Shown here: one piece after another, positions 1-64,000 of the stretch | Numbering within the stretch: the first letter of the stretch is position 1 | Layout of the letters: the number at the start of each line of letters is the position of its first letter | NCBI RefSeq assembly: GCF_000271485.2 | Contig: NZ_AKVN02000001.1 | Location: 2,505,501-2,569,500, forward strand | DNA from: Pelosinus fermentans DSM 17108 | GTDB taxonomy: Bacteria; Bacillota; Negativicutes; DSM-13327 | Length of the DNA: 64,000 nt | Direction: 5' to 3' | Made by a program: the position numbers and the translations under genes | The notes under the pieces: generated by a model | What the model was told of the DNA's origin: nothing | The model's input: the letters and a program-made list of their open reading frames with translations, nothing else | Databases searched by the model: none

Positions 1-466
1 ATTTGGTGTAGCACCTGCGATTTTAGCTTACGCATTTTTATTAAAAGATTTTGGCATTATAGGATCTCTTATAGCTGCATTTTTCGCAACCTGTGGGGCA
101 TTGCGCTTAGCTCGTTTCAATGTTAATACCACTACAGTAAAAGGCTATTTTATGGGATTGCCCATTCCTGCTGCTGGCTGTGTTGTTGCTACTTTTGTTA
201 TGCTTGGAATTAAACCAGTTGGTTGGATATTTCCAATTTTGGTTATCGTTTTTGGATATTTGATGGTTAGTACCATTAAATATCCTGATTTTAAGGGAAA
301 AGGTGAAAAAATTAGGATTATTCCTGTAATTGTAACAATACTAGTTGCTGGCTATATACTATTCATGACCAAAGATGCTGTCCTATTTACGCCATTCTTC
401 GCATATGCTTTATTTGGGATACTAAATACTGTTTTTGGATTATTTGATTATAAAACCACTACGTAG
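1..466 (+). CDS. pssA: CDP-diacylglycerol-serine O-phosphatidyltransferase, C-terminal part
   Basis: The reading frame is open from base 2, so the gene begins before the window. The visible part starts FGVAPAILAYAFLLKDFG and continues with GALRLARFNV, which is characteristic of bacterial phosphatidylserine synthase PssA (CDP-alcohol phosphatidyltransferase family). The family makes phosphatidylserine, the precursor of phosphatidylethanolamine, in the cytoplasmic membrane. The rest is four to five hydrophobic helices ending in LFDYKTTT. The catalytic CDP-alcohol motif lies upstream of the window and cannot be checked. A GTAGTGG hairpin overlaps the stop. Confidence 0.85.
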   Translation, partial: FGVAPAILAYAFLLKDFGIIGSLIAAFFATCGALRLARFNVNTTTVKGYFMGLPIPAAGCVVATFVMLGIKPVGWIFPILVIVFGYLMVSTIKYPDFKGKGEKIRIIPVIVTILVAGYILFMTKDAVLFTPFFAYALFGILNTVFGLFDYKTTT

Positions 467-575
467 TATGTAGTGGTAAGAAAAAATAATTGTATCCTGA
501 TCATTGGATGCTTATTTTTTTGTAATTTTAAAAAGAACATCATGTGTTAATGAATGTGTTTAAATAACGAATATC

Positions 576-605
576 TTGACAATTTAGTGAAGTTAGAATT
601 AGAAT
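576..605 (+). promoter_or_regulatory. putative sigma-A promoter for the glycosyltransferase gene
   Basis: A perfect -35 TTGACA (576-581) is followed after 18 bases by TAGAAT (600-605), five of six matches to the -10 consensus. It lies about 90 bases before the glycosyltransferase start. This is a sequence match only. Confidence 0.45.
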
Positions 606-620
606 GTTATGTGTGTTTTA

Positions 621-660
621 AGTTGAAGTATATTTAGTTGAAGTATATTTAAATATACTT
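621..660 (+). repeat. tandem 15-bp repeat and 20-bp palindrome in a 5' leader
   Basis: AGTTGAAGTATATTT occurs twice in perfect tandem (621-635, 636-650). The second copy runs into the 20-base palindrome AAGTATATTTAAATATACTT (641-660). The block lies between the putative promoter and the ribosome binding site of the glycosyltransferase gene, so it could be an operator or an mRNA structure. Confidence 0.5.
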
Positions 661-692
661 TAAAAAAACAGGCTTTTAAAGGAGAAAAATCC

Positions 693-1976
693 ATGAATTA
701 TATTTTTGACTATATTATGATTCCATTACAGCTTATTATTGTATTCTTTACTTTATATTATTTTATTATTGCTTTTTTTGGTATTTGGCGCAGAAAAGAA
801 AAGAAAATTATGACACCTCAAAATAGCTTTGCTGTTATTGTGGCGGCGCATAATGAGGAACAAGTAATAGGTCAATTGGTAGAAAATCTTCACGTTTTGA
901 AGTATCCTCGCGAGTTATATGATATTTTTGTAGTGGCAGATAATTGTAAGGATAATACGGCGGAAATTGCTCGCGGAGCGGGTGCTATTGTTTATGAACG
1001 CTTTTGCTTAGAACAGCGTGGTAAAGGTTATGCAATGGAATGGATGTTTGCAAAACTATTTAAACTAGAGCGTAATTATGATAGTGTAGTAATATTTGAT
1101 GCAGATAATTTGGTGGATCAAAATTTTCTTTTAGAAATGAATAGTCGATTATGTAAAGGTGAGAAAGTAATTCAGGGATATTTGGATTCTAAAAACCCTC
1201 ATGATACATGGATTGCCGGTACGTTTGCTATTTCTTTCTGGGTTGTAAATCATATTTGGCATCTCGCTAAATACAATATAGGATTGTCAAGTGTCCTTGG
1301 TGGCACTGGTATGTGTATATCTACAGATGTGCTGCGAAAGTTTGGATGGGGAGCAACTTGTCTTACTGAAGATATGGAATTTACGATGAAGGTATTATTA
1401 AAAGGTATCCCCACCACTTGGGCTCATGATGCTATTGTATACGATGAAAAGCCCTTAACCTTTGAACAGTCATGGCGTCAGCGTAAACGGTGGGCACAGG
1501 GACATTTTGATATAGCAGGCCGATATATTCCCAGCATGTTGTATGAGGGGATTAAGCAACGTGATATTAGAATTTTAGATGGTGTATTGCATCTGTTTCA
1601 ACCATATTTTTTAATCTTATCAACAAGTTTTGTGTTAATGAGTTATATCTATACCATTGTCCCTTTTTATACTAATATTATAAATAAAATATTACCCGTT
1701 GAGGTTATGACAGCGATAGGTGTTGGACAATATCTATTTCCGGTGATGATTTTAGGGATGATTGGTGCCAAAGGGAAATCATGGTGGTACTTAATATTCT
1801 ATCCATTGTTTGTTTATAGCTGGATACCGATTACTATTTTAGGCTTCTTCCATCGTAATGACCGAGAGTGGAGCCATACACAGCATACTCGTAGTATTAG
1901 TTATAAAGATGTATTGTTGACGCAAAAAAATGAATTTACCAAGGAAGATTTTTTAAGTAAGCAAGCTGTTAAATAA
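693..1976 (+). CDS. membrane-bound family 2 glycosyltransferase
   Basis: The 427-residue protein has an N-terminal membrane helix (about residues 5-30), a GT-A catalytic domain and three to four C-terminal helices from about residue 310. Visible motifs are AAHNEE near the start of the domain, FDADNLVD (the DxD-type metal site), TEDMEFT (the acidic pair) and QRKRWAQGH (the QxxRW motif of processive synthases). This resembles poly-hexosamine, hyaluronan or cellulose synthase-like enzymes that polymerise at the membrane. The sugar and the product cannot be told, as no polysaccharide genes adjoin it. The start follows AAAGGAG. A hairpin with a T run at the stop makes it a single-gene unit. Confidence 0.85.
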   Translation: MNYIFDYIMIPLQLIIVFFTLYYFIIAFFGIWRRKEKKIMTPQNSFAVIVAAHNEEQVIGQLVENLHVLKYPRELYDIFVVADNCKDNTAEIARGAGAIVYERFCLEQRGKGYAMEWMFAKLFKLERNYDSVVIFDADNLVDQNFLLEMNSRLCKGEKVIQGYLDSKNPHDTWIAGTFAISFWVVNHIWHLAKYNIGLSSVLGGTGMCISTDVLRKFGWGATCLTEDMEFTMKVLLKGIPTTWAHDAIVYDEKPLTFEQSWRQRKRWAQGHFDIAGRYIPSMLYEGIKQRDIRILDGVLHLFQPYFLILSTSFVLMSYIYTIVPFYTNIINKILPVEVMTAIGVGQYLFPVMILGMIGAKGKSWWYLIFYPLFVYSWIPITILGFFHRNDREWSHTQHTRSISYKDVLLTQKNEFTKEDFLSKQAVK

Positions 1977-2003
1977 AAGATGAGTATTATACTCATCTTT
2001 TTT
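1975..2003 (+). terminator. rho-independent terminator after the glycosyltransferase
   Basis: GATGAGTAT pairs with ATACTCATC and is followed by a run of T. It overlaps the stop codon. Confidence 0.8.
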
Positions 2004-2059
2004 CACAAAATAATGGGATGATAAGAGTTATTATTATAAGGAAGCGTAGGAGGTTAGAT

Positions 2060-2437
2060 ATGTTTGAGTTGACAATTGCGGTGAATTTTGAAGCTGCTCA
2101 TTGTATTCGAAATTACCCAGGAAAGTGTAATCGATTGCATGGACATAATTGGAAAGTAGAAGTAAATATATATGGTTCGCAATTAAACGAGTTAGGAATG
2201 TTAGTTGATTTTGTTGATTTAAAAGCGGCGATAAATGGTATTATGGTGAATTTAGATCATTATTATCTCAATGAAATTGAACCTTTTTGCAGAATAAATC
2301 CTACGGCAGAAAACCTTGCCAAATATATATATGAAGAATTAGCTAAAACACCGATCTTTAATGAGAATGTTAAATTGCGCTCTATCAGAATATGGGAATC
2401 GTCTAATTCTGCAGCCGCATATAGCCAGGAGGCATAA
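2060..2437 (+). CDS. queD: 6-carboxy-5,6,7,8-tetrahydropterin synthase
   Basis: This 125-residue enzyme makes 6-carboxytetrahydropterin from dihydroneopterin triphosphate in queuosine (7-deazaguanine) synthesis. The zinc-binding histidines are visible in FEAAHC and LHGHNW, and the family's C-terminal WESS is present. I place the start at ATG 2060 because AGGAGG precedes it; an upstream in-frame start at 2018 would add residues unlike the family. Its stop overlaps the start of queE by one base (TAATG), so the two are translationally coupled. No preQ1 riboswitch was seen upstream, and queC and queF are not in the window. Confidence 0.93.
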   Translation: MFELTIAVNFEAAHCIRNYPGKCNRLHGHNWKVEVNIYGSQLNELGMLVDFVDLKAAINGIMVNLDHYYLNEIEPFCRINPTAENLAKYIYEELAKTPIFNENVKLRSIRIWESSNSAAAYSQEA

Positions 2438-3174
2438 TGGTGTCTCATAAGCTCAATATTGTTGAAGTTTTTTCTTCTATTCAAGGTGAGGGAGAATTTG
2501 TTGGCTATCGGCAAGTTTTTGTACGTTTGGCTGGCTGTAATTTAGAGTGTGACTTTTGTGATACTCCTTCATCAAGAACAAATGTAATAGAAGGTCAAAT
2601 TGAAATGACTGCTGGAAAGCGAGATTTTATGACGGTAAAAAATCCAATCTCAATTATGGATCTGTCTAATTATATTAATAAATTATTAATAGTACCCCAT
2701 CATTCAGTTAGTTTTACAGGCGGAGAACCTTTATGTCAAGCTGAAGGGATAGCTCAACTTCTACCGCACATCAAAGGGCGTATCTATTTAGAGACGAACG
2801 GTACATTGCCAGAAAAATTAAAATTGGTATTACCTCATATTCACATCGTTAGTATGGATATTAAGTTGCCTAGCATTATTCATCAAGATGTGTGGCAACA
2901 ACATAGGCAATTTCTTTCTATAGCTAATGCGTGCAGTACTTTTGTAAAGATAGTAGTTACAGGTAAAACGAATAAAATGGAATTTCAAAAAGCGGTAGAG
3001 TTAATTGCTGCAATTGATCAAAAGATTCCCTTAATCATACAGCCCGTGACTCCCATTCATGATTGTGAGGGCGTTACTCCGGATATGATGTTGTTATGGC
3101 AAGAGCAGGCCCTTATTTTCCTTACAGATGTACGGGTCATTCCGCAAACTCATAAATTTATGGGACAATTATAA
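2437..3174 (+). CDS. queE: 7-carboxy-7-deazaguanine synthase (radical SAM)
   Basis: QueE converts 6-carboxytetrahydropterin to 7-carboxy-7-deazaguanine, the step after QueD. The cluster motif is Cys34, Cys38, Cys41 (CNLECDFC, spacing CX3CX2C) after the family hallmark SIQGEGEFVG, and FTGGEPL follows. Length is 245 residues, normal for the clostridial type. It overlaps the queD stop by one base and is followed after 13 bases by surE, suggesting a queD-queE-surE transcript. Confidence 0.94.
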   Translation: MVSHKLNIVEVFSSIQGEGEFVGYRQVFVRLAGCNLECDFCDTPSSRTNVIEGQIEMTAGKRDFMTVKNPISIMDLSNYINKLLIVPHHSVSFTGGEPLCQAEGIAQLLPHIKGRIYLETNGTLPEKLKLVLPHIHIVSMDIKLPSIIHQDVWQQHRQFLSIANACSTFVKIVVTGKTNKMEFQKAVELIAAIDQKIPLIIQPVTPIHDCEGVTPDMMLLWQEQALIFLTDVRVIPQTHKFMGQL

Positions 3175-3187
3175 GGGAGGAATCAGT

Positions 3188-3943
3188 TTGCGTATTTTAT
3201 TAACTAATGATGATGGAATTGATGCGACTGGTATTCAGGTTCTTTGGCAAGAACTTTTGAAAATAGGGGAAGTAGTGGTGGTTGCACCTGATGTCGAGCG
3301 AAGTGCGGCTAGTCAGGCTATTACGGTACATAGCCCTATACGAGTAGATAAATATTGTGCTAGTGATTCTCGGCTTTGTGGTTGGCGTATTGGAGGCACC
3401 CCTGCTGATTGTGTGAAAATTGCTTTAGAAACTTTAGTCAGTACAACACCTGATTTTGTGGTGTCTGGAATTAATCATGGACCTAATCTGGGCACTGATG
3501 TATTGTATTCAGGAACAGTAAGCGCTGCAATTGAAGGATCTTTACATGGGATACCATCAGTGGCTGTTTCACTGGACTCTTGGAAATCTTCCGATTTTAA
3601 GCCTGCAGCTGAATTTACAGCAAAGTTACTGCAAGATATCTTTCAACGCTCATTACCTTCTAATACCTTATTAAATGTAAATGTACCTGCCCTTTCGGCA
3701 GAGCAGATTGCTGGGGTAGCGATTACCAAGCTGGGAGTAAGGCAGTATGCAAATGTTTTTGAGCCTCGCCTTGATCCTAGAGGACGAACCTATTATTGGA
3801 TGGGGGGAGAAGTTGTAGAGAATGTAAATGATGCGGATAGCGATATTGTTGCGATCAATAAGTCCAAAATCTCAGTTACTCCCATTCATTTTGATCTGAC
3901 TAATTATGGGATTATGGAAACACTAAAAAGTTGGAAGTTATAA
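3188..3943 (+). CDS. surE: 5'-nucleotidase SurE
   Basis: SurE is a metal-dependent survival phosphatase acting on nucleoside monophosphates. The N-terminus MRILLTNDDGID carries the DD metal pair; SGINHGPNLGTDVLYSGTV and GTPADC are family signatures. The start is TTG 3188, chosen because GGGAGG sits 7 bases upstream and the resulting N-terminus matches the family exactly. A longer frame from 3128 would overlap queE. The protein is 251 residues, normal length. Confidence 0.94.
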   Translation: MRILLTNDDGIDATGIQVLWQELLKIGEVVVVAPDVERSAASQAITVHSPIRVDKYCASDSRLCGWRIGGTPADCVKIALETLVSTTPDFVVSGINHGPNLGTDVLYSGTVSAAIEGSLHGIPSVAVSLDSWKSSDFKPAAEFTAKLLQDIFQRSLPSNTLLNVNVPALSAEQIAGVAITKLGVRQYANVFEPRLDPRGRTYYWMGGEVVENVNDADSDIVAINKSKISVTPIHFDLTNYGIMETLKSWKL

Positions 3944-4083
3944 TAGATAGGATATGGTGATTAGCTTAGCAGCAAAATCGAAATATTATAAATAAATATA
4001 TAAAATATTGGTATTATTTACTTTTATACTGCATATTTTACAATAGCAATCCTAGTAATACCTACTTGAGGGAGGGGAATTCT

Positions 4084-4497
4084 GTGTCTAAACGTATCGG
4101 TAAGACACGTTTTAATACCACGCCCAAGGGACCGGGAACAGCTATGTTGATAGGAAAAGGCTTTTTTGTCAGTATAATCGTTTCATTGGTTTGCACCTTC
4201 TTTTTATCCATTATTAGCTTAGTGACCGAAAATACATACATTGATTATTACATGCAATACGTTATGGTTGGGGTAACTATGGTTAGTATTTTTATTGGTA
4301 GTGTATATGCTACCCAGCAGGCCGAGTCTAGAGGATTAATCATAGGTGTTGTGATTGGGATCATCTATGTTTTACTTTCTGTGGGTATTGGTATGGAAAT
4401 TAGCCAAGAGTCCATTTCGCTATTTGTATTAGCTAACAAATTTATGGCTGGAATTGCGGTAGGAATACTAGGTGGTTTAGTTGGCGTAAATTTGTAA
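4084..4497 (+). CDS. TIGR04086-like membrane protein
   Basis: The 137-residue protein has four predicted membrane helices after a short basic N-terminus (MSKRIGKTRFN). The layout resembles the TIGR04086 family of Firmicutes, which has no established function. The GTG start at 4084 is preferred because GGGAGGGG lies just upstream. A long AT-rich leader (3944-4083) precedes it. I cannot assign a role. Confidence 0.65.
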   Translation: MSKRIGKTRFNTTPKGPGTAMLIGKGFFVSIIVSLVCTFFLSIISLVTENTYIDYYMQYVMVGVTMVSIFIGSVYATQQAESRGLIIGVVIGIIYVLLSVGIGMEISQESISLFVLANKFMAGIAVGILGGLVGVNL

Positions 4498-4591
4498 TCA
4501 GTTGTAAAATCTAGGATGTATTTTCGTGAGGCTTTGAGCCTCTTCTTCTTTTCGTGTATACGAATATAAATGTGCTTGGGGACTACTGAAT

Positions 4592-4738
4592 TTGAGATAT
4601 AAAGCGGTTTTATTTGATCTAGATGGTACAATTCTTGATGTTCGTTGGACTCGCGTATCATGGGAGACGATTTTACATGAGACGCCAGACTTTACTTTCG
4701 AGAATATGGATAAGTTATTAATGATTTGTGGCGTTTAA
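4592..4738 (+). pseudogene. N-terminal relic of a HAD-superfamily hydrolase
   Basis: From TTG 4592 the frame reads LRYKAVLFDLDGTILDV, the DxDxT nucleophile motif I of HAD phosphatases (phosphoglycolate phosphatase or PpaX type), and then stops after 48 codons. Real members are about 215-240 residues and need motifs II-IV, all absent. It is best read as a truncated relic. It sits 86 bases before mtnP. Confidence 0.7.
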
Positions 4739-4823
4739 TAAATTTAGTAGTTTATTGTGAAGCCTACTATATAGTACAATAGAAGAAATAGTAGCAAGCT
4801 ATATTGAAATGGTTGGTGAGATT

Positions 4824-5618
4824 ATGATACATATAGGAATTATTGGTGGTACTGGAGTATATGATCCTAATATCTTAGAAAATGTACGGCAAGATGAAGT
4901 CCTAACGCCTTATGGCTCAGTGTCTTATAAAGTTGGTGATTTTGCAGGAAAGAGTATCGCTTTTATTCCCCGACATGGCAGCAAGCATTCGATTGCGCCA
5001 CATTTAATCAATTATCAAGCCAATATTTGGGCTATGAAAAAAATTGGTGTTAAAATGATTTTAGCAACGGCTGCGGTAGGCTCTTTGAATTTAGATATGA
5101 AGTTAGGGGATTTTGTTTTAATCGACCAATTTATTGACTTTACTAAAAATAGGAAAAGTACATTTTATGAAGGTGGAAAAAGCAAAGTAGTTCACGTGGA
5201 TTTAACAACACCTTATTGCTCCGTTTTAAGAAAAAAATTATTCGTAGCTGCTCAAGAGAATGGCATTGTGGTTCATAATTATGGAACGTATGTTTGTACC
5301 GAAGGGCCACGGTTTGAAACACCAGCTGAAATTTGTATGTTCGCTAAGTTTGGTGGGCATTTGGTGGGGATGACTAATGTGCCGGAAGTGGTATTGGCTC
5401 GTGAAGCTGAGATGTGCTATGCGACTATTGCTATGGTAACGAACTATGCAGCAGGTATTTCATCCCAGCCTTTAACCTATGGTGAAGTGATTCACGTTAT
5501 GAATGCGAATACAGAAAAGCTAAAAAAAGTGCTTATGAGTACTATTAAATGTATTGATTTTGAAGCTGACTGTAGCTGCCAACAAGCTTTAAAAGAATAT
5601 GGTGGTTTTAAATTATAA
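4824..5618 (+). CDS. mtnP: S-methyl-5'-thioadenosine phosphorylase
   Basis: MtnP splits methylthioadenosine with phosphate into adenine and 5-methylthioribose-1-phosphate. The N-terminal GIIGGTGVYD, IPRHGSKHSIAPH, the long TEGPRFETPAEI and GMTNVPEVVLAREAE are signatures of the MTAP branch of purine nucleoside phosphorylases. Length is 264 residues from ATG 4824; an in-frame ATG at 4809 is possible but less like the family. It is followed after 3 bases by mtnA, which uses its product, so an operon is clear. Confidence 0.93.
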   Translation: MIHIGIIGGTGVYDPNILENVRQDEVLTPYGSVSYKVGDFAGKSIAFIPRHGSKHSIAPHLINYQANIWAMKKIGVKMILATAAVGSLNLDMKLGDFVLIDQFIDFTKNRKSTFYEGGKSKVVHVDLTTPYCSVLRKKLFVAAQENGIVVHNYGTYVCTEGPRFETPAEICMFAKFGGHLVGMTNVPEVVLAREAEMCYATIAMVTNYAAGISSQPLTYGEVIHVMNANTEKLKKVLMSTIKCIDFEADCSCQQALKEYGGFKL

Positions 5619-5621
5619 AGA

Positions 5622-6686
5622 GTGGTGATAAATTTGTTGCAGACAATAGAGTGGAAAAATAGTACGCTATGGTTATTAGATCAAACCCTGTTGCCTAATC
5701 GTATTGAATTTATTGAATGTCATAGCTTTCAAAGAGTAGCGCAAGCAATAAAAAGGTTGGAAGTCCGCGGAGCTCCTGCTATTGGTGCTGCGGCTGCATT
5801 TGGCTTGGTTCTTGGAGCGAAGGAGCTTTGTAATGATTCTGACTTTGGGACCAATATCGAAAGGGTAGCCGAGGAATTACGACAAACCAGACCTACTGCT
5901 GTAAACCTGTTCTGGGCAATTGAGAGAATGATGTCTATTATTCATAAGGCGAATTGTGACAAAGATATTATTGATTTGGTAAAGGATTTAGAAAAAGAGG
6001 CTATTTCCATTGCCAGTGAAGATTGTGCTATAAATCATAAGATTTCTCAATATGGTGCTCAGTTATTTAATGAGCCCGTATCGGTTCTGACCCATTGCAA
6101 TGCAGGAGCCTTGGCAACTGCTGGTTTTGGGACTGCTTTAGGAGTAATTCGCCAAGCCTTCTCTGAAGGGAAGATTACCCGGGTATTTGCTGATGAAACT
6201 AGGCCATTGCTTCAGGGCGCTCGTTTGACAGCATGGGAATTGATGCAGGAAAATATTCCAGTTACTCTAATTACAGATAATATGGCAGGCTGGGTTATGA
6301 AAAAAAATATGGTACAGGCTGTTATCGTTGGAGCCGATAGAATTACTTTAAATGGTGATGTGGCGAATAAAATTGGCACTTATAGTGTGGCAGTATTAGC
6401 CAAAGAACATAAGATACCTTTTTATGTGGCTGCCCCTGTTTCTACTTTTGATTTTACTATGGAAAGTGGCCTGAATATTCCGATTGAAGAAAGACATGCC
6501 GATGAGGTAGCCCAGTTCGCTGGAGTTCTGACAGCGCCAAAAGGCGTAGAAGTTTTTAATCCTGCATTTGATGTCACACCTAATTCTTTGATTTCAGCAA
6601 TTATAACGGAATATGGTGTACTGGAACAACCCTATCATGAAGCAATTATTGCATTACAACAAAAAAAGATTAAAGGAGTGCTGTAA
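5622..6686 (+). CDS. mtnA: methylthioribose-1-phosphate isomerase
   Basis: MtnA isomerises methylthioribose-1-phosphate to methylthioribulose-1-phosphate. RGAPAIG, the catalytic THCNAGALAT (Cys) and GADRITLNGDVANKIGT (Asp) are visible; length is 354 residues. The GTG at 5622 gives the listed start; TTG codons 12-15 bases later are alternatives. The next salvage enzymes (MtnB, MtnC, MtnD) are not in the window, so the fate of the product is unknown here. The stop lies 1 base before the ahcY start. Confidence 0.92.
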   Translation: MVINLLQTIEWKNSTLWLLDQTLLPNRIEFIECHSFQRVAQAIKRLEVRGAPAIGAAAAFGLVLGAKELCNDSDFGTNIERVAEELRQTRPTAVNLFWAIERMMSIIHKANCDKDIIDLVKDLEKEAISIASEDCAINHKISQYGAQLFNEPVSVLTHCNAGALATAGFGTALGVIRQAFSEGKITRVFADETRPLLQGARLTAWELMQENIPVTLITDNMAGWVMKKNMVQAVIVGADRITLNGDVANKIGTYSVAVLAKEHKIPFYVAAPVSTFDFTMESGLNIPIEERHADEVAQFAGVLTAPKGVEVFNPAFDVTPNSLISAIITEYGVLEQPYHEAIIALQQKKIKGVL

Positions 6687-6687
6687 A

Positions 6688-7929
6688 ATGGAATCAATTA
6701 TTCGCGATATAAAATTGGCGCCACAAGGACATGATAAAATTAATTGGGTTAAAGAATTTATGCCTGTGTTGAATGTATTAAATGAGGATCTGTCAAAAAA
6801 TAAGCCTTTAAGTGGTAAAAATGTAGTTATAACTATGCATTTAGAAGCTAAGACGGCTTATTTAGCCTTAGTTCTAAGAAATGCAGGAGCAAATGTTGCT
6901 GTAACTGGAAGTAATCCGTTATCGACTCAAGATGATGTAGCGGCCGCTTTAGTGGAAGAAGGCGTTAAGGTTTTTGCCTGGTATAATACCACAACTGAAG
7001 AGTATGAGAAGTTTTTACATAAAGCTTTAGATACTAAGCCGGATATCATTGTTGATGATGGGGGCGATTTAGTATCGTTGCTTCATGGTGAGCGAAGTGA
7101 GTTACTACCTAATATCTTGGGAGGATCTGAAGAGACTACAACTGGTGTTATACGCTTAAAATCCTTAGCAGCTGAAGGACGTTTGAAATTCCCTATGGTA
7201 GCCGTAAATGATGCATATTGTAAGTATTTATTTGATAATCGATATGGTACAGGTCAATCAACCTGGGATGGTATTATGCGCACGACTAACCTTACTGTCA
7301 CAGGTAAAACCGTTGTAGTTGCTGGATATGGCTGGTGCGGCAAAGGTGTAGCAATGCGTGCTAAAGGATTGGGCGCAAATGTAATCGTTACAGAAATTGA
7401 TCCTATAAAAGCCATAGAAGCCGTATATGATGGATTTAGGGTGATGACTATGGCAGAAGCTGCAAAGTATGGTGATATTTTTGTGACTTTAACAGGTTGC
7501 AAACATGTTATTCGTGGTGAACATATTATTGCTATGAAGTCTGGAGCCGTTTTGGCTAATGCAGGCCATTTTGATCTTGAAATTAATAAAGATGAACTTG
7601 CAGAATTAGCAGTTTCTCGACGGACAGTGCGTAAAAATATTGAAGTATTTGTTATGAATGATGATCGCAAGATCTATTTATTAGCTGAAGGACGTTTGGT
7701 TAATCTTGCCGCTGGCGATGGACATCCTACTGAAATTATGGATTTATCCTTTGCTATGCAGGCGCTGGCAGTATTGCATATTTTAGAAAATCACAAGGAA
7801 ATGAAAAATGAAGTATATAATTTACCTGATGAAGTTAATTCTGAAGTTGCTAGACTTAAATTACATGCTTTGGGTATTTCAATCGATGCCTTATCAAATG
7901 AACAGAAAGCTTATTTAGGACAAGCTTAA
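6688..7929 (+). CDS. ahcY: adenosylhomocysteinase
   Basis: SAH hydrolase reversibly cleaves S-adenosylhomocysteine to adenosine and homocysteine using bound NAD. The NAD-binding loop GYGWCGKGVAMRAKGLGANV and the C-terminal LNLAAGDGHP-like segment (NLAAGDGHPTEIMDLSFAMQ) identify it. At 413 residues it is the short form lacking the roughly 40-residue insertion of many proteobacterial and eukaryotic enzymes. The start at ATG 6688 follows AAAGGAG; the longer frame from 6613 lies inside mtnA. It is the third gene of the recycling operon. Confidence 0.93.
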   Translation: MESIIRDIKLAPQGHDKINWVKEFMPVLNVLNEDLSKNKPLSGKNVVITMHLEAKTAYLALVLRNAGANVAVTGSNPLSTQDDVAAALVEEGVKVFAWYNTTTEEYEKFLHKALDTKPDIIVDDGGDLVSLLHGERSELLPNILGGSEETTTGVIRLKSLAAEGRLKFPMVAVNDAYCKYLFDNRYGTGQSTWDGIMRTTNLTVTGKTVVVAGYGWCGKGVAMRAKGLGANVIVTEIDPIKAIEAVYDGFRVMTMAEAAKYGDIFVTLTGCKHVIRGEHIIAMKSGAVLANAGHFDLEINKDELAELAVSRRTVRKNIEVFVMNDDRKIYLLAEGRLVNLAAGDGHPTEIMDLSFAMQALAVLHILENHKEMKNEVYNLPDEVNSEVARLKLHALGISIDALSNEQKAYLGQA

Positions 7930-7998
7930 ATCTAAGAGTATTTTCTAGTTAGTTCATATTGCTAAATAAAACGGAAGTCTTACAAGTGGAGTATGCTT

Positions 7999-8030
7999 GT
8001 GCTATACATAAAAGTATAGCACCGTTTTTT
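7999..8030 (+). terminator. terminator between ahcY and mtaD
   Basis: GTGCTATAC (7999-8007) pairs with GTATAGCAC (8014-8022), followed by six T. It would end or attenuate mtnP-mtnA-ahcY transcripts before mtaD. Confidence 0.85.
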
Positions 8031-8073
8031 ATGAAGAGTATTTTTGGCAGCGTTAAAAAGGGAGGAAGATAAA

Positions 8074-9366
8074 ATGGCAAAAATTTTATTGAAAAATGCT
8101 GAAGTATTAGGAGCTGATGGTATTGTTAAGTCAGCTGATATTGCGGTAGAAGATACTTTAATTCATCAGGTTGGTGATATAGCAGCTGAGTGGCATGCTG
8201 ATAAGGTGATCGATTGCACAAATAAATTGGCAATCCCTGGTTTAGTTAATACACATACACATGCAGCTATGACGCTTTTTCGTAGCTATGCTGATGATAT
8301 GGTATTAATGGATTGGCTGCAGAATAAGATTTGGCCAGCTGAGGGAAATTTAGTTGCTGAAGATGTGTATTGGGGGACAGCATTAGCAATTGCAGAAATG
8401 ATAAAATCAGGTACTACTACTTTTTCCGATATGTATTTTCACATGCCTCAGGTAGCTGAGGCTGTAGCTGAAAGTGGTATAAGAGCTGTGTTGGCTAGAG
8501 GTATGGCAGGAGTTGCACCAAATGGTGAACAAGCATTGATAGAAAGCGAAGATTTTTTCCGACAATATCATAATGCTGGCGATGGTCGTATTTCTGTAAT
8601 GCTTGGACCTCATGCGCCTTATACTTGTCCGCCGGAATATTTGAAGCGAGTGGCGAATCTGGCACAACGTTTAGGAGCAGAAATTCATATCCACTTATCT
8701 GAAACAATCGGAGAAGTAGTTGAATGTAAAAAAAAGCATGGAAAATCGCCAATTGAATTAATGAAAGATCTGGGCGTTCTTGAATGTGGCGTATTAGCTG
8801 CTCATTGTGTGCATGTATCGGATGCAGATATACTCCTTATGAAAGAGGCAAATGTTAGAGTTGCTCATAATCCTGGAAGTAATATGAAATTAGCAAGTGG
8901 CGTTGCTCCTGTACCTGCTATGTTAAAAGCGGGTTTATGCGTAGGGTTAGGTACCGACGGTGCTGCTAGCAATAATAATTTAGATATGCTGGAGGAACTA
9001 AGATTAGCAGCTATGTTACATAAGGTTCATGCTTTGGATCCATTATTGATACCTGCTAATACCGCAGTTGAGATGGCTACAGTTAATGGTGCTCAGGCTT
9101 TGGGTCTTGGCGATGTTGTGGGCAGGATTGTTCCTGGGTTTAAAGCCGACATTACATTATTTAATATGCATTCTCCTCACTGGTATCCACGTCATGATAG
9201 GGTATCACTATTAGCATATTCTGCTGGAGCTGGGGATGTTCATACAGTAATGGTGGATGGTAAAATTCTATTAGATAACAAATGTTTAACGACCATTGAT
9301 GAAGAGCGGCTCATGTATGAGGCTGATAGACGTGGCAGGCGCCTAGTACAGCATCATCAATCTTAA
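8074..9366 (+). CDS. mtaD: 5-methylthioadenosine/S-adenosylhomocysteine deaminase
   Basis: This amidohydrolase deaminates MTA and SAH to the inosyl forms. The metal motif NTHTHAAM, the HLSET segment and GTDGAASNNNLDM are all present; length is 430 residues from ATG 8074, which follows GGGAGGAAG. It offers a second outlet for the substrates of mtnP and ahcY just upstream. Substrate preference (MTA, SAH or adenosine) cannot be read from sequence. Confidence 0.9.
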   Translation: MAKILLKNAEVLGADGIVKSADIAVEDTLIHQVGDIAAEWHADKVIDCTNKLAIPGLVNTHTHAAMTLFRSYADDMVLMDWLQNKIWPAEGNLVAEDVYWGTALAIAEMIKSGTTTFSDMYFHMPQVAEAVAESGIRAVLARGMAGVAPNGEQALIESEDFFRQYHNAGDGRISVMLGPHAPYTCPPEYLKRVANLAQRLGAEIHIHLSETIGEVVECKKKHGKSPIELMKDLGVLECGVLAAHCVHVSDADILLMKEANVRVAHNPGSNMKLASGVAPVPAMLKAGLCVGLGTDGAASNNNLDMLEELRLAAMLHKVHALDPLLIPANTAVEMATVNGAQALGLGDVVGRIVPGFKADITLFNMHSPHWYPRHDRVSLLAYSAGAGDVHTVMVDGKILLDNKCLTTIDEERLMYEADRRGRRLVQHHQS

Positions 9367-9643
9367 TCCTATATATTCTGGCTGTGTAGGGGTGTTTTTC
9401 GTAAACCTGTACTGGCGTCAATCGGCATACCTGTGGTATGCTTCATTCCTTCGCCTTGCTTTATGAAAGATCCCTTCACTGCTATAATCTTAAAGTTAAT
9501 GCGTACTAGTCAAATTAAAGTTTTAAAATATAGTTTTCTTTCATAAGTTAAATCAATTCTAAAGGATTTAAAGCCAAATATCACGAATACATAATACTAG
9601 CAGGAATGAGGAATGGATTAGTTATTTTAAGGAGGTATGAATG
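9367..9643. other. intergenic region without a gene
   Basis: I see no coding frame with a ribosome binding site. It contains a short hairpin, GCATACC/GGTATGC, without a T run. Confidence 0.5.
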
Positions 9644-9991
9644 ATGCGTGCTTTAAATTTTTATTCATCCAATTATCATAGCCAATTAATCTGTAGGCGT
9701 AAGACTTGCACCATTCGCCGCGGAGATAAAACTCATAAATATAATGAAGGTGATATTATATGGGTAACAGTTGGAAAACGTTTTGCTCAAAAAAAGAAAA
9801 TATATACCGCTGTTATTGATCGAGTTTTAGTTAAACCCATATCTCAATTAACAAAAGAAGATTTGCAAGGGGAGAACCCTGAAATTACGAATGTTGATGA
9901 TTTGATGATCTTCTTACAAAGTATCTATGATAAAACATTTACATTAAGTGATACTGTGACCGTAGTGTATTTTTCAGAAATTATTGAATAA
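9644..9991 (+). CDS. ASCH/PUA-like domain protein
   Basis: A 115-residue cytoplasmic protein. The pattern of a basic N-terminal strand with CRRKTCTIRRGDKTHKYNEGD, then a strand with GKRF and a valine-rich VIDRVLVKPISQLT, resembles ASCH domains (PUA-like, thought to bind RNA). The second ATG (9644) is preferred because GGAGGT then has 7-base spacing. Its neighbours give no functional hint. Confidence 0.65.
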   Translation: MRALNFYSSNYHSQLICRRKTCTIRRGDKTHKYNEGDIIWVTVGKRFAQKKKIYTAVIDRVLVKPISQLTKEDLQGENPEITNVDDLMIFLQSIYDKTFTLSDTVTVVYFSEIIE

Positions 9992-10068
9992 GTATTCTAC
10001 CGAAATTTTTTATGCGTATAATATAAACTATATTATAAATATATTTATTTTTGAGGAGTGTTTATAGC

Positions 10069-10644
10069 ATGTTAGAAACAAAAGTTCCAGTAGGTATTTC
10101 AGCAAGACATATTCATGTATCCCAAGCAGATTTAGATACTTTATATGGAGAAGGGTATCAGCTCACTGTTAAGAAAGACTTATTACAGGTAGGGCAGTTT
10201 GCTGCTAATGAAACAGTGGATTTGGTTACAGAGAAGTCTTCTTTTAAAAATGTTCGAATTTTAGGACCTGTGCGTAAGCAAACTCAGGTGGAAATAGCTC
10301 TTACAGATGCTTTAAAGCTTAAAATAGGCATTCCAGTTCGTGAGTCAGGAGATACAAAAGGATCTGCCGGCATTACTGTTGTTGGACCTAAAGGTACAGT
10401 AACTCTTGAAGAGGGGGTTATTGCTGCAGGGCGCCATATCCATATGAGCATTGATGATGCTCAAAAATTTGGTGTACAGGATAATGAAATTGTCAAGGTG
10501 CGTTGTGACGGCGAAAGAGGTTTGACTTTTGATAATGTATTAATAAGAGTTCATGAAAACTTCCGCTTGGAAATGCATATTGATACTGATGAAGCAAATG
10601 CAGCAATGTGCAAAAATGGCTGTACAGTTGAAATAATTAAGTAG
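10069..10644 (+). CDS. pduL: phosphate propanoyltransferase (PduL type)
   Basis: PduL moves an acyl group between CoA and phosphate (propionyl- or acetyl-phosphate). Two half-motifs GISARHIHVSQADL and GRHIHMSIDDA supply the zinc-binding histidines of the two beta-barrel domains; length is 191 residues. No other microcompartment genes adjoin it and the N-terminus has no encapsulation extension, so it probably serves as a cytosolic phosphotransacylase. The start follows GAGGAG. A strong terminator follows. Confidence 0.9.
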   Translation: MLETKVPVGISARHIHVSQADLDTLYGEGYQLTVKKDLLQVGQFAANETVDLVTEKSSFKNVRILGPVRKQTQVEIALTDALKLKIGIPVRESGDTKGSAGITVVGPKGTVTLEEGVIAAGRHIHMSIDDAQKFGVQDNEIVKVRCDGERGLTFDNVLIRVHENFRLEMHIDTDEANAAMCKNGCTVEIIK

Positions 10645-10649
10645 TAAAG

Positions 10650-10697
10650 AAAAGACTTGATCAACTTTCTAGAAAATGTTGATCAAGTCTTTTTACA
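10650..10697 (+). terminator. terminator after pduL
   Basis: Sixteen base pairs: AAAAGACTTGATCAAC (10650-10665) with GTTGATCAAGTCTTTT (10678-10693), ending in a T run. Confidence 0.88.
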
Positions 10698-10865
10698 GTT
10701 ATAAACCAATCAAACAGTGCAGCAGATTAACAAAACGTATCAAAATTCAGCTTTCTTTCAGAATGAGGTTTTATAATTGTTTTAATTTTAAATTTTATTC
10801 AATAATAATACTTCCTGTCTAAGATTATTAGTGACATGTTAACTTTAGCACGAAGCGCCATACTG

Positions 10866-11026
10866 AGTATTCGCCAACTGCTTTTAATTCTGTTAGATAA
10901 TGCAATAAAGTATACAACACCTCGGGGAAAGGTATCTGTTGGATTGTATTAGCTCGCGGAGGAAGTGTGAAAATAGAGAGTCAGGTGAGCAAAGGGTCAA
11001 CATTCATAATTATCTTACCACAGTAA
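10866..11026 (+). pseudogene. relic of a sensor histidine kinase ATPase domain
   Basis: One frame reads SIRQLLLILLDNAIKYTTPRG, the N box of a histidine kinase, then stops. A neighbouring frame reads RGGSVKIESQVSKGSTFIIILP, the family's C-terminal end, then the stop. The G1, F and G2 boxes between them are missing, so an internal deletion and a frame change are both present. No kinase upstream part is found. It is followed by a good terminator. Confidence 0.75.
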
Positions 11027-11057
11027 AACCCGCAGGTTTATTACTGTGGATTTTTTT
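11018..11057 (+). terminator. terminator after the histidine kinase relic
   Basis: CCACAGTAA (11018-11026) pairs with TTACTGTGG (11041-11049), followed by ATTTTTTT. Confidence 0.8.
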
Positions 11058-11185
11058 GTGAATATTTTACTGTTTTAAATTGATATAAAAAAATATACCA
11101 TAGGGTTAGTTTTTTACATATTATGTGACACCGTATTGCATCTGCTATTCATAGAATATAGTAAGTGTGTATATGAGGTGATGTT

Positions 11186-12112
11186 ATGGCTGGCAAGAGT
11201 AATGAATACAAGTTAAATAATAGAAAACAAAAGGTAGGAGTAGCCTTGAGTGGTGGTGGCATTCGAGGTATGGCACACATAGGAGTACTAAAAGTACTAG
11301 TTGAACATAACATTCCAATTGATATGATTAGCGGAACCAGTGCAGGTGCAATCATTGCTAGTATGTATGCTTGTGGCTATACTCCACAACAAATGCAAAA
11401 TATGATACAAAATATTAAAATGGATGAACTAATTGATTTAAATGTTACTGTAGGTGATCTCTTCAAACACGGTATGAAATGGTTGTTTAATGGTGCGTTT
11501 CGTTTTTGGTCTGTATTACCTACTGGTTTTATAAAAGGGGATAAGGTAGAGCAATATTTTTATCATTTATGGCAGAATAAGACTGTAAGAGATACCCAGA
11601 TTCCAATTGCCATTACGGCTGTTGATTTACATTCTGCAGATACTATATTCTTTACTACTCCAGTCTTTGATCGCCGTGGTATCTTAAATGCAAGATATTA
11701 TCATAATACCTCATTAACAGAAGCTGTTCGTGCAAGTATTTCAATACCAGGAATATTCTTTCCAAAGAAATATCGGAGTATGACATTAGTAGATGGAGCA
11801 GTTAAAAATAATTTGCCAACTGATATTTTGCGTCATATGGGAGCTGATATAGTAATTGGAGTGGATTTAGGCTATGATGGTCAGTTTAACTATGATATTA
11901 AGACTGTAGGAGAAATATTAATACAATGTATTGAAATAATGGGGCGGGAAGTAACCTTGCTTAAAGCAGAACAATATGCTGATATTATTATTCGTCCTAA
12001 TACTTTTCAAACAAAATTTAAAGATACTAAACAAGCTTTGCTATGTATAGGTCAAGGAGAACAAGCGGCAAAAGATAAATTATCATTGATAAAAGCCTTA
12101 CTGAATAATTAA
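11186..12112 (+). CDS. patatin-like phospholipase
   Basis: A 308-residue protein of the RssA/patatin family, serine lipid hydrolases with a Ser-Asp dyad. The oxyanion-hole motif SGGGIRGMAHIG, the nucleophile elbow SGTSAGA (GxSxG) and the VDGAVKNNLP (Asp) motif are all intact. No signal peptide is visible, so it is probably cytosolic or membrane-associated. The start ATG 11186 follows GAGGTG. It is monocistronic, bounded by the terminator at 11018 and one at 12139. Substrate unknown. Confidence 0.88.
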   Translation: MAGKSNEYKLNNRKQKVGVALSGGGIRGMAHIGVLKVLVEHNIPIDMISGTSAGAIIASMYACGYTPQQMQNMIQNIKMDELIDLNVTVGDLFKHGMKWLFNGAFRFWSVLPTGFIKGDKVEQYFYHLWQNKTVRDTQIPIAITAVDLHSADTIFFTTPVFDRRGILNARYYHNTSLTEAVRASISIPGIFFPKKYRSMTLVDGAVKNNLPTDILRHMGADIVIGVDLGYDGQFNYDIKTVGEILIQCIEIMGREVTLLKAEQYADIIIRPNTFQTKFKDTKQALLCIGQGEQAAKDKLSLIKALLNN

Positions 12113-12138
12113 TCATAGATCTATAGTAATTATTAATT

Positions 12139-12163
12139 ACCGCTTTTTTAGGCGGTCTTTTTA
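12139..12163 (+). terminator. terminator after the patatin gene
   Basis: ACCGC pairs with GCGGT and is followed by CTTTTT. Confidence 0.7.
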
Positions 12164-12283
12164 TGATTTTCATTAGTGTACTTAAGTGAAAATAGCTGCT
12201 CTTGATAGAGCAGCCAATACAAGTAATACATTTCTTTAAATCTACTACATATTGCAAATGAATATAAAGATGAATGTTGATTA

Positions 12284-12403
12284 TTAATGAGATTTTTTTT
12301 CTTCTTTGGAATCTTTGGATGATATAGTAGTGGTTTTCATATTTTTCAATGCTTGTTGTTGTTTACTCCACTCATTCGTACGATCAGGATGCTTTTCACC
12401 CAT
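12284..12403 (-). CDS. small hydrophilic protein, 39 residues
   Basis: The - strand has AGGAGGTGATAATT directly before ATG, then MGEKHPDRTNEWSKQQQALK and a Ser/Lys-rich tail ending KSH. The ribosome binding site is near perfect, so I consider it expressed. A hairpin GCTGCTC/GAGCAGC (12188-12210) with a T-rich end on the - strand could end it. No family recognised. The IS1182-type element lies 88 bases upstream of its start. Confidence 0.65.
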   Translation of the reverse strand: MGEKHPDRTNEWSKQQQALKNMKTTTISSKDSKEEKKSH

Positions 12404-12490
12404 AATTATCACCTCCTGATTTAGTTTTCCCAAGGTTTTTTATTAAATTCAAAGTAATATATATTATTCTAAAGAACATGGAGAAATTAG

Positions 12491-14388
12491 TTAATTATAG
12501 TTAAAAGGGGCTGTCGCGCTAAGACAGCCCTAAAAACAAAAGACGGCAGTCAGCAGTAGCTGAAAGCCGTCTTTTGTTGTAAAATCAAGATTGTGAAAAA
12601 CAAGAAATTACCTTTAAATTATACAGCAGACGGAAATGTATATCAACTGGTATTCCCGATGGACATTGGAGAGATGATCCCGGTAGATGATTCGGTACGG
12701 CTACTCAGCGTGGTGTTAGAAAGGATGGATTATAGCAAACTGTACGCCGCGTACTCTCGGATGGGGAGAATCGAGATTTCACCGAGACGTCTATTTAAAA
12801 TCGTCGTATATGGATATATGAACGGTATCTATTCGAGCCGCAAGCTCGAACAGGCTTGCCGGCGAGACGTCAACTTCATGTATCTCTTAGGTCGGGAGAA
12901 AGCACCCAATCACGCCACCATCGCACGCTTTCGCAGCGAGCGACTGCCAGCGGTTATAGACGATCTGTTCTCCCAGCTTGTACGGCTGTTGGAAGAAGCG
13001 GGCGAACTGTCGCTCTCAAGTGTATTCATCGACGGAACCAAGCTGGAGGCCAATGCTAACCGCTACAGCTTTGTCTGGAAGAAATCCACGCAAATGAACG
13101 AACAGAAGCTACAGGCAAGGATGAAATCAGATCTGCCGACGCTAGCAGCAGAGTTCGGTCTGCGTTTTCATGTTGGTCAGAAAATTAAGGCCAAGGACCT
13201 AAAGAAACTGCGCAAACGGCTAAAAGCCCTGCAAGCCGAACGCGGCATTGTCTTTGTTCACGGCAAAGGGCAACGCAAAAGTCCGCTGCAGCGGGCTCTG
13301 GAGAAGGTAGAGGACTGCCTTACCCGGCAGAAGCAGTACGACGACTACAATCACAGCTTTGGGGAACGCAACAGCTTTTCCAAGACGGATAGAGATGCGA
13401 CGTTCATGCGGATGAAAGAGGATCATATGAAAAATGGTCAGCTTAAACCAGGCTACAACGCTACCCTGGCAGTGGACGCCGAATATATTGTAGCCGCCAT
13501 GATCAGTCAGGAGCGCAGCGACAGCCAAACATTGATCCCGATGCTGGAGACGCTCAAGGGACTGGGGTATACAAAGCCGGTAGCGGACGCGGGTTACGAG
13601 AGTGAGGAGAACTACACTTGGTGCGAGAAAAACGGACAATTCGCGTTTATTAAGCCGCGCAACCATGATACAGCCAAGACGAAGAAATACAGGACGAACA
13701 TCGGCAAACGGGAAAACATGCGCTACGACGCAAACACCGATAGCTATCTATGCCACATGGGTCGGCCCATCCGGGCAGCATATGAGAAAAAGACCAAGTC
13801 TAAAGCCGGTTATCCGATTGTAACAACGGTGTACACCTGCTCGGAATGTACTGACTGTCCGCATAAAGCCCAATGCATCAAAGGAGCAAGCAAGACGCCG
13901 CTTGAGCAGCGGAGCAAAAACCTGTATATCTCCAAAACCTTTTTGCGCCAGCGCGAACAAATGCAGGAGCGGATCCAAAGCGAAGAAGGGATCTTGTTGC
14001 GCATCAACCGTTCCATTCAGGTAGAGGGGGCTTTTGGGGTGCTCAAACAGGACATGGGCTTCCGGCGGTTTCTGATGAGGGGCAGCGTCAAGGTGAAGAT
14101 CGAGTTCTTGTTGTTGTGTATGGGGTATAATCTAAACAAACTCCACAACAAAACCCAAAGCAGCCGCTGTGGAAAGTATCTACATATTCCCAAAACGGCC
14201 TGACAACCACATACAGACTTTTTCTTAGGGGAAGAGACTTCCTCTATTTCATTATGTCCAAAAATCGCCTGACGGTTTATTTTTCTGTGTTCATCCGCCT
14301 GTTTTCTATCTGCTTGCACAAAAAAAGGGGCGCCGCATTACATTTTTTCAAAAAACGTTTTGCGACAGCCCCTTTTAACTATAATTAA
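12491..14388 (+). mobile_element. IS1182-family insertion sequence
   Basis: The ends are 27-base perfect inverted repeats (12491-12517 and 14362-14388) with the tip GGGGCTGTCGC. The outer 14 bases (TTAATTATAGTTAA and its reverse complement) may be palindromic target rather than element. Inside the left end are two hairpins: GGGCTGTC/GACAGCCC and a GACGGC/GCCGTC stem with a T run, which would stop read-through into the transposase. The element is visibly more GC-rich than its host. It appears complete and its transposase is intact. It sits 3 bases after the stop of the 14392-14700 gene. Confidence 0.88.
12593..14203 (+). CDS. IS1182-family DDE transposase
   Basis: 536 residues with an N-terminal DUF772-like DNA-binding region (SRKLEQACRRDVNFMYLLG, NHATIARFR) and a DDE core: the first Asp in SVFIDGTKLEANANRY, the second in VADAGYESEENY, and Glu in VEGAFGVLKQDMGFRRF. 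A Cys-rich segment (CSECTDCPHKAQC) typical of this family precedes the last motif. GTG start 12593. Codon use and GC content differ from neighbours, consistent with recent acquisition. Confidence 0.93.
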   Translation: MKNKKLPLNYTADGNVYQLVFPMDIGEMIPVDDSVRLLSVVLERMDYSKLYAAYSRMGRIEISPRRLFKIVVYGYMNGIYSSRKLEQACRRDVNFMYLLGREKAPNHATIARFRSERLPAVIDDLFSQLVRLLEEAGELSLSSVFIDGTKLEANANRYSFVWKKSTQMNEQKLQARMKSDLPTLAAEFGLRFHVGQKIKAKDLKKLRKRLKALQAERGIVFVHGKGQRKSPLQRALEKVEDCLTRQKQYDDYNHSFGERNSFSKTDRDATFMRMKEDHMKNGQLKPGYNATLAVDAEYIVAAMISQERSDSQTLIPMLETLKGLGYTKPVADAGYESEENYTWCEKNGQFAFIKPRNHDTAKTKKYRTNIGKRENMRYDANTDSYLCHMGRPIRAAYEKKTKSKAGYPIVTTVYTCSECTDCPHKAQCIKGASKTPLEQRSKNLYISKTFLRQREQMQERIQSEEGILLRINRSIQVEGAFGVLKQDMGFRRFLMRGSVKVKIEFLLLCMGYNLNKLHNKTQSSRCGKYLHIPKTA

Positions 14389-14391
14389 GAT

Positions 14392-14700
14392 TTAATTGCT
14401 AGAAGTAATGGTGGTCGCATCTGTATCGCAGATACCGCCGGGAGCAATAAATAAAATTTGTTCTACATTAACAGCGATAATTGTACCTATGGGGAATTCC
14501 GGTCCATTTATTACATCAACTGGACATGTTAATTGTAATAGAATAAATTCGGAATCTTCCTGTACAATATAAGTTGGTTCCTTACAATGGCGGTTTTCTA
14601 TTTCGCCTAGAAATGTTCCCGTTAAAGAGTACTCTTCGAGTACTACCGTTATAATTAAGCCACCAGTAAGATCAAAACCCTTTCCTTTCGGATATTTCAT
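14392..14700 (-). CDS. conserved-looking hypothetical protein, 102 residues
   Basis: The start is ATG 14700, preceded by AAGGAG. The protein is mostly beta-like (GGLIITVVLEEYSLTGTFLGEI, EFILLQLTCPVDVINGPEFPIGTIIAVNVEQILFIAPGG) with no membrane helix or signal peptide, and ends in a Thr/Ser-rich tail. I do not recognise a family. The IS is inserted immediately after its stop, probably in its terminator, leaving the coding region intact. Confidence 0.6.
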   Translation of the reverse strand: MKYPKGKGFDLTGGLIITVVLEEYSLTGTFLGEIENRHCKEPTYIVQEDSEFILLQLTCPVDVINGPEFPIGTIIAVNVEQILFIAPGGICDTDATTITSSN

Positions 14701-14924
14701 TTTCTCTGCTCCTTCATTCATTTTTTAATCATATATATTAAATCACCTGCTGTATACTATTCGTGGATTATAGTAAATGTGACATAGTAAGTTATTATTC
14801 ATTATTGCTTATTGAAATCACAAAAAATTTAACAAATGGAGAGTGCTGAAATGTAACAATATATTAAAATGAAACCCTGTCAGGAAAAAGAGTGACCCTA
14901 TGATATGGTTCAATATATTTAGGA

Positions 14925-14963
14925 GAAAAAACTAGCCATTCATAATTGAGCTGGTTTTTTTAT
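14925..14963 (+). terminator. isolated terminator in a 350-base gene-free stretch
   Basis: AAAAAACTAGC pairs with GCTGGTTTTTT in the region 14701-15059, which otherwise shows no gene. It may end a lost or very small transcript. Confidence 0.55.
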
Positions 14964-15059
14964 TAAAAGCTGATCGTATCATCTAAGCTTGTTTGATAAA
15001 CTGAATCATTTAAGCTATAATATTGAAGAATAATGTAGAATTTATGGGAGTTGATATAT

Positions 15060-16436
15060 ATGTCAAAACCAGATCAATATAATGTAGAAATACCATCAAA
15101 TGAAGTGAAGGATTCCAATATAAAATATTTTACTACGTATACTTATGGTTGCCAGATGAACCAACATGACTCTGAGCGATTAGCTGGTCAACTTAAAAGT
15201 ATTGGCTATGAATATACTGAGAGTCTGGAGGATGCCAGTTTTATTTTAATTAATACTTGCTGCGTACGAGAAAGCGCTGAGAAAAAGATCTATGGTAAAA
15301 TCGGAGAACTAAAAAATTTAAAGGTAAGCAATCCGAATCTCATTATTGCCATTGCGGGTTGCATGGCTCAAAAGGATAAAGAAAAATTATTTAAAAAAGC
15401 GCCACATATCGATTTAATTATTGGTACTCACAACGTGCATCAGTTAGTTGAGATTGTTAAAGAGTTTGAAGAATCAAAAGATCGTGTTTTAGCCGTTTGG
15501 GATCAAGCCGAACGTTTAGCACCTGACGTACCTACGATACGTCGCGGAAAGATTTCAGCGTGGGTACCTATTATGTATGGTTGCAATAATTTTTGTACAT
15601 ATTGTATTGTACCTTATGTGAGGGGACGTGAACGGAGCCGCCCTTTACATGATATTATAGAGGAAATTCATCAATTAGGACTAGATGGATTTAAAGAGAT
15701 TACATTATTAGGGCAAAATGTTAATTCCTATGGCAATGATACAAAAGAATATGGTGATTTTGCTGATTTACTTAAGGCCGTTGATCAAGTGGAAACCATT
15801 GAACGTGTTCGCTATATGACATCGCATCCACGTGATATAAACGATAAGGTAATTAATACGATTTTAAATAGTAAAAAGATCTGTGATCATTTTCATTTAC
15901 CTGTTCAGTCAGGCAGTGATGCCATTTTAAAAATGATGAATAGGGGCTATACAACTGACTATTATCGTGAATTAGTTAGAAAAATTCGCAAAGCTATTCC
16001 TCATGCGAGTCTTACTACTGATATTATTGTAGGTTTTCCTGGTGAAAGTGATGAATTATTTCAAGAAACTCTTGAATTTCTTAAAGAAATTCGCTTTGAT
16101 GCTTCTTATACATTTTTGTATTCTAAACGTTCTGGTACACCAGCAGCTACGATGACTGATCAAATACCTTTGGTAGTCAAAAAAGAAAGACTGCAAAAAT
16201 TAATGGATGTACAGAATGATATAAGCTTGGAAATTAATCAACAATTCACAGATACTGTAGTGACTGTTATAGTGGAGGGGCCTAGTCAAAGAGATGAGAA
16301 CAGGCTTATGGGGCGTACCACTACTAATAAGATAGTTCTATGGGACAAGCAAGGAACAGAGGAAGTTGGTCAGCTTGCAAATATTAAAATTACAACTGCA
16401 CAAACCTGGATATTAAAGGGAAAATTAATCGATTAA
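15060..16436 (+). CDS. miaB: tRNA-2-methylthio-N6-dimethylallyladenosine synthase
   Basis: MiaB adds a methylthio group to i6A37 of tRNA. N-terminal cluster cysteines are in TYGCQMNQHDSE, NTCCVRESAE and AGCMAQKDKE; the radical SAM motif is YGCNNFCTYCIVPYVRGRERSR; a TRAM domain closes the protein. About 458 residues from ATG 15060, which follows GGGAG. The base it modifies is made by MiaA, encoded at 21788 in the same direction. Confidence 0.95.
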   Translation: MSKPDQYNVEIPSNEVKDSNIKYFTTYTYGCQMNQHDSERLAGQLKSIGYEYTESLEDASFILINTCCVRESAEKKIYGKIGELKNLKVSNPNLIIAIAGCMAQKDKEKLFKKAPHIDLIIGTHNVHQLVEIVKEFEESKDRVLAVWDQAERLAPDVPTIRRGKISAWVPIMYGCNNFCTYCIVPYVRGRERSRPLHDIIEEIHQLGLDGFKEITLLGQNVNSYGNDTKEYGDFADLLKAVDQVETIERVRYMTSHPRDINDKVINTILNSKKICDHFHLPVQSGSDAILKMMNRGYTTDYYRELVRKIRKAIPHASLTTDIIVGFPGESDELFQETLEFLKEIRFDASYTFLYSKRSGTPAATMTDQIPLVVKKERLQKLMDVQNDISLEINQQFTDTVVTVIVEGPSQRDENRLMGRTTTNKIVLWDKQGTEEVGQLANIKITTAQTWILKGKLID

Positions 16437-16504
16437 TCTGACTTACATAGCAATATCCCTTTTTATATAATTTCGACTACACTAAGAAAGAGAGGCGAAC
16501 ACCT

Positions 16505-19099
16505 ATGACGATAAAGTATACCCCTATGATGGAACAATATTTAGAGATTAAAAGTCAGCATGAAAATGAAATCTTATTTTTTCGTATGGGAGATTTTTAC
16601 GAGATGTTTTTTACGGATGCAGAGTTAGCATCACGTGAATTAGAAATTACACTTACAGCAAGAGATGGCGGACAACGTGTTCCGATGTGTGGTATACCTT
16701 ATCATGCAGCAGATACTTATATTGCGAAGTTGATTAGCAAAGGCTATAAAGTAGCCATTTGTGAACAAGTCGAAGATCCAAAGCAAGCCAAAGGGATCGT
16801 TAAGCGTGAGGTTATCAAAATTATTACTCCGGGTACCATAATTGCCGAAAATCTTTTACCAGATAACAATAATAACTATTTGGCAGTCTTATATGAAGAA
16901 GAGGAAGAGCTAATTCTTGCTGCAGCTGATATTTCTACAGGTGAATGTCTCTGGGCAACCTTTTTAGGCTCTCAGCGATTAACAGCATTATACGATCAAT
17001 TATTTCGCTTAATGCCTACGGAGTTAGTGCTAGCAAGCAAAATTGAAAACATCGAAAAGTTAAATACTTTTATTAGTAATCGCATACCTCATTGTACTCA
17101 TACAACGTTAACAATTGATAATCTGATGCTAGTTAGCGATTTGCCAAAGCAGCATTTTATGACGGATGATTTGCCTCAACAAGACGTGGCTCTTGCTGCC
17201 ATTGGTTGTTTATTATATTATTTACACCAGACTGTAAAAACAGATTTGTCACATATCAATCGACTTATAAATTATAATGCATTTGAATATTTGACAATTG
17301 ATTCCACCAGTATGCGTAATTTGGAGGTGACACGCAACGTAAGAGATGGGGGTAAAAAAGATACCCTGCTTTATGTGTTAGATTATACAAAAACGGCAAT
17401 GGGTGGTCGTTTGCTCAAAAAGTGGTTGGAATACCCATTAATGAATACAACTCATATTATACAGCGGCAAGATTCTATTGCAGAACTTTTAGAAAAACCC
17501 ACATTGCGTCAAACCATTCATGAAACATTAGCTAATATTTATGATCTTGAACGAATTTTAACTCGTATTGAAGTAGGTACTGCAAGTGCTCGTGATTTAA
17601 TTGCATTAAAATCCTCATTAATGGTATTACCTACGATCAAAGAGCAGCTACAAAAAACAAATACGGTCTTTTTAAGTAATTTACACTTTTATCTGCATAC
17701 TCATGTCGATCTTGTTACCTTAGTCGATACTGCTATTGTAGATAATCCCCCATTCTCTGTGCGTGAGGGTGGATTAATTAAACGAGGCTATGATCTAGAA
17801 TTAGATGAATTACATACGATAGCGCGGGACAGTAAACAATTTGTGCAGGATATTGAAACGAGAGAAAGAGAAAACACCGGCATTAAGTCTCTCAAAGTCG
17901 GCTATAATAAAGTTTTTGGCTATTATATTGAGGTTACTCATTCTCATACAGCTTCTGTTCCGCTTAGTTATGTTCGGAAACAAACCCTAGCAAATGCGGA
18001 ACGCTACATTACACCTGAGTTAAAAGAATTTGAGTCTAAGATCCTCGGTGCTCAAGAAAAAATTGTTACGATTGAATATCATCTGTTTTCTAAAATACGG
18101 GATCATATTAAAGTATATATTAAAGAAATTCAAGAAACAGCCAGACAATTAGCGCAGCTGGATGCTATTATTAGTTTAAGTGAAGTTGCCTTTCGTCATA
18201 ATTATATTAGACCTACAATAACCCAAACAAGAGAAATTACTATTAAAGATGGTCGCCACCCGATTGTAGAGCGACTATTAAAACGGGAGTTATTTGTTCC
18301 TAATGATAGTGAATTGAACCACCATAGTAATGAAATCATGATTATTACTGGTCCTAATATGGCAGGTAAATCCACTTATATGCGCCAAGTCGCACTACTT
18401 GTACTTATGGCACAAATCGGCAGCTTTATTCCCGCCCGAGAAGCGATCATTAGCCCTGTTGACCGAATTTTTACCAGGGTAGGAGCCAGTGATGATTTAT
18501 CAACTGGGCAAAGTACATTTATGGTAGAAATGAATGAAGTTGCACAAATACTAAAGCATGCTACATCGCAAAGCTTAATTATTTTAGATGAAATTGGACG
18601 AGGAACGAGTACCTTTGATGGGATGAGTATTGCTCGCGCTGTAATTGAATACATCAAAGAACGTGTTAAAGCTAAAACACTATTTGCGACTCATTATCAT
18701 GAGCTTACAGAACTAGCTGATTATCATAAAACCGTTAAAAATTATTCCGTGGCAGTAAAAGAGAGAGGGAGCGATGTAGTTTTTTTACGCCGCATAATCC
18801 CTGGTGGCGCAGATAAAAGCTATGGTATACATGTAGCCCAGTTAGCAGGCTTACCACAAAAGGTAATTAAACGAGCGCAAGAACTGTTAGTAGAATTGGA
18901 ACAAAATCATGTACAATCACAAAATCTTTCTCTTTCTGTAGCGGAATCTGCTGCTGCCACCACTCCCATATCCCTATTCACGTCATCGACGGTAGATGAA
19001 TTATTAGCAATAGACATTACAACAATTACTCCTATTGAAGCGATCAATATTCTCTATCAATTACAAAATCAGGCAAAACAGGAGTCTGGTAAATTATGA
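16505..19099 (+). CDS. mutS: DNA mismatch repair protein MutS
   Basis: 864 residues, full length. The mismatch-binding FFRMGDFYEMF (Phe-X-Glu reading head) is near the N-terminus, Walker A TGPNMAGKSTYMRQ near residue 615 and Walker B LDEIGRGTSTFDG near residue 695. It recognises mismatches and recruits MutL. Its stop overlaps the mutL start by four bases (ATGA), giving coupled translation. Confidence 0.97.
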   Translation: MTIKYTPMMEQYLEIKSQHENEILFFRMGDFYEMFFTDAELASRELEITLTARDGGQRVPMCGIPYHAADTYIAKLISKGYKVAICEQVEDPKQAKGIVKREVIKIITPGTIIAENLLPDNNNNYLAVLYEEEEELILAAADISTGECLWATFLGSQRLTALYDQLFRLMPTELVLASKIENIEKLNTFISNRIPHCTHTTLTIDNLMLVSDLPKQHFMTDDLPQQDVALAAIGCLLYYLHQTVKTDLSHINRLINYNAFEYLTIDSTSMRNLEVTRNVRDGGKKDTLLYVLDYTKTAMGGRLLKKWLEYPLMNTTHIIQRQDSIAELLEKPTLRQTIHETLANIYDLERILTRIEVGTASARDLIALKSSLMVLPTIKEQLQKTNTVFLSNLHFYLHTHVDLVTLVDTAIVDNPPFSVREGGLIKRGYDLELDELHTIARDSKQFVQDIETRERENTGIKSLKVGYNKVFGYYIEVTHSHTASVPLSYVRKQTLANAERYITPELKEFESKILGAQEKIVTIEYHLFSKIRDHIKVYIKEIQETARQLAQLDAIISLSEVAFRHNYIRPTITQTREITIKDGRHPIVERLLKRELFVPNDSELNHHSNEIMIITGPNMAGKSTYMRQVALLVLMAQIGSFIPAREAIISPVDRIFTRVGASDDLSTGQSTFMVEMNEVAQILKHATSQSLIILDEIGRGTSTFDGMSIARAVIEYIKERVKAKTLFATHYHELTELADYHKTVKNYSVAVKERGSDVVFLRRIIPGGADKSYGIHVAQLAGLPQKVIKRAQELLVELEQNHVQSQNLSLSVAESAAATTPISLFTSSTVDELLAIDITTITPIEAINILYQLQNQAKQESGKL

Positions 19100-20916
19100 G
19101 CTTTATTCATGTCTTAGATGAAAATACAGCGAATAAAATTGCTGCAGGAGAAGTGGTTGAACGCCCATCTTCTATTGTAAAAGAACTTGTTGAAAATTCT
19201 ATTGATGCACAAAGTAAAAATATCGAAATTGAAATTGCTGAAGGCGGTATTGGCTTTATTCGAATAACAGATGATGGTATCGGTATGAGTTCTGAGGATG
19301 CACAACTTGCTATTTTACGTCATGCTACGAGTAAAATTAGTGCAGCAGAAGATTTAGCAACAATTACGTCCTTGGGCTTTCGTGGGGAGGCTCTTCCTAG
19401 TATTGCAGCAGTGTCTAAGTTCTCCTTAACCACCCGTCTTCATGATAATCAATCATTAGCAACGTATGTAGAAGTGGTAGGAGGAATTACCACTGACATC
19501 CGAGAAGCAGGTGGAAGTGTAGGTACAAGTATTGTCGTTAAAGACTTATTCTTTAATACTCCTGCTCGCAAGAAGTTCTTAAAAACGCCCTCTACTGAAA
19601 GCTCTCATATTCATGATATTTTAACGAAAATTGCGTTAGCCAATCCTAACATTGCCTTTAAGTTGATTAATAATAATCGATTGGTTCTTTCTACTCCTGG
19701 TAATAATCAGTTACAGGACACATTAACTAATATATATGGACAAAAAATTGCTCCTGATTTGCTGCCGGTTCATTATGAAAATACAATTGATAACATAAAA
19801 ATATCTGGTTATTTATCCAAACCTACCTTGCTAAAAAGTAGTCGTCAGTGGCAAACTGTTATTGTTAATGCAAGAGTGATCAATAGTCGTTCAATAGCGA
19901 AAGCTCTGGATAATGCGTATCATTCTTTATTACCTAAGAGCGGATATCCTTTGGCTGTTTTAAATCTTAGCGTTCCCACAGATACGATTGATGTCAATGT
20001 TCATCCGCAGAAAAGTGAAGTTAAATTCAGTGATGAACAAAAAATTTTTAGAGCTGTATATAAGGCTGTCATAGAGGTTTTGTCGGCACCGCATGCTCCT
20101 GATCAACTGGCAGCTACGGTTGAGTTTAAACCTAACCCCAGCTCTTATTCTCATTCTGCGTCGAATCCATATACGAATAATGACTATAAAAAACCTTCTT
20201 ATAATGCTGCTTCTGTTCCTATAGTAAGTTCTTGGCAAGAAACTCCACTTCCCTTAAATGTAGTGCGAGATACATTAGAGAAGGAAGAAATGATGTCCTT
20301 CGATACACCTGCTCCTAATGTGATATCAACAATTACAGAGGATTCTCAGTTTACGTTATATCCACTAGGACAAGTCGATGACTGTTTTATTATCAGTAAA
20401 GGTCCTGATGGTTTGTACATTATTGATCAACATGCAGCCCATGAACGTATCCTTTATGATAAAATGAGTCAACACACAGAGCGTATTCCTTCGCAACAAT
20501 TACTAGTACCTTTATTTTTGGATTTTGATACTACTGAAATCAATATTATTTCAGAATATCATGATACTTTCTATAAATTAGGGTTCACGCTAGAATTAGC
20601 AGGACCGAATACCATGCGCTTATCTGAATTACCTAGTGATATTCCGTTGTCAGAAACCGAAGCGGCGATTAGGCAGATTTTAGAATATATTCAAAACATG
20701 CATGATCCTAACCCGCAGGAATTACGCCATCACTGCCTGCAAATAGCATCCTGCCGTGCTGCGATTAAGGCTGGAGAAACACTGAATATGCGGCAAATGC
20801 AGGCCTTAATTGGAGAATTATGTAATACCCATTTACCCTATACTTGTCCTCATGGGCGGCCTGCAATGATACGTTTTACTCCTAAAGACTTATATAAAAT
20901 GTTTAAACGTACATAA
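19096..20916 (+). CDS. mutL: DNA mismatch repair protein MutL
   Basis: 606 residues. The GHKL ATPase motifs ENSIDAQ, DDGIGM and GFRGEALPSI are intact. The C-terminal endonuclease elements are DQHAAHERILYD, SCRAAIKAGE and CPHGRPAMIRF. In the DQHA(X)2E(X)4E motif the last Glu is Asp here, so the metal site is slightly atypical. The presence of this domain fits bacteria without MutH. A Pro/Ser/Asn-rich linker (about residues 340-420) joins the two halves. Confidence 0.95.
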   Translation: MSFIHVLDENTANKIAAGEVVERPSSIVKELVENSIDAQSKNIEIEIAEGGIGFIRITDDGIGMSSEDAQLAILRHATSKISAAEDLATITSLGFRGEALPSIAAVSKFSLTTRLHDNQSLATYVEVVGGITTDIREAGGSVGTSIVVKDLFFNTPARKKFLKTPSTESSHIHDILTKIALANPNIAFKLINNNRLVLSTPGNNQLQDTLTNIYGQKIAPDLLPVHYENTIDNIKISGYLSKPTLLKSSRQWQTVIVNARVINSRSIAKALDNAYHSLLPKSGYPLAVLNLSVPTDTIDVNVHPQKSEVKFSDEQKIFRAVYKAVIEVLSAPHAPDQLAATVEFKPNPSSYSHSASNPYTNNDYKKPSYNAASVPIVSSWQETPLPLNVVRDTLEKEEMMSFDTPAPNVISTITEDSQFTLYPLGQVDDCFIISKGPDGLYIIDQHAAHERILYDKMSQHTERIPSQQLLVPLFLDFDTTEINIISEYHDTFYKLGFTLELAGPNTMRLSELPSDIPLSETEAAIRQILEYIQNMHDPNPQELRHHCLQIASCRAAIKAGETLNMRQMQALIGELCNTHLPYTCPHGRPAMIRFTPKDLYKMFKRT

Positions 20917-20998
20917 ATTCTAAACAATTTGACTATACATTAAAGATACTTTGTTATAAATTAAGATCAAAATATTGTATTAGATAATAGGTGATGGA

Positions 20999-21784
20999 AT
21001 GGAATTACTAGTAACAACAATACAATCTCCTCCCTGCGAAATAGAAGAATTAGCACAAGAAATAGCGAAAAAATTACAAGTTCCTTTAATCCCTCGGGAT
21101 CGTTATTCAATTACCGCACTAAAAAACAACTATCAAGTTGAAAATATAATTGTCATTACGAAAAATGGCCCGATTGTCCATACAATAGGCGGTGAGTATT
21201 TTTTTCATTTAAATATGGCTGAATTGCGAATAGAAAATCTAAAAAATGGTAAAAATGACCATATGATAGCTGCTATGTCATTATCTGCAGGTATGTCAGT
21301 GTTAGATTGTACATTAGGATTAGCTACGGATGCAGTTGTTGCCAGTTTTACAGTTGGTCAGACAGGGAAGGTCATTGGTATTGAAGCTTCACCTATTCTT
21401 GCCTTTGTTGCAAGTTACGGTTTACAACATTTTACCCATGAGAAAGAAGATGTTAATCAGGCATTACGTCGTATTCAAGTGAAAAGTAAACATTGTCATG
21501 ACGTTCTTATTAATTTACCTGATAATAGCTTTGATGTTGTATTCTTTGATCCTATGTTTCGTCAGCCGATTTATAGTAGTTCAAACTTAAAACCTTTGCG
21601 TTATTTGGCTGATAATAGTCCCATAGCAGAAAGTACTTTTGCAGAGGCCTGCCGAGTAGCAAGAAAAAGGGTAGTTATTAAAGAAGCATTGCACAATAAT
21701 GAGTTTGATCGTTTAGGCATTACTGCTATTTACGGTGGAAAATATAGTAGTATTCAATATGGTGTTATTAAGGTGGAGAACTAA
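20999..21784 (+). CDS. class I SAM-dependent methyltransferase, RsmJ-like
   Basis: 261 residues. Residues about 95-125 (SVLDCTLGLATDAVVASF) form the SAM-binding motif I, and VVFFDPMF is the catalytic DPM-type motif seen in RsmJ, the 16S rRNA G1516 methyltransferase family. The N-terminal 80 residues are a separate alpha/beta piece. It lies between mutL and miaA, 3 bases ahead of miaA. The RNA target is inferred from the motif only. Confidence 0.7.
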   Translation: MELLVTTIQSPPCEIEELAQEIAKKLQVPLIPRDRYSITALKNNYQVENIIVITKNGPIVHTIGGEYFFHLNMAELRIENLKNGKNDHMIAAMSLSAGMSVLDCTLGLATDAVVASFTVGQTGKVIGIEASPILAFVASYGLQHFTHEKEDVNQALRRIQVKSKHCHDVLINLPDNSFDVVFFDPMFRQPIYSSSNLKPLRYLADNSPIAESTFAEACRVARKRVVIKEALHNNEFDRLGITAIYGGKYSSIQYGVIKVEN

Positions 21785-21787
21785 ATT

Positions 21788-22735
21788 ATGGAAAAGCTGA
21801 TTGCTGTCATAGGACCAACTGCTGTAGGTAAAACGAAAGTGAGCATTGAGCTTGCAAAAATCTTGAATACTGAGATTATCTCTGGTGATTCGATGTTGGT
21901 TTATAAAGACATGAATATTGGAACTGCTAAGCCTTCTAGTGACGAACGATCTAATATAACTCATCATCTAATTGACATTTTGGAACCCCAGGCAGATTTT
22001 AGTGTAGTTGATTTCACAGTGCTTGCCAGCCAACACATTACGAATATAAATCAAAAAGGAGTAATACCTATTTTAGCAGGTGGTACAGGATTGTATGTAA
22101 AGGCCTTATTGGAAGGCTATCAATTTAATCCTACGCCTAGTGATGAAAAATTGCGTATACAATTAGATGATTTAGCAAAAAAAAATGGTAATCAATATCT
22201 TCATGATCGATTAGCAGCAGTATCCCCAGATACAGCTGCACGTTTGCATCCTAATGATTTACGTCGTATCATTCGTGCTTTAGAGATCTATTATCTTAGT
22301 GGTGAAACCGTATCCCAAAATAAGCTGATGGAGCAGCATATACTTTTATATGATACTGTTGTTATTGGGCTTACGATGGAGCGAAAATTATTATATGAAA
22401 GGATTAATCAACGAGTTGATTTAATGATGTCTCAGGGATTGGTAAATGAAGTTGAAAAATTGTTGAACCGTGGTATATCAGCTAACTGCCAGGCGATGCA
22501 AGGTATTGGCTATAAAGAAATTGTTAAATACTTGCAAAAAGAAATCGATTTAGCTACCGCGATTGGCAGCATTAAACAAGCTACAAGAAATTTTGCCAAA
22601 CGTCAATTAACTTGGTATCGGAAGATGCCATATATTATCTGGTTTGATGTGAAAAATTTCGATACAACAAATGAGATGATGGAAACTATTTACAAAGAAA
22701 TTGCAGGAAAACGTATCCTTAGAATCGAATCATAA
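21788..22735 (+). CDS. miaA: tRNA dimethylallyltransferase
   Basis: MiaA transfers a dimethylallyl group to A37 of tRNA, the substrate of MiaB (15060). P-loop [40 protein letters not shown] and [11 protein letters not shown] are family signatures. 315 residues. Followed by hfq after 31 bases, the miaA-hfq order common in bacteria. Confidence 0.96.
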
Positions 22736-22766
22736 AAATAAAAATAAAAATCGGAGGGGTTTAACT

Positions 22767-23033
22767 ATGCTAAATAAAGCTATTAACTTACAAGATAGTT
22801 TTCTAAACCAAATCCGCAAAGAAAACAATCTGCCTGTAATTATTTATCTTATTAACGGTTTCCAATTGAGAGGTGTCGTTAAAGGGTTTGATAACTTTAC
22901 TGTAATTATAGAAAATGATGGTAAACAGCAATTGGTATACAAACATGCCATATCGACGATTACGCCTCTGAGATCATTATCATCAACTTCTCATGAAAAA
23001 AAAGAAGATAATAAATCAGATAAATTACTATAA
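22767..23033 (+). CDS. hfq: RNA chaperone Hfq
   Basis: 88 residues from ATG 22767 after CGGAGGGG. The Sm1 motif ([25 protein letters not shown]) and Sm2 motif (YKHAISTI) are clear. It forms a hexameric ring that pairs small RNAs with mRNAs. The C-terminal tail is Ser- and Lys-rich and short. A perfect terminator follows, which separates hfq from spoVK. Confidence 0.96.
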
Positions 23034-23037
23034 AATA

Positions 23038-23071
23038 AAAAAATTCTAGGCAAATGCCTAGAATTTTTTTA
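23038..23071 (+). terminator. terminator after hfq
   Basis: AAAAAATTCTAGGC (23038-23051) pairs with GCCTAGAATTTTTT (23056-23069). It isolates spoVK from the miaA-hfq transcript. Confidence 0.9.
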
Positions 23072-23138
23072 TCACCGTTTAATTGCATTTTGAGTATAAT
23101 GTATATCATCTATAACCATAGGGTGGGGTGTGATTTAA

Positions 23139-23705
23139 ATGACCTATGTTTATCCACAAGATGTTTTTACAGCTGTTGGAAATGGCGAAATTTCACCGAC
23201 TCAGGCATTTAAGTCTTTGCGAGAGTTAGATAATATAACTGCTCATCATACTAAGGTCGATAATCGGCAAAAGCGAATAGAAGAAATCTTATATGAATTA
23301 GACCATTTAATAGGATTGTCAGAAGTGAAAAAATTAGTTAGAGAGATTTACGCATTTATTGAAATTCAGCGTCGCCGCGTGCAGGAAAAATTAAATACGG
23401 AGCCATTAGTACTACATATGATCTTTAAGGGAAATCCAGGTACAGGGAAAACCACTGTTGCTAGGCTTCTTGGGCAAATATTTCGTGAGATTGGAGTATT
23501 ACAACGTGGTCATCTGATTGAGGTTGAGAGAGCTGATTTGGTTGGAGAATACATTGGGCATACAGCCCAAAAAACTCGAGAACAATTAAAAAAAGCATAT
23601 GGCGGCATCTTATTTATTGATGAAGCATATTCCTTAGCCCGAGGCGGTGAAAAAGATTTCGGTAAAGAATCTATTGATGTATTGGTAGAAACTAGTATGC
23701 AATAA
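23139..23705 (+). CDS. spoVK: spoVK, 5' half (interrupted AAA+ sporulation ATPase)
   Basis: Residues 1-183 match SpoVK/CbxX-type AAA+ ATPases: Walker A GNPGTGKT (98-105) and Walker B ILFIDEA (157-163). After Val183, inside IDVLV, the sequence leaves the family, adds ETSMQ and stops. The arginine finger and sensor 2 are missing; they lie 12.5 kb away at 36158-36553. Known SpoVK acts in the mother cell during spore maturation. The start ATG 23139 follows GGTGGGG, and hfq's terminator lies upstream, so the promoter should be in 23072-23138. I saw no convincing sigma-E or sigma-K site. Alone, this half should be non-functional. Confidence 0.92.
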
Positions 23706-23710
23706 CCTAA
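23665..23710 (+). other. left junction of the intervening element (attL)
   Basis: GATGTATTGGTAGAA here and GATGTCTTTGTAAAA at the right junction share GATGTnTTnGTAnAA. The shared GTA (23685-23687) is codon 183 of spoVK, and cutting there and joining to 36158 restores the frame. An ACCT at 23705-23708 forms the outer part of the candidate phage-type arm. Confidence 0.75.
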
Positions 23711-23745
23711 AGAGAAAATGCATATACAATATGGTACAATGGATT

Positions 23746-25275
23746 TTATAAAAACTTCAAATCAATCGTAAATTCAGGCTTACTATTCTTGGCGTAGGTA
23801 ATGTCAATTCGTTCAACATCTACTTTATCGAGTACAGCACGCATAGCAATCTTTCGCTCTTCCTCAGAGTAATACTGAGTATCTTTAAAGTATTTTTTTA
23901 GATTCATTGCAATGTCTGTGGGGCTAGTTTGAGGTGTAAGAAGATTCAATTCATCATTCAAGCATTTTTTTGTAATTTCAATGTCAATAAGTTGCCTGTT
24001 GATCTCATCTAACTGTTTTTCGGCATCACTGCTATTAATAATTTCATGACGAAACCATCGCATAATGGTTTCCTTTTGGATGCTTATTTTTTTTTCATTC
24101 TCCTTTAATCTTACTAAATTATTTTTAATCTTTACTGTTGCAATAGGATTTCCAATATTTTGTGCATATTGATCGATTAATTCGGGGTTTTTCGCCAACT
24201 CATGTAACTTATCCCATACCAATTCATCTAGTATAACCGCAGGGATACGTCTAGCTGTACATTTATCATTTTCTAAGTACAAATAGGATGTGCTAACTTG
24301 TGTTAAACAAGCATAATAGCTGACTGGATTATTGCTATTCCCCGAATGTTTGATAGTCATTTTTCTGCCGCAGCGTGCACAGCAGACTAGACCATTTAAA
24401 AGATAATCATTTTTTAAATTCCTTTTTGCTAAATCCTTATTCAATTGTAACTGTTTTTGTGCAGAGTGCCAGGTGAGTTCATCGACAATAGGAGGTACTT
24501 GAATAGGGATCCATTCAGATTCCGGTCGAATTTCAATTGTACGAGTGTTAAAACCTGTCTTGGTAGATTTGTGCTTCATACTATAAATAACGCCTCTATA
24601 GGCTGTATTCGTAAGTATGCGGTGTATGCTGGAGACAATCCAACGATTACCACGGGGAGCGGGGATACCTTCATTGTTCAACTCTTTGCTGATCAAGGCG
24701 GTACCCATTTTACTGTTGATACACAAATCAAATATTTGGCGTATAATAGCAGCTTGATCCTCATTTATAATATACATACTGTTAGCTTTATCATAGTCAT
24801 ATCCAAAACAGCGCCCATTGTTTACAAGCTTACCTTGACGAGCCTTTCCCTTTTTACCGCGGGTTGTACGTTCTTTGATTTTCTCTTTTTCATAAGCGGA
24901 TATGGCGCCTCGCATGGAGTAAAATAATTTTCCTTCAGGGGATGCTTCGAAGGTAACGGAGACAAACAGCAGCTTTGCTCCGGATTTTTCTATTTCATCC
25001 GTAATAATAAGTTGGTGAGCTAGGTTTCTGGCCAAACGATCAGGATCGTATATAACAACTATATCAAATTCTCTTCTTTCTAATCCATCACGTAGTTGGG
25101 TGAGGGCAGGGCGATCAATATATTCCCCGCTATAACCATCGTCAATAAACTCTACGAAAGTTGTTGCCCCCAATTCACTTGCTTTCTGACGGTTTTCCGA
25201 CAACTGAGTCTCAAGAGAGTATCCCTTTTCTGCTTGATCGGCTGTAGACACACGAATATAAAGTGCTGCAATCAT
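23746..25275 (-). CDS. large serine recombinase (SpoIVCA-like site-specific recombinase)
   Basis: 509 residues. N-terminal resolvase domain with YIRVST (nucleophile Ser10), DDGYSG and the YDPDRLARN segment with the catalytic Arg; a recombinase domain from about residue 150 (GYDYD, SIHRILTNTAYRGVI); a zinc ribbon with Cys299, Cys302, Cys323 and Cys339; then a coiled-coil region (about 370-440). These are the parts needed to cut and join att sites. The gene ends 58 bases from the left junction and reads towards it. The start ATG follows AGGAGG with 9-base spacing. It is the obvious enzyme for integrating or excising the spoVK element. Confidence 0.93.
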   Translation of the reverse strand: MIAALYIRVSTADQAEKGYSLETQLSENRQKASELGATTFVEFIDDGYSGEYIDRPALTQLRDGLERREFDIVVIYDPDRLARNLAHQLIITDEIEKSGAKLLFVSVTFEASPEGKLFYSMRGAISAYEKEKIKERTTRGKKGKARQGKLVNNGRCFGYDYDKANSMYIINEDQAAIIRQIFDLCINSKMGTALISKELNNEGIPAPRGNRWIVSSIHRILTNTAYRGVIYSMKHKSTKTGFNTRTIEIRPESEWIPIQVPPIVDELTWHSAQKQLQLNKDLAKRNLKNDYLLNGLVCCARCGRKMTIKHSGNSNNPVSYYACLTQVSTSYLYLENDKCTARRIPAVILDELVWDKLHELAKNPELIDQYAQNIGNPIATVKIKNNLVRLKENEKKISIQKETIMRWFRHEIINSSDAEKQLDEINRQLIDIEITKKCLNDELNLLTPQTSPTDIAMNLKKYFKDTQYYSEEERKIAMRAVLDKVDVERIDITYAKNSKPEFTIDLKFL

Positions 25276-25928
25276 ATATATGGGCCTCCTATCCGTAACA
25301 AGGTTGATATCATATTAACCTCTAATTATTTAAAACAATTAGAACAGCGTGAGTTAAGTTTATTCACTAATGCCATTACTTGAAAAAAGAGATATGCTTT
25401 TTATTTTGGTAACCATCACTTTTAATTAAGAATAGAGAACAATACGTATTTTACCATGATATTACAATATTGGAATTTATATTATAGAATTAAAGAAGAT
25501 GTGATGAATTATTTGTTAGCATAAAAGAACCAGTATGATCCACTCTACAGCCAATACTGATCTTACATACTTATAAGCCGAATTTCATCTACCTGTAAGA
25601 ATTGCCCAACTTGTACTGGTCTTTGCTCGATTGCTAAAGATCTCTCGCAATCTCTTTACAACGAACTTCCTATACTGGAACAGCCTTAAACTTGCATAGA
25701 TTCCTTTTCTTAAGAACTAATACAATAATGTCAATTTTTAGCAGGAATTAGCAAATTAAAAAGAGAAAGTAGCCATAATTCACTTTAAAGTAGTTATGGC
25801 TTTATCATTTTTAGTGAAGATGGAGTAGAGCGCAAGGCTATCGACATATAATTGAACGTTAGAAGATAATGATGAAATTACGTTTCTTGATTTAGTACAT
25901 TGCGCACTAACTACGGAGGTTACAGATA
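25276..25928. other. 650-base gene-free region inside the element
   Basis: No credible coding frame. A hairpin AGCCATAA/TTATGGCT (about 25771-25801) followed by a T-rich stretch looks like a terminator on the + strand. It should also hold the promoters of the recombinase (- strand) and the kinase (+ strand). Confidence 0.5.
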
Positions 25929-28064
25929 ATGTTTCGAATTAATACATTAAAGAAGAAGCTTGTTATTGGAGTATTCATCGCTTTTATTTGTCCTTATATG
26001 ATCAGTAGTGTAAGCATTGTTGAATTTATTAAAGATGATGTAAAAAATAATTTTATTAAATTGTCTGATCAACAGATTGATAATGTTGATTCAACAATTT
26101 CTAACGACATAATCAATCCCGCTTACTATGCAATCGATGTTTTATGCCGTGAAGATAGCACGAAACGATTGATGGAAACAATTGATAATCATGTGATTGT
26201 ATCGCCAACGGAACTTGATATAAGCCACTATCAATCTCTCGTATCTTACTATAAAACCCAACAATATATGGATGCTATTGGTATTGCCAGTGAAAATGGA
26301 GGATATTTTATTTATCCTGGTGCGAGTGATGATTTTTCACAATATGATCCGCGAAGAAGGGAGTGGTATCAAGCAGCAATTAATAAACATAGGCAACCAA
26401 ATCTCAATGGGCCTTATCATCGCCTATCAGGGCTTTTGATATTATCTGTATCGCAAGCGGTGCTTGATCATGAAGGCAACATCATTGGTGTTATGTTTTT
26501 GGGGTGGGATTTACAGAATTTTCAACATCAAATTGAGCAATATAAATTGGGCAAAACAGGCTTCATGATGGTGCTAGACCAAAATAATAAATTTATCGTT
26601 AGTCCTAAAAATCACAGTTGGTTGTCGAAACAACCAATTGATTTAGGGTTATTTGATTTAGAGCAACTAGAAAGTAAAACCGATGGAATGCATGAGGTTA
26701 TGCTAAATGGTACAAAGAAATATATTCGTATAAAAATTACCGATACTGGCTGGAAAATTATATCGGTGATTGATGCTGACGAATTGTCAGAGCAAATCTT
26801 TAATGTTATCAAAAAAATTATTGGTATTTTTGTCATCACCTTACTTATTGTTGTACTGGCCATCGGCATGTTGGCAAAATCATTTACTACTTCTATTGAA
26901 TCACTTTCTGAAGTTGCGACATCAATTACGCAAGGAAACCGGATAGTGCATTTTAATATTAAACGAAATGATGAAATTGGAACACTTGCCAATAGTATCA
27001 AGCAGATGGTAAAAGAGTTGTTTAAACAGGAGAGAGAATTTAAAACTTTAATTGAAAATACACAAGATGGTATTAGCCGTATTGATAAAAATTTACGATA
27101 TGTTTATGTAAATCCTGCCATGCAGAATTTATTTGGTGTGCCTGTCAAATCTTTTATGGGGAAAACGATGAATGATATATTGCCCGACCAAAATTGGATA
27201 CAGGCAATAACGGTAAGTGAACAGCAGGTTTTTAATACAGGGTTAGAGGTAATCGTTCTTCAAGAGTATCGCCGATTCAATGGAGACACTAGTTACATCC
27301 ATGTTCATGTCATTCCAGAGTTTGATCAAAGTAATCAAGTTGAAACTATTTTATGCGTGTTTCGTGATGTTACCCAGCTAAAAGACATGGAAAAAGCAGT
27401 TGCCCGAGCTAATAGCTTAAACCTGGTAGGAGAGATGGCAGCTGGAATTGCCCATGAAGTGCGTAATCCAATGGCTGCCGTTCGTGGATATCTCCAATTT
27501 CTTTCATTAAAAGATGTTGGAGTGAAATATAGTGAACAATTTAAGACGATGATAGAAGAGATTGATAATGCGAATGCAATTATTAAAGAATTTTTGGCAC
27601 TTGCAAAAGACTGTACAATCGATTTAAATAGAATTGATCTCAATTCCATTATCGAAGCGGTTTTCCCTCTATTGTTAGCAGATGCTAGGATGATAGATAA
27701 AGACATTGTTACCAATCTACAGCCTTTACCAATGTTATTATTAGATGAAAAACAGATTCGTCAGCTTCTGTTTAATTTAGTCCGTAATGGGCAAGACGCG
27801 ATGATGATGAAATCCCACGGCGTCGTAACTATTAGCACCTCGGTACGTAATCAGGAAGTAGTTTTAGCCATCAAAGATGAAGGAGCCGGCATTAGTCAAC
27901 ATGTTATCGATAAGATTGGAATTCCTTTTATCACCACAAAAGATACTGGGACAGGACTTGGTCTTGCAATATGCTATAGTATTGCCCAACGTCATAATGC
28001 ACGCATCGAGTTTGTCACTAGCACGCATGGAACGATTTTTTATGTTTCATTTACAATTGTGTAA
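25929..28064 (+). CDS. sensor histidine kinase, Cache-HAMP-PAS, sporulation-kinase type
   Basis: 711 residues. Membrane helix about 11-30; an extracellular double-Cache domain about 35-290 with DPRRREWYQAA (140-150); second helix about 293-315; HAMP about 316-365; PAS about 368-485; HisKA with phosphorylated His509 in AGIAHEVRNPMAAVRGYLQFL; ATPase with N box (616-625), DEGAG (650-654) and TGTGLGLA (673-680). The HExRNPxxxVRGxLQ context is like KinA-KinE, the orphan kinases that feed Spo0F or Spo0A. No response regulator adjoins it. Start after CGGAGG. Its place in the spoVK element suggests a sporulation or stress input; the ligand is unknown. Confidence 0.9.
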   Translation: MFRINTLKKKLVIGVFIAFICPYMISSVSIVEFIKDDVKNNFIKLSDQQIDNVDSTISNDIINPAYYAIDVLCREDSTKRLMETIDNHVIVSPTELDISHYQSLVSYYKTQQYMDAIGIASENGGYFIYPGASDDFSQYDPRRREWYQAAINKHRQPNLNGPYHRLSGLLILSVSQAVLDHEGNIIGVMFLGWDLQNFQHQIEQYKLGKTGFMMVLDQNNKFIVSPKNHSWLSKQPIDLGLFDLEQLESKTDGMHEVMLNGTKKYIRIKITDTGWKIISVIDADELSEQIFNVIKKIIGIFVITLLIVVLAIGMLAKSFTTSIESLSEVATSITQGNRIVHFNIKRNDEIGTLANSIKQMVKELFKQEREFKTLIENTQDGISRIDKNLRYVYVNPAMQNLFGVPVKSFMGKTMNDILPDQNWIQAITVSEQQVFNTGLEVIVLQEYRRFNGDTSYIHVHVIPEFDQSNQVETILCVFRDVTQLKDMEKAVARANSLNLVGEMAAGIAHEVRNPMAAVRGYLQFLSLKDVGVKYSEQFKTMIEEIDNANAIIKEFLALAKDCTIDLNRIDLNSIIEAVFPLLLADARMIDKDIVTNLQPLPMLLLDEKQIRQLLFNLVRNGQDAMMMKSHGVVTISTSVRNQEVVLAIKDEGAGISQHVIDKIGIPFITTKDTGTGLGLAICYSIAQRHNARIEFVTSTHGTIFYVSFTIV

Positions 28065-28136
28065 GTTCTATTATTAGTTAATTTCTCCCTTTTTTTATAT
28101 ACTCTAATTAGATTATATAAAAAGAGGTGTAAGCTA

Positions 28137-28790
28137 ATGAACTACCATATTTGTTCTTTGAACCAAACTCATTTCACGCAGATTATGGATTTACAAAAAA
28201 TTGTTGCCGAGCATTTAACTAGACCTGACTTACTTAATCTTAAGAATGATGAATTGATTTACGCAAGGCTAAAAATCCCAAACAGCGTCATAGGGGCATA
28301 CGATGGAGGAAATTTAATTGGCTATCACGTTATGAACATGGTTGATTTAACAAAAGAATTGATCAATATTGATGTAAGCTGGCTACCTGGCACAGTTACG
28401 AGAATCACTAAATTAGGACCGACTGCAGTACATCCAGCGCATCGCGGCAAGCAATTAATTGCCGCGATGGGATTGGTTCAGTTTGATATTATTCGGCAAA
28501 GTGATTATTATCATGCAATTGCCACTGTTTCACCCTATAACTACCCTAGTCTTAAGTTCTTGTTTTCCCAAGGGTATCAATTGATTCATATTATCGTAGC
28601 CTATGCTGGAATGCTTCGCTTCGTCCTTTTTCGTAACTTTCGGGAAGATATACAAGAAGAGCAATATACATTGAGAGTATCACATGAGAATATTGATACG
28701 CAGCAATTGCTCCTTGCAAAGCACTTTCATGGATACGGAATTTGCAAGACTGACAAGGGACATGATATTATCTATGGTTACACAGAGTAA
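28137..28790 (+). CDS. GNAT-family N-acetyltransferase
   Basis: 217 residues. The acetyl-CoA loop appears as TKLGPTAVHPAHRGKQLIAAMG (about residues 97-118), the V-x-P-x-x-R-G-x-x-x pattern of the GNAT fold; SPYNYPSLKFLFSQGY is the usual late segment. RBS AGAGGTG. It follows the kinase gene by 72 bases and may be cotranscribed. Substrate unknown; the C-terminus is more divergent. The next 170 bases up to the IS contain no gene I can support. Confidence 0.8.
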   Translation: MNYHICSLNQTHFTQIMDLQKIVAEHLTRPDLLNLKNDELIYARLKIPNSVIGAYDGGNLIGYHVMNMVDLTKELINIDVSWLPGTVTRITKLGPTAVHPAHRGKQLIAAMGLVQFDIIRQSDYYHAIATVSPYNYPSLKFLFSQGYQLIHIIVAYAGMLRFVLFRNFREDIQEEQYTLRVSHENIDTQQLLLAKHFHGYGICKTDKGHDIIYGYTE

Positions 28791-28957
28791 CGGATCGTGA
28801 TGTAGGTTCCTCCGAAATTGGGTGGAGAAGTGAATTGAAGCTAATAACTATAGATTCCGATACGGACGTGATTCCCATGATGCCATACAAGCCATCTTTA
28901 TTGGTATAGTATATAAGCCTAAATCATCTTAAATGCAGAGATTGCCAAAAATCTTTT

Positions 28958-28965
28958 GACAATCC
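28958..28965 (+). repeat. target-site duplication, left copy
   Basis: GACAATCC directly abuts the left inverted repeat of the IS66 element; the identical copy is at 31508-31515. Eight bases is the normal IS66 duplication. Confidence 0.92.
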
Positions 28966-29081
28966 GTAAGCGTCAAACAACCAAGTGGATAGTTTTCAAG
29001 CTAACTCCATGAGATAATATTTCCAAATTAGAGTTTTTCAAGTTTTTAGAGTTGCTTGAAAAACTCCAAGGAGGAGTTATC

Positions 29082-29459
29082 TTGGATACTCAAAAAATCA
29101 AGCAGACTTACCGATTAAATCAATGGACTGACATTGTCCGGCAATGCCGTAGTAGTGGGCAAACTGTTGCTGCTTTTTGTAAAGAACAGAATTTGAAGCC
29201 CCAAAGTTATTACTATTGGTTAAAACTTGTTCGTGAAGCTGCCTGCAAAGCACTTCCTGTCATTAGCAACGATACAAACATGATTGTTCCTCTTACGTTT
29301 AGAGAACCACCGACTTGCTCAAGTAAGTCGGTGGTAACTTCAAAAATCACACTGCATTATGGAGATTTCTCCTTAGATTTGGAGGAAAATACTTCACCTC
29401 TTTTTATTGAAAATACAATTCGCACTTTGATGAGCCTTCAAGAAAAACAATCATGCTAG
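29082..29459 (+). CDS. tnpA: IS66 accessory protein TnpA
   Basis: 125 residues; the N-terminal WTDIVRQCRSSGQTVAAFCK and SYYYWLKLVRE segments form the helix-turn-helix typical of IS66 Orf1. TTG 29082 follows AAGGAGGAG. It overlaps tnpB by 7 bases, giving translational coupling. Confidence 0.88.
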   Translation: MDTQKIKQTYRLNQWTDIVRQCRSSGQTVAAFCKEQNLKPQSYYYWLKLVREAACKALPVISNDTNMIVPLTFREPPTCSSKSVVTSKITLHYGDFSLDLEENTSPLFIENTIRTLMSLQEKQSC

Positions 29460-29809
29460 GAGATATCTCAAAAGCTGAACAGATCTATATTGCCACTGGC
29501 TATACGGACATGCGCAAATCGATTGATGGTCTCTGCGCTATTGTGCAACAAAATTTTCAAATGAATCCATTTCAGAAAAACCTTTTTCTTTTCAGCGGCA
29601 GAAAACATGATCGTTTAAAAATTCTATACTGGGAAGGCGATGGATTTTTACTTTTATATAAAAGGCTAGAAGGCGGAAAATTTCAATGGCCCAAAGATGC
29701 GCAAGCAGCTCGCTCAATCTCAATACAAGAATTCCGCTGGCTCTTAGAAGGCCTCTCTATTGATCAACCCAAAGCTGTAAAGAAAGTAACCATAGCTAAA
29801 GTTATATAA
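29453..29809 (+). CDS. tnpB: IS66 accessory protein TnpB
   Basis: 118 residues. IYIATGYTDMRKSIDGLCAIV, FLFSGRKHDRLKILYWEGDGFLLLYKRLE and the tail FRWLLEGLSI match IS66 Orf2. It is required for transposition in IS66 elements, though its biochemical role is not settled. Confidence 0.93.
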   Translation: MLGDISKAEQIYIATGYTDMRKSIDGLCAIVQQNFQMNPFQKNLFLFSGRKHDRLKILYWEGDGFLLLYKRLEGGKFQWPKDAQAARSISIQEFRWLLEGLSIDQPKAVKKVTIAKVI

Positions 29810-29903
29810 AATAAAACGTCGATAAACCCTTGATTTTACTGGGATTATCGACGTTTTCATGGTATAATAAGGATATAAGAAACGTGAAGGAATTATCATT
29901 ATT

Positions 29904-31439
29904 ATGAGCATAACGATACCAGAATCACCATTAGAAAATCGCATAGCTCAATTAGAATTAGAGAACAAACGTCTGCATGATACGGTTGCCTATTTGACAC
30001 GCCAACTCTTCGGCAGAAGCTCTGAAAAAACAACGGCTTTATTTGATGGACAACTCTCTCTTTTTGATGAAGCAGAAATAGAGGCTAAGAAAAAAGCTCC
30101 TGAACCTGATCTAAAGGATGTCGAGAGTTACCGTCGTAAAACATTCAAAGGTCAGCGTGAAAAACTATTAGAAAATCTTCCCCATACCAAACGCCTTTGT
30201 ACACTAGTAGCCGAAGACCGTTTCTGCGAAATATGTGAGACACCATTGGTATCTGTTGGTGAAGAATTTGTACGTACTGAAATTGAATTCATTCCAGCAA
30301 AAGTTATTGTCATCGATTATTACCGTGAAACCTTTGAATGTAGAAAATGTCGTAAAGATGGCCGCGAATACATGGAAAAATCCCCGATGCCATCTCCTGT
30401 ATTACAGCATTCCATGGCATCACCATCCACAATTGCTTGGGTTATGCATCAAAAGTTCGTCAATGCACTCCCACTTTATCGACAGGAAAAAGAATGGCTC
30501 TCGATGGGGGTCGCGCTCAGTCGTGCAACAATGGCAAACTGGATCATGGTTGCCTCGAGGGATTGGCTAATGCCAATCCTGAATCGGATGCATCAAGAAA
30601 TGATTCAACAAACTCATTTGCATGCAGATGAAACTACCGTTCAAGTCATGAACGAAAAAGACCGGAAGAATACCACAGTTTCCTACATGTGGGTATATTC
30701 TACCGGCCAATATTGCAAGACGCCAATACGGATATTCGACTATCAACCAGGAAGACATGGGAAATATCCACAGAAATTCCTGACAGGATTCAAAGGGTAT
30801 CTCCATACGGATGCTTATTCTGGTTACAATAAAGTACCAGGTATTACACGATGTTTTTGCTGGACGCACCTACGTAGGAATTTTGTAGATGCTCTTCCTA
30901 GTGATATCCAAAGTCCGGAATCAACGATTCCACAGCAAGGCATTTTATATATCAATAAACTTTTTGAATTGGAAAAGGGACTTGAATCCTTTAACTCCGA
31001 AGAACGAAAAGCACAGCGTCTGAAGCAGGAAATACCTGTTTTAGACGCCTTTTGGTTATGGATTGATTCTATCAAAGGTCAGATTCTGCCTAAATCAAAG
31101 TTAGGATCTGCAGTGAATTATGCCTTAAACCAAAAGGATGGGTTGATGAATTACCTTAAAGATGGTAACTGCTCTATTTCTAACAATTTGGCTGAAAACA
31201 GTATTCGTCCCTTTACCATAGGACGCAAAAATTGGCTATTCAGTGGCAGCCCCAAAGGCGCAGCCGCTAGTGCTGCTGTTTACAGCATCATTGAAACTGC
31301 AAAAGCCAATGGATTAGATCCTTATAAATATTTGCACTTCATTTTAAATAATCTTCCTGGAGCACAGTTCCATCGGTATCCTGAACTTCTAGAAGATTAT
31401 TTACCGTGGAATCCAGAAGTTCAACAAATTTGTAAATAA
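29904..31439 (+). CDS. tnpC: IS66 transposase TnpC
   Basis: 511 residues. An N-terminal coiled coil (leucine-zipper type, IAQLELENKRLHDTVAYL), a Cys-containing zinc region (CEICETP, CRKC), a DDE core with HLHADETTVQV, YLHTDAYSGYN and the Glu in SNNLAENSIRPF, and the terminal LPWN-type tail. Full length. Confidence 0.94.
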   Translation: MSITIPESPLENRIAQLELENKRLHDTVAYLTRQLFGRSSEKTTALFDGQLSLFDEAEIEAKKKAPEPDLKDVESYRRKTFKGQREKLLENLPHTKRLCTLVAEDRFCEICETPLVSVGEEFVRTEIEFIPAKVIVIDYYRETFECRKCRKDGREYMEKSPMPSPVLQHSMASPSTIAWVMHQKFVNALPLYRQEKEWLSMGVALSRATMANWIMVASRDWLMPILNRMHQEMIQQTHLHADETTVQVMNEKDRKNTTVSYMWVYSTGQYCKTPIRIFDYQPGRHGKYPQKFLTGFKGYLHTDAYSGYNKVPGITRCFCWTHLRRNFVDALPSDIQSPESTIPQQGILYINKLFELEKGLESFNSEERKAQRLKQEIPVLDAFWLWIDSIKGQILPKSKLGSAVNYALNQKDGLMNYLKDGNCSISNNLAENSIRPFTIGRKNWLFSGSPKGAAASAAVYSIIETAKANGLDPYKYLHFILNNLPGAQFHRYPELLEDYLPWNPEVQQICK

Positions 31440-31507
31440 TGAAGCAACCACTAGAGTATATCTCAGTGGTTGCTATTTTTCTACCCACCTAGTTGTTTTA
31501 CGCTTAC

Positions 31508-31515
31508 GACAATCC
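31508..31515 (+). repeat. target-site duplication, right copy
   Basis: GACAATCC, identical to 28958-28965. Confidence 0.92.
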
Positions 31516-31525
31516 ACACATAAAT

Positions 31526-31576
31526 GCACAGCCTGCCCATTTAAATAATGGAGTAAGGCTGTGCTTATTTCTTTTT
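31526..31576 (+). terminator. terminator just beyond the IS66 copy
   Basis: GCACAGCCT (31526-31534) pairs with AGGCTGTGC (31556-31564), followed by a T-rich run. Before the IS arrived it probably ended the kinase-acetyltransferase transcript. Confidence 0.7.
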
Positions 31577-31710
31577 CAGACTAGATCATAATGTCATTGT
31601 AATCAAGCATTATTATCTAAACTAAGTTCTAAGTTGTTAAAATTGTAAAGCGGACAATCATATCCAGCATAAACTGTATCGGGCAACGATTTGAATAGGA
31701 GGCGAAGATT

Positions 31711-31884
31711 TTGGAAAGTACACAAAAGGTCAATCGATCTAAAATATCGCCAGAAAAACTAAAAGAAATAAAAGTGCATTGGAGGATGTTAAATCAACCA
31801 ACTCAAGAAGCGCTGGAGAATTACAATCGGATTTTAGCAAAGGCTCAACTTAGAGTTTATCATCAAGTATTTGGAAGCAAATAG
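31711..31884 (+). CDS. small hypothetical protein, 57 residues
   Basis: TTG 31711 is preceded by AGGAGGCG with 6-base spacing. The product is charged and helical (KISPEKLKEIKVHWRMLNQP, then QEALENYNRILAKAQ) and resembles small phage-type helical proteins only in general character. No family recognised. The stretch after it up to 31980 has no supported gene. Confidence 0.5.
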   Translation: MESTQKVNRSKISPEKLKEIKVHWRMLNQPTQEALENYNRILAKAQLRVYHQVFGSK

Positions 31885-31980
31885 CCGGTACTCCGGCTGT
31901 AAACAAAGTGGACAGGCAGTGATATAAGGTGGACTGACTTACGTTGATGCCTGGTTTTGGGAGTCCAAGCCGATGCGTTT

Positions 31981-32244
31981 TTATCGATGATTATTGATGC
32001 GGTGAAGCTGGTTGTTAGTCGATTTGGTGTAGTGCTTGTCATTAGTCACGTTATGGCTGCTCTGGAATCCTTTGAGTAAAAGATATTCTTTAAGCCTTAG
32101 GATGAGTCCTTGGAAGTATTGGTGGTATAGCTCAGAGACTCTTTCATTTACTGCTAAAACGAAGACCATTCCACCATAAAGCAAAAACGGGGTAATAAAA
32201 GATAAGGTGCCCAGCACCTTATCTAAAGTGACAATATCTATCAA
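31981..32244 (-). CDS. small protein with one membrane helix, 87 residues
   Basis: TTG 32244 follows AGGAGGT with 6-base spacing on the - strand. Residues about 11-32 (LGTLSFITPFLLYGGMVFVL) are hydrophobic, then a basic amphipathic part. The last 25 residues are low complexity and the reading may be decayed. It could be a phage-like small membrane protein, but nothing identifies it. Confidence 0.4.
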   Translation of the reverse strand: MIDIVTLDKVLGTLSFITPFLLYGGMVFVLAVNERVSELYHQYFQGLILRLKEYLLLKGFQSSHNVTNDKHYTKSTNNQLHRINNHR

Positions 32245-32298
32245 TTATTTACCTCCTGTAAAAGTCAAGATAGAACAGTATATGCGGAAGGTAATAAA

Positions 32299-32427
32299 AT
32301 GATTCCTATTAAGATCCTGTTCTCGTCAGATTGCTCAAAATGCCGTAGGAGTGAATTTGTAACAGTCGATAAGCCAAAGCCAGCTCGTGTGCTAGCTGAA
32401 TGTAGCTGTAAGCAGAGGGAGGCTTGA
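32299..32427 (+). CDS. possible Cys-rich mini-protein, 42 residues
   Basis: ATG 32299 follows GGAAGG. The product MIPIKILFSSDCSKCRRSEF ends in AECSCKQREA, so it has a CxxC and a CxC pair about 25 residues apart, a plausible small zinc site. Short length and weak context keep confidence low. Confidence 0.35.
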   Translation: MIPIKILFSSDCSKCRRSEFVTVDKPKPARVLAECSCKQREA

Positions 32428-32929
32428 TATAGCCTAAATAAGATCATCATTATATTTTATTCCTGGGAAATATTAGGATATGTGTATATAATAATAACTT
32501 CACTTTCACACTAAAGGGATGATTGTGGGACCATGTATATATGGTGGTTGGTTAATGGATGATGTGGAGAATACTGCTCTTATTGCCAGCAGCGATAAGA
32601 CACTGTTAACAATGGTGCTTGGTCTAAGATGTCGACCGTGATTACAAAGATTCATGTCAATTGGTTAGATAAAAAAAGAACAAGACCAGCTCCGTTGATG
32701 GTCTTGTTCAGGAGAATATGTACAGGCTCCATTGTTATGGTCACCTGTTGGAAGAGGAAAATGTGCACAGTCATATTATTGCCAATTAAGGCATAGGATA
32801 TACGCGGAAGGAGTAAGCACTGTCATGAATGCTGCTAAGCATACCTAGGAATGCTTAGATAATAGTAGAATTATGACTAGTCAATTCATGAAGTAACTGA
32901 TTCCGAACAGAAGCTAAGAGGAGATGGCG
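32428..32929. other. 500-base decayed region inside the element
   Basis: No gene I can support. A perfect 11-bp stem GAACAAGACCA/TGGTCTTGTTC (about 32679-32712) has a T run on the - strand and looks like a terminator without a gene. A second hairpin CTAAGCAT/ATGCTTAG lies near 32835-32860. Confidence 0.5.
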
Positions 32930-33150
32930 TTGAGAATGAAGCAGCTTATTCTAATGTTGGCTATAGTGGCAATGCAATATACAGTGAACTCTGGTGACAC
33001 ACTTCAGTCTATGCTGAACAATATTGCCAGGGGGATGACCCACGTCAAGTTGCGGAGTTTCGCGAAGGAATCAGGGAACTGAATTATGGCGTGATTGGTG
33101 AGAGTGATGTGTGGGAGGGGCTAGTTTTAGAAATAAATCGATGGATGTGA
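32930..33150 (+). pseudogene. frameshifted LysM-domain protein
   Basis: From TTG 32930 (after AGAGGAG) the frame encodes MRMKQLILMLAIVAMQYTVN then SGDTLQS, the start of a secreted or membrane LysM protein. From about 33012 the family sequence continues in the next frame as AEQYCQGDDPRQVAEFREG, IRELNY and a final LEINRWM, then the stop at 33150. One missing base near 33011-33013 explains the break. LysM domains bind peptidoglycan. Confidence 0.72.
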
Positions 33151-33173
33151 ATGAAGTTTTATAGTAAGATAGT

Positions 33174-33632
33174 TCATCTTGACAGCTTTTCGAAATGAAA
33201 GATCTTATGATACATATAAAATAGTAAAAATAATATCCAGTCAGCTACATAAGAGTACCAAAAAGTCCATCCATGGTGATGAGCCATGTGTCCTGTATTG
33301 ATATGAATGTATTCAATAAGCACTGCGAATAACGTCCATGGGAAAATGTAAGTAAATAGATCTAAAAGTCGCTGCCTTTTTGGAAGCCATTGGATATAGA
33401 GATAAGTAACAACAGCGTATATTTCAAAATCGTCTAAGAGTACCATAATAATCTTAGGGTGATTTCCGTAATACTCCCAATATGTTATATGAAAATTTGT
33501 AAAGTGATCACTTATTACCCCTAATAATGAAGCAAAAATACTTACGGGCGCTATTTCTCTCCAACGTGCTTTATCAGCAAAGATTAGCCAACAAGTCCAA
33601 GAGACAAGAAAACGCATATAAAAGAAATCCAA
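33174..33632 (-). CDS. small multi-spanning membrane protein (CBO0543-like)
   Basis: 152 residues with four to five membrane helices and a conserved-looking polar centre (SDHFTNFHITYWEYYGNHP, LLDDFEIYAVVTYLYIQWLP). This pattern recalls the CBO0543 family of spore-forming Firmicutes, whose function is unknown; the link is by memory of the pattern and is tentative. The C-terminus has HMAHHHGWTFWYS, rich in His. The gene lies on the - strand inside the element. Confidence 0.6.
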   Translation of the reverse strand: MDFFYMRFLVSWTCWLIFADKARWREIAPVSIFASLLGVISDHFTNFHITYWEYYGNHPKIIMVLLDDFEIYAVVTYLYIQWLPKRQRLLDLFTYIFPWTLFAVLIEYIHINTGHMAHHHGWTFWYSYVADWILFLLFYMYHKIFHFEKLSR

Positions 33633-33943
33633 ATTAAAGGCTCCCTATAAAAACGATTATGGTAATTACTCTTATTATTTGGATAATTATTGAAAAATAT
33701 CCAATAAAGTAACAGAAAACTGAAAAGGAGATAATAGATTATTAACTAAGTTCGCAGCTGAAGAGCCGTAAGTGCGGCTATGAATTAGCTTGCACAACAG
33801 AGTTTAAAAGAAAAGGATAGATATAAACTAAGCTAACGACATTGGAATAAAAAGGAGCCCCAGGGCTGTTTTAACATAAAACAAGTCATATAATTATTAC
33901 TCGCTCATAAAATTTATTAAAGTATTATGTGTGGAGGGATAAT
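33633..33943. other. gene-free stretch inside the element
   Basis: AT-rich, with a small AGCCG/CGGCT hairpin near 33764-33780. It ends with the ribosome binding site GGAGGG of the next gene. Confidence 0.4.
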
Positions 33944-34276
33944 ATGGAATTTATTGTTAGTACTTTATTAGCAGTATTTGCTTACTTGGATGGTTTGAGA
34001 ACAAAAAAACAATTACTAGCAGCAATTAATTCAAACTATGTAAATCGTCTAGAAGAAGCAATTAATGATTTACAAACACAAGATCAACAATTATTAAAAG
34101 ATATTCAGCAAGAATTAATTCAAAAAGGACAACTTGATTTAGCTGAAAAAATAAATACGATTCTAAGTAGTAATTTTAAAGTATCTCCTGAATCATTCAT
34201 CATCCTTAAATCATATTCAAATAGTGAGCAGTTATATAAATTAACTATGAGTAGTGGCTTGCTATCGCTCAAATAG
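33944..34276 (+). CDS. hypothetical protein, 110 residues
   Basis: ATG 33944 is chosen because GGAGGG precedes it with normal spacing. One N-terminal hydrophobic segment (EFIVSTLLAVFAYLDGL) is followed by a long charged helix likely to form a coiled coil (NRLEEAINDLQTQDQQLLKD, about residues 30-75). No family recognised. Confidence 0.6.
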   Translation: MEFIVSTLLAVFAYLDGLRTKKQLLAAINSNYVNRLEEAINDLQTQDQQLLKDIQQELIQKGQLDLAEKINTILSSNFKVSPESFIILKSYSNSEQLYKLTMSSGLLSLK

Positions 34277-34524
34277 ACAGCTTTATAATCATAAGCAATT
34301 AAATGGATCAGTCATTAATACGGCTAAAAAAGGTGTCTATAACCCAACTTATAAAAATGAAAAGACAGAAGGTATACGCTACCATTGAAATTTAATTTTA
34401 AGACATAGAAGGATATAGTAAATTCAGGCACTGGCGGTATAACGGGACAAACTTGTCCGGACGATGGTGATTATCTAGACATTTTTGATGTAAACTTAAA
34501 TGGCCTTTTAGGGCGGTTTTCTTA

Positions 34525-34561
34525 GGCAAAAAAATAAACCACGTCTTGGTGGAACGTGGTT
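34525..34561 (-). terminator. terminator of the 38-residue gene
   Basis: On the - strand AACCACGT (34561-34554) pairs with ACGTGGTT (34544-34537), followed by TATTTTTTT. It lies just beyond the stop of the gene at 34599, which supports that gene as real. The rest of 34277-34524 shows no gene. Confidence 0.8.
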
Positions 34562-34598
34562 GCAAGAGGTAATGCTTTGGTGGATTTGTTTAGAAAAA

Positions 34599-34715
34599 TT
34601 AACAACTAGAAGAAAAATCGTTATCGCAACAGAAAAATAATAAAATAATAATTATAATAATTATACAGCCGGAACCGCCGAAGCCATTGCGACCGCCTCC
34701 AAAACCTAGACCCAT
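34599..34715 (-). CDS. Gly-rich hydrophobic mini-protein (YjcZ-like), 38 residues
   Basis: AGGAGGAG lies 5 bases before ATG 34715. The product has a Gly-rich head (MGLGFGGGRNGFGGSGC), a membrane-length run of isoleucine, leucine and phenylalanine, and a Cys-rich tail (FFCCDN ... SSSC). This is the layout of YjcZ-type small proteins found in spore-formers, many of them linked to spores. A terminator follows. Family assignment is by layout only. Confidence 0.72.
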   Translation of the reverse strand: MGLGFGGGRNGFGGSGCIIIIIIILLFFCCDNDFSSSC

Positions 34716-34847
34716 AAGTACTCCTCCTTTATCGTCGATTAATATATTGTATGATAGCTAAACAAAAGAGGTGAGTATCATGTGAAGATAAAATGCTCGT
34801 CGAATAAAATATAGATCGGTGCTGTTGCTAATTTATAATTAGAAATT

Positions 34848-34880
34848 ACCTTTGGTATACCTTTAGAATACCTTTAGTAA
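34848..34880 (+). repeat. three tandem 11-bp direct repeats
   Basis: ACCTTTGGTAT, ACCTTTAGAAT and ACCTTTAGTAA follow one another without gaps. An 11-base period puts each ACCTTT on the same face of the helix, as in many operator arrays. It lies 133 bases upstream of the 34599-34715 gene and downstream of the 34992-35078 gene. Confidence 0.6.
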
Positions 34881-34991
34881 ATATAAAATATGAATTCAAG
34901 GAACCTGTACATTCTTGTTTATACAAGTGATAATTAAGTTAATTTAGTCTGAAATGAGCATCTCTGATGGGGTGCTATTTTCTTTGAAAAC

Positions 34992-35078
34992 TTACCAATT
35001 GCTACAGGACCAAAAAAGTAAAATGAAGATGATAATTATAAAAATAAACCAAATACCCCAACCATTATAGAAATTCAT
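34992..35078 (-). CDS. hydrophobic mini-protein, 28 residues
   Basis: GGAGG lies 7 bases before ATG 35078. MNFYNGWGIWFIF is followed by an Ile/Leu/Phe run, then LLFWSCSNW and the stop. It shares the short aromatic/Gly head and single hydrophobic segment with the mini-gene at 34599, on the same strand. Probably a second YjcZ-like small protein. Confidence 0.6.
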   Translation of the reverse strand: MNFYNGWGIWFIFIIIIFILLFWSCSNW

Positions 35079-35238
35079 AAATATTCCTCCAATCTTTAAT
35101 TGATTTTCTCTGATTAATCTATTTTATTCAAAAAAAACATAAGAGGTGCATTATTGTAAAGATAGATCTATGAAAGGATTTGTAGTTTATTTCAAGAATT
35201 ATGTTTCTTGAGAAGACAATATAAATGGAGGAATAAAT

Positions 35239-35856
35239 ATGAAACCAAAGTGGCTTAATTGGGCTAAGCAATTGCAATCACTTGCACAAGCAGGATTGAC
35301 ATATTCAAAGGATAAGTATGATATCGAAAGATTTCAACAGATTAGAAATTTATCAGTAGAGATATTGAGTGAATATACTGGGATCAGCAATGAAAAAATA
35401 GAGGACTTATTCTGCAATGAAATAGGATATCAAACACCTAAAATCGACATAAGAGGGGCTATTTTTAAAGAAAATAAGATATTGTTAGTTAAAGAAAGTG
35501 TTGATGGCTGTTGGTCGATGCCTGGTGGTTGGGCAGAATTTAATTTATCAATTAAAGAAAATATAATAAAGGAAGCAAGAGAAGAAGCAGGATTAAATGT
35601 GGTTCCCAAGAGATTAATAGCGGTATTAGACAGAAATAAACATAATGAACCTGTATCTGCTTATGGAATATATAAGATATTCGTACTTTGTGAGTTGATA
35701 GATGGTGCTTTTGAAAAAAATATAGAAACTGAAGAAAGTGGTTTCTTTTCTTTAGCAGACTTACCTCCATTATCTGTAGAGAGAAACACAAAAAAACAAA
35801 TCGAGATGTGCTTTAACTCTAAATCAAATGATAAATTTTTTACAATATTTGATTAG
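35239..35856 (+). CDS. Nudix hydrolase with N-terminal NUDIX_N domain
   Basis: 205 residues; residues 1-65 resemble the helical N-terminal domain seen in ADP-ribose/nucleoside-diphosphate-X pyrophosphatases, and 70-200 are the Nudix fold. The Nudix box spans 97-119 (GWAEFNLSIKENIIKEAREE). The catalytic Glu residues 112, 115 and 116 are present, but the first Glu of the box is Leu103 and the Arg is Lys111. RBS GGAGG. Substrate unknown. Confidence 0.85.
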   Translation: MKPKWLNWAKQLQSLAQAGLTYSKDKYDIERFQQIRNLSVEILSEYTGISNEKIEDLFCNEIGYQTPKIDIRGAIFKENKILLVKESVDGCWSMPGGWAEFNLSIKENIIKEAREEAGLNVVPKRLIAVLDRNKHNEPVSAYGIYKIFVLCELIDGAFEKNIETEESGFFSLADLPPLSVERNTKKQIEMCFNSKSNDKFFTIFD

Positions 35857-35904
35857 ACAAATTTAATAATAACAACGCCATGTAGCTGGCAATATCTAAA
35901 AGCA

Positions 35905-35937
35905 AAAAAGAGCTGAGTAACATCAGCTCTTTTTATT
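35905..35937 (+). terminator. terminator after the Nudix gene
   Basis: AAAAAGAGCTGA (35905-35916) pairs with TCAGCTCTTTTT (35923-35934). Confidence 0.88.
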
Positions 35938-36130
35938 ACTAACTTGGCATTTGGGATGAAGTCATCATTTTTATTTTTAGCTTGTGTATCATCATGGGCA
36001 GGCAAGTTCATTTATTTGATGATATGACAAATGGTTCATAGAACGAAAATGAGAACAACTCCCTAGACTATGTGCTTAGGGAGTTATTTGCTTATACATA
36101 TATTTACGTATTAATGCAAGTAATTATTTT
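35938..36130. other. gene-free right end of the element
   Basis: No gene. A hairpin AACTCCCTAG/CTTAGGGAGTT (36057-36085) lies about 70 bases from the junction and could block element transcription from entering spoVK. Confidence 0.5.
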
Positions 36131-36170
36131 ACAGGTCTTTATATAGATGTCTTTGTAAAATCAATGGAAG
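36131..36170 (+). other. right junction of the intervening element (attR)
   Basis: GATGTCTTTGTAAAA matches the left junction. In the circular form, AGGT at 36133-36136 and ACCT at 23705-23708 face each other across 46 bases centred within GT of the shared GTA (36155-36157), with further symmetric matches in the arms. That size fits attP of large serine recombinases. Confidence 0.72.
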
Positions 36171-36553
36171 ATCATAAAGAGGAACTAATCTTAATTTTAG
36201 CTGGTTATCAAAAAGAAATGGAATTTTTCTTACAGACCAATCCTGGTTTACGGTCTCGATTTCCAATACATATCGATTTTCCAGACTATAACCAACAAGA
36301 GCTTTTACATATAGCAGAGCAACTATGTGCTAAGCGGCAGTATACCTTACCGGCAGATACTAAAACATTATTATTAAAATTATTACTACAACACAGTAGT
36401 AATAACGACAATTTTGGTAATGCTCGGACTGTTCGTAATATGATTGAAAGAGCAATTCGTCATCAAGCTGTTAGATTAATGTCAAAAACGAGTATTACCA
36501 GGCAAGAACTAATACTAATTGAACCTGTTGATTTAAAGGAGGTAAAGGAGTGA
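36158..36553 (+). CDS. spoVK: spoVK, 3' half (interrupted AAA+ sporulation ATPase)
   Basis: Codons AAA TCA ATG continue the SpoVK sequence lost at 23687: KSMEDHKEELILILAGYQ, the arginine finger NPGLRSRF and sensor 2 GNARTVRNMIERAI. In the joined protein these are residues 184-314; Bacillus SpoVK is about 322. There is no ribosome binding site or good promoter directly before ATG 36164, so this half is probably silent until joined. It ends GTGA, overlapping the GTG start of the next gene by four bases. Confidence 0.9.
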   Translation, partial: KSMEDHKEELILILAGYQKEMEFFLQTNPGLRSRFPIHIDFPDYNQQELLHIAEQLCAKRQYTLPADTKTLLLKLLLQHSSNNDNFGNARTVRNMIERAIRHQAVRLMSKTSITRQELILIEPVDLKEVKE

Positions 36554-37155
36554 GGGAGCTTACTGTAGTTGGCAGGCCAAATTCGGGTAAAACGATGTTT
36601 ACTCTTAATTTTGCCTCTTATATTGGAATAAAAACAGTAGATGTGACCTTCCGTACATACGATGATTTAATCACATGCCGACATTTTTCTATTGAAGATG
36701 CGAAGAAAGAGCTTTGTAGTAGTACAATGCATAAGACAAAATCCTTACAATCATTAATTCTTAAAATTACTCTTGGAAAAACAACAGTAAATTTCAAACT
36801 TACAGATACTTGTGGGATTGGAGAAAAAATACATCAAGAAGAAAAAATTCGTCGTGGCATGGCCCAGACAATTGGTTTAATGCGCTGTGCAGATTTTATT
36901 TTTCATGTTATTGATTTATCCTATATTACTAAAGAATATATAAATAATCCTAGCACTATCGATCGCGAGATATATAACTATGGTTTATTTCGCAATTCAT
37001 ATGCAATCTTGGCAAACAAGGTAGATATACCTTTTGCTAAAGAGAACCTTACTCAACTATCTTCGATATTTCCAAAAGCTACGATTATTCCGATATCCGC
37101 ATTGTTGAGCGAAGGTTTAAAAGAGGTGAAGACCTGTGTTGCACGCAATGTGTGA
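36550..37155 (+). CDS. Era/TrmE-like small GTPase, spoVK-linked
   Basis: 201 residues with all G motifs: G1 GRPNSGKT (8-15), G3 DTCG (86-89), G4 NKVD (156-159), G5 SAL (183-185). No extra RNA-binding domain follows, unlike Era or Der, so it is a bare G domain. GTG start inside GTGA of spoVK, after AAAGGAG, makes it translationally coupled to spoVK. The context suggests a role in sporulation, which is inference; the target is unknown. Confidence 0.82.
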   Translation: MRELTVVGRPNSGKTMFTLNFASYIGIKTVDVTFRTYDDLITCRHFSIEDAKKELCSSTMHKTKSLQSLILKITLGKTTVNFKLTDTCGIGEKIHQEEKIRRGMAQTIGLMRCADFIFHVIDLSYITKEYINNPSTIDREIYNYGLFRNSYAILANKVDIPFAKENLTQLSSIFPKATIIPISALLSEGLKEVKTCVARNV

Positions 37156-37717
37156 ATTTATCAGTATAATGTTTTCTGTGATACTTTCTGCCATTGCAAT
37201 TAAATTAGCTGATGATTATTTAGATCAAGATATGGATAAATCTGAAAAGAATTTCGCAACCGCGCTAGGAAAAGGCGGTATGCTATATGGCATGCTATCA
37301 ATGGCTTTGGCAGCAAGTCTAAATACTTCGATAAGCATGTCCTTATTTCTTGCTAGTTACATAATTGGTATGTTTCATGATCTGAAAAATCATTTTCCAA
37401 GCCGGCTCAATGGATTTCAAGAGTCAGTTTTAATATTTATAGTGGGTATTTTCCTGTTAGGATGGAAGATGATATTCTTCTCAATTTTTTTTGTTATATC
37501 CATACAATTAATAGACGATTATATAGATGATTTTAGAGATGAGTTAATCGGGCACCGTAATTGGGCTCACCACCTTGGTAGAGTGGAGTGTTTTTTATTA
37601 TTTCTATTAACTTTATTAATTTCTTGGCTAATTAACGAGGAAATATTTCCTGCGGTGTTCTTGGGCGCCGTAGTATCCTATAGTATAATATTGTATTATC
37701 AGAAAGGGAGATTATAA
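37136..37717 (+). CDS. membrane protein with two DDxxDxxxD motifs
   Basis: 193 residues, about six membrane helices. Two exact DDxxDxxxD motifs occur at the ends of helices: residues 26-34 and 127-135. UbiA-type prenyltransferases have NDxxDxxxD and DxxxD in comparable positions, but they are near 280-300 residues, so this would be a reduced or distant relative. GTG 37136 follows AGAGGTG and overlaps the GTPase gene by 20 bases. Its stop overlaps the next ATG. Function unknown. Confidence 0.72.
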   Translation: MLHAMCEFISIMFSVILSAIAIKLADDYLDQDMDKSEKNFATALGKGGMLYGMLSMALAASLNTSISMSLFLASYIIGMFHDLKNHFPSRLNGFQESVLIFIVGIFLLGWKMIFFSIFFVISIQLIDDYIDDFRDELIGHRNWAHHLGRVECFLLFLLTLLISWLINEEIFPAVFLGAVVSYSIILYYQKGRL

Positions 37718-37935
37718 TGCTATGGACAGGAATAATTATGGTAATTGCGCTATTAAGTGGATACATATGGGGTAAACGCGATGGAATGATATCTGTCAAT
37801 CACCAAAGTTTAGTAAACGTTCCTTTATTATTAAGACAACAATCATTAGAAAAAGGCTATTGTATCTTATGTCATGAACCTAAAAAGAAACGTATTATTC
37901 ACAAAATAAATGGACAAAAAGGTCGACGTATTTGA
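37717..37935 (+). CDS. small membrane-anchored CxxC protein, 72 residues
   Basis: One N-terminal membrane helix (LWTGIIMVIALLSGYIWG), then a soluble part with CILCHEPKKKR (a CxxCH motif) and a basic tail. CxxCH can bind haem c or zinc; a single motif on a short anchored protein does not decide this. It overlaps the previous stop by one base (TAATG), the last member of the spoVK-GTPase-membrane operon. Confidence 0.65.
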   Translation: MLWTGIIMVIALLSGYIWGKRDGMISVNHQSLVNVPLLLRQQSLEKGYCILCHEPKKKRIIHKINGQKGRRI

Positions 37936-38071
37936 ATTTCTTAGTAATTATTGATAGTAAAAAGAGGAATTTATTAGGTGAGTATATAATATAAGGACAT
38001 ATCACATTATTCTACAAAATATTCACAATTAGAATGTTTAATATTTAAATAATTTATTATGGTGGGGTTTG

Positions 38072-39148
38072 ATGCAATATATCATAATTACGTCATTATC
38101 CATAGTCATTTCGGCATATCTTATATACGTGTTAACGAATAAGCTATTAAATATTCGACTAAATGTAAAACCTCTTATTTTATGTGTGTGTTGTGCGCTT
38201 TTAGTCAATATTATTCTGCCACGTATTATTATTGGATTTGTTGGTGTAGTAGGAACTGTGGGCATATTAACGATCACTACAATTGTCTTTGCAGTTAGCA
38301 TTGCACAGTATAATGAAAAAATTAAATTGTATTCTGAAGAAAATAAAGGAGAGTCTGAAACAAAAGATATAACAAAGGATACTGAACCTTCAGAATATGG
38401 ATTGTTATGGAAAAAGCCAGAAATCATAATAGCTGCAGCTGTACCAATACCTATTATAGCTAGCTCTTCGGTAAGAAGTGTGACAAATAAGACTGATATT
38501 GAATCTGAGTCAAAAGAAAAGTCTGTGATGCTAAAGGAAGATGATGCTAATAATGTAATGGCATTGGAAACTGAAGTGTTATCTGTTGATCTAGCAGTTA
38601 CAGTAGATCAGCTAGATCCTATTTCCACAGAGAAACAAATTGACAAGAGTGAAGAAGAGGTCTATGAGCTGAAAGATGAAAATCGGAATGAGGAGAATAG
38701 TGAGATGGTACAAGTTGAAGATGAATTACAGGTACCCATTAATGTGTTTGACTCTTCTTCAAAGGATTTAGATGGTTTAATTGATTCTGCGTTTATATAT
38801 AAAGAACAGCGCAATTTTATCCAAGCCCTTAAGGTTTTTCGCCAAGCTTTGATGTTATATCCTGATAGTGAAGCAGCACCATTTTTAGTAATGGAAATTG
38901 GCACTATATTAAAAAATAGTGGTCAATATAATGAAGCAATTCACGTTTTTTGTGAGGGCAGAAAGCTTCCAGGAGTACAAAAAAATACTATGTTTGATTT
39001 GGAATTCATTAAAACAATTGCCTATTTACGTATAATAAAGAATATTTTAATCCAGAATCGCTTAGGGGATATCTCTTTTAAAAATATTCCGGGGACTGTA
39101 TTAAAAGAAATTGATTCTGAATTTCGCGAGTGGCGAAATTCTACGTGA
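38072..39148 (+). CDS. membrane-anchored protein with TPR-like C-terminus
   Basis: 358 residues from ATG 38072, after GGTGGGG. Two or three N-terminal helices (about 1-75) are followed by an acidic Glu/Asp/Ser-rich linker (about 90-220) and a helical repeat region with DSAFIYKEQRNFIQALKVFR and SGQYNEAIHVFCEGRKLPG, typical of TPR units. Likely a scaffold on the cytoplasmic face. No family recognised. Confidence 0.7.
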   Translation: MQYIIITSLSIVISAYLIYVLTNKLLNIRLNVKPLILCVCCALLVNIILPRIIIGFVGVVGTVGILTITTIVFAVSIAQYNEKIKLYSEENKGESETKDITKDTEPSEYGLLWKKPEIIIAAAVPIPIIASSSVRSVTNKTDIESESKEKSVMLKEDDANNVMALETEVLSVDLAVTVDQLDPISTEKQIDKSEEEVYELKDENRNEENSEMVQVEDELQVPINVFDSSSKDLDGLIDSAFIYKEQRNFIQALKVFRQALMLYPDSEAAPFLVMEIGTILKNSGQYNEAIHVFCEGRKLPGVQKNTMFDLEFIKTIAYLRIIKNILIQNRLGDISFKNIPGTVLKEIDSEFREWRNST

Positions 39149-39243
39149 AATTTCTAAATAGCACAATTAGGATGGATAAAAATAAATGATGAATTTCCGT
39201 TAATGTTATATTTCATACTTACATAGAATTAAACAAATAAATA

Positions 39244-39325
39244 TTTAGCAAACTCATCCAAAGGTGGGGACGCAAAGCTATGGGTCTAAGGGACTTTATA
39301 TCCTATGATTGCCAAGTTGCCGATT
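39244..39325 (+). promoter_or_regulatory. cyclic di-GMP-I (GEMM-I) riboswitch
   Basis: The signature pieces follow in order: AGCAAACTCATCCAAAGGTG, GGGACGCAAAGCTATGGGTC, a variable stem (GGGACTTTATATCC), then GATTGCCAAGTTGCCG. The GGGACGCAAAGC core, the ATCCAAAGGT tetraloop stem and the closing GTTGCCG match the c-di-GMP-I aptamer. An intrinsic terminator follows 20 bases later, so it probably controls read-through into the PRC-barrel gene at 39570. Confidence 0.9.
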
Positions 39326-39342
39326 CAATGAAGAATTGTAAT

Positions 39343-39376
39343 TAGCACAGTGCATTATAGGTAGGTGCTATTTTTT
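39343..39376 (+). terminator. expression-platform terminator of the riboswitch
   Basis: TAGCAC (39343-39348) pairs with GTGCTA (39365-39370), followed by six T. Its position right after the aptamer suggests ligand-dependent termination. Confidence 0.8.
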
Positions 39377-39569
39377 ATATAGTTTTCTAAATTAATGACT
39401 AGATTAGTAACTTATAGTTAATAAAGCAGGAATTTTAGATTAATTACTAATGCAGAGGTAAAATGCTCTTGGCGAAGTGGGAAAAGTGCTATAAATAAGG
39501 TTAAGAATTTGACTAACTGCTTCGATGAATGATAAGAGGATATTAAATGATAAATAAGGAGCGCTATTC

Positions 39570-40343
39570 ATGAAAAAAAGTGTTGAAATTATTGGATTGC
39601 CAGTTATTAGCATCGTTGAAGGTACAGAGCTTGGAACAGTTAAAAGTCTTCTTATTAATCCGGTAGATGGATCTGTAACGATACTAATTGATGATTCCAA
39701 ATGGTATTGGGGAGCCAAATTTTTGCCTTTGGCAGCTGCTACTGGATTAGGAGAATATGCAATAACAATAGAGAATAGTGATGCAATATTAACGTTAACA
39801 GATGCACCGGAAGTTGAGAAGTTAATTGTGGCTGATCTAAAAATTATTGGTACTAAAGTGCTGACTAAAAATGGTCGAATCCAAGGTAAAGTTACGGAGT
39901 TTTTTGTTGATAATTCAGGAAAAATTGTATCTTGTGAAATAGAAGATCTTAATGGTGGAATTACGAGCATTGAGGCAAAGCAAATTTTAACTTTTGGTAA
40001 AGATGTACTTTTTGTTTCAGATGATCATGAAACGGTAGCAGAAAGTTCAGCAGCTACTAATATTGCAATATCCACAGTAAGCACTTCTGCAGTTTCTGAA
40101 GTAAAACCACCTGTTATTCAAGTTAAAGAACCAGATGATGCAAAGGTAGCTGCTAGTGATGATTCTGCTAGAAAGTTTGACGAAAAAAATCGTAAATACT
40201 TACTTGGTAAAAAAGCTAGTCGCCGTATTGAAACTGATAATGGCTTGTTAATTATAGAAGAAGGTGGTGAAATTACTGAGGAAGTTTTGCAAAAAGCAAA
40301 ATTAACAGGTAGTTTTGTAGAATTAACAATGAATATCCAATAA
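39570..40343 (+). CDS. PRC-barrel domain protein under c-di-GMP control
   Basis: 257 residues. Two PRC-barrel-like units are visible: residues about 1-80 (KKSVEIIGLPVISIVEGTEL, then GTVKSLLINPVDG) and about 85-150 (VLTKNGRIQGKVTEFFVDNSG). After an Ala/Ser-rich linker comes a C-terminal part ending LLIIEEGGEITEEVLQKAKL. PRC barrels bind partner proteins or RNA at the membrane or ribosome. The upstream riboswitch suggests a job that changes with lifestyle (motility, adhesion or sporulation). RBS AAGGAG. Confidence 0.78.
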   Translation: MKKSVEIIGLPVISIVEGTELGTVKSLLINPVDGSVTILIDDSKWYWGAKFLPLAAATGLGEYAITIENSDAILTLTDAPEVEKLIVADLKIIGTKVLTKNGRIQGKVTEFFVDNSGKIVSCEIEDLNGGITSIEAKQILTFGKDVLFVSDDHETVAESSAATNIAISTVSTSAVSEVKPPVIQVKEPDDAKVAASDDSARKFDEKNRKYLLGKKASRRIETDNGLLIIEEGGEITEEVLQKAKLTGSFVELTMNIQ

Positions 40344-40396
40344 AATAAAAATCAATATCTCTCCAATTATGGTGGTTTTATTATCATGTTACGAAC

Positions 40397-40421
40397 AAAT
40401 CCCCGCTATTGGCGGGGATTT
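40397..40421 (+). other. GC-rich hairpin before the VanW gene
   Basis: AAATCCCCGC pairs perfectly with GCGGGGATTT over a TATTG loop, without a clear T run. It could be a weak terminator or an RNA-stability element between two genes. Confidence 0.5.
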
Positions 40422-40466
40422 GCTCTCTTGCTAGCTAATCGAATAATTGGAATGGAGTTACTAACT

Positions 40467-41843
40467 ATGAAAATTACAATAAATCAACGTGCTAAAAATA
40501 TAATGCTTTTTCTTAGCATTATTATATTATTTAGCTTAACTGGATTCATTGCCACCACTACTGCGTTTGATGTCAGTGATAGTATCTATGAAGGTGTTTT
40601 CATCGGCGATATTCCTGTGGGGGGATTATCAATTGATGAAGCAAAAAGTGAAATTATTATAAATATCAAAAATCAAACAGCTAATTCACCAAGTTATTTA
40701 ACGTATAAGACGCAAAAATGGCCGATTTATGCAAATGACATTGATCTAGAAATCAATGCAGATGATCTTGCGCAGCAAGCTTATAATATCGGTCGTCTTG
40801 GCAATATAGCTAAACGTTTACAAGAAAAAATTATAGCTGTAAATTATGGATATACGATTCCGTTGTCTTTACATTATAATCATGTTAAGTTAGAAGCAAT
40901 TCTTAATACAATTGCAGATTCTATCAATAGTAACCCCGAAGATGCTTTACTGATATATCAAAATTCGAATGTTAATATTCAGCCTGAAAAAAATGGTCAT
41001 AAAGTTGATTTAGAAAAAAACTGGCTTGATTTAAATGCTATTATACATACTCGTATTCCTTTTACTCTTGAATTAACGGTTAATGAAATAACTCCTAAAA
41101 TTTTATCGAAGGATTTAGCTGAAGTTGATAGTTTACTTTCTATATATACCACAGAGTTTGATCCTGATAATGAAAACCGTTCTAAAAATATTAGCCTTGC
41201 TGCCAAGAATGTGAATCACATTTTAGTTCGTCCCAATGACGTTTTTTCTTTTAATAATAATGTAGGGGAACGTCTATCGGAGAATGGTTACAAGGAAGCT
41301 CCCGTTCTCATTGATGGTAAACTAGTTTTGGATTGGGGTGGAGGTGTATGCCAAGTAAGTAGTACTTTATATAACGCAGTGTTATTGGCGAATATGAGTA
41401 TTGAAGAACGAACATCACATTTTCGCCCGCCAGCCTATGTCCCTTTAGGGCAAGATGCTGCTGTTGCTGATAACCTTTTGGATTTTAAATTTAAAAATAC
41501 AACAGATTCTAATATTTATATTACGACAGAGATTCTAGACAGGGAGATTATCGTTCAAATTTTCGGAAAAAATAATCCTACTCTTTCAGATATACGGATT
41601 ATCGGTACGAATAAAAAAGTATTAGAACCTAATACGATTATTAAGCAAGATCCCACTCTTGAATTAGGAAGCCAAGTAGTAGAGTACGCAGGAGAGAAAG
41701 GCTTTCAGATTACGACTTATAGGATTGCATTTGCTAATGGACAAGAAGTTAAACGAGAACATTTGGCTTATGATGAATTTAAGGCGGAGGATAGAATAGT
41801 GCGTATTGGTACTAAAATGTTATCGAATCAGTTAACCAAGTAA
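40467..41843 (+). CDS. VanW family protein with peptidoglycan-binding domain
   Basis: About 458 residues from ATG 40467: a membrane helix or signal anchor (about 12-35), a PG_binding_4-type region (about 45-230), the VanW domain with FSFNNNVGERLSENGYKEAP and WGGGVCQVSSTLYNAVLLAN, and a C-terminal G5-like stretch. Such proteins are exported and act on the cell wall; some are sporulation proteins. An upstream in-frame ATG at 40386 falls in the GC hairpin and is rejected. Exact function unknown. Confidence 0.85.
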   Translation: MKITINQRAKNIMLFLSIIILFSLTGFIATTTAFDVSDSIYEGVFIGDIPVGGLSIDEAKSEIIINIKNQTANSPSYLTYKTQKWPIYANDIDLEINADDLAQQAYNIGRLGNIAKRLQEKIIAVNYGYTIPLSLHYNHVKLEAILNTIADSINSNPEDALLIYQNSNVNIQPEKNGHKVDLEKNWLDLNAIIHTRIPFTLELTVNEITPKILSKDLAEVDSLLSIYTTEFDPDNENRSKNISLAAKNVNHILVRPNDVFSFNNNVGERLSENGYKEAPVLIDGKLVLDWGGGVCQVSSTLYNAVLLANMSIEERTSHFRPPAYVPLGQDAAVADNLLDFKFKNTTDSNIYITTEILDREIIVQIFGKNNPTLSDIRIIGTNKKVLEPNTIIKQDPTLELGSQVVEYAGEKGFQITTYRIAFANGQEVKREHLAYDEFKAEDRIVRIGTKMLSNQLTK

Positions 41844-41845
41844 TG

Positions 41846-41896
41846 AATAAAAAGTAATACTTTCTGTTTAGCAAGCGGAAGGCATTACTTTTTATT
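41846..41896 (+). terminator. terminator after the VanW gene
   Basis: AATAAAAAGTAAT (41846-41858) pairs with ATTACTTTTTATT (41884-41896). Confidence 0.8.
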
Positions 41897-42082
41897 ATAT
41901 TTTGTGCATAACAACAAAAGGAGCTATTAATAATAAGAAAGCTAGGAAAGATACCTTTTCCTATTTGTCTGTGGTAATATGTAGTATAATCAGTAGTGGC
42001 CCTGAAAAAAGTATATTACTAGACGATTTGTTATCTTAATCGAGCTAGCAAAATGGAATAGGATCGAAGGAGCGTGAAATAA

Positions 42083-43882
42083 TTGACAACTATATATGGA
42101 GATGTCAATGGTATACGAAAAAGTATTATTAATAGGCTGGAAGAATTATATGAATTTACTATTCCTTTTGGGCAAGTCATAACAAATGAATTAGCACAAA
42201 AATTGATCGATTTGACAGATGACCTAAATCGCGAACTTGTTGTATATATTACCAGAAAAGGACAAGTTACTTGTGTAGCAGTTGGCGATGTCTATACCGT
42301 AATATTGCCGGAAGTTGATGGTCGGCGTTCTGTCAATCGATTAAGTGGTATTCGTTGTATTCATACTCACCCTAGTGGCGAGACAGAACTTAGTGGGGTG
42401 GATATAGCTTCATTAAAGGAAATGCGTTTTGATCTAATGGCTGCACTGGGACGCAAGGATGAGATGATACAAGCAAGCTTTGGTATTATTACCAATATTG
42501 AAAATGATCAATTTAATACTCAAATGATTGGTCCTTTGTCCATTGATGAATTTATAGAGTTGGATATTACATATTTAACTGCACAAATTGAGCGCCAACT
42601 CGATTTAAATACTAAAACGAGTGCTATTGCAGAACCTGAAAGAGCTCTATTGGTTGGGGTGGAGAGGCAAGGAAAGTGGCGAATTACTGACTCATTAAAG
42701 GAATTGGCTCAATTAGCAGAGACAGCTGGTGCGGAAGTATTAGGTATGACGTGGCAAAAGAGGGATCGACCAGATTCAGCTTTATTTATTGGACGTGGAA
42801 AAGTGCAGGAGATTAGTTTGCTGCGTCAGGAAAAGAATGTAAATCTCATTATTTTTGATGATGAGTTATCACCTGCACAGCAACGCAATCTTGAAAAAGC
42901 CTTGGGTATTAAAGTTTTAGATCGTACGGCGCTAATTCTAGATATTTTTGCACAGCGTGCTCGATCTCATGAAGGGAAGTTGCAGGTTGAATTAGCTCAG
43001 CTTCGCTATAATTTACCAAGATTAGGTGGACAAGGATTAGTATTATCTCGGTTAGGCGGTGGTATTGGTACTAGAGGTCCTGGCGAAACCAAGCTTGAAG
43101 TCGATAGACGTCGAATCAGAGAACGCGTAAGTGACATCACAAAACAAATTGAATATATAAAAAAACAACGTAATTTGCATCGTAAACGTAGAGAAACTAC
43201 TCGCATCCCTACGATCGCTTTAGTTGGCTATACAAATGCAGGAAAATCAACCTTGCTCAACCTGCTTACAGCATCGGAAGTGCTGGCCGAGGATAAATTG
43301 TTTGCAACCCTTGATCCAACAACTAGGAACATTACGTTAACCAATGGCCAGCAAGCCTTAATTACTGATACAGTTGGCTTTATACAAAAGCTGCCGCATC
43401 AATTAATTGCTGCATTTCGTGCAACCTTAGAGGAAGTTGTACAAGCTGATATTCTTCTGCATGTTGTTGATGTTAGCCATCCTCAATACCAAGAACAAAG
43501 CCATGCTGTTTTTCAGGTTTTACACGAATTGAATGTAGATATAAAACAATTAATTACAATTTTTAATAAGGCAGATAAAGTAGAGGATTCGAATAGTGTA
43601 AGTGCTCTTTTAAAAACAGAAAATAGTGTTATGATTTCTGCTTTGCATGGTCATGGTATTGAAGGACTATTATTATTAATTGAAAATGCTATAAAGCAGA
43701 AAACCATTGAAATGCATTTGTTGATACCTTATGACGAAAGTAATGTAATAGCCAAGCTATATGATATATCAAATGTTCATTCTACGGAGTATCGTGAAGA
43801 TGGCATCTATGTAAGTATTTCACTGTCTCCAGACCAAACTAATTATTTTAATCGATATGCTATAGGAGTAGAACAAGAATGA
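42083..43882 (+). CDS. hflX: GTPase HflX, long form with JAMM-like N-terminal domain
   Basis: 599 residues. From about residue 195 it is HflX: the GRGKVQEI segment, the [15 protein letters not shown] coil, then G domain motifs [22 protein letters not shown] and NKAD. HflX splits stalled ribosomes. Residues 1-180 are an extra domain with H94xH96-(x)7-S104xxD107, an exact JAMM metalloprotease signature, and Glu51 upstream as a possible catalytic base. TTG start after AAGGAG. The stop overlaps the next ATG by four bases. Confidence 0.9.
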
Positions 43883-45126
43883 CTATATTTAGTAAAGAAA
43901 TATTAGAAATACGTAAACAAGCATTACAGCAGGCATCCTCTTTATTTGCTCGAGTGGATGAAATATCCGAAAAAAATACTACTAGAGTTCTAGAAATATT
44001 TCGTAACCACAGAGTATCTGATTATCACTTTCGTACTACCTCGGGTTATGCCTATAACGATGCTGGGCGAGAGAAGCTAGAAGAGGTTTGGGCTGACATT
44101 TGTGGAGCAGAAAAAGCCTTAGTGCGTACTCAATTTGTATCTGGGACCCATGCATTGGCTACTGTACTTTTTGGTTTACTGCGTCCTGGACATGAGCTGT
44201 TATCCCTTACAGGAGCGCCTTATGATACCATGCAGACCGTTATTGGGCATACTTGTTCCTCGTCTGGTTCTTTAAAAGAATTTGGTATCGGTTATTCAGA
44301 GCTTCCTATGATTGATAGTGGAGTGGATATAAAGAATATTGCTAAAGCTATGAAACCTAATACTAAAATGGTTTTGATTCAAAGGTCGCGAGGATATAGT
44401 ATGCGAGCGCCTTTAACTATCGATGACATCAAAGAATTATGCACTTACATAAAGAAAATTAATCCTGAATGTATATGTTTTGTTGACAATTGCTATGGTG
44501 AGTTTGTTGATATCTTAGAACCAACTGCTGTGGGTGCTGATATTATGGCGGGTTCATTAATTAAGAATCCTGGGGGTGGTATTGCTCCAACAGGCGGATA
44601 TATAGTCGGAAAAAAAGAATTGGTTGAACAAACAGCTTATCGAATGACTGCGCCAGGTATTGGAAGTGAGTTAGGTGCGTCACTTGTTGATAATCGTCTT
44701 TTATTCCAAGGAATGTTTATGGCGTCACACACTACAGCCCAAGCTGTTAAGGGAGCTATATTTGCTTCCGTATTTTTTTCATTGTTAGGTTATAAGACAT
44801 TACCTCTTCCTAATGAAGAACGTAGTGATATTATTCAAGCGATTCAACTTGACTCTCCAGAAAAATTAATAGCATTTTGTCAGGGAATCCAAAAATATTC
44901 TCCGATAGATGCCCATGTACGACCAGAGCCTAGTGCGATGCCAGGGTACCAGGATGCGATTATTATGGCTGCAGGTACCTTTGTGCAAGGTGCATCGATT
45001 GAGTTAAGTGCTGATGGTCCTTTGCGTCCACCGTACATCGTCTACTTACAGGGTGGATTAACTTTAGAACATGCTATCGTTGGGACTATGGGAGCTGCTG
45101 CTGAAATATTAAAAATAAAAAAGTGA
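43879..45126 (+). CDS. methionine gamma-lyase family protein (aluminium resistance type)
   Basis: 415 residues of the PLP-dependent Cys/Met family that Firmicutes genomes place next to hfl[21 protein letters not shown], the [15 protein letters not shown] segment and [16 protein letters not shown] (with the PLP-binding Lys) are visible. The usual name aluminium resistance protein has no firm biochemical basis. Overlap ATGA with hflX shows coupling. Confidence 0.85.
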
Positions 45127-45132
45127 ATATAA

Positions 45133-45182
45133 ATAAGCAAAAGGCAACTACCTACTTAAATAGGTAGTTGCCTTTTGCTTAT
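45133..45182. terminator. bidirectional terminator between MGL-family gene and lexA
   Basis: A perfect 22-bp stem (arms 45133-45154 and 45161-45182, loop CTTAAA) with A-rich and T-rich sides, serving the two convergent genes. Confidence 0.85.
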
Positions 45183-45205
45183 ATTCTATATCCTGACCTA
45201 CATTA

Positions 45206-45826
45206 TTACATACTTCGGAAAATACCAACTACTTTACCTAAAATTGATACATTGCGAGAAAAAATAGGAGACATACTGTCATTTTCAGGCTGCAACCGTA
45301 TGAATTCTTTCTCTTTAAAAAAGCGTTTTACAGTAGCTTCTTCATTATCAAGCAAAGCAACTACAATGTCATTATTATTAGCGGTTTTTTGTTTATTAAC
45401 TAAAACATAGTCGCCATCTAAAATACCTGCATTGATCATACTATTTCCTTGGACGGTAAGCATAAAGATGTTCTCGTTATTACCAATTAAATTTTTGGGA
45501 AGTGCATATGTCTCTTCAATATTTTCAATAGCTAGAATAGGTTGCCCTGCGGTAACGCGACCAACTAATGGTACTGAAACAAATGTTTCCTGCTTCCATG
45601 GTGTTTCTCCTAATACCTCAATTGTTCGAGGTTTTGTAGGATCACGGCGTATAAAGCCCATTTCCTCGATTTTAGCCAAATGACTATGAACAGTAGAACT
45701 AGAACTTAAGCCAACGGCTTTGCCGATCTCTCTTACTGAGGGGGGATACCCCTTTGCGCGTAATGTGTTTTTAATATAGGTTAAAATCTGGCTTTGCCTA
45801 GATGTTAATAGATCTTCTTTATCCAC
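45206..45826 (-). CDS. lexA: LexA repressor
   Basis: 206 residues. N-terminal winged helix ([20 protein letters not shown], then [15 protein letters not shown]), a self-cleavage Ala-Gly (RVTAGQP), and the Ser-Lys catalytic pair ([21 protein letters not shown]). It represses SOS genes until RecA filaments trigger self-cleavage. Transcribed away from a yneA-like gene; the shared intergenic region holds LexA boxes, so lexA is self-regulated. Confidence 0.96.
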
Positions 45827-45917
45827 AGCTTCATCTCCTAAATCAAAATAAACATTAATGTTATAATGTTTATAATTTCAATATTATTATCATTATAACA
45901 ATAATTAATAAAAATCG

Positions 45918-45931
45918 CAAACGTTTGTTCG
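45918..45931. promoter_or_regulatory. LexA (SOS) box, lexA-proximal
   Basis: CAAACGTTTGTTCG, i.e. CGAACAAACGTTTG on the other strand, fits the Firmicute CGAAC-N4-GTTYG operator. It lies about 90 bases upstream of lexA. Confidence 0.82.
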
Positions 45932-45954
45932 TTTTTATATTTTTTACTCTTGAC

Positions 45955-45968
45955 CGAACATATGTACT
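45955..45968. promoter_or_regulatory. possible partial LexA box
   Basis: CGAACATATGTACT has a perfect left half and a degraded right half. It lies between the two good boxes. Confidence 0.45.
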
Positions 45969-45992
45969 GTGCTAAAATGAAAACAGACAAAA

Positions 45993-46006
45993 CAAACATA
46001 TGTTCG
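45993..46006. promoter_or_regulatory. LexA (SOS) box overlapping the yneA-like Shine-Dalgarno
   Basis: CAAACATATGTTCG is a consensus operator. Its last bases run into CGGAGG, the ribosome binding site of the gene at 46019. Confidence 0.85.
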
Positions 46007-46018
46007 GAGGTTTGTACA

Positions 46019-46327
46019 ATGTATAAATTAGATACTATTTGGATTGTAATATTGGTAATTATGTCTATATTTTTATATGATACTAATTTTGAGTTTTCTA
46101 ATAAATATTTGGCATGTGCCACATATCAAATTGTTGATGTTAATAAAGGAGATTCGTTGTGGACTATTTCTGCAAGATATGTTACAGATAAAGATGATAT
46201 TCGTCATTTGATTGCAGCAATTAAGCAACTGAACCGATTAGATAATAACACACAAATATATCCTGGGCAGCTTTTAAAAATACCCGTTGCATCAGATAAT
46301 ATTAGATTAGCGAGAGAAACAAACTAA
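46019..46327 (+). CDS. YneA-like SOS cell-division inhibitor (membrane LysM protein)
   Basis: 102 residues: one N-terminal membrane helix (IWIVILVIMSIFLYD) and a LysM domain (about 36-92: YQIVDVNKGDSLWTISARYV ... IYPGQLLKIPV). Layout, divergence from lexA and LexA boxes match YneA of Bacillus, which delays septum formation during DNA damage. Start ATG 46019 after CGGAGG; longer frames would cross the operators. The terminator begins inside the stop region. Confidence 0.85.
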   Translation: MYKLDTIWIVILVIMSIFLYDTNFEFSNKYLACATYQIVDVNKGDSLWTISARYVTDKDDIRHLIAAIKQLNRLDNNTQIYPGQLLKIPVASDNIRLARETN

Positions 46328-46358
46328 GTACTGATTATTCTTAGTTTGTTTCTCTTTT
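46313..46358 (+). terminator. terminator of the yneA-like gene
   Basis: A perfect 16-bp stem: AGAGAAACAAACTAAG (46313-46328) with CTTAGTTTGTTTCTCT (46340-46355), then TTT. The first arm lies in the coding sequence and includes the stop. Confidence 0.9.
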
Positions 46359-46412
46359 GCAGCATCAACTTATGTTAAGTTATCAGTTTATTTTATTTAA
46401 CAGAAAGAATCG

Positions 46413-46586
46413 TTATCTACTTATCGCAATGGGAAGAATTACTTCTGAATTAGCTCCGTGCACCCCACATTCCGGACAAAGCCACGATTGTATTCGTAGC
46501 TTCTTCGTTTCATTTCCAAAACGATATTCTACAGTAATATACTTTGCAACTTTTTCTACATGCTCACACCATAATTGTTTATGCAT
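46413..46586 (-). CDS. small CxxC protein, 57 residues
   Basis: AGGAGGG precedes ATG 46586 on the - strand. The product begins MHKQLWCEHVEKVAKYITVE and contains WLCPECGVHG, so a CxxC knuckle plus a C-x-x-H pair near the N-terminus could bind zinc. Not recognised as a named family. Short and easily missed, but the ribosome binding site is strong. Confidence 0.65.
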   Translation of the reverse strand: MHKQLWCEHVEKVAKYITVEYRFGNETKKLRIQSWLCPECGVHGANSEVILPIAISR

Positions 46587-46726
46587 AAATAAATACCCTC
46601 CTGAAATTCAGAATTATAAGATTATTTGTTGATGATGTATTTTATTATTCTTCCTCGGGTATTATGCAACACTTATTAAAGATTCTTAAGAGTTTTATAT
46701 TCTAAAATCAAGAGGAATATCTATTT

Positions 46727-47119
46727 CTATATGCTTGCTTCCTCTGGTATATTAAAAATAATTAATCCTGGAATCATCCTATATGCTTTGACATCAAAGG
46801 TGACAAGAGGAAAACCATTTTCTAAAGCAGTAGCAGCGACTATTGCATGCTCGGTAGTCGTTTCAGGATATTGTATTTTTAGGTTCCCTGCTTTTTGAGC
46901 AATGGAAGAAGATAAAGGGAAAATTTTCGTGGTAGTGAGAAGCTTGGCAATTACTGCAGGGGTGAGTTGAGGAATCGTATGAAGCTCCATCTCTGTAATT
47001 GCGGATATCGCGGGCAAAGGAGCATTGCTCTGCGCTACTGTACGTAAAAAATCAATAGTGGCTTTACAACCGTTTAGATGAGATTTTAAAATGGATGCAT
47101 CCATGAGAATTTGATTCAT
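46727..47119 (-). CDS. PIN-domain toxin (VapC-like)
   Basis: 130 residues. The PIN fold is recognised by ILMDASIL (first Asp), ITEMELH (Glu), EHAIVAATALENG and LVTFDVKAYRMI (last Asp). In the third acidic position, where VapC proteins usually have Asp before AIVAATA, His follows Glu here, so the ribonuclease site may be altered. RBS GGAGGT. It lies 34 bases after the AbrB-type antitoxin gene, antitoxin first. Confidence 0.8.
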   Translation of the reverse strand: MNQILMDASILKSHLNGCKATIDFLRTVAQSNAPLPAISAITEMELHTIPQLTPAVIAKLLTTTKIFPLSSSIAQKAGNLKIQYPETTTEHAIVAATALENGFPLVTFDVKAYRMIPGLIIFNIPEEASI

Positions 47120-47153
47120 ATTAAATAACCTCCATATCTTAAGTCTTTAAAAT

Positions 47154-47396
47154 TCATTCAAGTTTCTGGGCTCTCCTCCCTCTATTCATGGCAGCGAATG
47201 TTTCTTCGAGAGCTCTTAATAGTCCATCCGTATCTTTATCAATATTGACATTTTTTCCGCCCTTTAACACAATGGTTCCTTCCTCCGCTTTTTTTGCAAG
47301 TAGTACGTCATCTTCTTGAATTGCTAATATTTTTCTAATTTGCGACGGAATTGTTATTTGTCCCTTGGAATTAACTTTGCAAGAATAATTCAACAT
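47154..47396 (-). CDS. AbrB/MazE-type antitoxin
   Basis: 80 residues with the swapped-hairpin DNA-binding domain CKVNSKGQITIPSQIRKILA followed by DDVLLAKKAEEGTIVL. Such antitoxins bind their own promoter; a 42-base palindrome lies directly upstream. The C-terminal region (RALEETFAAMNRGRRAQKLE) would be the toxin-binding tail. Confidence 0.82.
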   Translation of the reverse strand: MLNYSCKVNSKGQITIPSQIRKILAIQEDDVLLAKKAEEGTIVLKGGKNVNIDKDTDGLLRALEETFAAMNRGRRAQKLE

Positions 47397-47411
47397 ACAT
47401 CACCTCTTTCG

Positions 47412-47453
47412 TATTTATAGTAAAATTAGGATTTCCTAATTTTACTATAAATA
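47412..47453. promoter_or_regulatory. 42-base palindromic operator upstream of the toxin-antitoxin pair
   Basis: Two perfect 20-base arms (47412-47431, 47434-47453) around TT, centre ATTAGGATTTCCTAAT. It starts 16 bases before the antitoxin ATG, the expected place for autoregulation by an AbrB-type dimer. Confidence 0.7.
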
Positions 47454-47525
47454 ATAAGAAATCTCAAGGAGTTACTGAAAAATCATTGACGATTCTTTCT
47501 TAGTGAGATAAAATTAAATAAAAAC

Positions 47526-47560
47526 TCAATATACGATAATTTAAGATTATCGTATATTGA
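47526..47560. repeat. perfect 15-bp hairpin before the tyrosine recombinase gene
   Basis: TCAATATACGATAAT (47526-47540) pairs with ATTATCGTATATTGA (47546-47560), loop TTAAG. It ends 12 bases before the AAGGAG of the recombinase gene, so it could be an operator, a recombination site or a translation-blocking structure. Confidence 0.65.
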
Positions 47561-47584
47561 AAAGTGGTAAAAAGGAGAAAAAAT

Positions 47585-48556
47585 ATGAATAATATTATAA
47601 TTGAAGAAAATAAAGAGATTTCTTCTGAAATGTACAATTCATACATAAAACAAGGGAAAAAATTAATTATAAACTCCAAGGCGGAAAATACTAGAAAAGC
47701 ATACTTTTCGGATTGGAAGGATTTCTCTGAATGGTGTAAGATGAATAAGGTAGTATCATTGCCGGCGGAACCGGAAACAATTGTGGCATATTTATCCTAC
47801 TTGTTTGCAGAAAATAAGAGACCTAGTACAATAGCGCGTAAGAAGAGTACGATTAGCCAAGCGCATGCCACTGCGGGTTATGGTTCCCCAACGACGGCTA
47901 AAATTGTAACTGATACCATGAAGGGAATAAAACGTGAGTTAGGTATTATGCGTAATAAGAAAAATCCTATATTGGCTGAAGATATACAGCATTTTTGTGA
48001 GAAAAAAGATGACATAAGAGATCTTCGTGATTGTGCGTTACTATTAATTGGATTTTCTGGCGCCTTTCGTCGATCTGAGTTAGTCTCCTTAAATATTGAA
48101 GATGTTCGTTTTACGAGAGAAGGAATTCGAGTTATTCTTCGTAAATCGAAAACAGATCAGGAAGGTGCAGGGATGGAAAAGGGAATTGCTTATGGTTCTA
48201 ATCCAGATACTTGCCCTGTGCGCATTTTACAAGACTGGATTGAGGCTGCACAAATCAGAGAGGGAGCACTCTTTCGTCAAATTAATAAGTATGGTCAAGT
48301 TTCAAAAAAAAGGTTAGCATCATCCCATTCGGTAGCTAGGATTGTAAAGGAGTATGTGCAGAAAATTGGACTTCCAGCAGCAGAATATTCCGGACATAGT
48401 CTTCGTGCTGGTTTTGCTACAGAAGCATCTGCCAATGGGGCATCTTTAGATGATATCATGAGGCAAACAGGTCATCGGAGTGTGGAGATGGTAAGAGAAT
48501 ATATTAGAAAGCAGAATCTTTTTAAAAATAATGCTTCAGCAAAATTGGGGTTATAG
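47585..48556 (+). CDS. tyrosine recombinase / phage-type integrase
   Basis: 323 residues from ATG 47585 after AAGGAG. N-terminal SAM-like core-binding domain (NTRKAYFSDWKDFSEWCK) and a catalytic domain with Arg in GFSGAFRRSELVSL, Lys in SKTDQEG, HSLRAGF (His, Arg), TGHRS (His) and the Tyr nucleophile in VREYIRK. It has no neighbouring phage genes or tRNA. Hairpins lie on both sides. Possibly the remaining engine of a minimal mobile unit or a DNA inversion system. Confidence 0.88.
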   Translation: MNNIIIEENKEISSEMYNSYIKQGKKLIINSKAENTRKAYFSDWKDFSEWCKMNKVVSLPAEPETIVAYLSYLFAENKRPSTIARKKSTISQAHATAGYGSPTTAKIVTDTMKGIKRELGIMRNKKNPILAEDIQHFCEKKDDIRDLRDCALLLIGFSGAFRRSELVSLNIEDVRFTREGIRVILRKSKTDQEGAGMEKGIAYGSNPDTCPVRILQDWIEAAQIREGALFRQINKYGQVSKKRLASSHSVARIVKEYVQKIGLPAAEYSGHSLRAGFATEASANGASLDDIMRQTGHRSVEMVREYIRKQNLFKNNASAKLGL

Positions 48557-48563
48557 AAATATA

Positions 48564-48626
48564 GCTATCAAATATAAAAAATAAGAGTATTTGAATAAAA
48601 TACTCTTATTTTTTATATTTGATAGC
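48564..48626. terminator. perfect 28-bp hairpin after the tyrosine recombinase gene
   Basis: Arms 48564-48591 and 48599-48626 (outer ends GCTATCAAATATAAAA... and its complement), loop TGAATAA. It may be a terminator, but the stem is far longer than needed and there is no external T run. Confidence 0.6.
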
Positions 48627-48675
48627 ATGTTGGAGTTATGTGACCCATATAATGATTAAGGGGGTGTATAATAAA

Positions 48676-49089
48676 ATGAATCCTTCAGAAAGAACTGTTG
48701 GTGAAGATGTAATAAAAGAGGGAGAAAGCTTGGAACTCGCCAGTGATTTTTTTAAACAACTAAGTTACTATATGGATGAGTTTGATAAAGGGCTTAACCA
48801 GGAACACGAAGTTGGTATTAAGCTAGTAAACTTTGGTCAAACTGTGCAATTTACAGTACATAATATTGGCTATTTTAATCCAAAACTGATTTGTTTTTAT
48901 GGTGAAATGCCGGATGGATCTGCTATTCAATTAGTTCAACATGTCAATCAAATTAGTTTCCTGCTTACCGCCGTACAACGTAAAAATCCAGAAGAGCCAA
49001 AGCGTCCTATTGGTTTTTGTCCAGAGTTATTCCGCAATAAAGAAGGTTATCCAGCTTACTTTTTTCCCAGAATAAAAGGTGAAAGATGA
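48676..49089 (+). CDS. DUF6173-like hypothetical protein
   Basis: 137 residues from ATG 48676 after GGGGGTG. The pattern KLVNFGQTVQFTVHNIGYFNP ... LVQHVNQISFLLTAV ... PKRPIGF reminds me of DUF6173, a family without known function. Soluble, no signal or membrane helix. Convergent with the gene at 49099, only 9 bases apart. Confidence 0.6.
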   Translation: MNPSERTVGEDVIKEGESLELASDFFKQLSYYMDEFDKGLNQEHEVGIKLVNFGQTVQFTVHNIGYFNPKLICFYGEMPDGSAIQLVQHVNQISFLLTAVQRKNPEEPKRPIGFCPELFRNKEGYPAYFFPRIKGER

Positions 49090-49098
49090 AAATGACTT

Positions 49099-49923
49099 TT
49101 ATTCTAAACTAAGCCGTTTGACAGAAACATTTACTTCTTTCACTAATAATCCAGTCATATGCTCCACCATACTCTTAATGCGTTTCTGAGCTTCGTGTGC
49201 AATGGTCTTAAGAGAATTACCGTATCGGACAGTAATATCTAGTTGAATCGAAATTCCCGTTTCTTTGTCGTGAGAGTTTTTGATATTGATTTGACCTGTG
49301 GTGGGAATTTCCGGATCTATTGTAGCCACATATCCGACAATTGTCGCTATTGCAGCATCTGAGATGAGCAGCTTTCCATAATAACTAAAGGTTGGACGTA
49401 CAATTGATTTTTCACCAATTTTATGCCTTCGCTTTTTAGGTTTTTTAAAAAAAATTTCTAATGGATCAATCAAATAGCCAGAAAAATGTGGTTTTAGCTC
49501 AATTGTTGGTACAGGGATTATATGCTTGCCTTCTTTTAATCTGCTTTCTCTGGCTTTAGCAATTTCCGCGGCTGTAGCAATATCTTCAATCATAATAATT
49601 TGTTGTATTTCTGGTAATTCTAATACATGAACAATTTTTTCTACCATATTTACTGAGGTGCCTAATACTAAAATACGGGTTGGTTTCACCTTTTGGATAG
49701 CTTCCCTAACTTCTTGTGCATGATCGGCTTCCATAAAAATTGCTCGTTTTACGGCCATTATTTTACTAGCTTCTTTTTTGGCAGAATGACCGGCGATAAT
49801 TTTACTGTCCTTAATCAGTAAACCATCATCAATAATTGTATCAATATGATGTTCATGTGCTACAATTAATGCTCGATGACTTTTTCCAGTTCCGCTTGGC
49901 CCCACTAATGCGATGATATCCAT
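49099..49923 (-). CDS. P-loop NTPase fused to an Asp23/Gls24 domain
   Basis: 274 residues. The N-terminus is a P-loop domain with GPSGTGKS (8-15) and a likely Walker B region (QIIMIEDIATAAEI). From about residue 175 it becomes an Asp23/Gls24 domain (ISDAAIATIVGYVATIDPEI, ITVRYGNSLKTIAHEAQKRI). Asp23 proteins sit at the cell envelope. The combination suggests a nucleotide-dependent partner of envelope or stress processes; function not established. Confidence 0.8.
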   Translation of the reverse strand: MDIIALVGPSGTGKSHRALIVAHEHHIDTIIDDGLLIKDSKIIAGHSAKKEASKIMAVKRAIFMEADHAQEVREAIQKVKPTRILVLGTSVNMVEKIVHVLELPEIQQIIMIEDIATAAEIAKARESRLKEGKHIIPVPTIELKPHFSGYLIDPLEIFFKKPKKRRHKIGEKSIVRPTFSYYGKLLISDAAIATIVGYVATIDPEIPTTGQINIKNSHDKETGISIQLDITVRYGNSLKTIAHEAQKRIKSMVEHMTGLLVKEVNVSVKRLSLE

Positions 49924-50043
49924 CGGGCAGCCTCCTACTTTTTATATTATATATTGATACAGGGTTCATAAATAAAAATAAACATCTTTCGAGATGTTGT
50001 CAAGAAAAAATATTTTGCAATGTTATTTTGAAAAAAATATGGG

Positions 50044-50086
50044 ATATTCCTAGTCACCCGATTTAGTGGCTAGGAATATTTTTTTA
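50044..50086. terminator. terminator after the PHP gene
   Basis: ATATTCCTAG-CAC pairs with GTG-CTAGGAATAT; T-rich on both outer sides. It serves the - strand PHP gene ending at 50096. Confidence 0.75.
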
Positions 50087-50095
50087 TAATTAGAT

Positions 50096-50935
50096 TTAGT
50101 ATGAATGATTGTTTAGTTTATATTCATTTAGTTCCTTAGCTAAATTTGCAGGGATCGTAAATAAGCCTAATTGGGAGGGGAATCGATTAGGAACAGCGTG
50201 AAAATCTGAGCCACCTGTTACTAATAATTGATATTGTTTTGCCAGATCTAAATATTTCTGAGTTTGTATTTGATCATGGATAGGATGATAAACCTCTAAA
50301 CCTACAAGCCCATGATGGATTAAATCTAGAATGATCGTATCATCGCCAACCAAGCCAGGGTGAGCTAAGACTGGAATGCCACCAGCCTTTTTTATTAAAG
50401 TAATAACTTGTAATGGTGTTAGCTTATAGTGAGGTACATAAGCAGATCCTTTTTTATTTAGTAAGGTAGTAAAGACTTCGGATACTGTAGAAAAATACCC
50501 CTTTTCTACTAACGCTCTAGCAACATGTGGTCTGCCGATAGAAGTAGCGTGTTGTGCTAGTTCTATTACACGTGAGTAATCAATTGTATAGCCTAATTGT
50601 TTGAGTTTCTTAATGATTTGTTTGGTGCGTTCGTGACGATGAGTAACTAAAATATCTAATTGCTTGCGCAGCTCTGCATTATAGATATCAATATGATATC
50701 CTAAAATATGAACTTCATTTTTGGGTAAATCTGTACTAAATTCAATACCGGGAATTAGACAGATCATGTCAATCTTATCGTTGCCTCCTTCATATAGCTC
50801 TAATAAGCCGTTTACGGTATCATGATCCGTAATGGCAATATAAGATAGCTTTGCATCAACAGCGTGTATTAAAATGTTTTCTGGAGTAAATCTTCCATCA
50901 GAAGCTGTAGTATGAATATGTAAATCGGCTGTCAT
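50096..50935 (-). CDS. PHP-domain phosphoesterase (RNase AM / nucleoside 3',5'-bisphosphatase type)
   Basis: 279 residues. Metal motifs DLHIHTTASDGRFTPE, ITDHDT, the VLAHPG segment and GGSDFH are complete. Relatives (YciV/RNase AM) remove the 3' phosphate from 3',5'-bisphosphonucleotides and trim RNA 5' ends. The ATG overlaps the pepA stop by four bases, so pepA-php are cotranscribed. Confidence 0.88.
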   Translation of the reverse strand: MTADLHIHTTASDGRFTPENILIHAVDAKLSYIAITDHDTVNGLLELYEGGNDKIDMICLIPGIEFSTDLPKNEVHILGYHIDIYNAELRKQLDILVTHRHERTKQIIKKLKQLGYTIDYSRVIELAQHATSIGRPHVARALVEKGYFSTVSEVFTTLLNKKGSAYVPHYKLTPLQVITLIKKAGGIPVLAHPGLVGDDTIILDLIHHGLVGLEVYHPIHDQIQTQKYLDLAKQYQLLVTGGSDFHAVPNRFPSQLGLFTIPANLAKELNEYKLNNHSY

Positions 50936-52431
50936 AATTGGCTCATATTCTGTGCTAATTGTATTAAGGTTCTTGTTCCAACTCCAGTTCCACCTTTAAG
51001 ATTGTAACCATCTTCTTTTTCAATATTCGCAGTACCGGCAATATCGATATGTACCCATGGAGTATTCTCAACGAATTCTTCAATAAATAAACCAGCAGTA
51101 ATGGCTCCTGCCATACGACCACCAGAATTCTTCAGGTCAGCAATATTACTTTGTATATCTTTCTTATATTCACTGAAATTTGGAAGCTCCCACATCTTTT
51201 CACCCGTAGCAGCTGATGCTTGTAGAACGTGCCCACAAAAATTAGCATTATTCGTTATGAGTCCGGAAGTCACGTTTCCTAAGGCTACCACGCAAGCACC
51301 TGTTAACGTTGCTATGTCAATAATTTGAGTAGCTCCCAGTTTATTAGCATATGTAATAGCATCAGCGAGAATTAATCTTCCTTCAGCATCTGTAGAAATA
51401 ATTTCGATGGTTTTACCACTCATAGAACAAATTACGTCCCCAGGTTTAAATGCCTGACCTGAGGGCATATTTTCAACACAAGGAATAATACCTAAAATAT
51501 TGACTTTCGGTTTTAACTGTCCAATGGCAGCCATTGCTCCTAAGACTGCAGCTCCTCCAGCCATATCATCTTTCATTTCACCCATATTTAAACTTGGTTT
51601 TATGGAAATTCCACCACTGTCAAAAGTAACACCTTTTCCTACAAATGCTGTAAGATGCTTGCTATTGGCATCTCCCATATATTTTAAGATAATCATTTTA
51701 GGTAGCTGGATACTGCCTTGGGAGACTGATAACAATGCGTGCATTTTCTCACCAAGCATATCTTCTTTTTCTAATAATAGTAATTCAAGATTGTTTTTTC
51801 GAGCGATTTCTTGCGCATGTAATGCCATTTTTGTTGGTGTCATGTATTGAGATGGATGATTTACTAAATCGCGGGCAAGGTTGACGCTTGATCCTATAAT
51901 TGATGCAATATGAATGCCTTTATGTAGTGATGATGTATTATTTTGATCATGTTCAATCAGAAATAGATCTTTAAAAGGTACATCAGTATTTTTTGTTTTA
52001 TAATAATTAAATTGATAAGAGCCTAGCAACGCACCCTCTACGATAGCTTGTGCAATTGTTTGAAGATTATTTGTACGTGTAAGTAAATCAGAAGGAATAA
52101 AAGCAATTGATGAAGAATGAATCTTTTTTGCTGCACGCATAGCAATTGCTGCTGATGAGCGAATTTTATCGGTTGTTAAGTCTTCTTTATCTCCCATTCC
52201 CACTAGCATGACATGCTTAGCCTCAATTACTCCTAAAGTATAGATAATAGTAGTTTCTCCAAATTCGTTACTATTAGGCTGAGCTAAAATTATTGAATTA
52301 AGATAACCTGATAATGCTTGATCAAGTATATTGATAATTGGAGTTGTTTCTTTTGTATTTTTGTATAAGCAAACAACTAAAGTATTACATGATGTTTGAA
52401 CAATTGACTTATCTGTTACAGTTATTTTCAT
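50932..52431 (-). CDS. pepA: leucyl aminopeptidase
   Basis: 499 residues of the M17 family, a cytosolic two-metal exopeptidase that recycles peptides. VGKGVTFDSGGISIKPS, KDDMAGGAAVLGAM and STDAEGRLILADAITYA hold the metal ligands and catalytic Arg. Full length with the N-terminal M17 domain (1-160). Confidence 0.94.
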   Translation of the reverse strand: MKITVTDKSIVQTSCNTLVVCLYKNTKETTPIINILDQALSGYLNSIILAQPNSNEFGETTIIYTLGVIEAKHVMLVGMGDKEDLTTDKIRSSAAIAMRAAKKIHSSSIAFIPSDLLTRTNNLQTIAQAIVEGALLGSYQFNYYKTKNTDVPFKDLFLIEHDQNNTSSLHKGIHIASIIGSSVNLARDLVNHPSQYMTPTKMALHAQEIARKNNLELLLLEKEDMLGEKMHALLSVSQGSIQLPKMIILKYMGDANSKHLTAFVGKGVTFDSGGISIKPSLNMGEMKDDMAGGAAVLGAMAAIGQLKPKVNILGIIPCVENMPSGQAFKPGDVICSMSGKTIEIISTDAEGRLILADAITYANKLGATQIIDIATLTGACVVALGNVTSGLITNNANFCGHVLQASAATGEKMWELPNFSEYKKDIQSNIADLKNSGGRMAGAITAGLFIEEFVENTPWVHIDIAGTANIEKEDGYNLKGGTGVGTRTLIQLAQNMSQL

Positions 52432-52504
52432 CGTTAGACTCCTTTATCGCATCATAATAAATATAAGTGTATCATATAAGTATTATTATACCCAAATAAA
52501 ATAG

Positions 52505-52533
52505 CTAAAACCTGCTCTAAAGAACAGGTTTTA
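52505..52533. terminator. terminator between spoVS and pepA
   Basis: AAAACCTG pairs with CAGGTTTT with T-rich flanks; it lies just after the spoVS stop on the - strand. Confidence 0.7.
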
Positions 52534-52538
52534 ATTAT

Positions 52539-52799
52539 TTATCTTGGTTGGACTATTAGTTTCATCGCGGTTCGTTCTTCACCATCAATTAAAATATCTG
52601 TAAAGGCAGGGATGCAAATAAGATCAACACCATGTGGTGCTACAAATCCTCTTGCAATTGCTACTGCTTTTACTGCCTGGTTAAGTGCTCCTGCACCGAT
52701 GGCTTGCATCTCAGCGCCACCACGTTCTCTTAGCACTCCGGCCAATGCACCTGCTACAGAATTCGGGTTAGATTTTGCTGATACTTTCAAGACTTCCAT
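52539..52799 (-). CDS. spoVS: stage V sporulation protein S
   Basis: 86 residues, nearly invariant family: MEVLKVSAKSNPNSVAGALA ... AIGAGALNQAVKAVAIARG ... LICIPAFTDILIDGEERTAM. SpoVS affects septation and spore coat assembly in Bacillus. RBS GGAGGG. It confirms the host as a spore former. Confidence 0.96.
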   Translation of the reverse strand: MEVLKVSAKSNPNSVAGALAGVLRERGGAEMQAIGAGALNQAVKAVAIARGFVAPHGVDLICIPAFTDILIDGEERTAMKLIVQPR

Positions 52800-52907
52800 G
52801 TTTTTTAGTACCCTCCTTTAAGTTAGAAAAGCAAATGATAAAGTCCTTATTATATCAGTATTCGTTGCTAACCCAAAAAATTCCTTTTTTATCTAAAATA
52901 AATAATT

Positions 52908-53693
52908 TTAAAATTTAAAATTTTCTTGTATTCGAATAATCTCGCTAATCTTATTAGTAGAAGGGTCAATTTTAATAATTACGGCACAGAAGATTGTCTC
53001 ACTACCAGATGCTACAGTAAATTTAGTGGGTAAGCCCGTTAAGAATTTTTGTATTACAGGTTCTTTATCAACACCTAAAATCGAATTCCAGCTTCCTACC
53101 ATACCAATGTCTGAAATAAAAGCGGTTCCCTCTGGTAAGATGCGTTCATCTGCAGTTTGGATATGTGTATGCGTTCCTACAATGCATGATACTTGACCAT
53201 CTAAATAATATCCTAAAGCTAATTTTTCGGAAGTGGCCTCAGCATGAAAATCGATAATAATAATTTCGCATTGATCTTTAATTTTGGATAGAATCTGATC
53301 AGCAGTACGAAATGGACAGTCGATGGCAGGCATAAACACTCTACCTAAAAGATTAACGACAGCAATCTTGTAATTGTTCATAGAAAGAATATGATAACCT
53401 TTACCCGGTGTGCCTGGGGGATAATTTGCAGGGCGAATTAAGCGTTTTTCAGTATCAATAAAATTGAAAACTTCTTTTTTATCCCAAACATGATTACCAG
53501 TTGTAATGCAATCAATACCCATTTCTAATAATTCCTTTAATACATTCGCTGTAATTCCTACACCGCCAGCTGAATTCTCACCATTAGCAATAATTAAGTC
53601 TAGGTTATATTTCTTTTTTAAGAGAGGAATATAATGAGCTGCTGTACGTCTACCAGGTTGACCACAAATATCACCGATCATCATAATATTCAA
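52908..53693 (-). CDS. ymdB: YmdB-type metallophosphoesterase (TIGR00282)
   Basis: 261 residues. MIGDICGQPGR, NGENSAGGVGIT, TGNHVWDKKEV, DFHAEATSEK and VGTHTHIQTADERILP supply the two-metal site. Bacillus YmdB is a 2',3'-cyclic nucleotide phosphodiesterase that affects biofilm and RNA turnover. Here, as in Bacillus, it lies close to rny, with one unknown gene between. Confidence 0.93.
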   Translation of the reverse strand: MNIMMIGDICGQPGRRTAAHYIPLLKKKYNLDLIIANGENSAGGVGITANVLKELLEMGIDCITTGNHVWDKKEVFNFIDTEKRLIRPANYPPGTPGKGYHILSMNNYKIAVVNLLGRVFMPAIDCPFRTADQILSKIKDQCEIIIIDFHAEATSEKLALGYYLDGQVSCIVGTHTHIQTADERILPEGTAFISDIGMVGSWNSILGVDKEPVIQKFLTGLPTKFTVASGSETIFCAVIIKIDPSTNKISEIIRIQENFKF

Positions 53694-53735
53694 ATTACTT
53701 ACCCTCCATATGAGAAGTAGATTATGCCATTGTGG

Positions 53736-54254
53736 CTATTTGTTAAAGACCAAAACCCTGCCATCTTCACGAATACCGATTAATCTATTTTCTGTATGGT
53801 GTTTTTTTATATTTGTTAGCATATCTTCAATAACTTCTTCTTGAATTAGAAGGTCTTCTTCTAATAAAGAGTCATTGAAGTCTGTGATGAGGTGGTTCTT
53901 GAACTTACCTCGCAATAATGCAATTAACAAAGCAATTTCACCTTTAGAGATAGTATGTACATCTCTGAAGATGCTTAACATAGCGACTTGGTCATAAGTA
54001 TCTAATAGTACATCAAAAGTGCTTAAAGATACATCCTCTAATGTAGTATAGGCAATTAGACTATTTAATAATAAGTTTTTAATATTGGAGAATTCGATGT
54101 TTGATGGTATCGTTGACAACAAAAATGTCAGCTTTAAAGAATTACTTTGTGGATCAAAACCAATTCTTCCAATTTCAGGGTAACGAACAAGAATAGAAAT
54201 CAATAAATTGACACCATCAGAAACTTGTTCATCATATTGTTTGTATTTAGGCAT
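53736..54254 (-). CDS. hypothetical protein between rny and ymdB
   Basis: 172 residues from ATG 54254. Mostly helical and soluble, with a conserved-looking early part (GVNLLISILVRYPEIGRIGF) and a last strand-like segment (RLIGIREDGRVLVFNK). No family recognised. Its position between the RNase Y and YmdB genes suggests RNA metabolism, an inference from neighbours only. Confidence 0.7.
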   Translation of the reverse strand: MPKYKQYDEQVSDGVNLLISILVRYPEIGRIGFDPQSNSLKLTFLLSTIPSNIEFSNIKNLLLNSLIAYTTLEDVSLSTFDVLLDTYDQVAMLSIFRDVHTISKGEIALLIALLRGKFKNHLITDFNDSLLEEDLLIQEEVIEDMLTNIKKHHTENRLIGIREDGRVLVFNK

Positions 54255-54337
54255 AAAAAAATCACCGTCCAATAGTATGATAAAATGTTAGTATGATTTA
54301 TGTTATTCTCTAAAGATGATGAGAACTCCTTTTTAAA

Positions 54338-54396
54338 ATATATGGAAGAATATAAAAACGACCTTAATAAGGTCGTTTTTATATTCTTCCATATAT
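54338..54396. terminator. perfect 28-bp hairpin terminator after rny
   Basis: Arms 54338-54365 and 54369-54396 with a 3-base loop AAT. It includes an inner AAAAACGACCTT/AAGGTCGTTTTT stem usable as an intrinsic terminator in both directions. Confidence 0.85.
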
Positions 54397-54402
54397 CTTT
54401 AT

Positions 54403-55941
54403 TTATTTCGCGTAATCAACAGCACGTGTTTCACGAATTACAGTTACTTTTATTTGTCCTGGATATTCAAGATCATTTTCAATTTTTTTGACAATATCTC
54501 TTGATAATCTAACAGATGCTAGATCATCAATTTTATCTGGTTTAACCATAATACGAATTTCACGACCCGCTTGAATAGCAAATGATTTTTCTACGCCTTC
54601 GAAAGATTCTGCTATTTCTTCCAATCGTGTTAATCGTTTTAGGTAACTTTCAAGACTTTCACGACGAGCACCAGGTCTAGCTGCAGAAATAGCATCAGCA
54701 GCAGCAACTAATACTGCCTGTACTGTGATAGGTTCTTCATCACCATGATGAGCACCAATCGCATTCACTACTTCAGGCGATTCACGATATTTTTTTGCTA
54801 AAGTCATGCCTAATTCAACATGAGATCCTTCCATCTCATGATTGACTGCTTTACCAAGATCGTGTAAGAGACCCGCTCGTTTTGCTAGCATCACATCTAC
54901 ACCTAACTCAGCAGCCATGACGCCTGCTAAATGGGCGACTTCGATAGAATGTTTAAGTACATTTTGCCCATAACTGGTGCGATACTTTAAACGACCAAGA
55001 AGTTTAATGATTTCTGGATGAAGTCCGTGAACCCCAGTTTCAAAGGTGGCCTGTTCGCCAGCTTCTTTAATTCGTTGCTCCACTTCTTTCTGTGCCTTTT
55101 CAACCATTTCTTCAATACGCGCAGGATGAATTCTTCCATCAGCAATTAATTTTTCTAGAGCAATTCTAGCGACTTCTCTACGTATCGGATCAAAGCCAGA
55201 CAAGATAACGGCTTCGGGAGTATCATCAATAATAAGATCAATACCAGTAAGGGTTTCTAAGGTCCTAATATTACGTCCTTCACGTCCGATAATACGACCT
55301 TTCATCTCATCATTAGGTAACGCTACAACTGAAACAGTAGTTTCTGCAACATGATCTGCAGCACATCGCTGAATTGCTAAAGAGATGATGTTACGTGCCT
55401 TTTTGTCAGCTTCTTCTTTTGCTTGTTGTTCTAATTCTTTAATCATCATTGCCGTTTCAAGTTTAATTTCTTCTCGAGCATTCGCTAATAATAAATTACG
55501 AGCTTCTTCAGATGTTAACCCCGAGAGTCTTTCTAATTCAGCTAATTGTTTGGCATATAAAGTATTAATTATTTCTTGACTTTTATCTAATTCAGCTTCT
55601 TTATGGCTGATAATCTCCTCTTTTTTCTCAAGAGAATCAACTTTCCTGTCAAGATTTTCCTCTTTCTGCATTAAGCGTCGTTCTAAACGTTGGAGCTCAG
55701 AACGACGTTCCTTAGTTTCTCGTTCTAATTCATTCCTAAGTTTATGAATATCCTCTTTTGCTTCCACCAATGCTTCTTTTTTCTTAGCTTCGCTTGAACG
55801 CTCTGCCTCAACGATTATTTTTTTCGCAGCTTCTTCAGCTGAGATTATTTTTGCTTCGGCAGTTTTTTTGCGTATCCAATAGCCTATGCCAAAGCTGAAG
55901 AACGCAACAAGTGCAGTAGTTAAAATAAATTCAAATATAAT
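54403..55941 (-). CDS. rny: ribonuclease Y
   Basis: Membrane-anchored endoribonuclease that starts mRNA decay. An N-terminal helix ([20 protein letters not shown]) is followed by a long coiled coil (to about 200), a KH domain ([15 protein letters not shown]) and an HD domain ([17 protein letters not shown]). To include the anchor the frame must begin at ATT 55941 (or ATA 55938): AGGAGGT lies 6 bases before ATT and no in-frame ATG, GTG or TTG exists until about 57 codons later. Resulting length is 512 residues, usual for the family. Confidence 0.93.
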
Positions 55942-56196
55942 CCTTACACCTCCTTTTATTTCCGTGTTTTAAGGGTAAAGCTGAGAATCTTAAATCAGCT
56001 TTTAAAGCATTTCGCAATTACTCCCCTACAGTAACTGATTTTTATTGGATAAGTATGACAATTGCCTACACAATTGATTAATTCAATTGTAAATGTTTTT
56101 CAAAGTAGTGTCAAGTTATCCCTTATGTCTCTTAGTTGAGTTTAAAGGAAAAGAAAATAACTTTGAAAATACTTTATATCTCAAGATACGTTGTAA

Positions 56197-56240
56197 TAAA
56201 CATAAAATGATTTGGCTCATGCCAAATCATTTTATGTTTA
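56197..56240. terminator. terminator after recX
   Basis: A perfect 20-bp stem (arms 56197-56216 and 56221-56240, loop TCAT) located 4 bases beyond the recX stop. The region 55942-56196 has no gene I can support. Confidence 0.88.
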
Positions 56241-56244
56241 CCAC

Positions 56245-56712
56245 TTATTTATCACAGTGAGAAAGGGTTTGTAAGACTTTATGAATGCTAGTCGCTGAAA
56301 AACCTCTAGAAGCCAAATAGCGATAAATCTTTTCTTTTGTAGTCGTATCGAAGCTTTTAAAACGGGCAGTAACTACTTTAAGCGCCGATTTCCACTCTTC
56401 AATATCATCGAAATCTCTTGCGATCTCAGATAAAATTGCATCTGGTAAACCACGTAGCTTTAATTTGTAAAGAATTTGCTTAGTACTATATTTATTTGTT
56501 TCTAAGTATTTATGAAATAAATGATTTGCAAGTTTAATATCATTGATGTAACCATATTCTTTTAAACGGCTAAAAACCTTTTCAATGTCATCGCAGCTAT
56601 AATCCTTATATTCTAATTTTTGCTGTAATTCTTTTTCACTATAGGAACGGCGAGTTACTAAGTGCAATGAGTATTGCCAGATATCATTATGATTATTCAA
56701 GGGATGAATCAT
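56245..56712 (-). CDS. recX: regulatory protein RecX
   Basis: About 155 residues. [39 protein letters not shown] and [12 protein letters not shown] show the three-helix repeats of RecX, which limits RecA filament growth. The start is uncertain: ATG 56712 (overlapping the end of recA by 20 bases) or TTG 56700; neither has a strong ribosome binding site, suggesting translational coupling to recA. Confidence 0.88.
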
Positions 56713-57745
56713 CCAAAGGGTCGGGCACAACCGCTTGTACTTTGCCAACCAAGAGCAATTCTCGAATCTTCTTGTCGATTTCATCTGCAATGTCGGGATT
56801 TTGTTTAAAGAATTCTTTTACATTCTCTCGTCCTTGTCCAAGGCGAGTATCTTTATAGGAATACCATGCTCCACTTTTATTGATAACTTCAAATGAAGTT
56901 CCAATATCGACTAAACATCCTTCGTGGGAGATTCCTTCACCATACATAATATCAAACTCAGCTTGTTTAAATGGTGGAGCAACTTTATTTTTAACAACCT
57001 TTACTTTAGTACGGTTACCGATAATATCATTACCTTGTTTAAGACTCTCAGCTCTTCTTACCTCTAGTCTTATTGTAGAATAGAATTTTAGAGCACGTCC
57101 GCCAGTAGTTGTTTCTGGGTTACCAAACATAACGCCTACTTTTTCACGAATTTGATTAATAAACACAACGATTGTACGTGATTTACTAATAATACCGGTT
57201 AATTTACGTAATGCTTGTGACATCAGCCGCGCATGTAAACCCACATGAGAATCGCCCATTTCGCCATCAATTTCCGCTTTGGGTACTAAAGCGGCAACTG
57301 AATCAATTATGATCATGTCAATTGCATTACTTCTTACTAAAGCTTCACAGATTTCTAAAGCTTGTTCACCATTATCCGGCTGTGAGATGAGCAAATTATC
57401 AATATCAACACCAAGATTTTTAGCATATCCAGGATCTAGGGCATGCTCAGCATCAATAAATGCTGCTAATCCACCAGATTTTTGGGTTTCAGCTATCATA
57501 TGTAAGGCGACGGTTGTTTTACCAGATGATTCAGGGCCGTATACTTCTATCATTCTACCTCTAGGTACGCCGCCAATGCCAAGGGCAATATCAAGTGGTA
57601 ATGCACCTGTTGGAATAACTTCGACATTCATCCTGGCAGCAGCTTCGCCTAATTTCATAATAGAGCCCTTGCCAAAATCTTTTTCAATTTTGCGTACAGC
57701 ACTTTCTAATGCTTGTAATTTATCTGATGTTGTTGATTTCTCCAT
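56693..57745 (-). CDS. recA: recombinase RecA
   Basis: 350 residues from ATG 57745 after GGGAGATG. Walker [10 protein letters not shown], the L1/L2 region with [20 protein letters not shown], and [15 protein letters not shown] are hallmarks. It forms filaments on single-stranded DNA, drives strand exchange and triggers LexA cleavage. A LexA box lies 34 bases upstream, so it is SOS-induced; recX follows. Confidence 0.97.
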
Positions 57746-57778
57746 GTATTTATCATCTCCCTTATTAATATCATTGTA

Positions 57779-57792
57779 CAAACATTTGTTCG
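57779..57792. promoter_or_regulatory. LexA (SOS) box of recA
   Basis: CAAACATTTGTTCG (CGAACAAATGTTTG on the - strand) matches the boxes at 45918 and 45993. Confidence 0.85.
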
Positions 57793-57929
57793 TAATGTCA
57801 ATAGTCATAAATTTGTGATGGATGACTTTCTAAACTTAGGAAGATTAGCATTAATAATTGTCAGTAGGTTGAATGCAAAATAGCTAGCATAAAAAAAATT
57901 TAGATAAAAACAGGCGAATATTTAAAGGA

Positions 57930-57973
57930 ATACATAATAAAAGAGGACTATATAGTCCCCTTTTATTATGTAT
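57930..57973. terminator. terminator after the DEAD-box helicase
   Basis: A 20-bp stem with one mismatch around ATAT; A-rich on one side and T-rich on the other, so it can act in both directions. It lies 36 bases after the helicase stop. Confidence 0.75.
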
Positions 57974-58008
57974 TTAAAAATTAGATTTTACGAAGAAATG
58001 TAGCTTGA

Positions 58009-59589
58009 TTATCTGCTTTTAGCAGGCTCAACATTAATCTTATATCCTTTAATTGAGCTTTTATGCAGTACTGCGATAACACGCTCCGCTACATCTATTG
58101 GTACTTCTACAAAAGTAAATTTTTCATAAATATTGATTACACCAATTGTATTTCCAGAGATGTCGGCTCCCTCTGCTATCGTGCGTACAATATCTTCTGG
58201 ACGGATTTTCTGTGCTCTACCAGCATTAATAAACAAACGTACCATACCTGCTTCAGCGCCCGTATTAGTAAAGTCAGGTTTTTCTTCTTCAACGGTAAAC
58301 TTTTCTTTAAATCCTTCTTGAGCAAGTTTAAGAGCAGCGGCAGCAATCTCTATTGGATCATAATCAGCGGCTAAATCCACAATAATGTCCTGATAGACTT
58401 CAAACTTACCCTGTTCAATTGTTTGCACTAAACGATTCTTAATGATTTCTCGTTGACGATCTAAAATGTCAGCTGCTGAAGGTAGTTGCTTGCGTACAAT
58501 ACGTGATTTAGTTAGCTTCTCGATCAGTTTAAGCTGGCGGTATTCACGAGGATTAATAAAGGTAATTGCCACACCCTTTTTACCAGCACGTCCTGTACGT
58601 CCAATACGATGTACATAGGCTTCATTATCTTGAGGGATATCGTAATTGAAGACATGTGTGATATCATCAATATCTATACCGCGAGCAGCAACATCTGTGG
58701 CTATTAATAATTCAAGTTTTCCATCACGGAATTTTTTCATGACTCTATCACGTTGTGCTTGACTTAGATCACCGTGTAAACCATCAGCCATATAACCGCG
58801 TCCTTGTAAGGATACAACCAAGTCATCCACACCTCTTTTAGTACGGCAAAAGATAATCGATTTACCTGTTGTCTCTACATCTAAAACGCGACATAATGCT
58901 TCTAATTTTTCTCGTGTTTCATAATAAATCTGGTCAATAAGAGGTACTGTAAGCTGCTCTCTATTGATAGAAATTGTTTTTGGATTATTCATATATTTTC
59001 TTGCTAAAGTAGCAATTGGTCCTGGCATAGTAGCAGAAAATAAGAGTGTTTGTCTTCCTTCAACAGGAACTTCTTGCATAATAGTTTCAATATCTTCAAC
59101 AAAGCCCATATCAAGCATTTCATCAGCTTCGTCAAGAATAAGTGTTTTTACAGCGTCAAGTTTTATTGTTTTCCGGCGAATGTGATCTAAAAGTCTACCT
59201 GGAGTACCAATTACAACATGTACACCCATACGTAGAGCCTTAATTTGTCGGTCAATTGGTTGCCCACCATAAATAGGTAAAGTTTTTATTCTTTTGAACT
59301 TACCTATCTTTGCCAGCTCTTCTGAGACTTGAATTGCAAGTTCACGAGTTGGAGTAAGTACCAACACTTGTATTTGACGACTATCAGCAATTTTTTCTAT
59401 TGCAGGTATACCAAATGCAGCGGTCTTACCTGTACCTGTTTGTGCCTGTCCTATAACGTCGTGACCTTCAAGTACAAGAGGAATGGTTTGGTTTTGAATC
59501 GGTGAGGGTTCTTCAAAACCCATTTCAGCAATTGCTGAAAGTAGTTTTTTGCTTAATGGAATAGTACCAAATAATTGAGTATCGTTCAA
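58009..59589 (-). CDS. DEAD-box RNA helicase with DbpA-type RNA-binding domain
   Basis: 526 residues. Motifs Q, I (AQTGTGKT), Ia (PTRELA), II (DEAD), III (SAT), V (ARGIDI) and VI (HRIGRTGRAG) are complete. The C-terminal 75 residues (VRLFINAGRAQKIRPEDIVR ... VEVPIDVAERVIAVL) form the RNA-recognition domain of the DbpA/DeaD group. Probably acts in ribosome assembly or RNA decay, like CshA or DeaD. Confidence 0.92.
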   Translation of the reverse strand: MNDTQLFGTIPLSKKLLSAIAEMGFEEPSPIQNQTIPLVLEGHDVIGQAQTGTGKTAAFGIPAIEKIADSRQIQVLVLTPTRELAIQVSEELAKIGKFKRIKTLPIYGGQPIDRQIKALRMGVHVVIGTPGRLLDHIRRKTIKLDAVKTLILDEADEMLDMGFVEDIETIMQEVPVEGRQTLLFSATMPGPIATLARKYMNNPKTISINREQLTVPLIDQIYYETREKLEALCRVLDVETTGKSIIFCRTKRGVDDLVVSLQGRGYMADGLHGDLSQAQRDRVMKKFRDGKLELLIATDVAARGIDIDDITHVFNYDIPQDNEAYVHRIGRTGRAGKKGVAITFINPREYRQLKLIEKLTKSRIVRKQLPSAADILDRQREIIKNRLVQTIEQGKFEVYQDIIVDLAADYDPIEIAAAALKLAQEGFKEKFTVEEEKPDFTNTGAEAGMVRLFINAGRAQKIRPEDIVRTIAEGADISGNTIGVINIYEKFTFVEVPIDVAERVIAVLHKSSIKGYKINVEPAKSR

Positions 59590-59621
59590 TGTATAGCCCC
59601 CTAGTTTTTATTTAATTTATA

Positions 59622-60863
59622 TTATAACGATAATGTATACTGTCTTAGCATATGTAAAGCGGTTTGCGATATACGATATTTAATGTCAGTACGCTGACCA
59701 TTAAATGTATGATGTTGGCATTGTATACCAGCAGGACCATCAATTGCAATAAAAACCGTACCAACAGGTTTTGTTGGAGTAGCGCCAGTTGGGCCAGCTA
59801 TGCCGGTAATCCCTAATCCAATACTAGCAGCAAATTTCTTACGAATGCCAGCAGCCATAAGACATGCTGTCTCTTGGCTTACCGCACCAAGTTTAGTAAT
59901 AATTTGCGGTGTTACATCAACAAAATCAGTTTTAATTCGATTGGTGTAACAAACTATAGAACCTATAAGGTAATCTGAACTACCAGAAATGTCGGTAATG
60001 CGACTGGTAACCAGCCCGCCTGTACATGATTCGGCTAATGCAACAGTTAACTGTTTCTTAGTTAAAATTTCCCCAATATTTGCTTCGAGAGTATCATTAT
60101 CTAGACCCCAAATGTAATCGGCAATGTATTGCCTAAGTTGTTTTTCTAATGTATCAATTAATGTTTGGGCTTCATTTTTGCTAGCGCCTTTAGCAGTAAG
60201 GCGGACAATAATTTCGCCTTGTCTTGCCAACAATGCAATTGTTGGATTCGACTGGGATAAAATAAATCCTTTGATTTTATCTTCAAGCGAGGATTCACCT
60301 ATTCCATAAGTATGTAATACTCTAGATACAATTGCCCCTTGTGAGTTAAAATGACTTTTAAGATATGGAACCACTGCTTGTTCAAACATAGATTTTAATT
60401 CGTGAGGAGGTCCAGGTAAATGAATAATTATTTTATTATTATGCTCTATGATCACACCAGGAGCTGTGCCATTTTCATTTCTTAATACAAGAGCTCCTTT
60501 AGGAATCATAGCTTGTCTTAAGTTACTTTCAGTCATAGAACGGTTACGTTTGGCAAGAAGATCTGTCATGTGAGCTACACTTTCTTCATGTAAAAACAGA
60601 GGTCGATTTAATAGGTTTGCAGTCACTTCTTTTGTAATGTCGCCCTGAGTAGGTCCTAAGCCACCAGAAGTTATAATAATATCTGATCGTTCTAACGCAT
60701 TATTGAAAACCTGTGTCATGCGTACTCTATTATCACCAACTGTAGAATGATATAAAACATCAAATCCTAATTCATTAAGTTTTTCTGATAAAAAAGGTGC
60801 ATTTGTATTCATAATCTGACCCAAAAGTAGTTCTGTACCAGTAGTTACTATTTCTACGACCAT
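59622..60863 (-). CDS. cinA: CinA family protein
   Basis: 413 residues. N-terminal molybdopterin-binding-like domain (GTELLLGQIMNTNAPFLSEK, SGGLGPTQGD) and C-terminal CinA domain (ALAESCTGGLVTSRITDISG, GITGIAGPTGATPTKPVGTV). The family hydrolyses ADP-ribose-type compounds and deamidates NMN. The gene lies between rimO and the helicase, all on the - strand; recA lies further on, as in many Firmicutes. Confidence 0.93.
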   Translation of the reverse strand: MVVEIVTTGTELLLGQIMNTNAPFLSEKLNELGFDVLYHSTVGDNRVRMTQVFNNALERSDIIITSGGLGPTQGDITKEVTANLLNRPLFLHEESVAHMTDLLAKRNRSMTESNLRQAMIPKGALVLRNENGTAPGVIIEHNNKIIIHLPGPPHELKSMFEQAVVPYLKSHFNSQGAIVSRVLHTYGIGESSLEDKIKGFILSQSNPTIALLARQGEIIVRLTAKGASKNEAQTLIDTLEKQLRQYIADYIWGLDNDTLEANIGEILTKKQLTVALAESCTGGLVTSRITDISGSSDYLIGSIVCYTNRIKTDFVDVTPQIITKLGAVSQETACLMAAGIRKKFAASIGLGITGIAGPTGATPTKPVGTVFIAIDGPAGIQCQHHTFNGQRTDIKYRISQTALHMLRQYTLSL

Positions 60864-60948
60864 ATAAAATCACTCCCTAGACATTGAATAATGTATAGTA
60901 ATTATTTTAAACAAATATTTCTAAATTATTATTCTTTAGCAGGCATCT

Positions 60949-62283
60949 TTATAATTTTTCTGCAACAACATCATAGGTAAAGCCTTGGACAATTCTTGTT
61001 TTAATGACATCTCCTGGTTTACATTCCATTGCTTTCTCAACATAAACTTGCCCATCTACATCAGGTGCTTCACGATAGGAGCGTCCAGAGACAACAATCT
61101 CTGACTCGTTGATATTAACTTGTTCAATTAATACATCCAAAACTGTACCTTCTAATCCCTGATTAAGCTGTTCAGATATTTGACATTGCAATGTCATAAG
61201 GCTATGATAACGCTCTTGTTTAATCTCATCAGAGAGCTGATGGGGAAGATTTGCTGCTATAGTATCGTCTTCTTGTGAATAAGTGAAGACCCCTACTCTA
61301 TCAAATTTCTGTTCCATTATAAAGTGTTTCAAATCTTCAAAATGTTCTTCTGTTTCACCTGGAAAACCTACAATAAAAGATGTGCGAATCGTAATACTAG
61401 GAATCTTTGCACGTAAGGTGGTTAAAAGAGTTTCTATATCTTTACGACCATCTTGCCGCAACATTGCTTTTAAAATATCATCATTAGCATGCTGTAGAGG
61501 CAAGTCAATGTATTTGCAAATTTTTGATTCAGTGGCAATTAACTCAATTAGTTCATTTGAAAAATATTTAGGATAACAATATAATAATCGCACCCACATA
61601 AGTCCATCAATTTTAACTAACTCTTTTAAAAGAGTAGTCAATTTGGGTGAGTCATATAAATCACGTCCATAGCTAGTTGTATCTTGTGCAATCAAGTTGA
61701 TTTCTTTAACACCAGTTGCTACAAGGTTTTTCACTTCAGCTATAATTGATTCCATTGTTCTGCTGCGAAAAGAACCTCTTACCTTAGGAATAATACAGTA
61801 AGAACAACAGTTACTACATCCCTCAGCAATCTTAACATAAGCACTATAGAATGGTGTTGTGTTTATGCGTGGCATGGTTTCATCATAAAGTGTATTTGTT
61901 TCTCCTACTAATAATACACGTTTATGATCAACAAGAGTATCATTGATAGCTTCAATAATGCGATGCCAAGCTCCTGTACCAATAATGGCATCAACCTCTG
62001 GCAATTCATCAAGCAACTCTTGTTGATAGCGCTGACCAAGGCAGCCAGCTACAATTAAACATTTACAATTACCATGTTTTTTATAATCAGCCATTTGAAG
62101 AATAGTAGATATGGATTCCTCTTTTGCTGAATCGATAAAACTACATGTATTGATGATAAGAATATCAGCTTCATGGGGATTATCCGTTATTTTAATATCA
62201 TTGGTGGCTAATAGTCCTAGCATAACTTCTGTATCTACCAGATTTTTAGCACATCCCAGGCTTATAAACCCGGCTTTTAACAT
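60949..62283 (-). CDS. rimO: ribosomal protein S12 methylthiotransferase
   Basis: 444 residues. Cluster cysteines in SLGCAKNLVDTEVMLG, NTCSFIDSAKEES and AGCLGQRYQQEL; radical SAM motif EGCSNCCSYCIIPKVRGSFR; C-terminal TRAM domain. RimO methylthiolates an Asp of S12. The CAKN and TEVM residues separate it from MiaB (15060). Confidence 0.95.
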   Translation of the reverse strand: MLKAGFISLGCAKNLVDTEVMLGLLATNDIKITDNPHEADILIINTCSFIDSAKEESISTILQMADYKKHGNCKCLIVAGCLGQRYQQELLDELPEVDAIIGTGAWHRIIEAINDTLVDHKRVLLVGETNTLYDETMPRINTTPFYSAYVKIAEGCSNCCSYCIIPKVRGSFRSRTMESIIAEVKNLVATGVKEINLIAQDTTSYGRDLYDSPKLTTLLKELVKIDGLMWVRLLYCYPKYFSNELIELIATESKICKYIDLPLQHANDDILKAMLRQDGRKDIETLLTTLRAKIPSITIRTSFIVGFPGETEEHFEDLKHFIMEQKFDRVGVFTYSQEDDTIAANLPHQLSDEIKQERYHSLMTLQCQISEQLNQGLEGTVLDVLIEQVNINESEIVVSGRSYREAPDVDGQVYVEKAMECKPGDVIKTRIVQGFTYDVVAEKL

Positions 62284-62314
62284 GAATGTTCCTCCTAGAT
62301 TATAGATCAGATTT

Positions 62315-63352
62315 TTATTTTGGAGCGAGCCGTACTGTAGTTACCCATTTATCAAGTAGTTGACTTTTTTGTTCAATTGAAAAGGTTTCTTTTTTATCCA
62401 AAAGCTTAATATGTTTTGTATCGTAATATTTATAAATGAGTGTTTCTGGATTTGTAGGAATTAAATAAAAACTGCTTGTATACAAAATACTATGGGCAGC
62501 ATCTTGTAGCAACCAATCCATAAATTGCTTAGCTTCTGTTTCATTTTTTGCGCCTGTAACTAATGCAGATCCAGTTAATACAAAAGAGGTACCATCTTCC
62601 GGATATAATAATGTTATAGGAAATTTGTCATTCATATAACGTATTGTTTCGCTCTGAGTCGCAATGGCAATATCTACCTCACCCATTCCAGCCATGCGCA
62701 CAGGAGTAGATAGAAATTTAGCATATTGAACAATTTGGGGATGAAGCTTTTTCAGATAAGAAAATGCTTCAGACTCTCCAGTTGCAGATACTAAAGTATA
62801 AAATAAATTAGCAGAAGCTTCTGCTGCTAAGAAATCAGTTATACCAATACGATATTTACTATCTTGAGTGAGATCACTCCATTTACTAGGTACTTTAGGA
62901 AGGGTTTTTAAGAAATCACGATTCGCTGCAAAAACCATAGGGTCATACCAGATACCTGTCCAATAACCGTTTTCTTCTTTAAATCGTTCCGGTATAATAT
63001 CTGTTTGTTCAGAAGCATATGGTTTTAGTAGATTCATTTTTTGGATCTGTTCTAAAAGTGCACTGTTGGCAATAATAATGTCAGCATTAGGCGCAGCCAT
63101 TTCTACTCTAATCTTTGTTAGTAAATTTGCTTCAGAAAGAGGCACAAGGTTTACACGTACCTTTTGCGTTTTTTCATATTCCTGAGCCAATATTGATAGT
63201 TGCTCTATCGGCAACGTAGTATAAACATTAATACTTTTAATATTCTTCTCAGGATTTTGTTCATCAGCATAACCTTGGAGAGATGTACTCCCAGTGACTA
63301 TAGTAACTAGTACAAAGAAGGAGATTAATAAAATTGGCAGATAACGACGCAT
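62315..63352 (-). CDS. ABC transporter solute-binding protein (family 1), orphan
   Basis: 345 residues with a cleavable-looking signal peptide (RRYLPILLISFFVLVTIVTG, no lipobox Cys at the end). The mature part NVYTTLPIEQLSILAQEYEK, IIIANSALLEQI and GIWYDPMVFAANRDFL resembles iron(III)/2-aminoethylphosphonate-type binding proteins. No permease or ATPase genes adjoin it. It lies 31 bases before rimO. Ligand unknown. Confidence 0.82.
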   Translation of the reverse strand: MRRYLPILLISFFVLVTIVTGSTSLQGYADEQNPEKNIKSINVYTTLPIEQLSILAQEYEKTQKVRVNLVPLSEANLLTKIRVEMAAPNADIIIANSALLEQIQKMNLLKPYASEQTDIIPERFKEENGYWTGIWYDPMVFAANRDFLKTLPKVPSKWSDLTQDSKYRIGITDFLAAEASANLFYTLVSATGESEAFSYLKKLHPQIVQYAKFLSTPVRMAGMGEVDIAIATQSETIRYMNDKFPITLLYPEDGTSFVLTGSALVTGAKNETEAKQFMDWLLQDAAHSILYTSSFYLIPTNPETLIYKYYDTKHIKLLDKKETFSIEQKSQLLDKWVTTVRLAPK

Positions 63353-63536
63353 ATTCTACCTCCAGTACAAATTAGACCAATAATACTATACCTCTTATTG
63401 GTTCGGTATGCAAGTCAAATTTCTATAAAGTGTAAACAAAACATCTTGTAATGCTATTTTAAGTCGTTTACCTTTCTTCTGTCTTAGTATTATCTGAAAA
63501 TAATGGACTTATGTGAGCGGGGATGTATGAAAGAAA

Positions 63537-63574
63537 AGTAGAAGCAGCTATAGCAAATTATAGTTGCTTCTACT
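63537..63574. terminator. terminator after the YgiQ-type gene
   Basis: AGTAGAAGCA-CTATA pairs with TATAG-TGCTTCTACT with one wobble, 5 bases beyond the stop; on the - strand it is followed by TTTTC. Confidence 0.7.
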
Positions 63575-63578
63575 CGTA

Positions 63579-64000
63579 TTACGAGCGACTCCTAGAATGT
63601 TTCTTAGTATTATTCTTAAGCTGTGTAGTGGATTTTGTGTGCATGTTTCTACTACTACTATTTTTACTTGTGGTAGTACTACTATTTTGTTTATGATTTG
63701 TATTGTGTGGTGGACGAATGAGGCACTTGGGTCCATAGCCAATAAGATCCTGACGATTAGCCTTTGTCAGTGCTTCGTATACTAAATAATAATTTTTAGG
63801 ATCACGGTATTGCATTAATCCACGTTGCATTTTCTTTTCATGTATATCTTTAGCTACATACACTTTTTCATTTGTAAATGGGTTGATACCGGTATAGTAA
63901 ATACAAGTAGATAAACTGCCTGGAGTGGGAATGAAATCTTGTACTTGCTCTGGCCTATAATTCAGATCGCGGATGAATTCTGCTAATTCAATCGCTTCTT
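63579..64000 (-). CDS. YgiQ-family radical SAM protein, C-terminal part
   Basis: The frame is open to the window edge, so the gene starts beyond 64000. The visible 140 residues include [39 protein letters not shown], the [11 protein letters not shown] segment and [20 protein letters not shown], the DUF3362-type C-terminus of YgiQ. The radical SAM motif is outside the window. The last 45 residues are an unusual Ser/Thr/Asn/Lys-rich tail. Function of YgiQ is not established. Confidence 0.85.

What the first reader, a model, noticed from the sequence alone, without database searches (positions are those of the whole stretch)
23139..36553. spoVK is split by a 12.47 kb element that looks like a developmentally excised (skin-like) intervening element
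Seen: 183 codons of a SpoVK-type AAA+ ATPase (Walker A/B) end at 23687 and the missing part (arginine finger, sensor 2) resumes in frame at 36158. Joining across the shared GTA gives IDVLV-KSMED and an uninterrupted 314-codon gene, close to the usual 322. Both halves are free of stops and frameshifts. A SpoIVCA-like large serine recombinase lies 58 bases from the left end. Known: skin in sigK is excised by SpoIVCA in the mother cell, and spoVFB, spsM and other sporulation genes have similar elements. I do not recall spoVK as such a target. Inference: excision occurs in the mother cell during sporulation.
Basis: partly seen in the sequence, partly recalled or inferred. Interest (0 to 1): 0.95.

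Follow-up and report, generated by a model that had tools for sequence, protein, structure and literature searches.

The report
Recombinase element splitting sporulation gene spoVK
A gene that spore-forming bacteria need to build the spore wall is cut in two by a removable 12.5-kb DNA element carrying its own DNA-cutting enzyme, and the same cut at the same codon occurs in about half of the related genomes examined that carry the gene, so these bacteria probably cut and rejoin their own DNA each time they sporulate.

Summary
In this Pelosinus-type genome spoVK is cut after codon 183 by a 12,470-bp element (23688-36157). Both halves are open, no second spoVK exists, and an intact large serine recombinase (LSR) lies 58 bp inside the left end. 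Of 381 Negativicutes genomes scanned, 25 carry spoVK split at the same codon, including 7 of the 8 in this genus. The 22 elements read are 3.0-23.1 kb long and share one gene, the LSR. Where testable, both halves are under strong purifying selection (dN/dS 0.01-0.12). Two related Sporomusa-type genomes show the recombination sites directly: one has intact spoVK (attB) plus a palindromic attP about 250 kb away; the other has attL and attR joined exactly at the predicted core, its halves 292 kb apart. A different LSR lineage splits spoVK within 12 bp of this point in another class. The window's genome also has a split sigK. Best reading: a skin-like intervening element at a target not found in the held literature, excised (in some relatives perhaps inverted) by its own LSR to rebuild spoVK in the mother cell. 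Excision, timing and cell type are inferred; no excision product was seen.

The parts
23139..23687 (+). spoVK N-terminal half, codons 1-183 (Walker A and B)
   Evidence: TIGR02881 243 bits
23685..23687 (.). left copy of the 3-bp shared core (GTA) inside attL
   Evidence: core position corroborated by natural attP/attL/attR in relatives
23688..23716 (.). inner (attP-derived) arm of attL
   Evidence: inverted-repeat partner of the right inner arm: weak in this genus (p about 0.02), strong in Sporomusa-type elements
23746..25275 (-). large serine recombinase, 509 aa, intact; the only gene shared by all 22 elements read
   Evidence: dN/dS 0.07-0.14
25929..28064 (+). cargo: dCache-PAS-HisKA-HATPase sensor histidine kinase (kinase domain resembles KinD); shared with one close relative, remnant in another
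28137..28790 (+). cargo: GNAT-like protein (match below the Pfam cut-off)
28966..31513 (+). cargo: IS66-family insertion (three ORFs 29052-31439) flanked by GACAATCC 8-bp duplications; ends approximate
33929..34276 (+). cargo: small ORF of unknown family
35239..35856 (+). cargo: Nudix hydrolase
36127..36157 (.). inner arm of attR with the right copy of the GTA core (36155-36157)
36158..36553 (+). spoVK C-terminal half, codons 184-314 plus stop; no Shine-Dalgarno-like sequence before its first ATG
   Evidence: TIGR02881 155 bits

Best explanation
The 12.47-kb segment is an integrated element that its own large serine recombinase inserted into an attB site inside spoVK, in the codons after Walker B. 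In vegetative cells spoVK is split and silent. During sporulation the LSR, probably with a directionality factor, recombines attL with attR at the GT(A/G) core, releases the element as a circle and restores an uninterrupted 314-codon spoVK, presumably in the terminal mother cell where SpoVK is needed for cortex synthesis; the forespore keeps the element. Shown by comparison: split position, att sites, intact LSR, purifying selection, recurrent gain and loss, and precise attP x attB products in relatives. Inferred: timing, cell type, need for a directionality factor.
For: Only two halves and no intact copy in the genome. The same V183|K184 break in 25 genomes of several families; every one whose locus was read has an LSR between or beside the halves, and it is the only gene common to all 22 elements. 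Split pairs with dS up to 2 or more keep dN/dS 0.01-0.12 in both halves, like split-versus-intact pairs, so the product is still used. All 24 spoVK-associated LSRs fall on one side of a branch against 17 other LSRs (1 change; 0 of 500 shuffles; bootstrap 71%). attL and attR inner arms are inverted repeats in most Sporomusa-type elements, 16-25 of 30 matching against a random mean of 12. G300 carries intact spoVK plus a palindromic attP, while its relative G298 carries attL and attR built from those arms. Intact G300 and G007 nest within split lineages. sigK in the same genome is also split with an LSR, and the joined protein passes its model. A Pelosinus isolate is reported to form heat-resistant spores (PMC6107796); SpoVK acts in the mother cell and is required for cortex (PMC10659427).
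Against: No excised circle, repaired junction read or expression data were available. No directionality-factor candidate was recognised in the Pelosinus elements; a 50-aa ORF beside the LSR is conserved only in 7 Sporomusa-type elements. No convincing mother-cell promoter was identified upstream of the LSR. Inverted-repeat arms are weak in Pelosinus and not significant in some other elements. The spoVK-LSR grouping has only moderate bootstrap support.
Confidence: 0.85

Rival explanations
1. The element is an ordinary integrated mobile element that simply inactivated spoVK; sporulation proceeds without SpoVK or is lost, and the halves are relics.
For: The element carries IS66 and variable cargo, and excision was not observed.
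Against: dN/dS 0.01-0.12 in both halves over large synonymous distances, and all 25 split loci are open up to the junction; the LSR is intact in every split genome where it was read whole.
Confidence: 0.06
2. The two halves are made as separate polypeptides that assemble into a working split AAA+ protein.
For: Both halves are open and the C half has an in-frame ATG two codons in.
Against: The C-half ATG has no Shine-Dalgarno-like sequence; what precedes it is the recombination arm. Intact genes recur within split lineages at the same site, and the core position is that of a recombination site.
Confidence: 0.04
3. Excision is real but not tied to sporulation: the element leaves at random or on stress, and only cells that have lost it make good spores.
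For: Intact alleles nested in split clades show that precise loss (or repeated gain) occurs over evolution; yin of C. botulinum changes between forms with growth phase (PMC10747680, abstract).
Against: If spores came only from cells that had lost the element it would be purged quickly, yet it persists in 7 of 8 genomes of this genus and in 25 genomes overall.
Confidence: 0.05

Closest known systems
skin element in sigK (Bacillus subtilis, Clostridioides difficile)
   Same: Splits a mother-cell sporulation gene in frame; encodes a large serine recombinase; rejoining needed for a working gene. The same genome has its own split sigK.
   Different: Other target gene; the LSR of this genome's sigK element is only about 27% identical and on a far branch; no phage structural genes recognised here.
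SPbeta prophage in spsM (SprA/YokA with SprB/YotN)
   Same: Serine integrase acting on attL and attR inside a sporulation gene; YokA is among the closest solved relatives.
   Different: SPbeta is a full prophage; this element lacks recognisable phage structural genes, and relatives' elements are only 3-23 kb.
gin in gerE (B. cereus ATCC10987), vfbin in spoVFB, yin in yabG
   Same: Same principle: excision rebuilds a sporulation gene; gin likewise carries no phage genes (PMC5595907; PMC10747680).
   Different: spoVK is not named as a target in these papers; yin is reported from a single strain, whereas the spoVK element recurs across several families at one codon.
XisF and the fdxN element of heterocyst-forming cyanobacteria
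   Same: Developmental excision by a serine recombinase; the XisF model matches the LSR (109 bits, below its cut-off of 375).
   Different: Different organism, target and developmental programme.

Membership tests
sporulation gene-intervening (skin-like) element | interrupts a sporulation gene whose halves join in frame | tested here: met
   no second copy
sporulation gene-intervening (skin-like) element | encodes its own serine recombinase | tested here: met
sporulation gene-intervening (skin-like) element | ends are recombination sites with a shared core and arms from attP and attB | tested here: met
   shared GTA core here; arms, and complete attP, attB, attL and attR in relatives; arm symmetry weak in this genus
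sporulation gene-intervening (skin-like) element | interrupted gene remains under selection | tested here: met
sporulation gene-intervening (skin-like) element | precise excision during sporulation, mother cell only | not testable with these tools
   no reads or expression data; precise recombination products seen only as fixed alleles between species
sporulation gene-intervening (skin-like) element | recombination directionality factor | tested here: inconclusive
   50-aa ORF upstream of the LSR in 7 Sporomusa-type elements; none recognised in Pelosinus
phage-type large serine integrase | Resolvase, Recombinase and Zn-ribbon domains, about 500 aa | tested here: met
   PHROG 95 integrase 347 bits
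prophage | phage structural or packaging genes in the element | tested here: not met
   no convincing structural or packaging hits among the six larger non-transposase ORFs scanned
SpoVK (TIGR02881) | score above the curated cut-off (422.95) | tested here: inconclusive
   joined protein 416.4; intact orthologs 415.1, 417.9 and 422.4 also fall just below; synteny downstream of hfq and 89% identity to an intact ortholog

The most novel reading that the evidence does not exclude
In at least one Sporomusa-type relative (G298, probably also G299) spoVK is rebuilt not by excision but by site-specific inversion: attL with the N half and attR with the C half lie 292 kb apart on opposite strands, with an intact LSR beside attR, so the reverse reaction would flip about 290 kb of chromosome in the mother cell. 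G300, with intact spoVK, a complete attP and a broken LSR, looks like the flipped-back state.
Probability: 0.3. Interest if true: 0.92.

Novelty: new variant of a known kind. Interest (0 to 1): 0.8.

Why it matters
It adds the cortex chaperone gene spoVK to the short list of genes rebuilt by DNA rearrangement in sporulating cells and extends the phenomenon to the Negativicutes, on a scale that suggests a long-lived, repeatedly gained and lost trait and not a strain curiosity. The split falls at one codon, and a second LSR lineage has hit the gene within 12 bp of it, so the site behaves as an integration hot spot. Natural attB, attP, attL and attR sequences make the reaction directly testable in vitro. 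The LSR family also offers a new set of recombinases with defined sites.

Tried and rejected
Second intact spoVK in the genome: none. Sigma-E or sigma-K promoter in front of the LSR: upstream regions align poorly, no call made. A directionality factor common to all elements: none; the LSR is the only shared gene. Related LSR in viral contigs: one phage-like contig at 47% without spoVK, on the non-spoVK side of the tree. Known phages: only distant integrases, below 30% in the best rows. Ungapped dN/dS for the G006 and G008 N halves was wrong because of a one-codon gap and was redone. Literature searches found no report of spoVK as a target; subscription papers are not covered.

Full report
OBSERVATION. 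The N half of spoVK (23139-23687) and the C half (36158-36553) are both open and share GTA at the junction; joined they give 314 codons. The element is 12,470 bp. The LSR at 23746-25275 (minus strand) is 509 aa with all three domains of a large serine integrase. The whole genome holds no other strong SpoVK match. The joined protein scores 416 bits against TIGR02881, the same as intact orthologs of this clade (415-422).

DISTRIBUTION. In the genus, 7 of 8 genomes have the split; in two of them only one half is on the contig. G007 is intact. Across 381 Negativicutes genomes another 18 show an N half ending at about codon 183-188 and a C half beginning at codon 184. Against about 22 intact orthologs of similar closeness, roughly half of the genomes with a SpoVK ortholog carry the split. 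In a phylum-wide sample one further case appeared: G489, another class, where a 76-kb element with polysaccharide-synthesis genes and an LSR of 27% identity splits spoVK within 12 bp of the same point.

THE ELEMENT. Across 22 elements of 3.0-23.1 kb the LSR is the only shared gene. Cargo here: a sensor kinase, GNAT-like and Nudix proteins, an IS66 insertion with an 8-bp duplication, and small ORFs. No phage structural genes were recognised.

SELECTION AND HISTORY. Both halves show dN/dS 0.01-0.12 between split genomes, like split-versus-intact comparisons; the LSR shows 0.07-0.14. The spoVK tree of 23 split and 18 intact rows needs at least 10 changes of state, 6 forced by well supported branches. 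Intact G300 lies inside a split pair and intact G007 inside Pelosinus. Losses or repeated gains both fit. The 24 spoVK LSRs group together against 17 others (bootstrap 71%). In one LSR subclade the branching does not follow the host genes, which suggests transfer between families.

RECOMBINATION SITES. Inner arms of attL and attR are inverted repeats in Sporomusa-type elements, for example AAACTCAGGAAGCAAATCA on the left and, from the reverse complement of the right arm, AAACCCAGGATACAAATCA. They are weaker in Pelosinus. In G300 an attP TTTATACTGATTTGCATCCTGGGTTTTGTGAAACTCAGGATGCAAATCAGTAT lies at 4.536 Mb, the only match in 12 genomes of that family, about 250 kb from intact spoVK. A second attP-like site lies 2.2 kb away, beside a degenerate LSR. 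In G298 the spoVK N half is followed by the right arm of that attP, and the C half is preceded by a left arm together with the LSR-MFS-hydantoinase-pyrF-queE-queC neighbourhood that flanks the attP sites in G300. The halves lie 292 kb apart on opposite strands. G299 shares the C-side arrangement over about 12 kb with its N half on another contig, so a single assembly error is unlikely. This is what attP x attB recombination within one chromosome in inverted orientation would produce, and it fixes the crossover at the core deduced from the window. Caveat: G298 has 15 kb between attL and the part syntenic with G300.

MECHANISM. The best-supported account is a skin-like element. Shown: position, sites, conserved LSR, constraint, natural products of precise recombination between species. 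Inferred: excision in each sporulating mother cell, need for a directionality factor. Supporting context: sigK is also split in this genome, a Pelosinus isolate makes heat-resistant spores (PMC6107796), and SpoVK acts in the mother cell for cortex synthesis (PMC10659427).

KNOWN OR NEW. Known targets named in the papers read are sigK, spsM, spoVFB, gerE and yabG; spoVK was not found as one. The kind is known; the target, the lineage, the single-codon recurrence across families and the possible inversion form are new as far as could be checked.

Noticed in passing
own genome C1:2222390-2231000 (L055, L105, L106): sigK is split by a skin-like element of about 7.9 kb with its own LSR; the joined SigK passes TIGR02846 (353 against 299 bits).
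   Followed up: partly
L064 (G003), L058 (G007), L071 (G008): Another LSR sits at the extreme 3' end of sigK, changing its last codons; where the internal element is also present sigK would be in three pieces.
   Followed up: no
L054 (G000), L063 (G006), L066 (G008), L067 (G007): A FeoB-like iron transporter gene is split at one place by a small element with an LSR and a YitT-like gene, conserved in four genomes of the genus.
   Followed up: partly
L053 (G000), L061 (G008), L070 (G006): An element with an LSR and a porin gene separates the first codons of a YlmC/YmxH-type gene (MIKTSDL) from the rest; 11-bp shared sequence TCAGATCTTAA in G000; the right part keeps an alternative start.
   Followed up: partly
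L069 (G006): A phage-like element with an LSR is integrated at the 3' end of sigE and rewrites its last codons.
   Followed up: no
window 32924-33150: A LysM-type small protein, intact in three relatives' elements, is shorter or disrupted in the window element.
   Followed up: no
L167, L170-L172 (G489): 76-kb element with polysaccharide-synthesis genes and a distant LSR inside spoVK of another class.
   Followed up: partly
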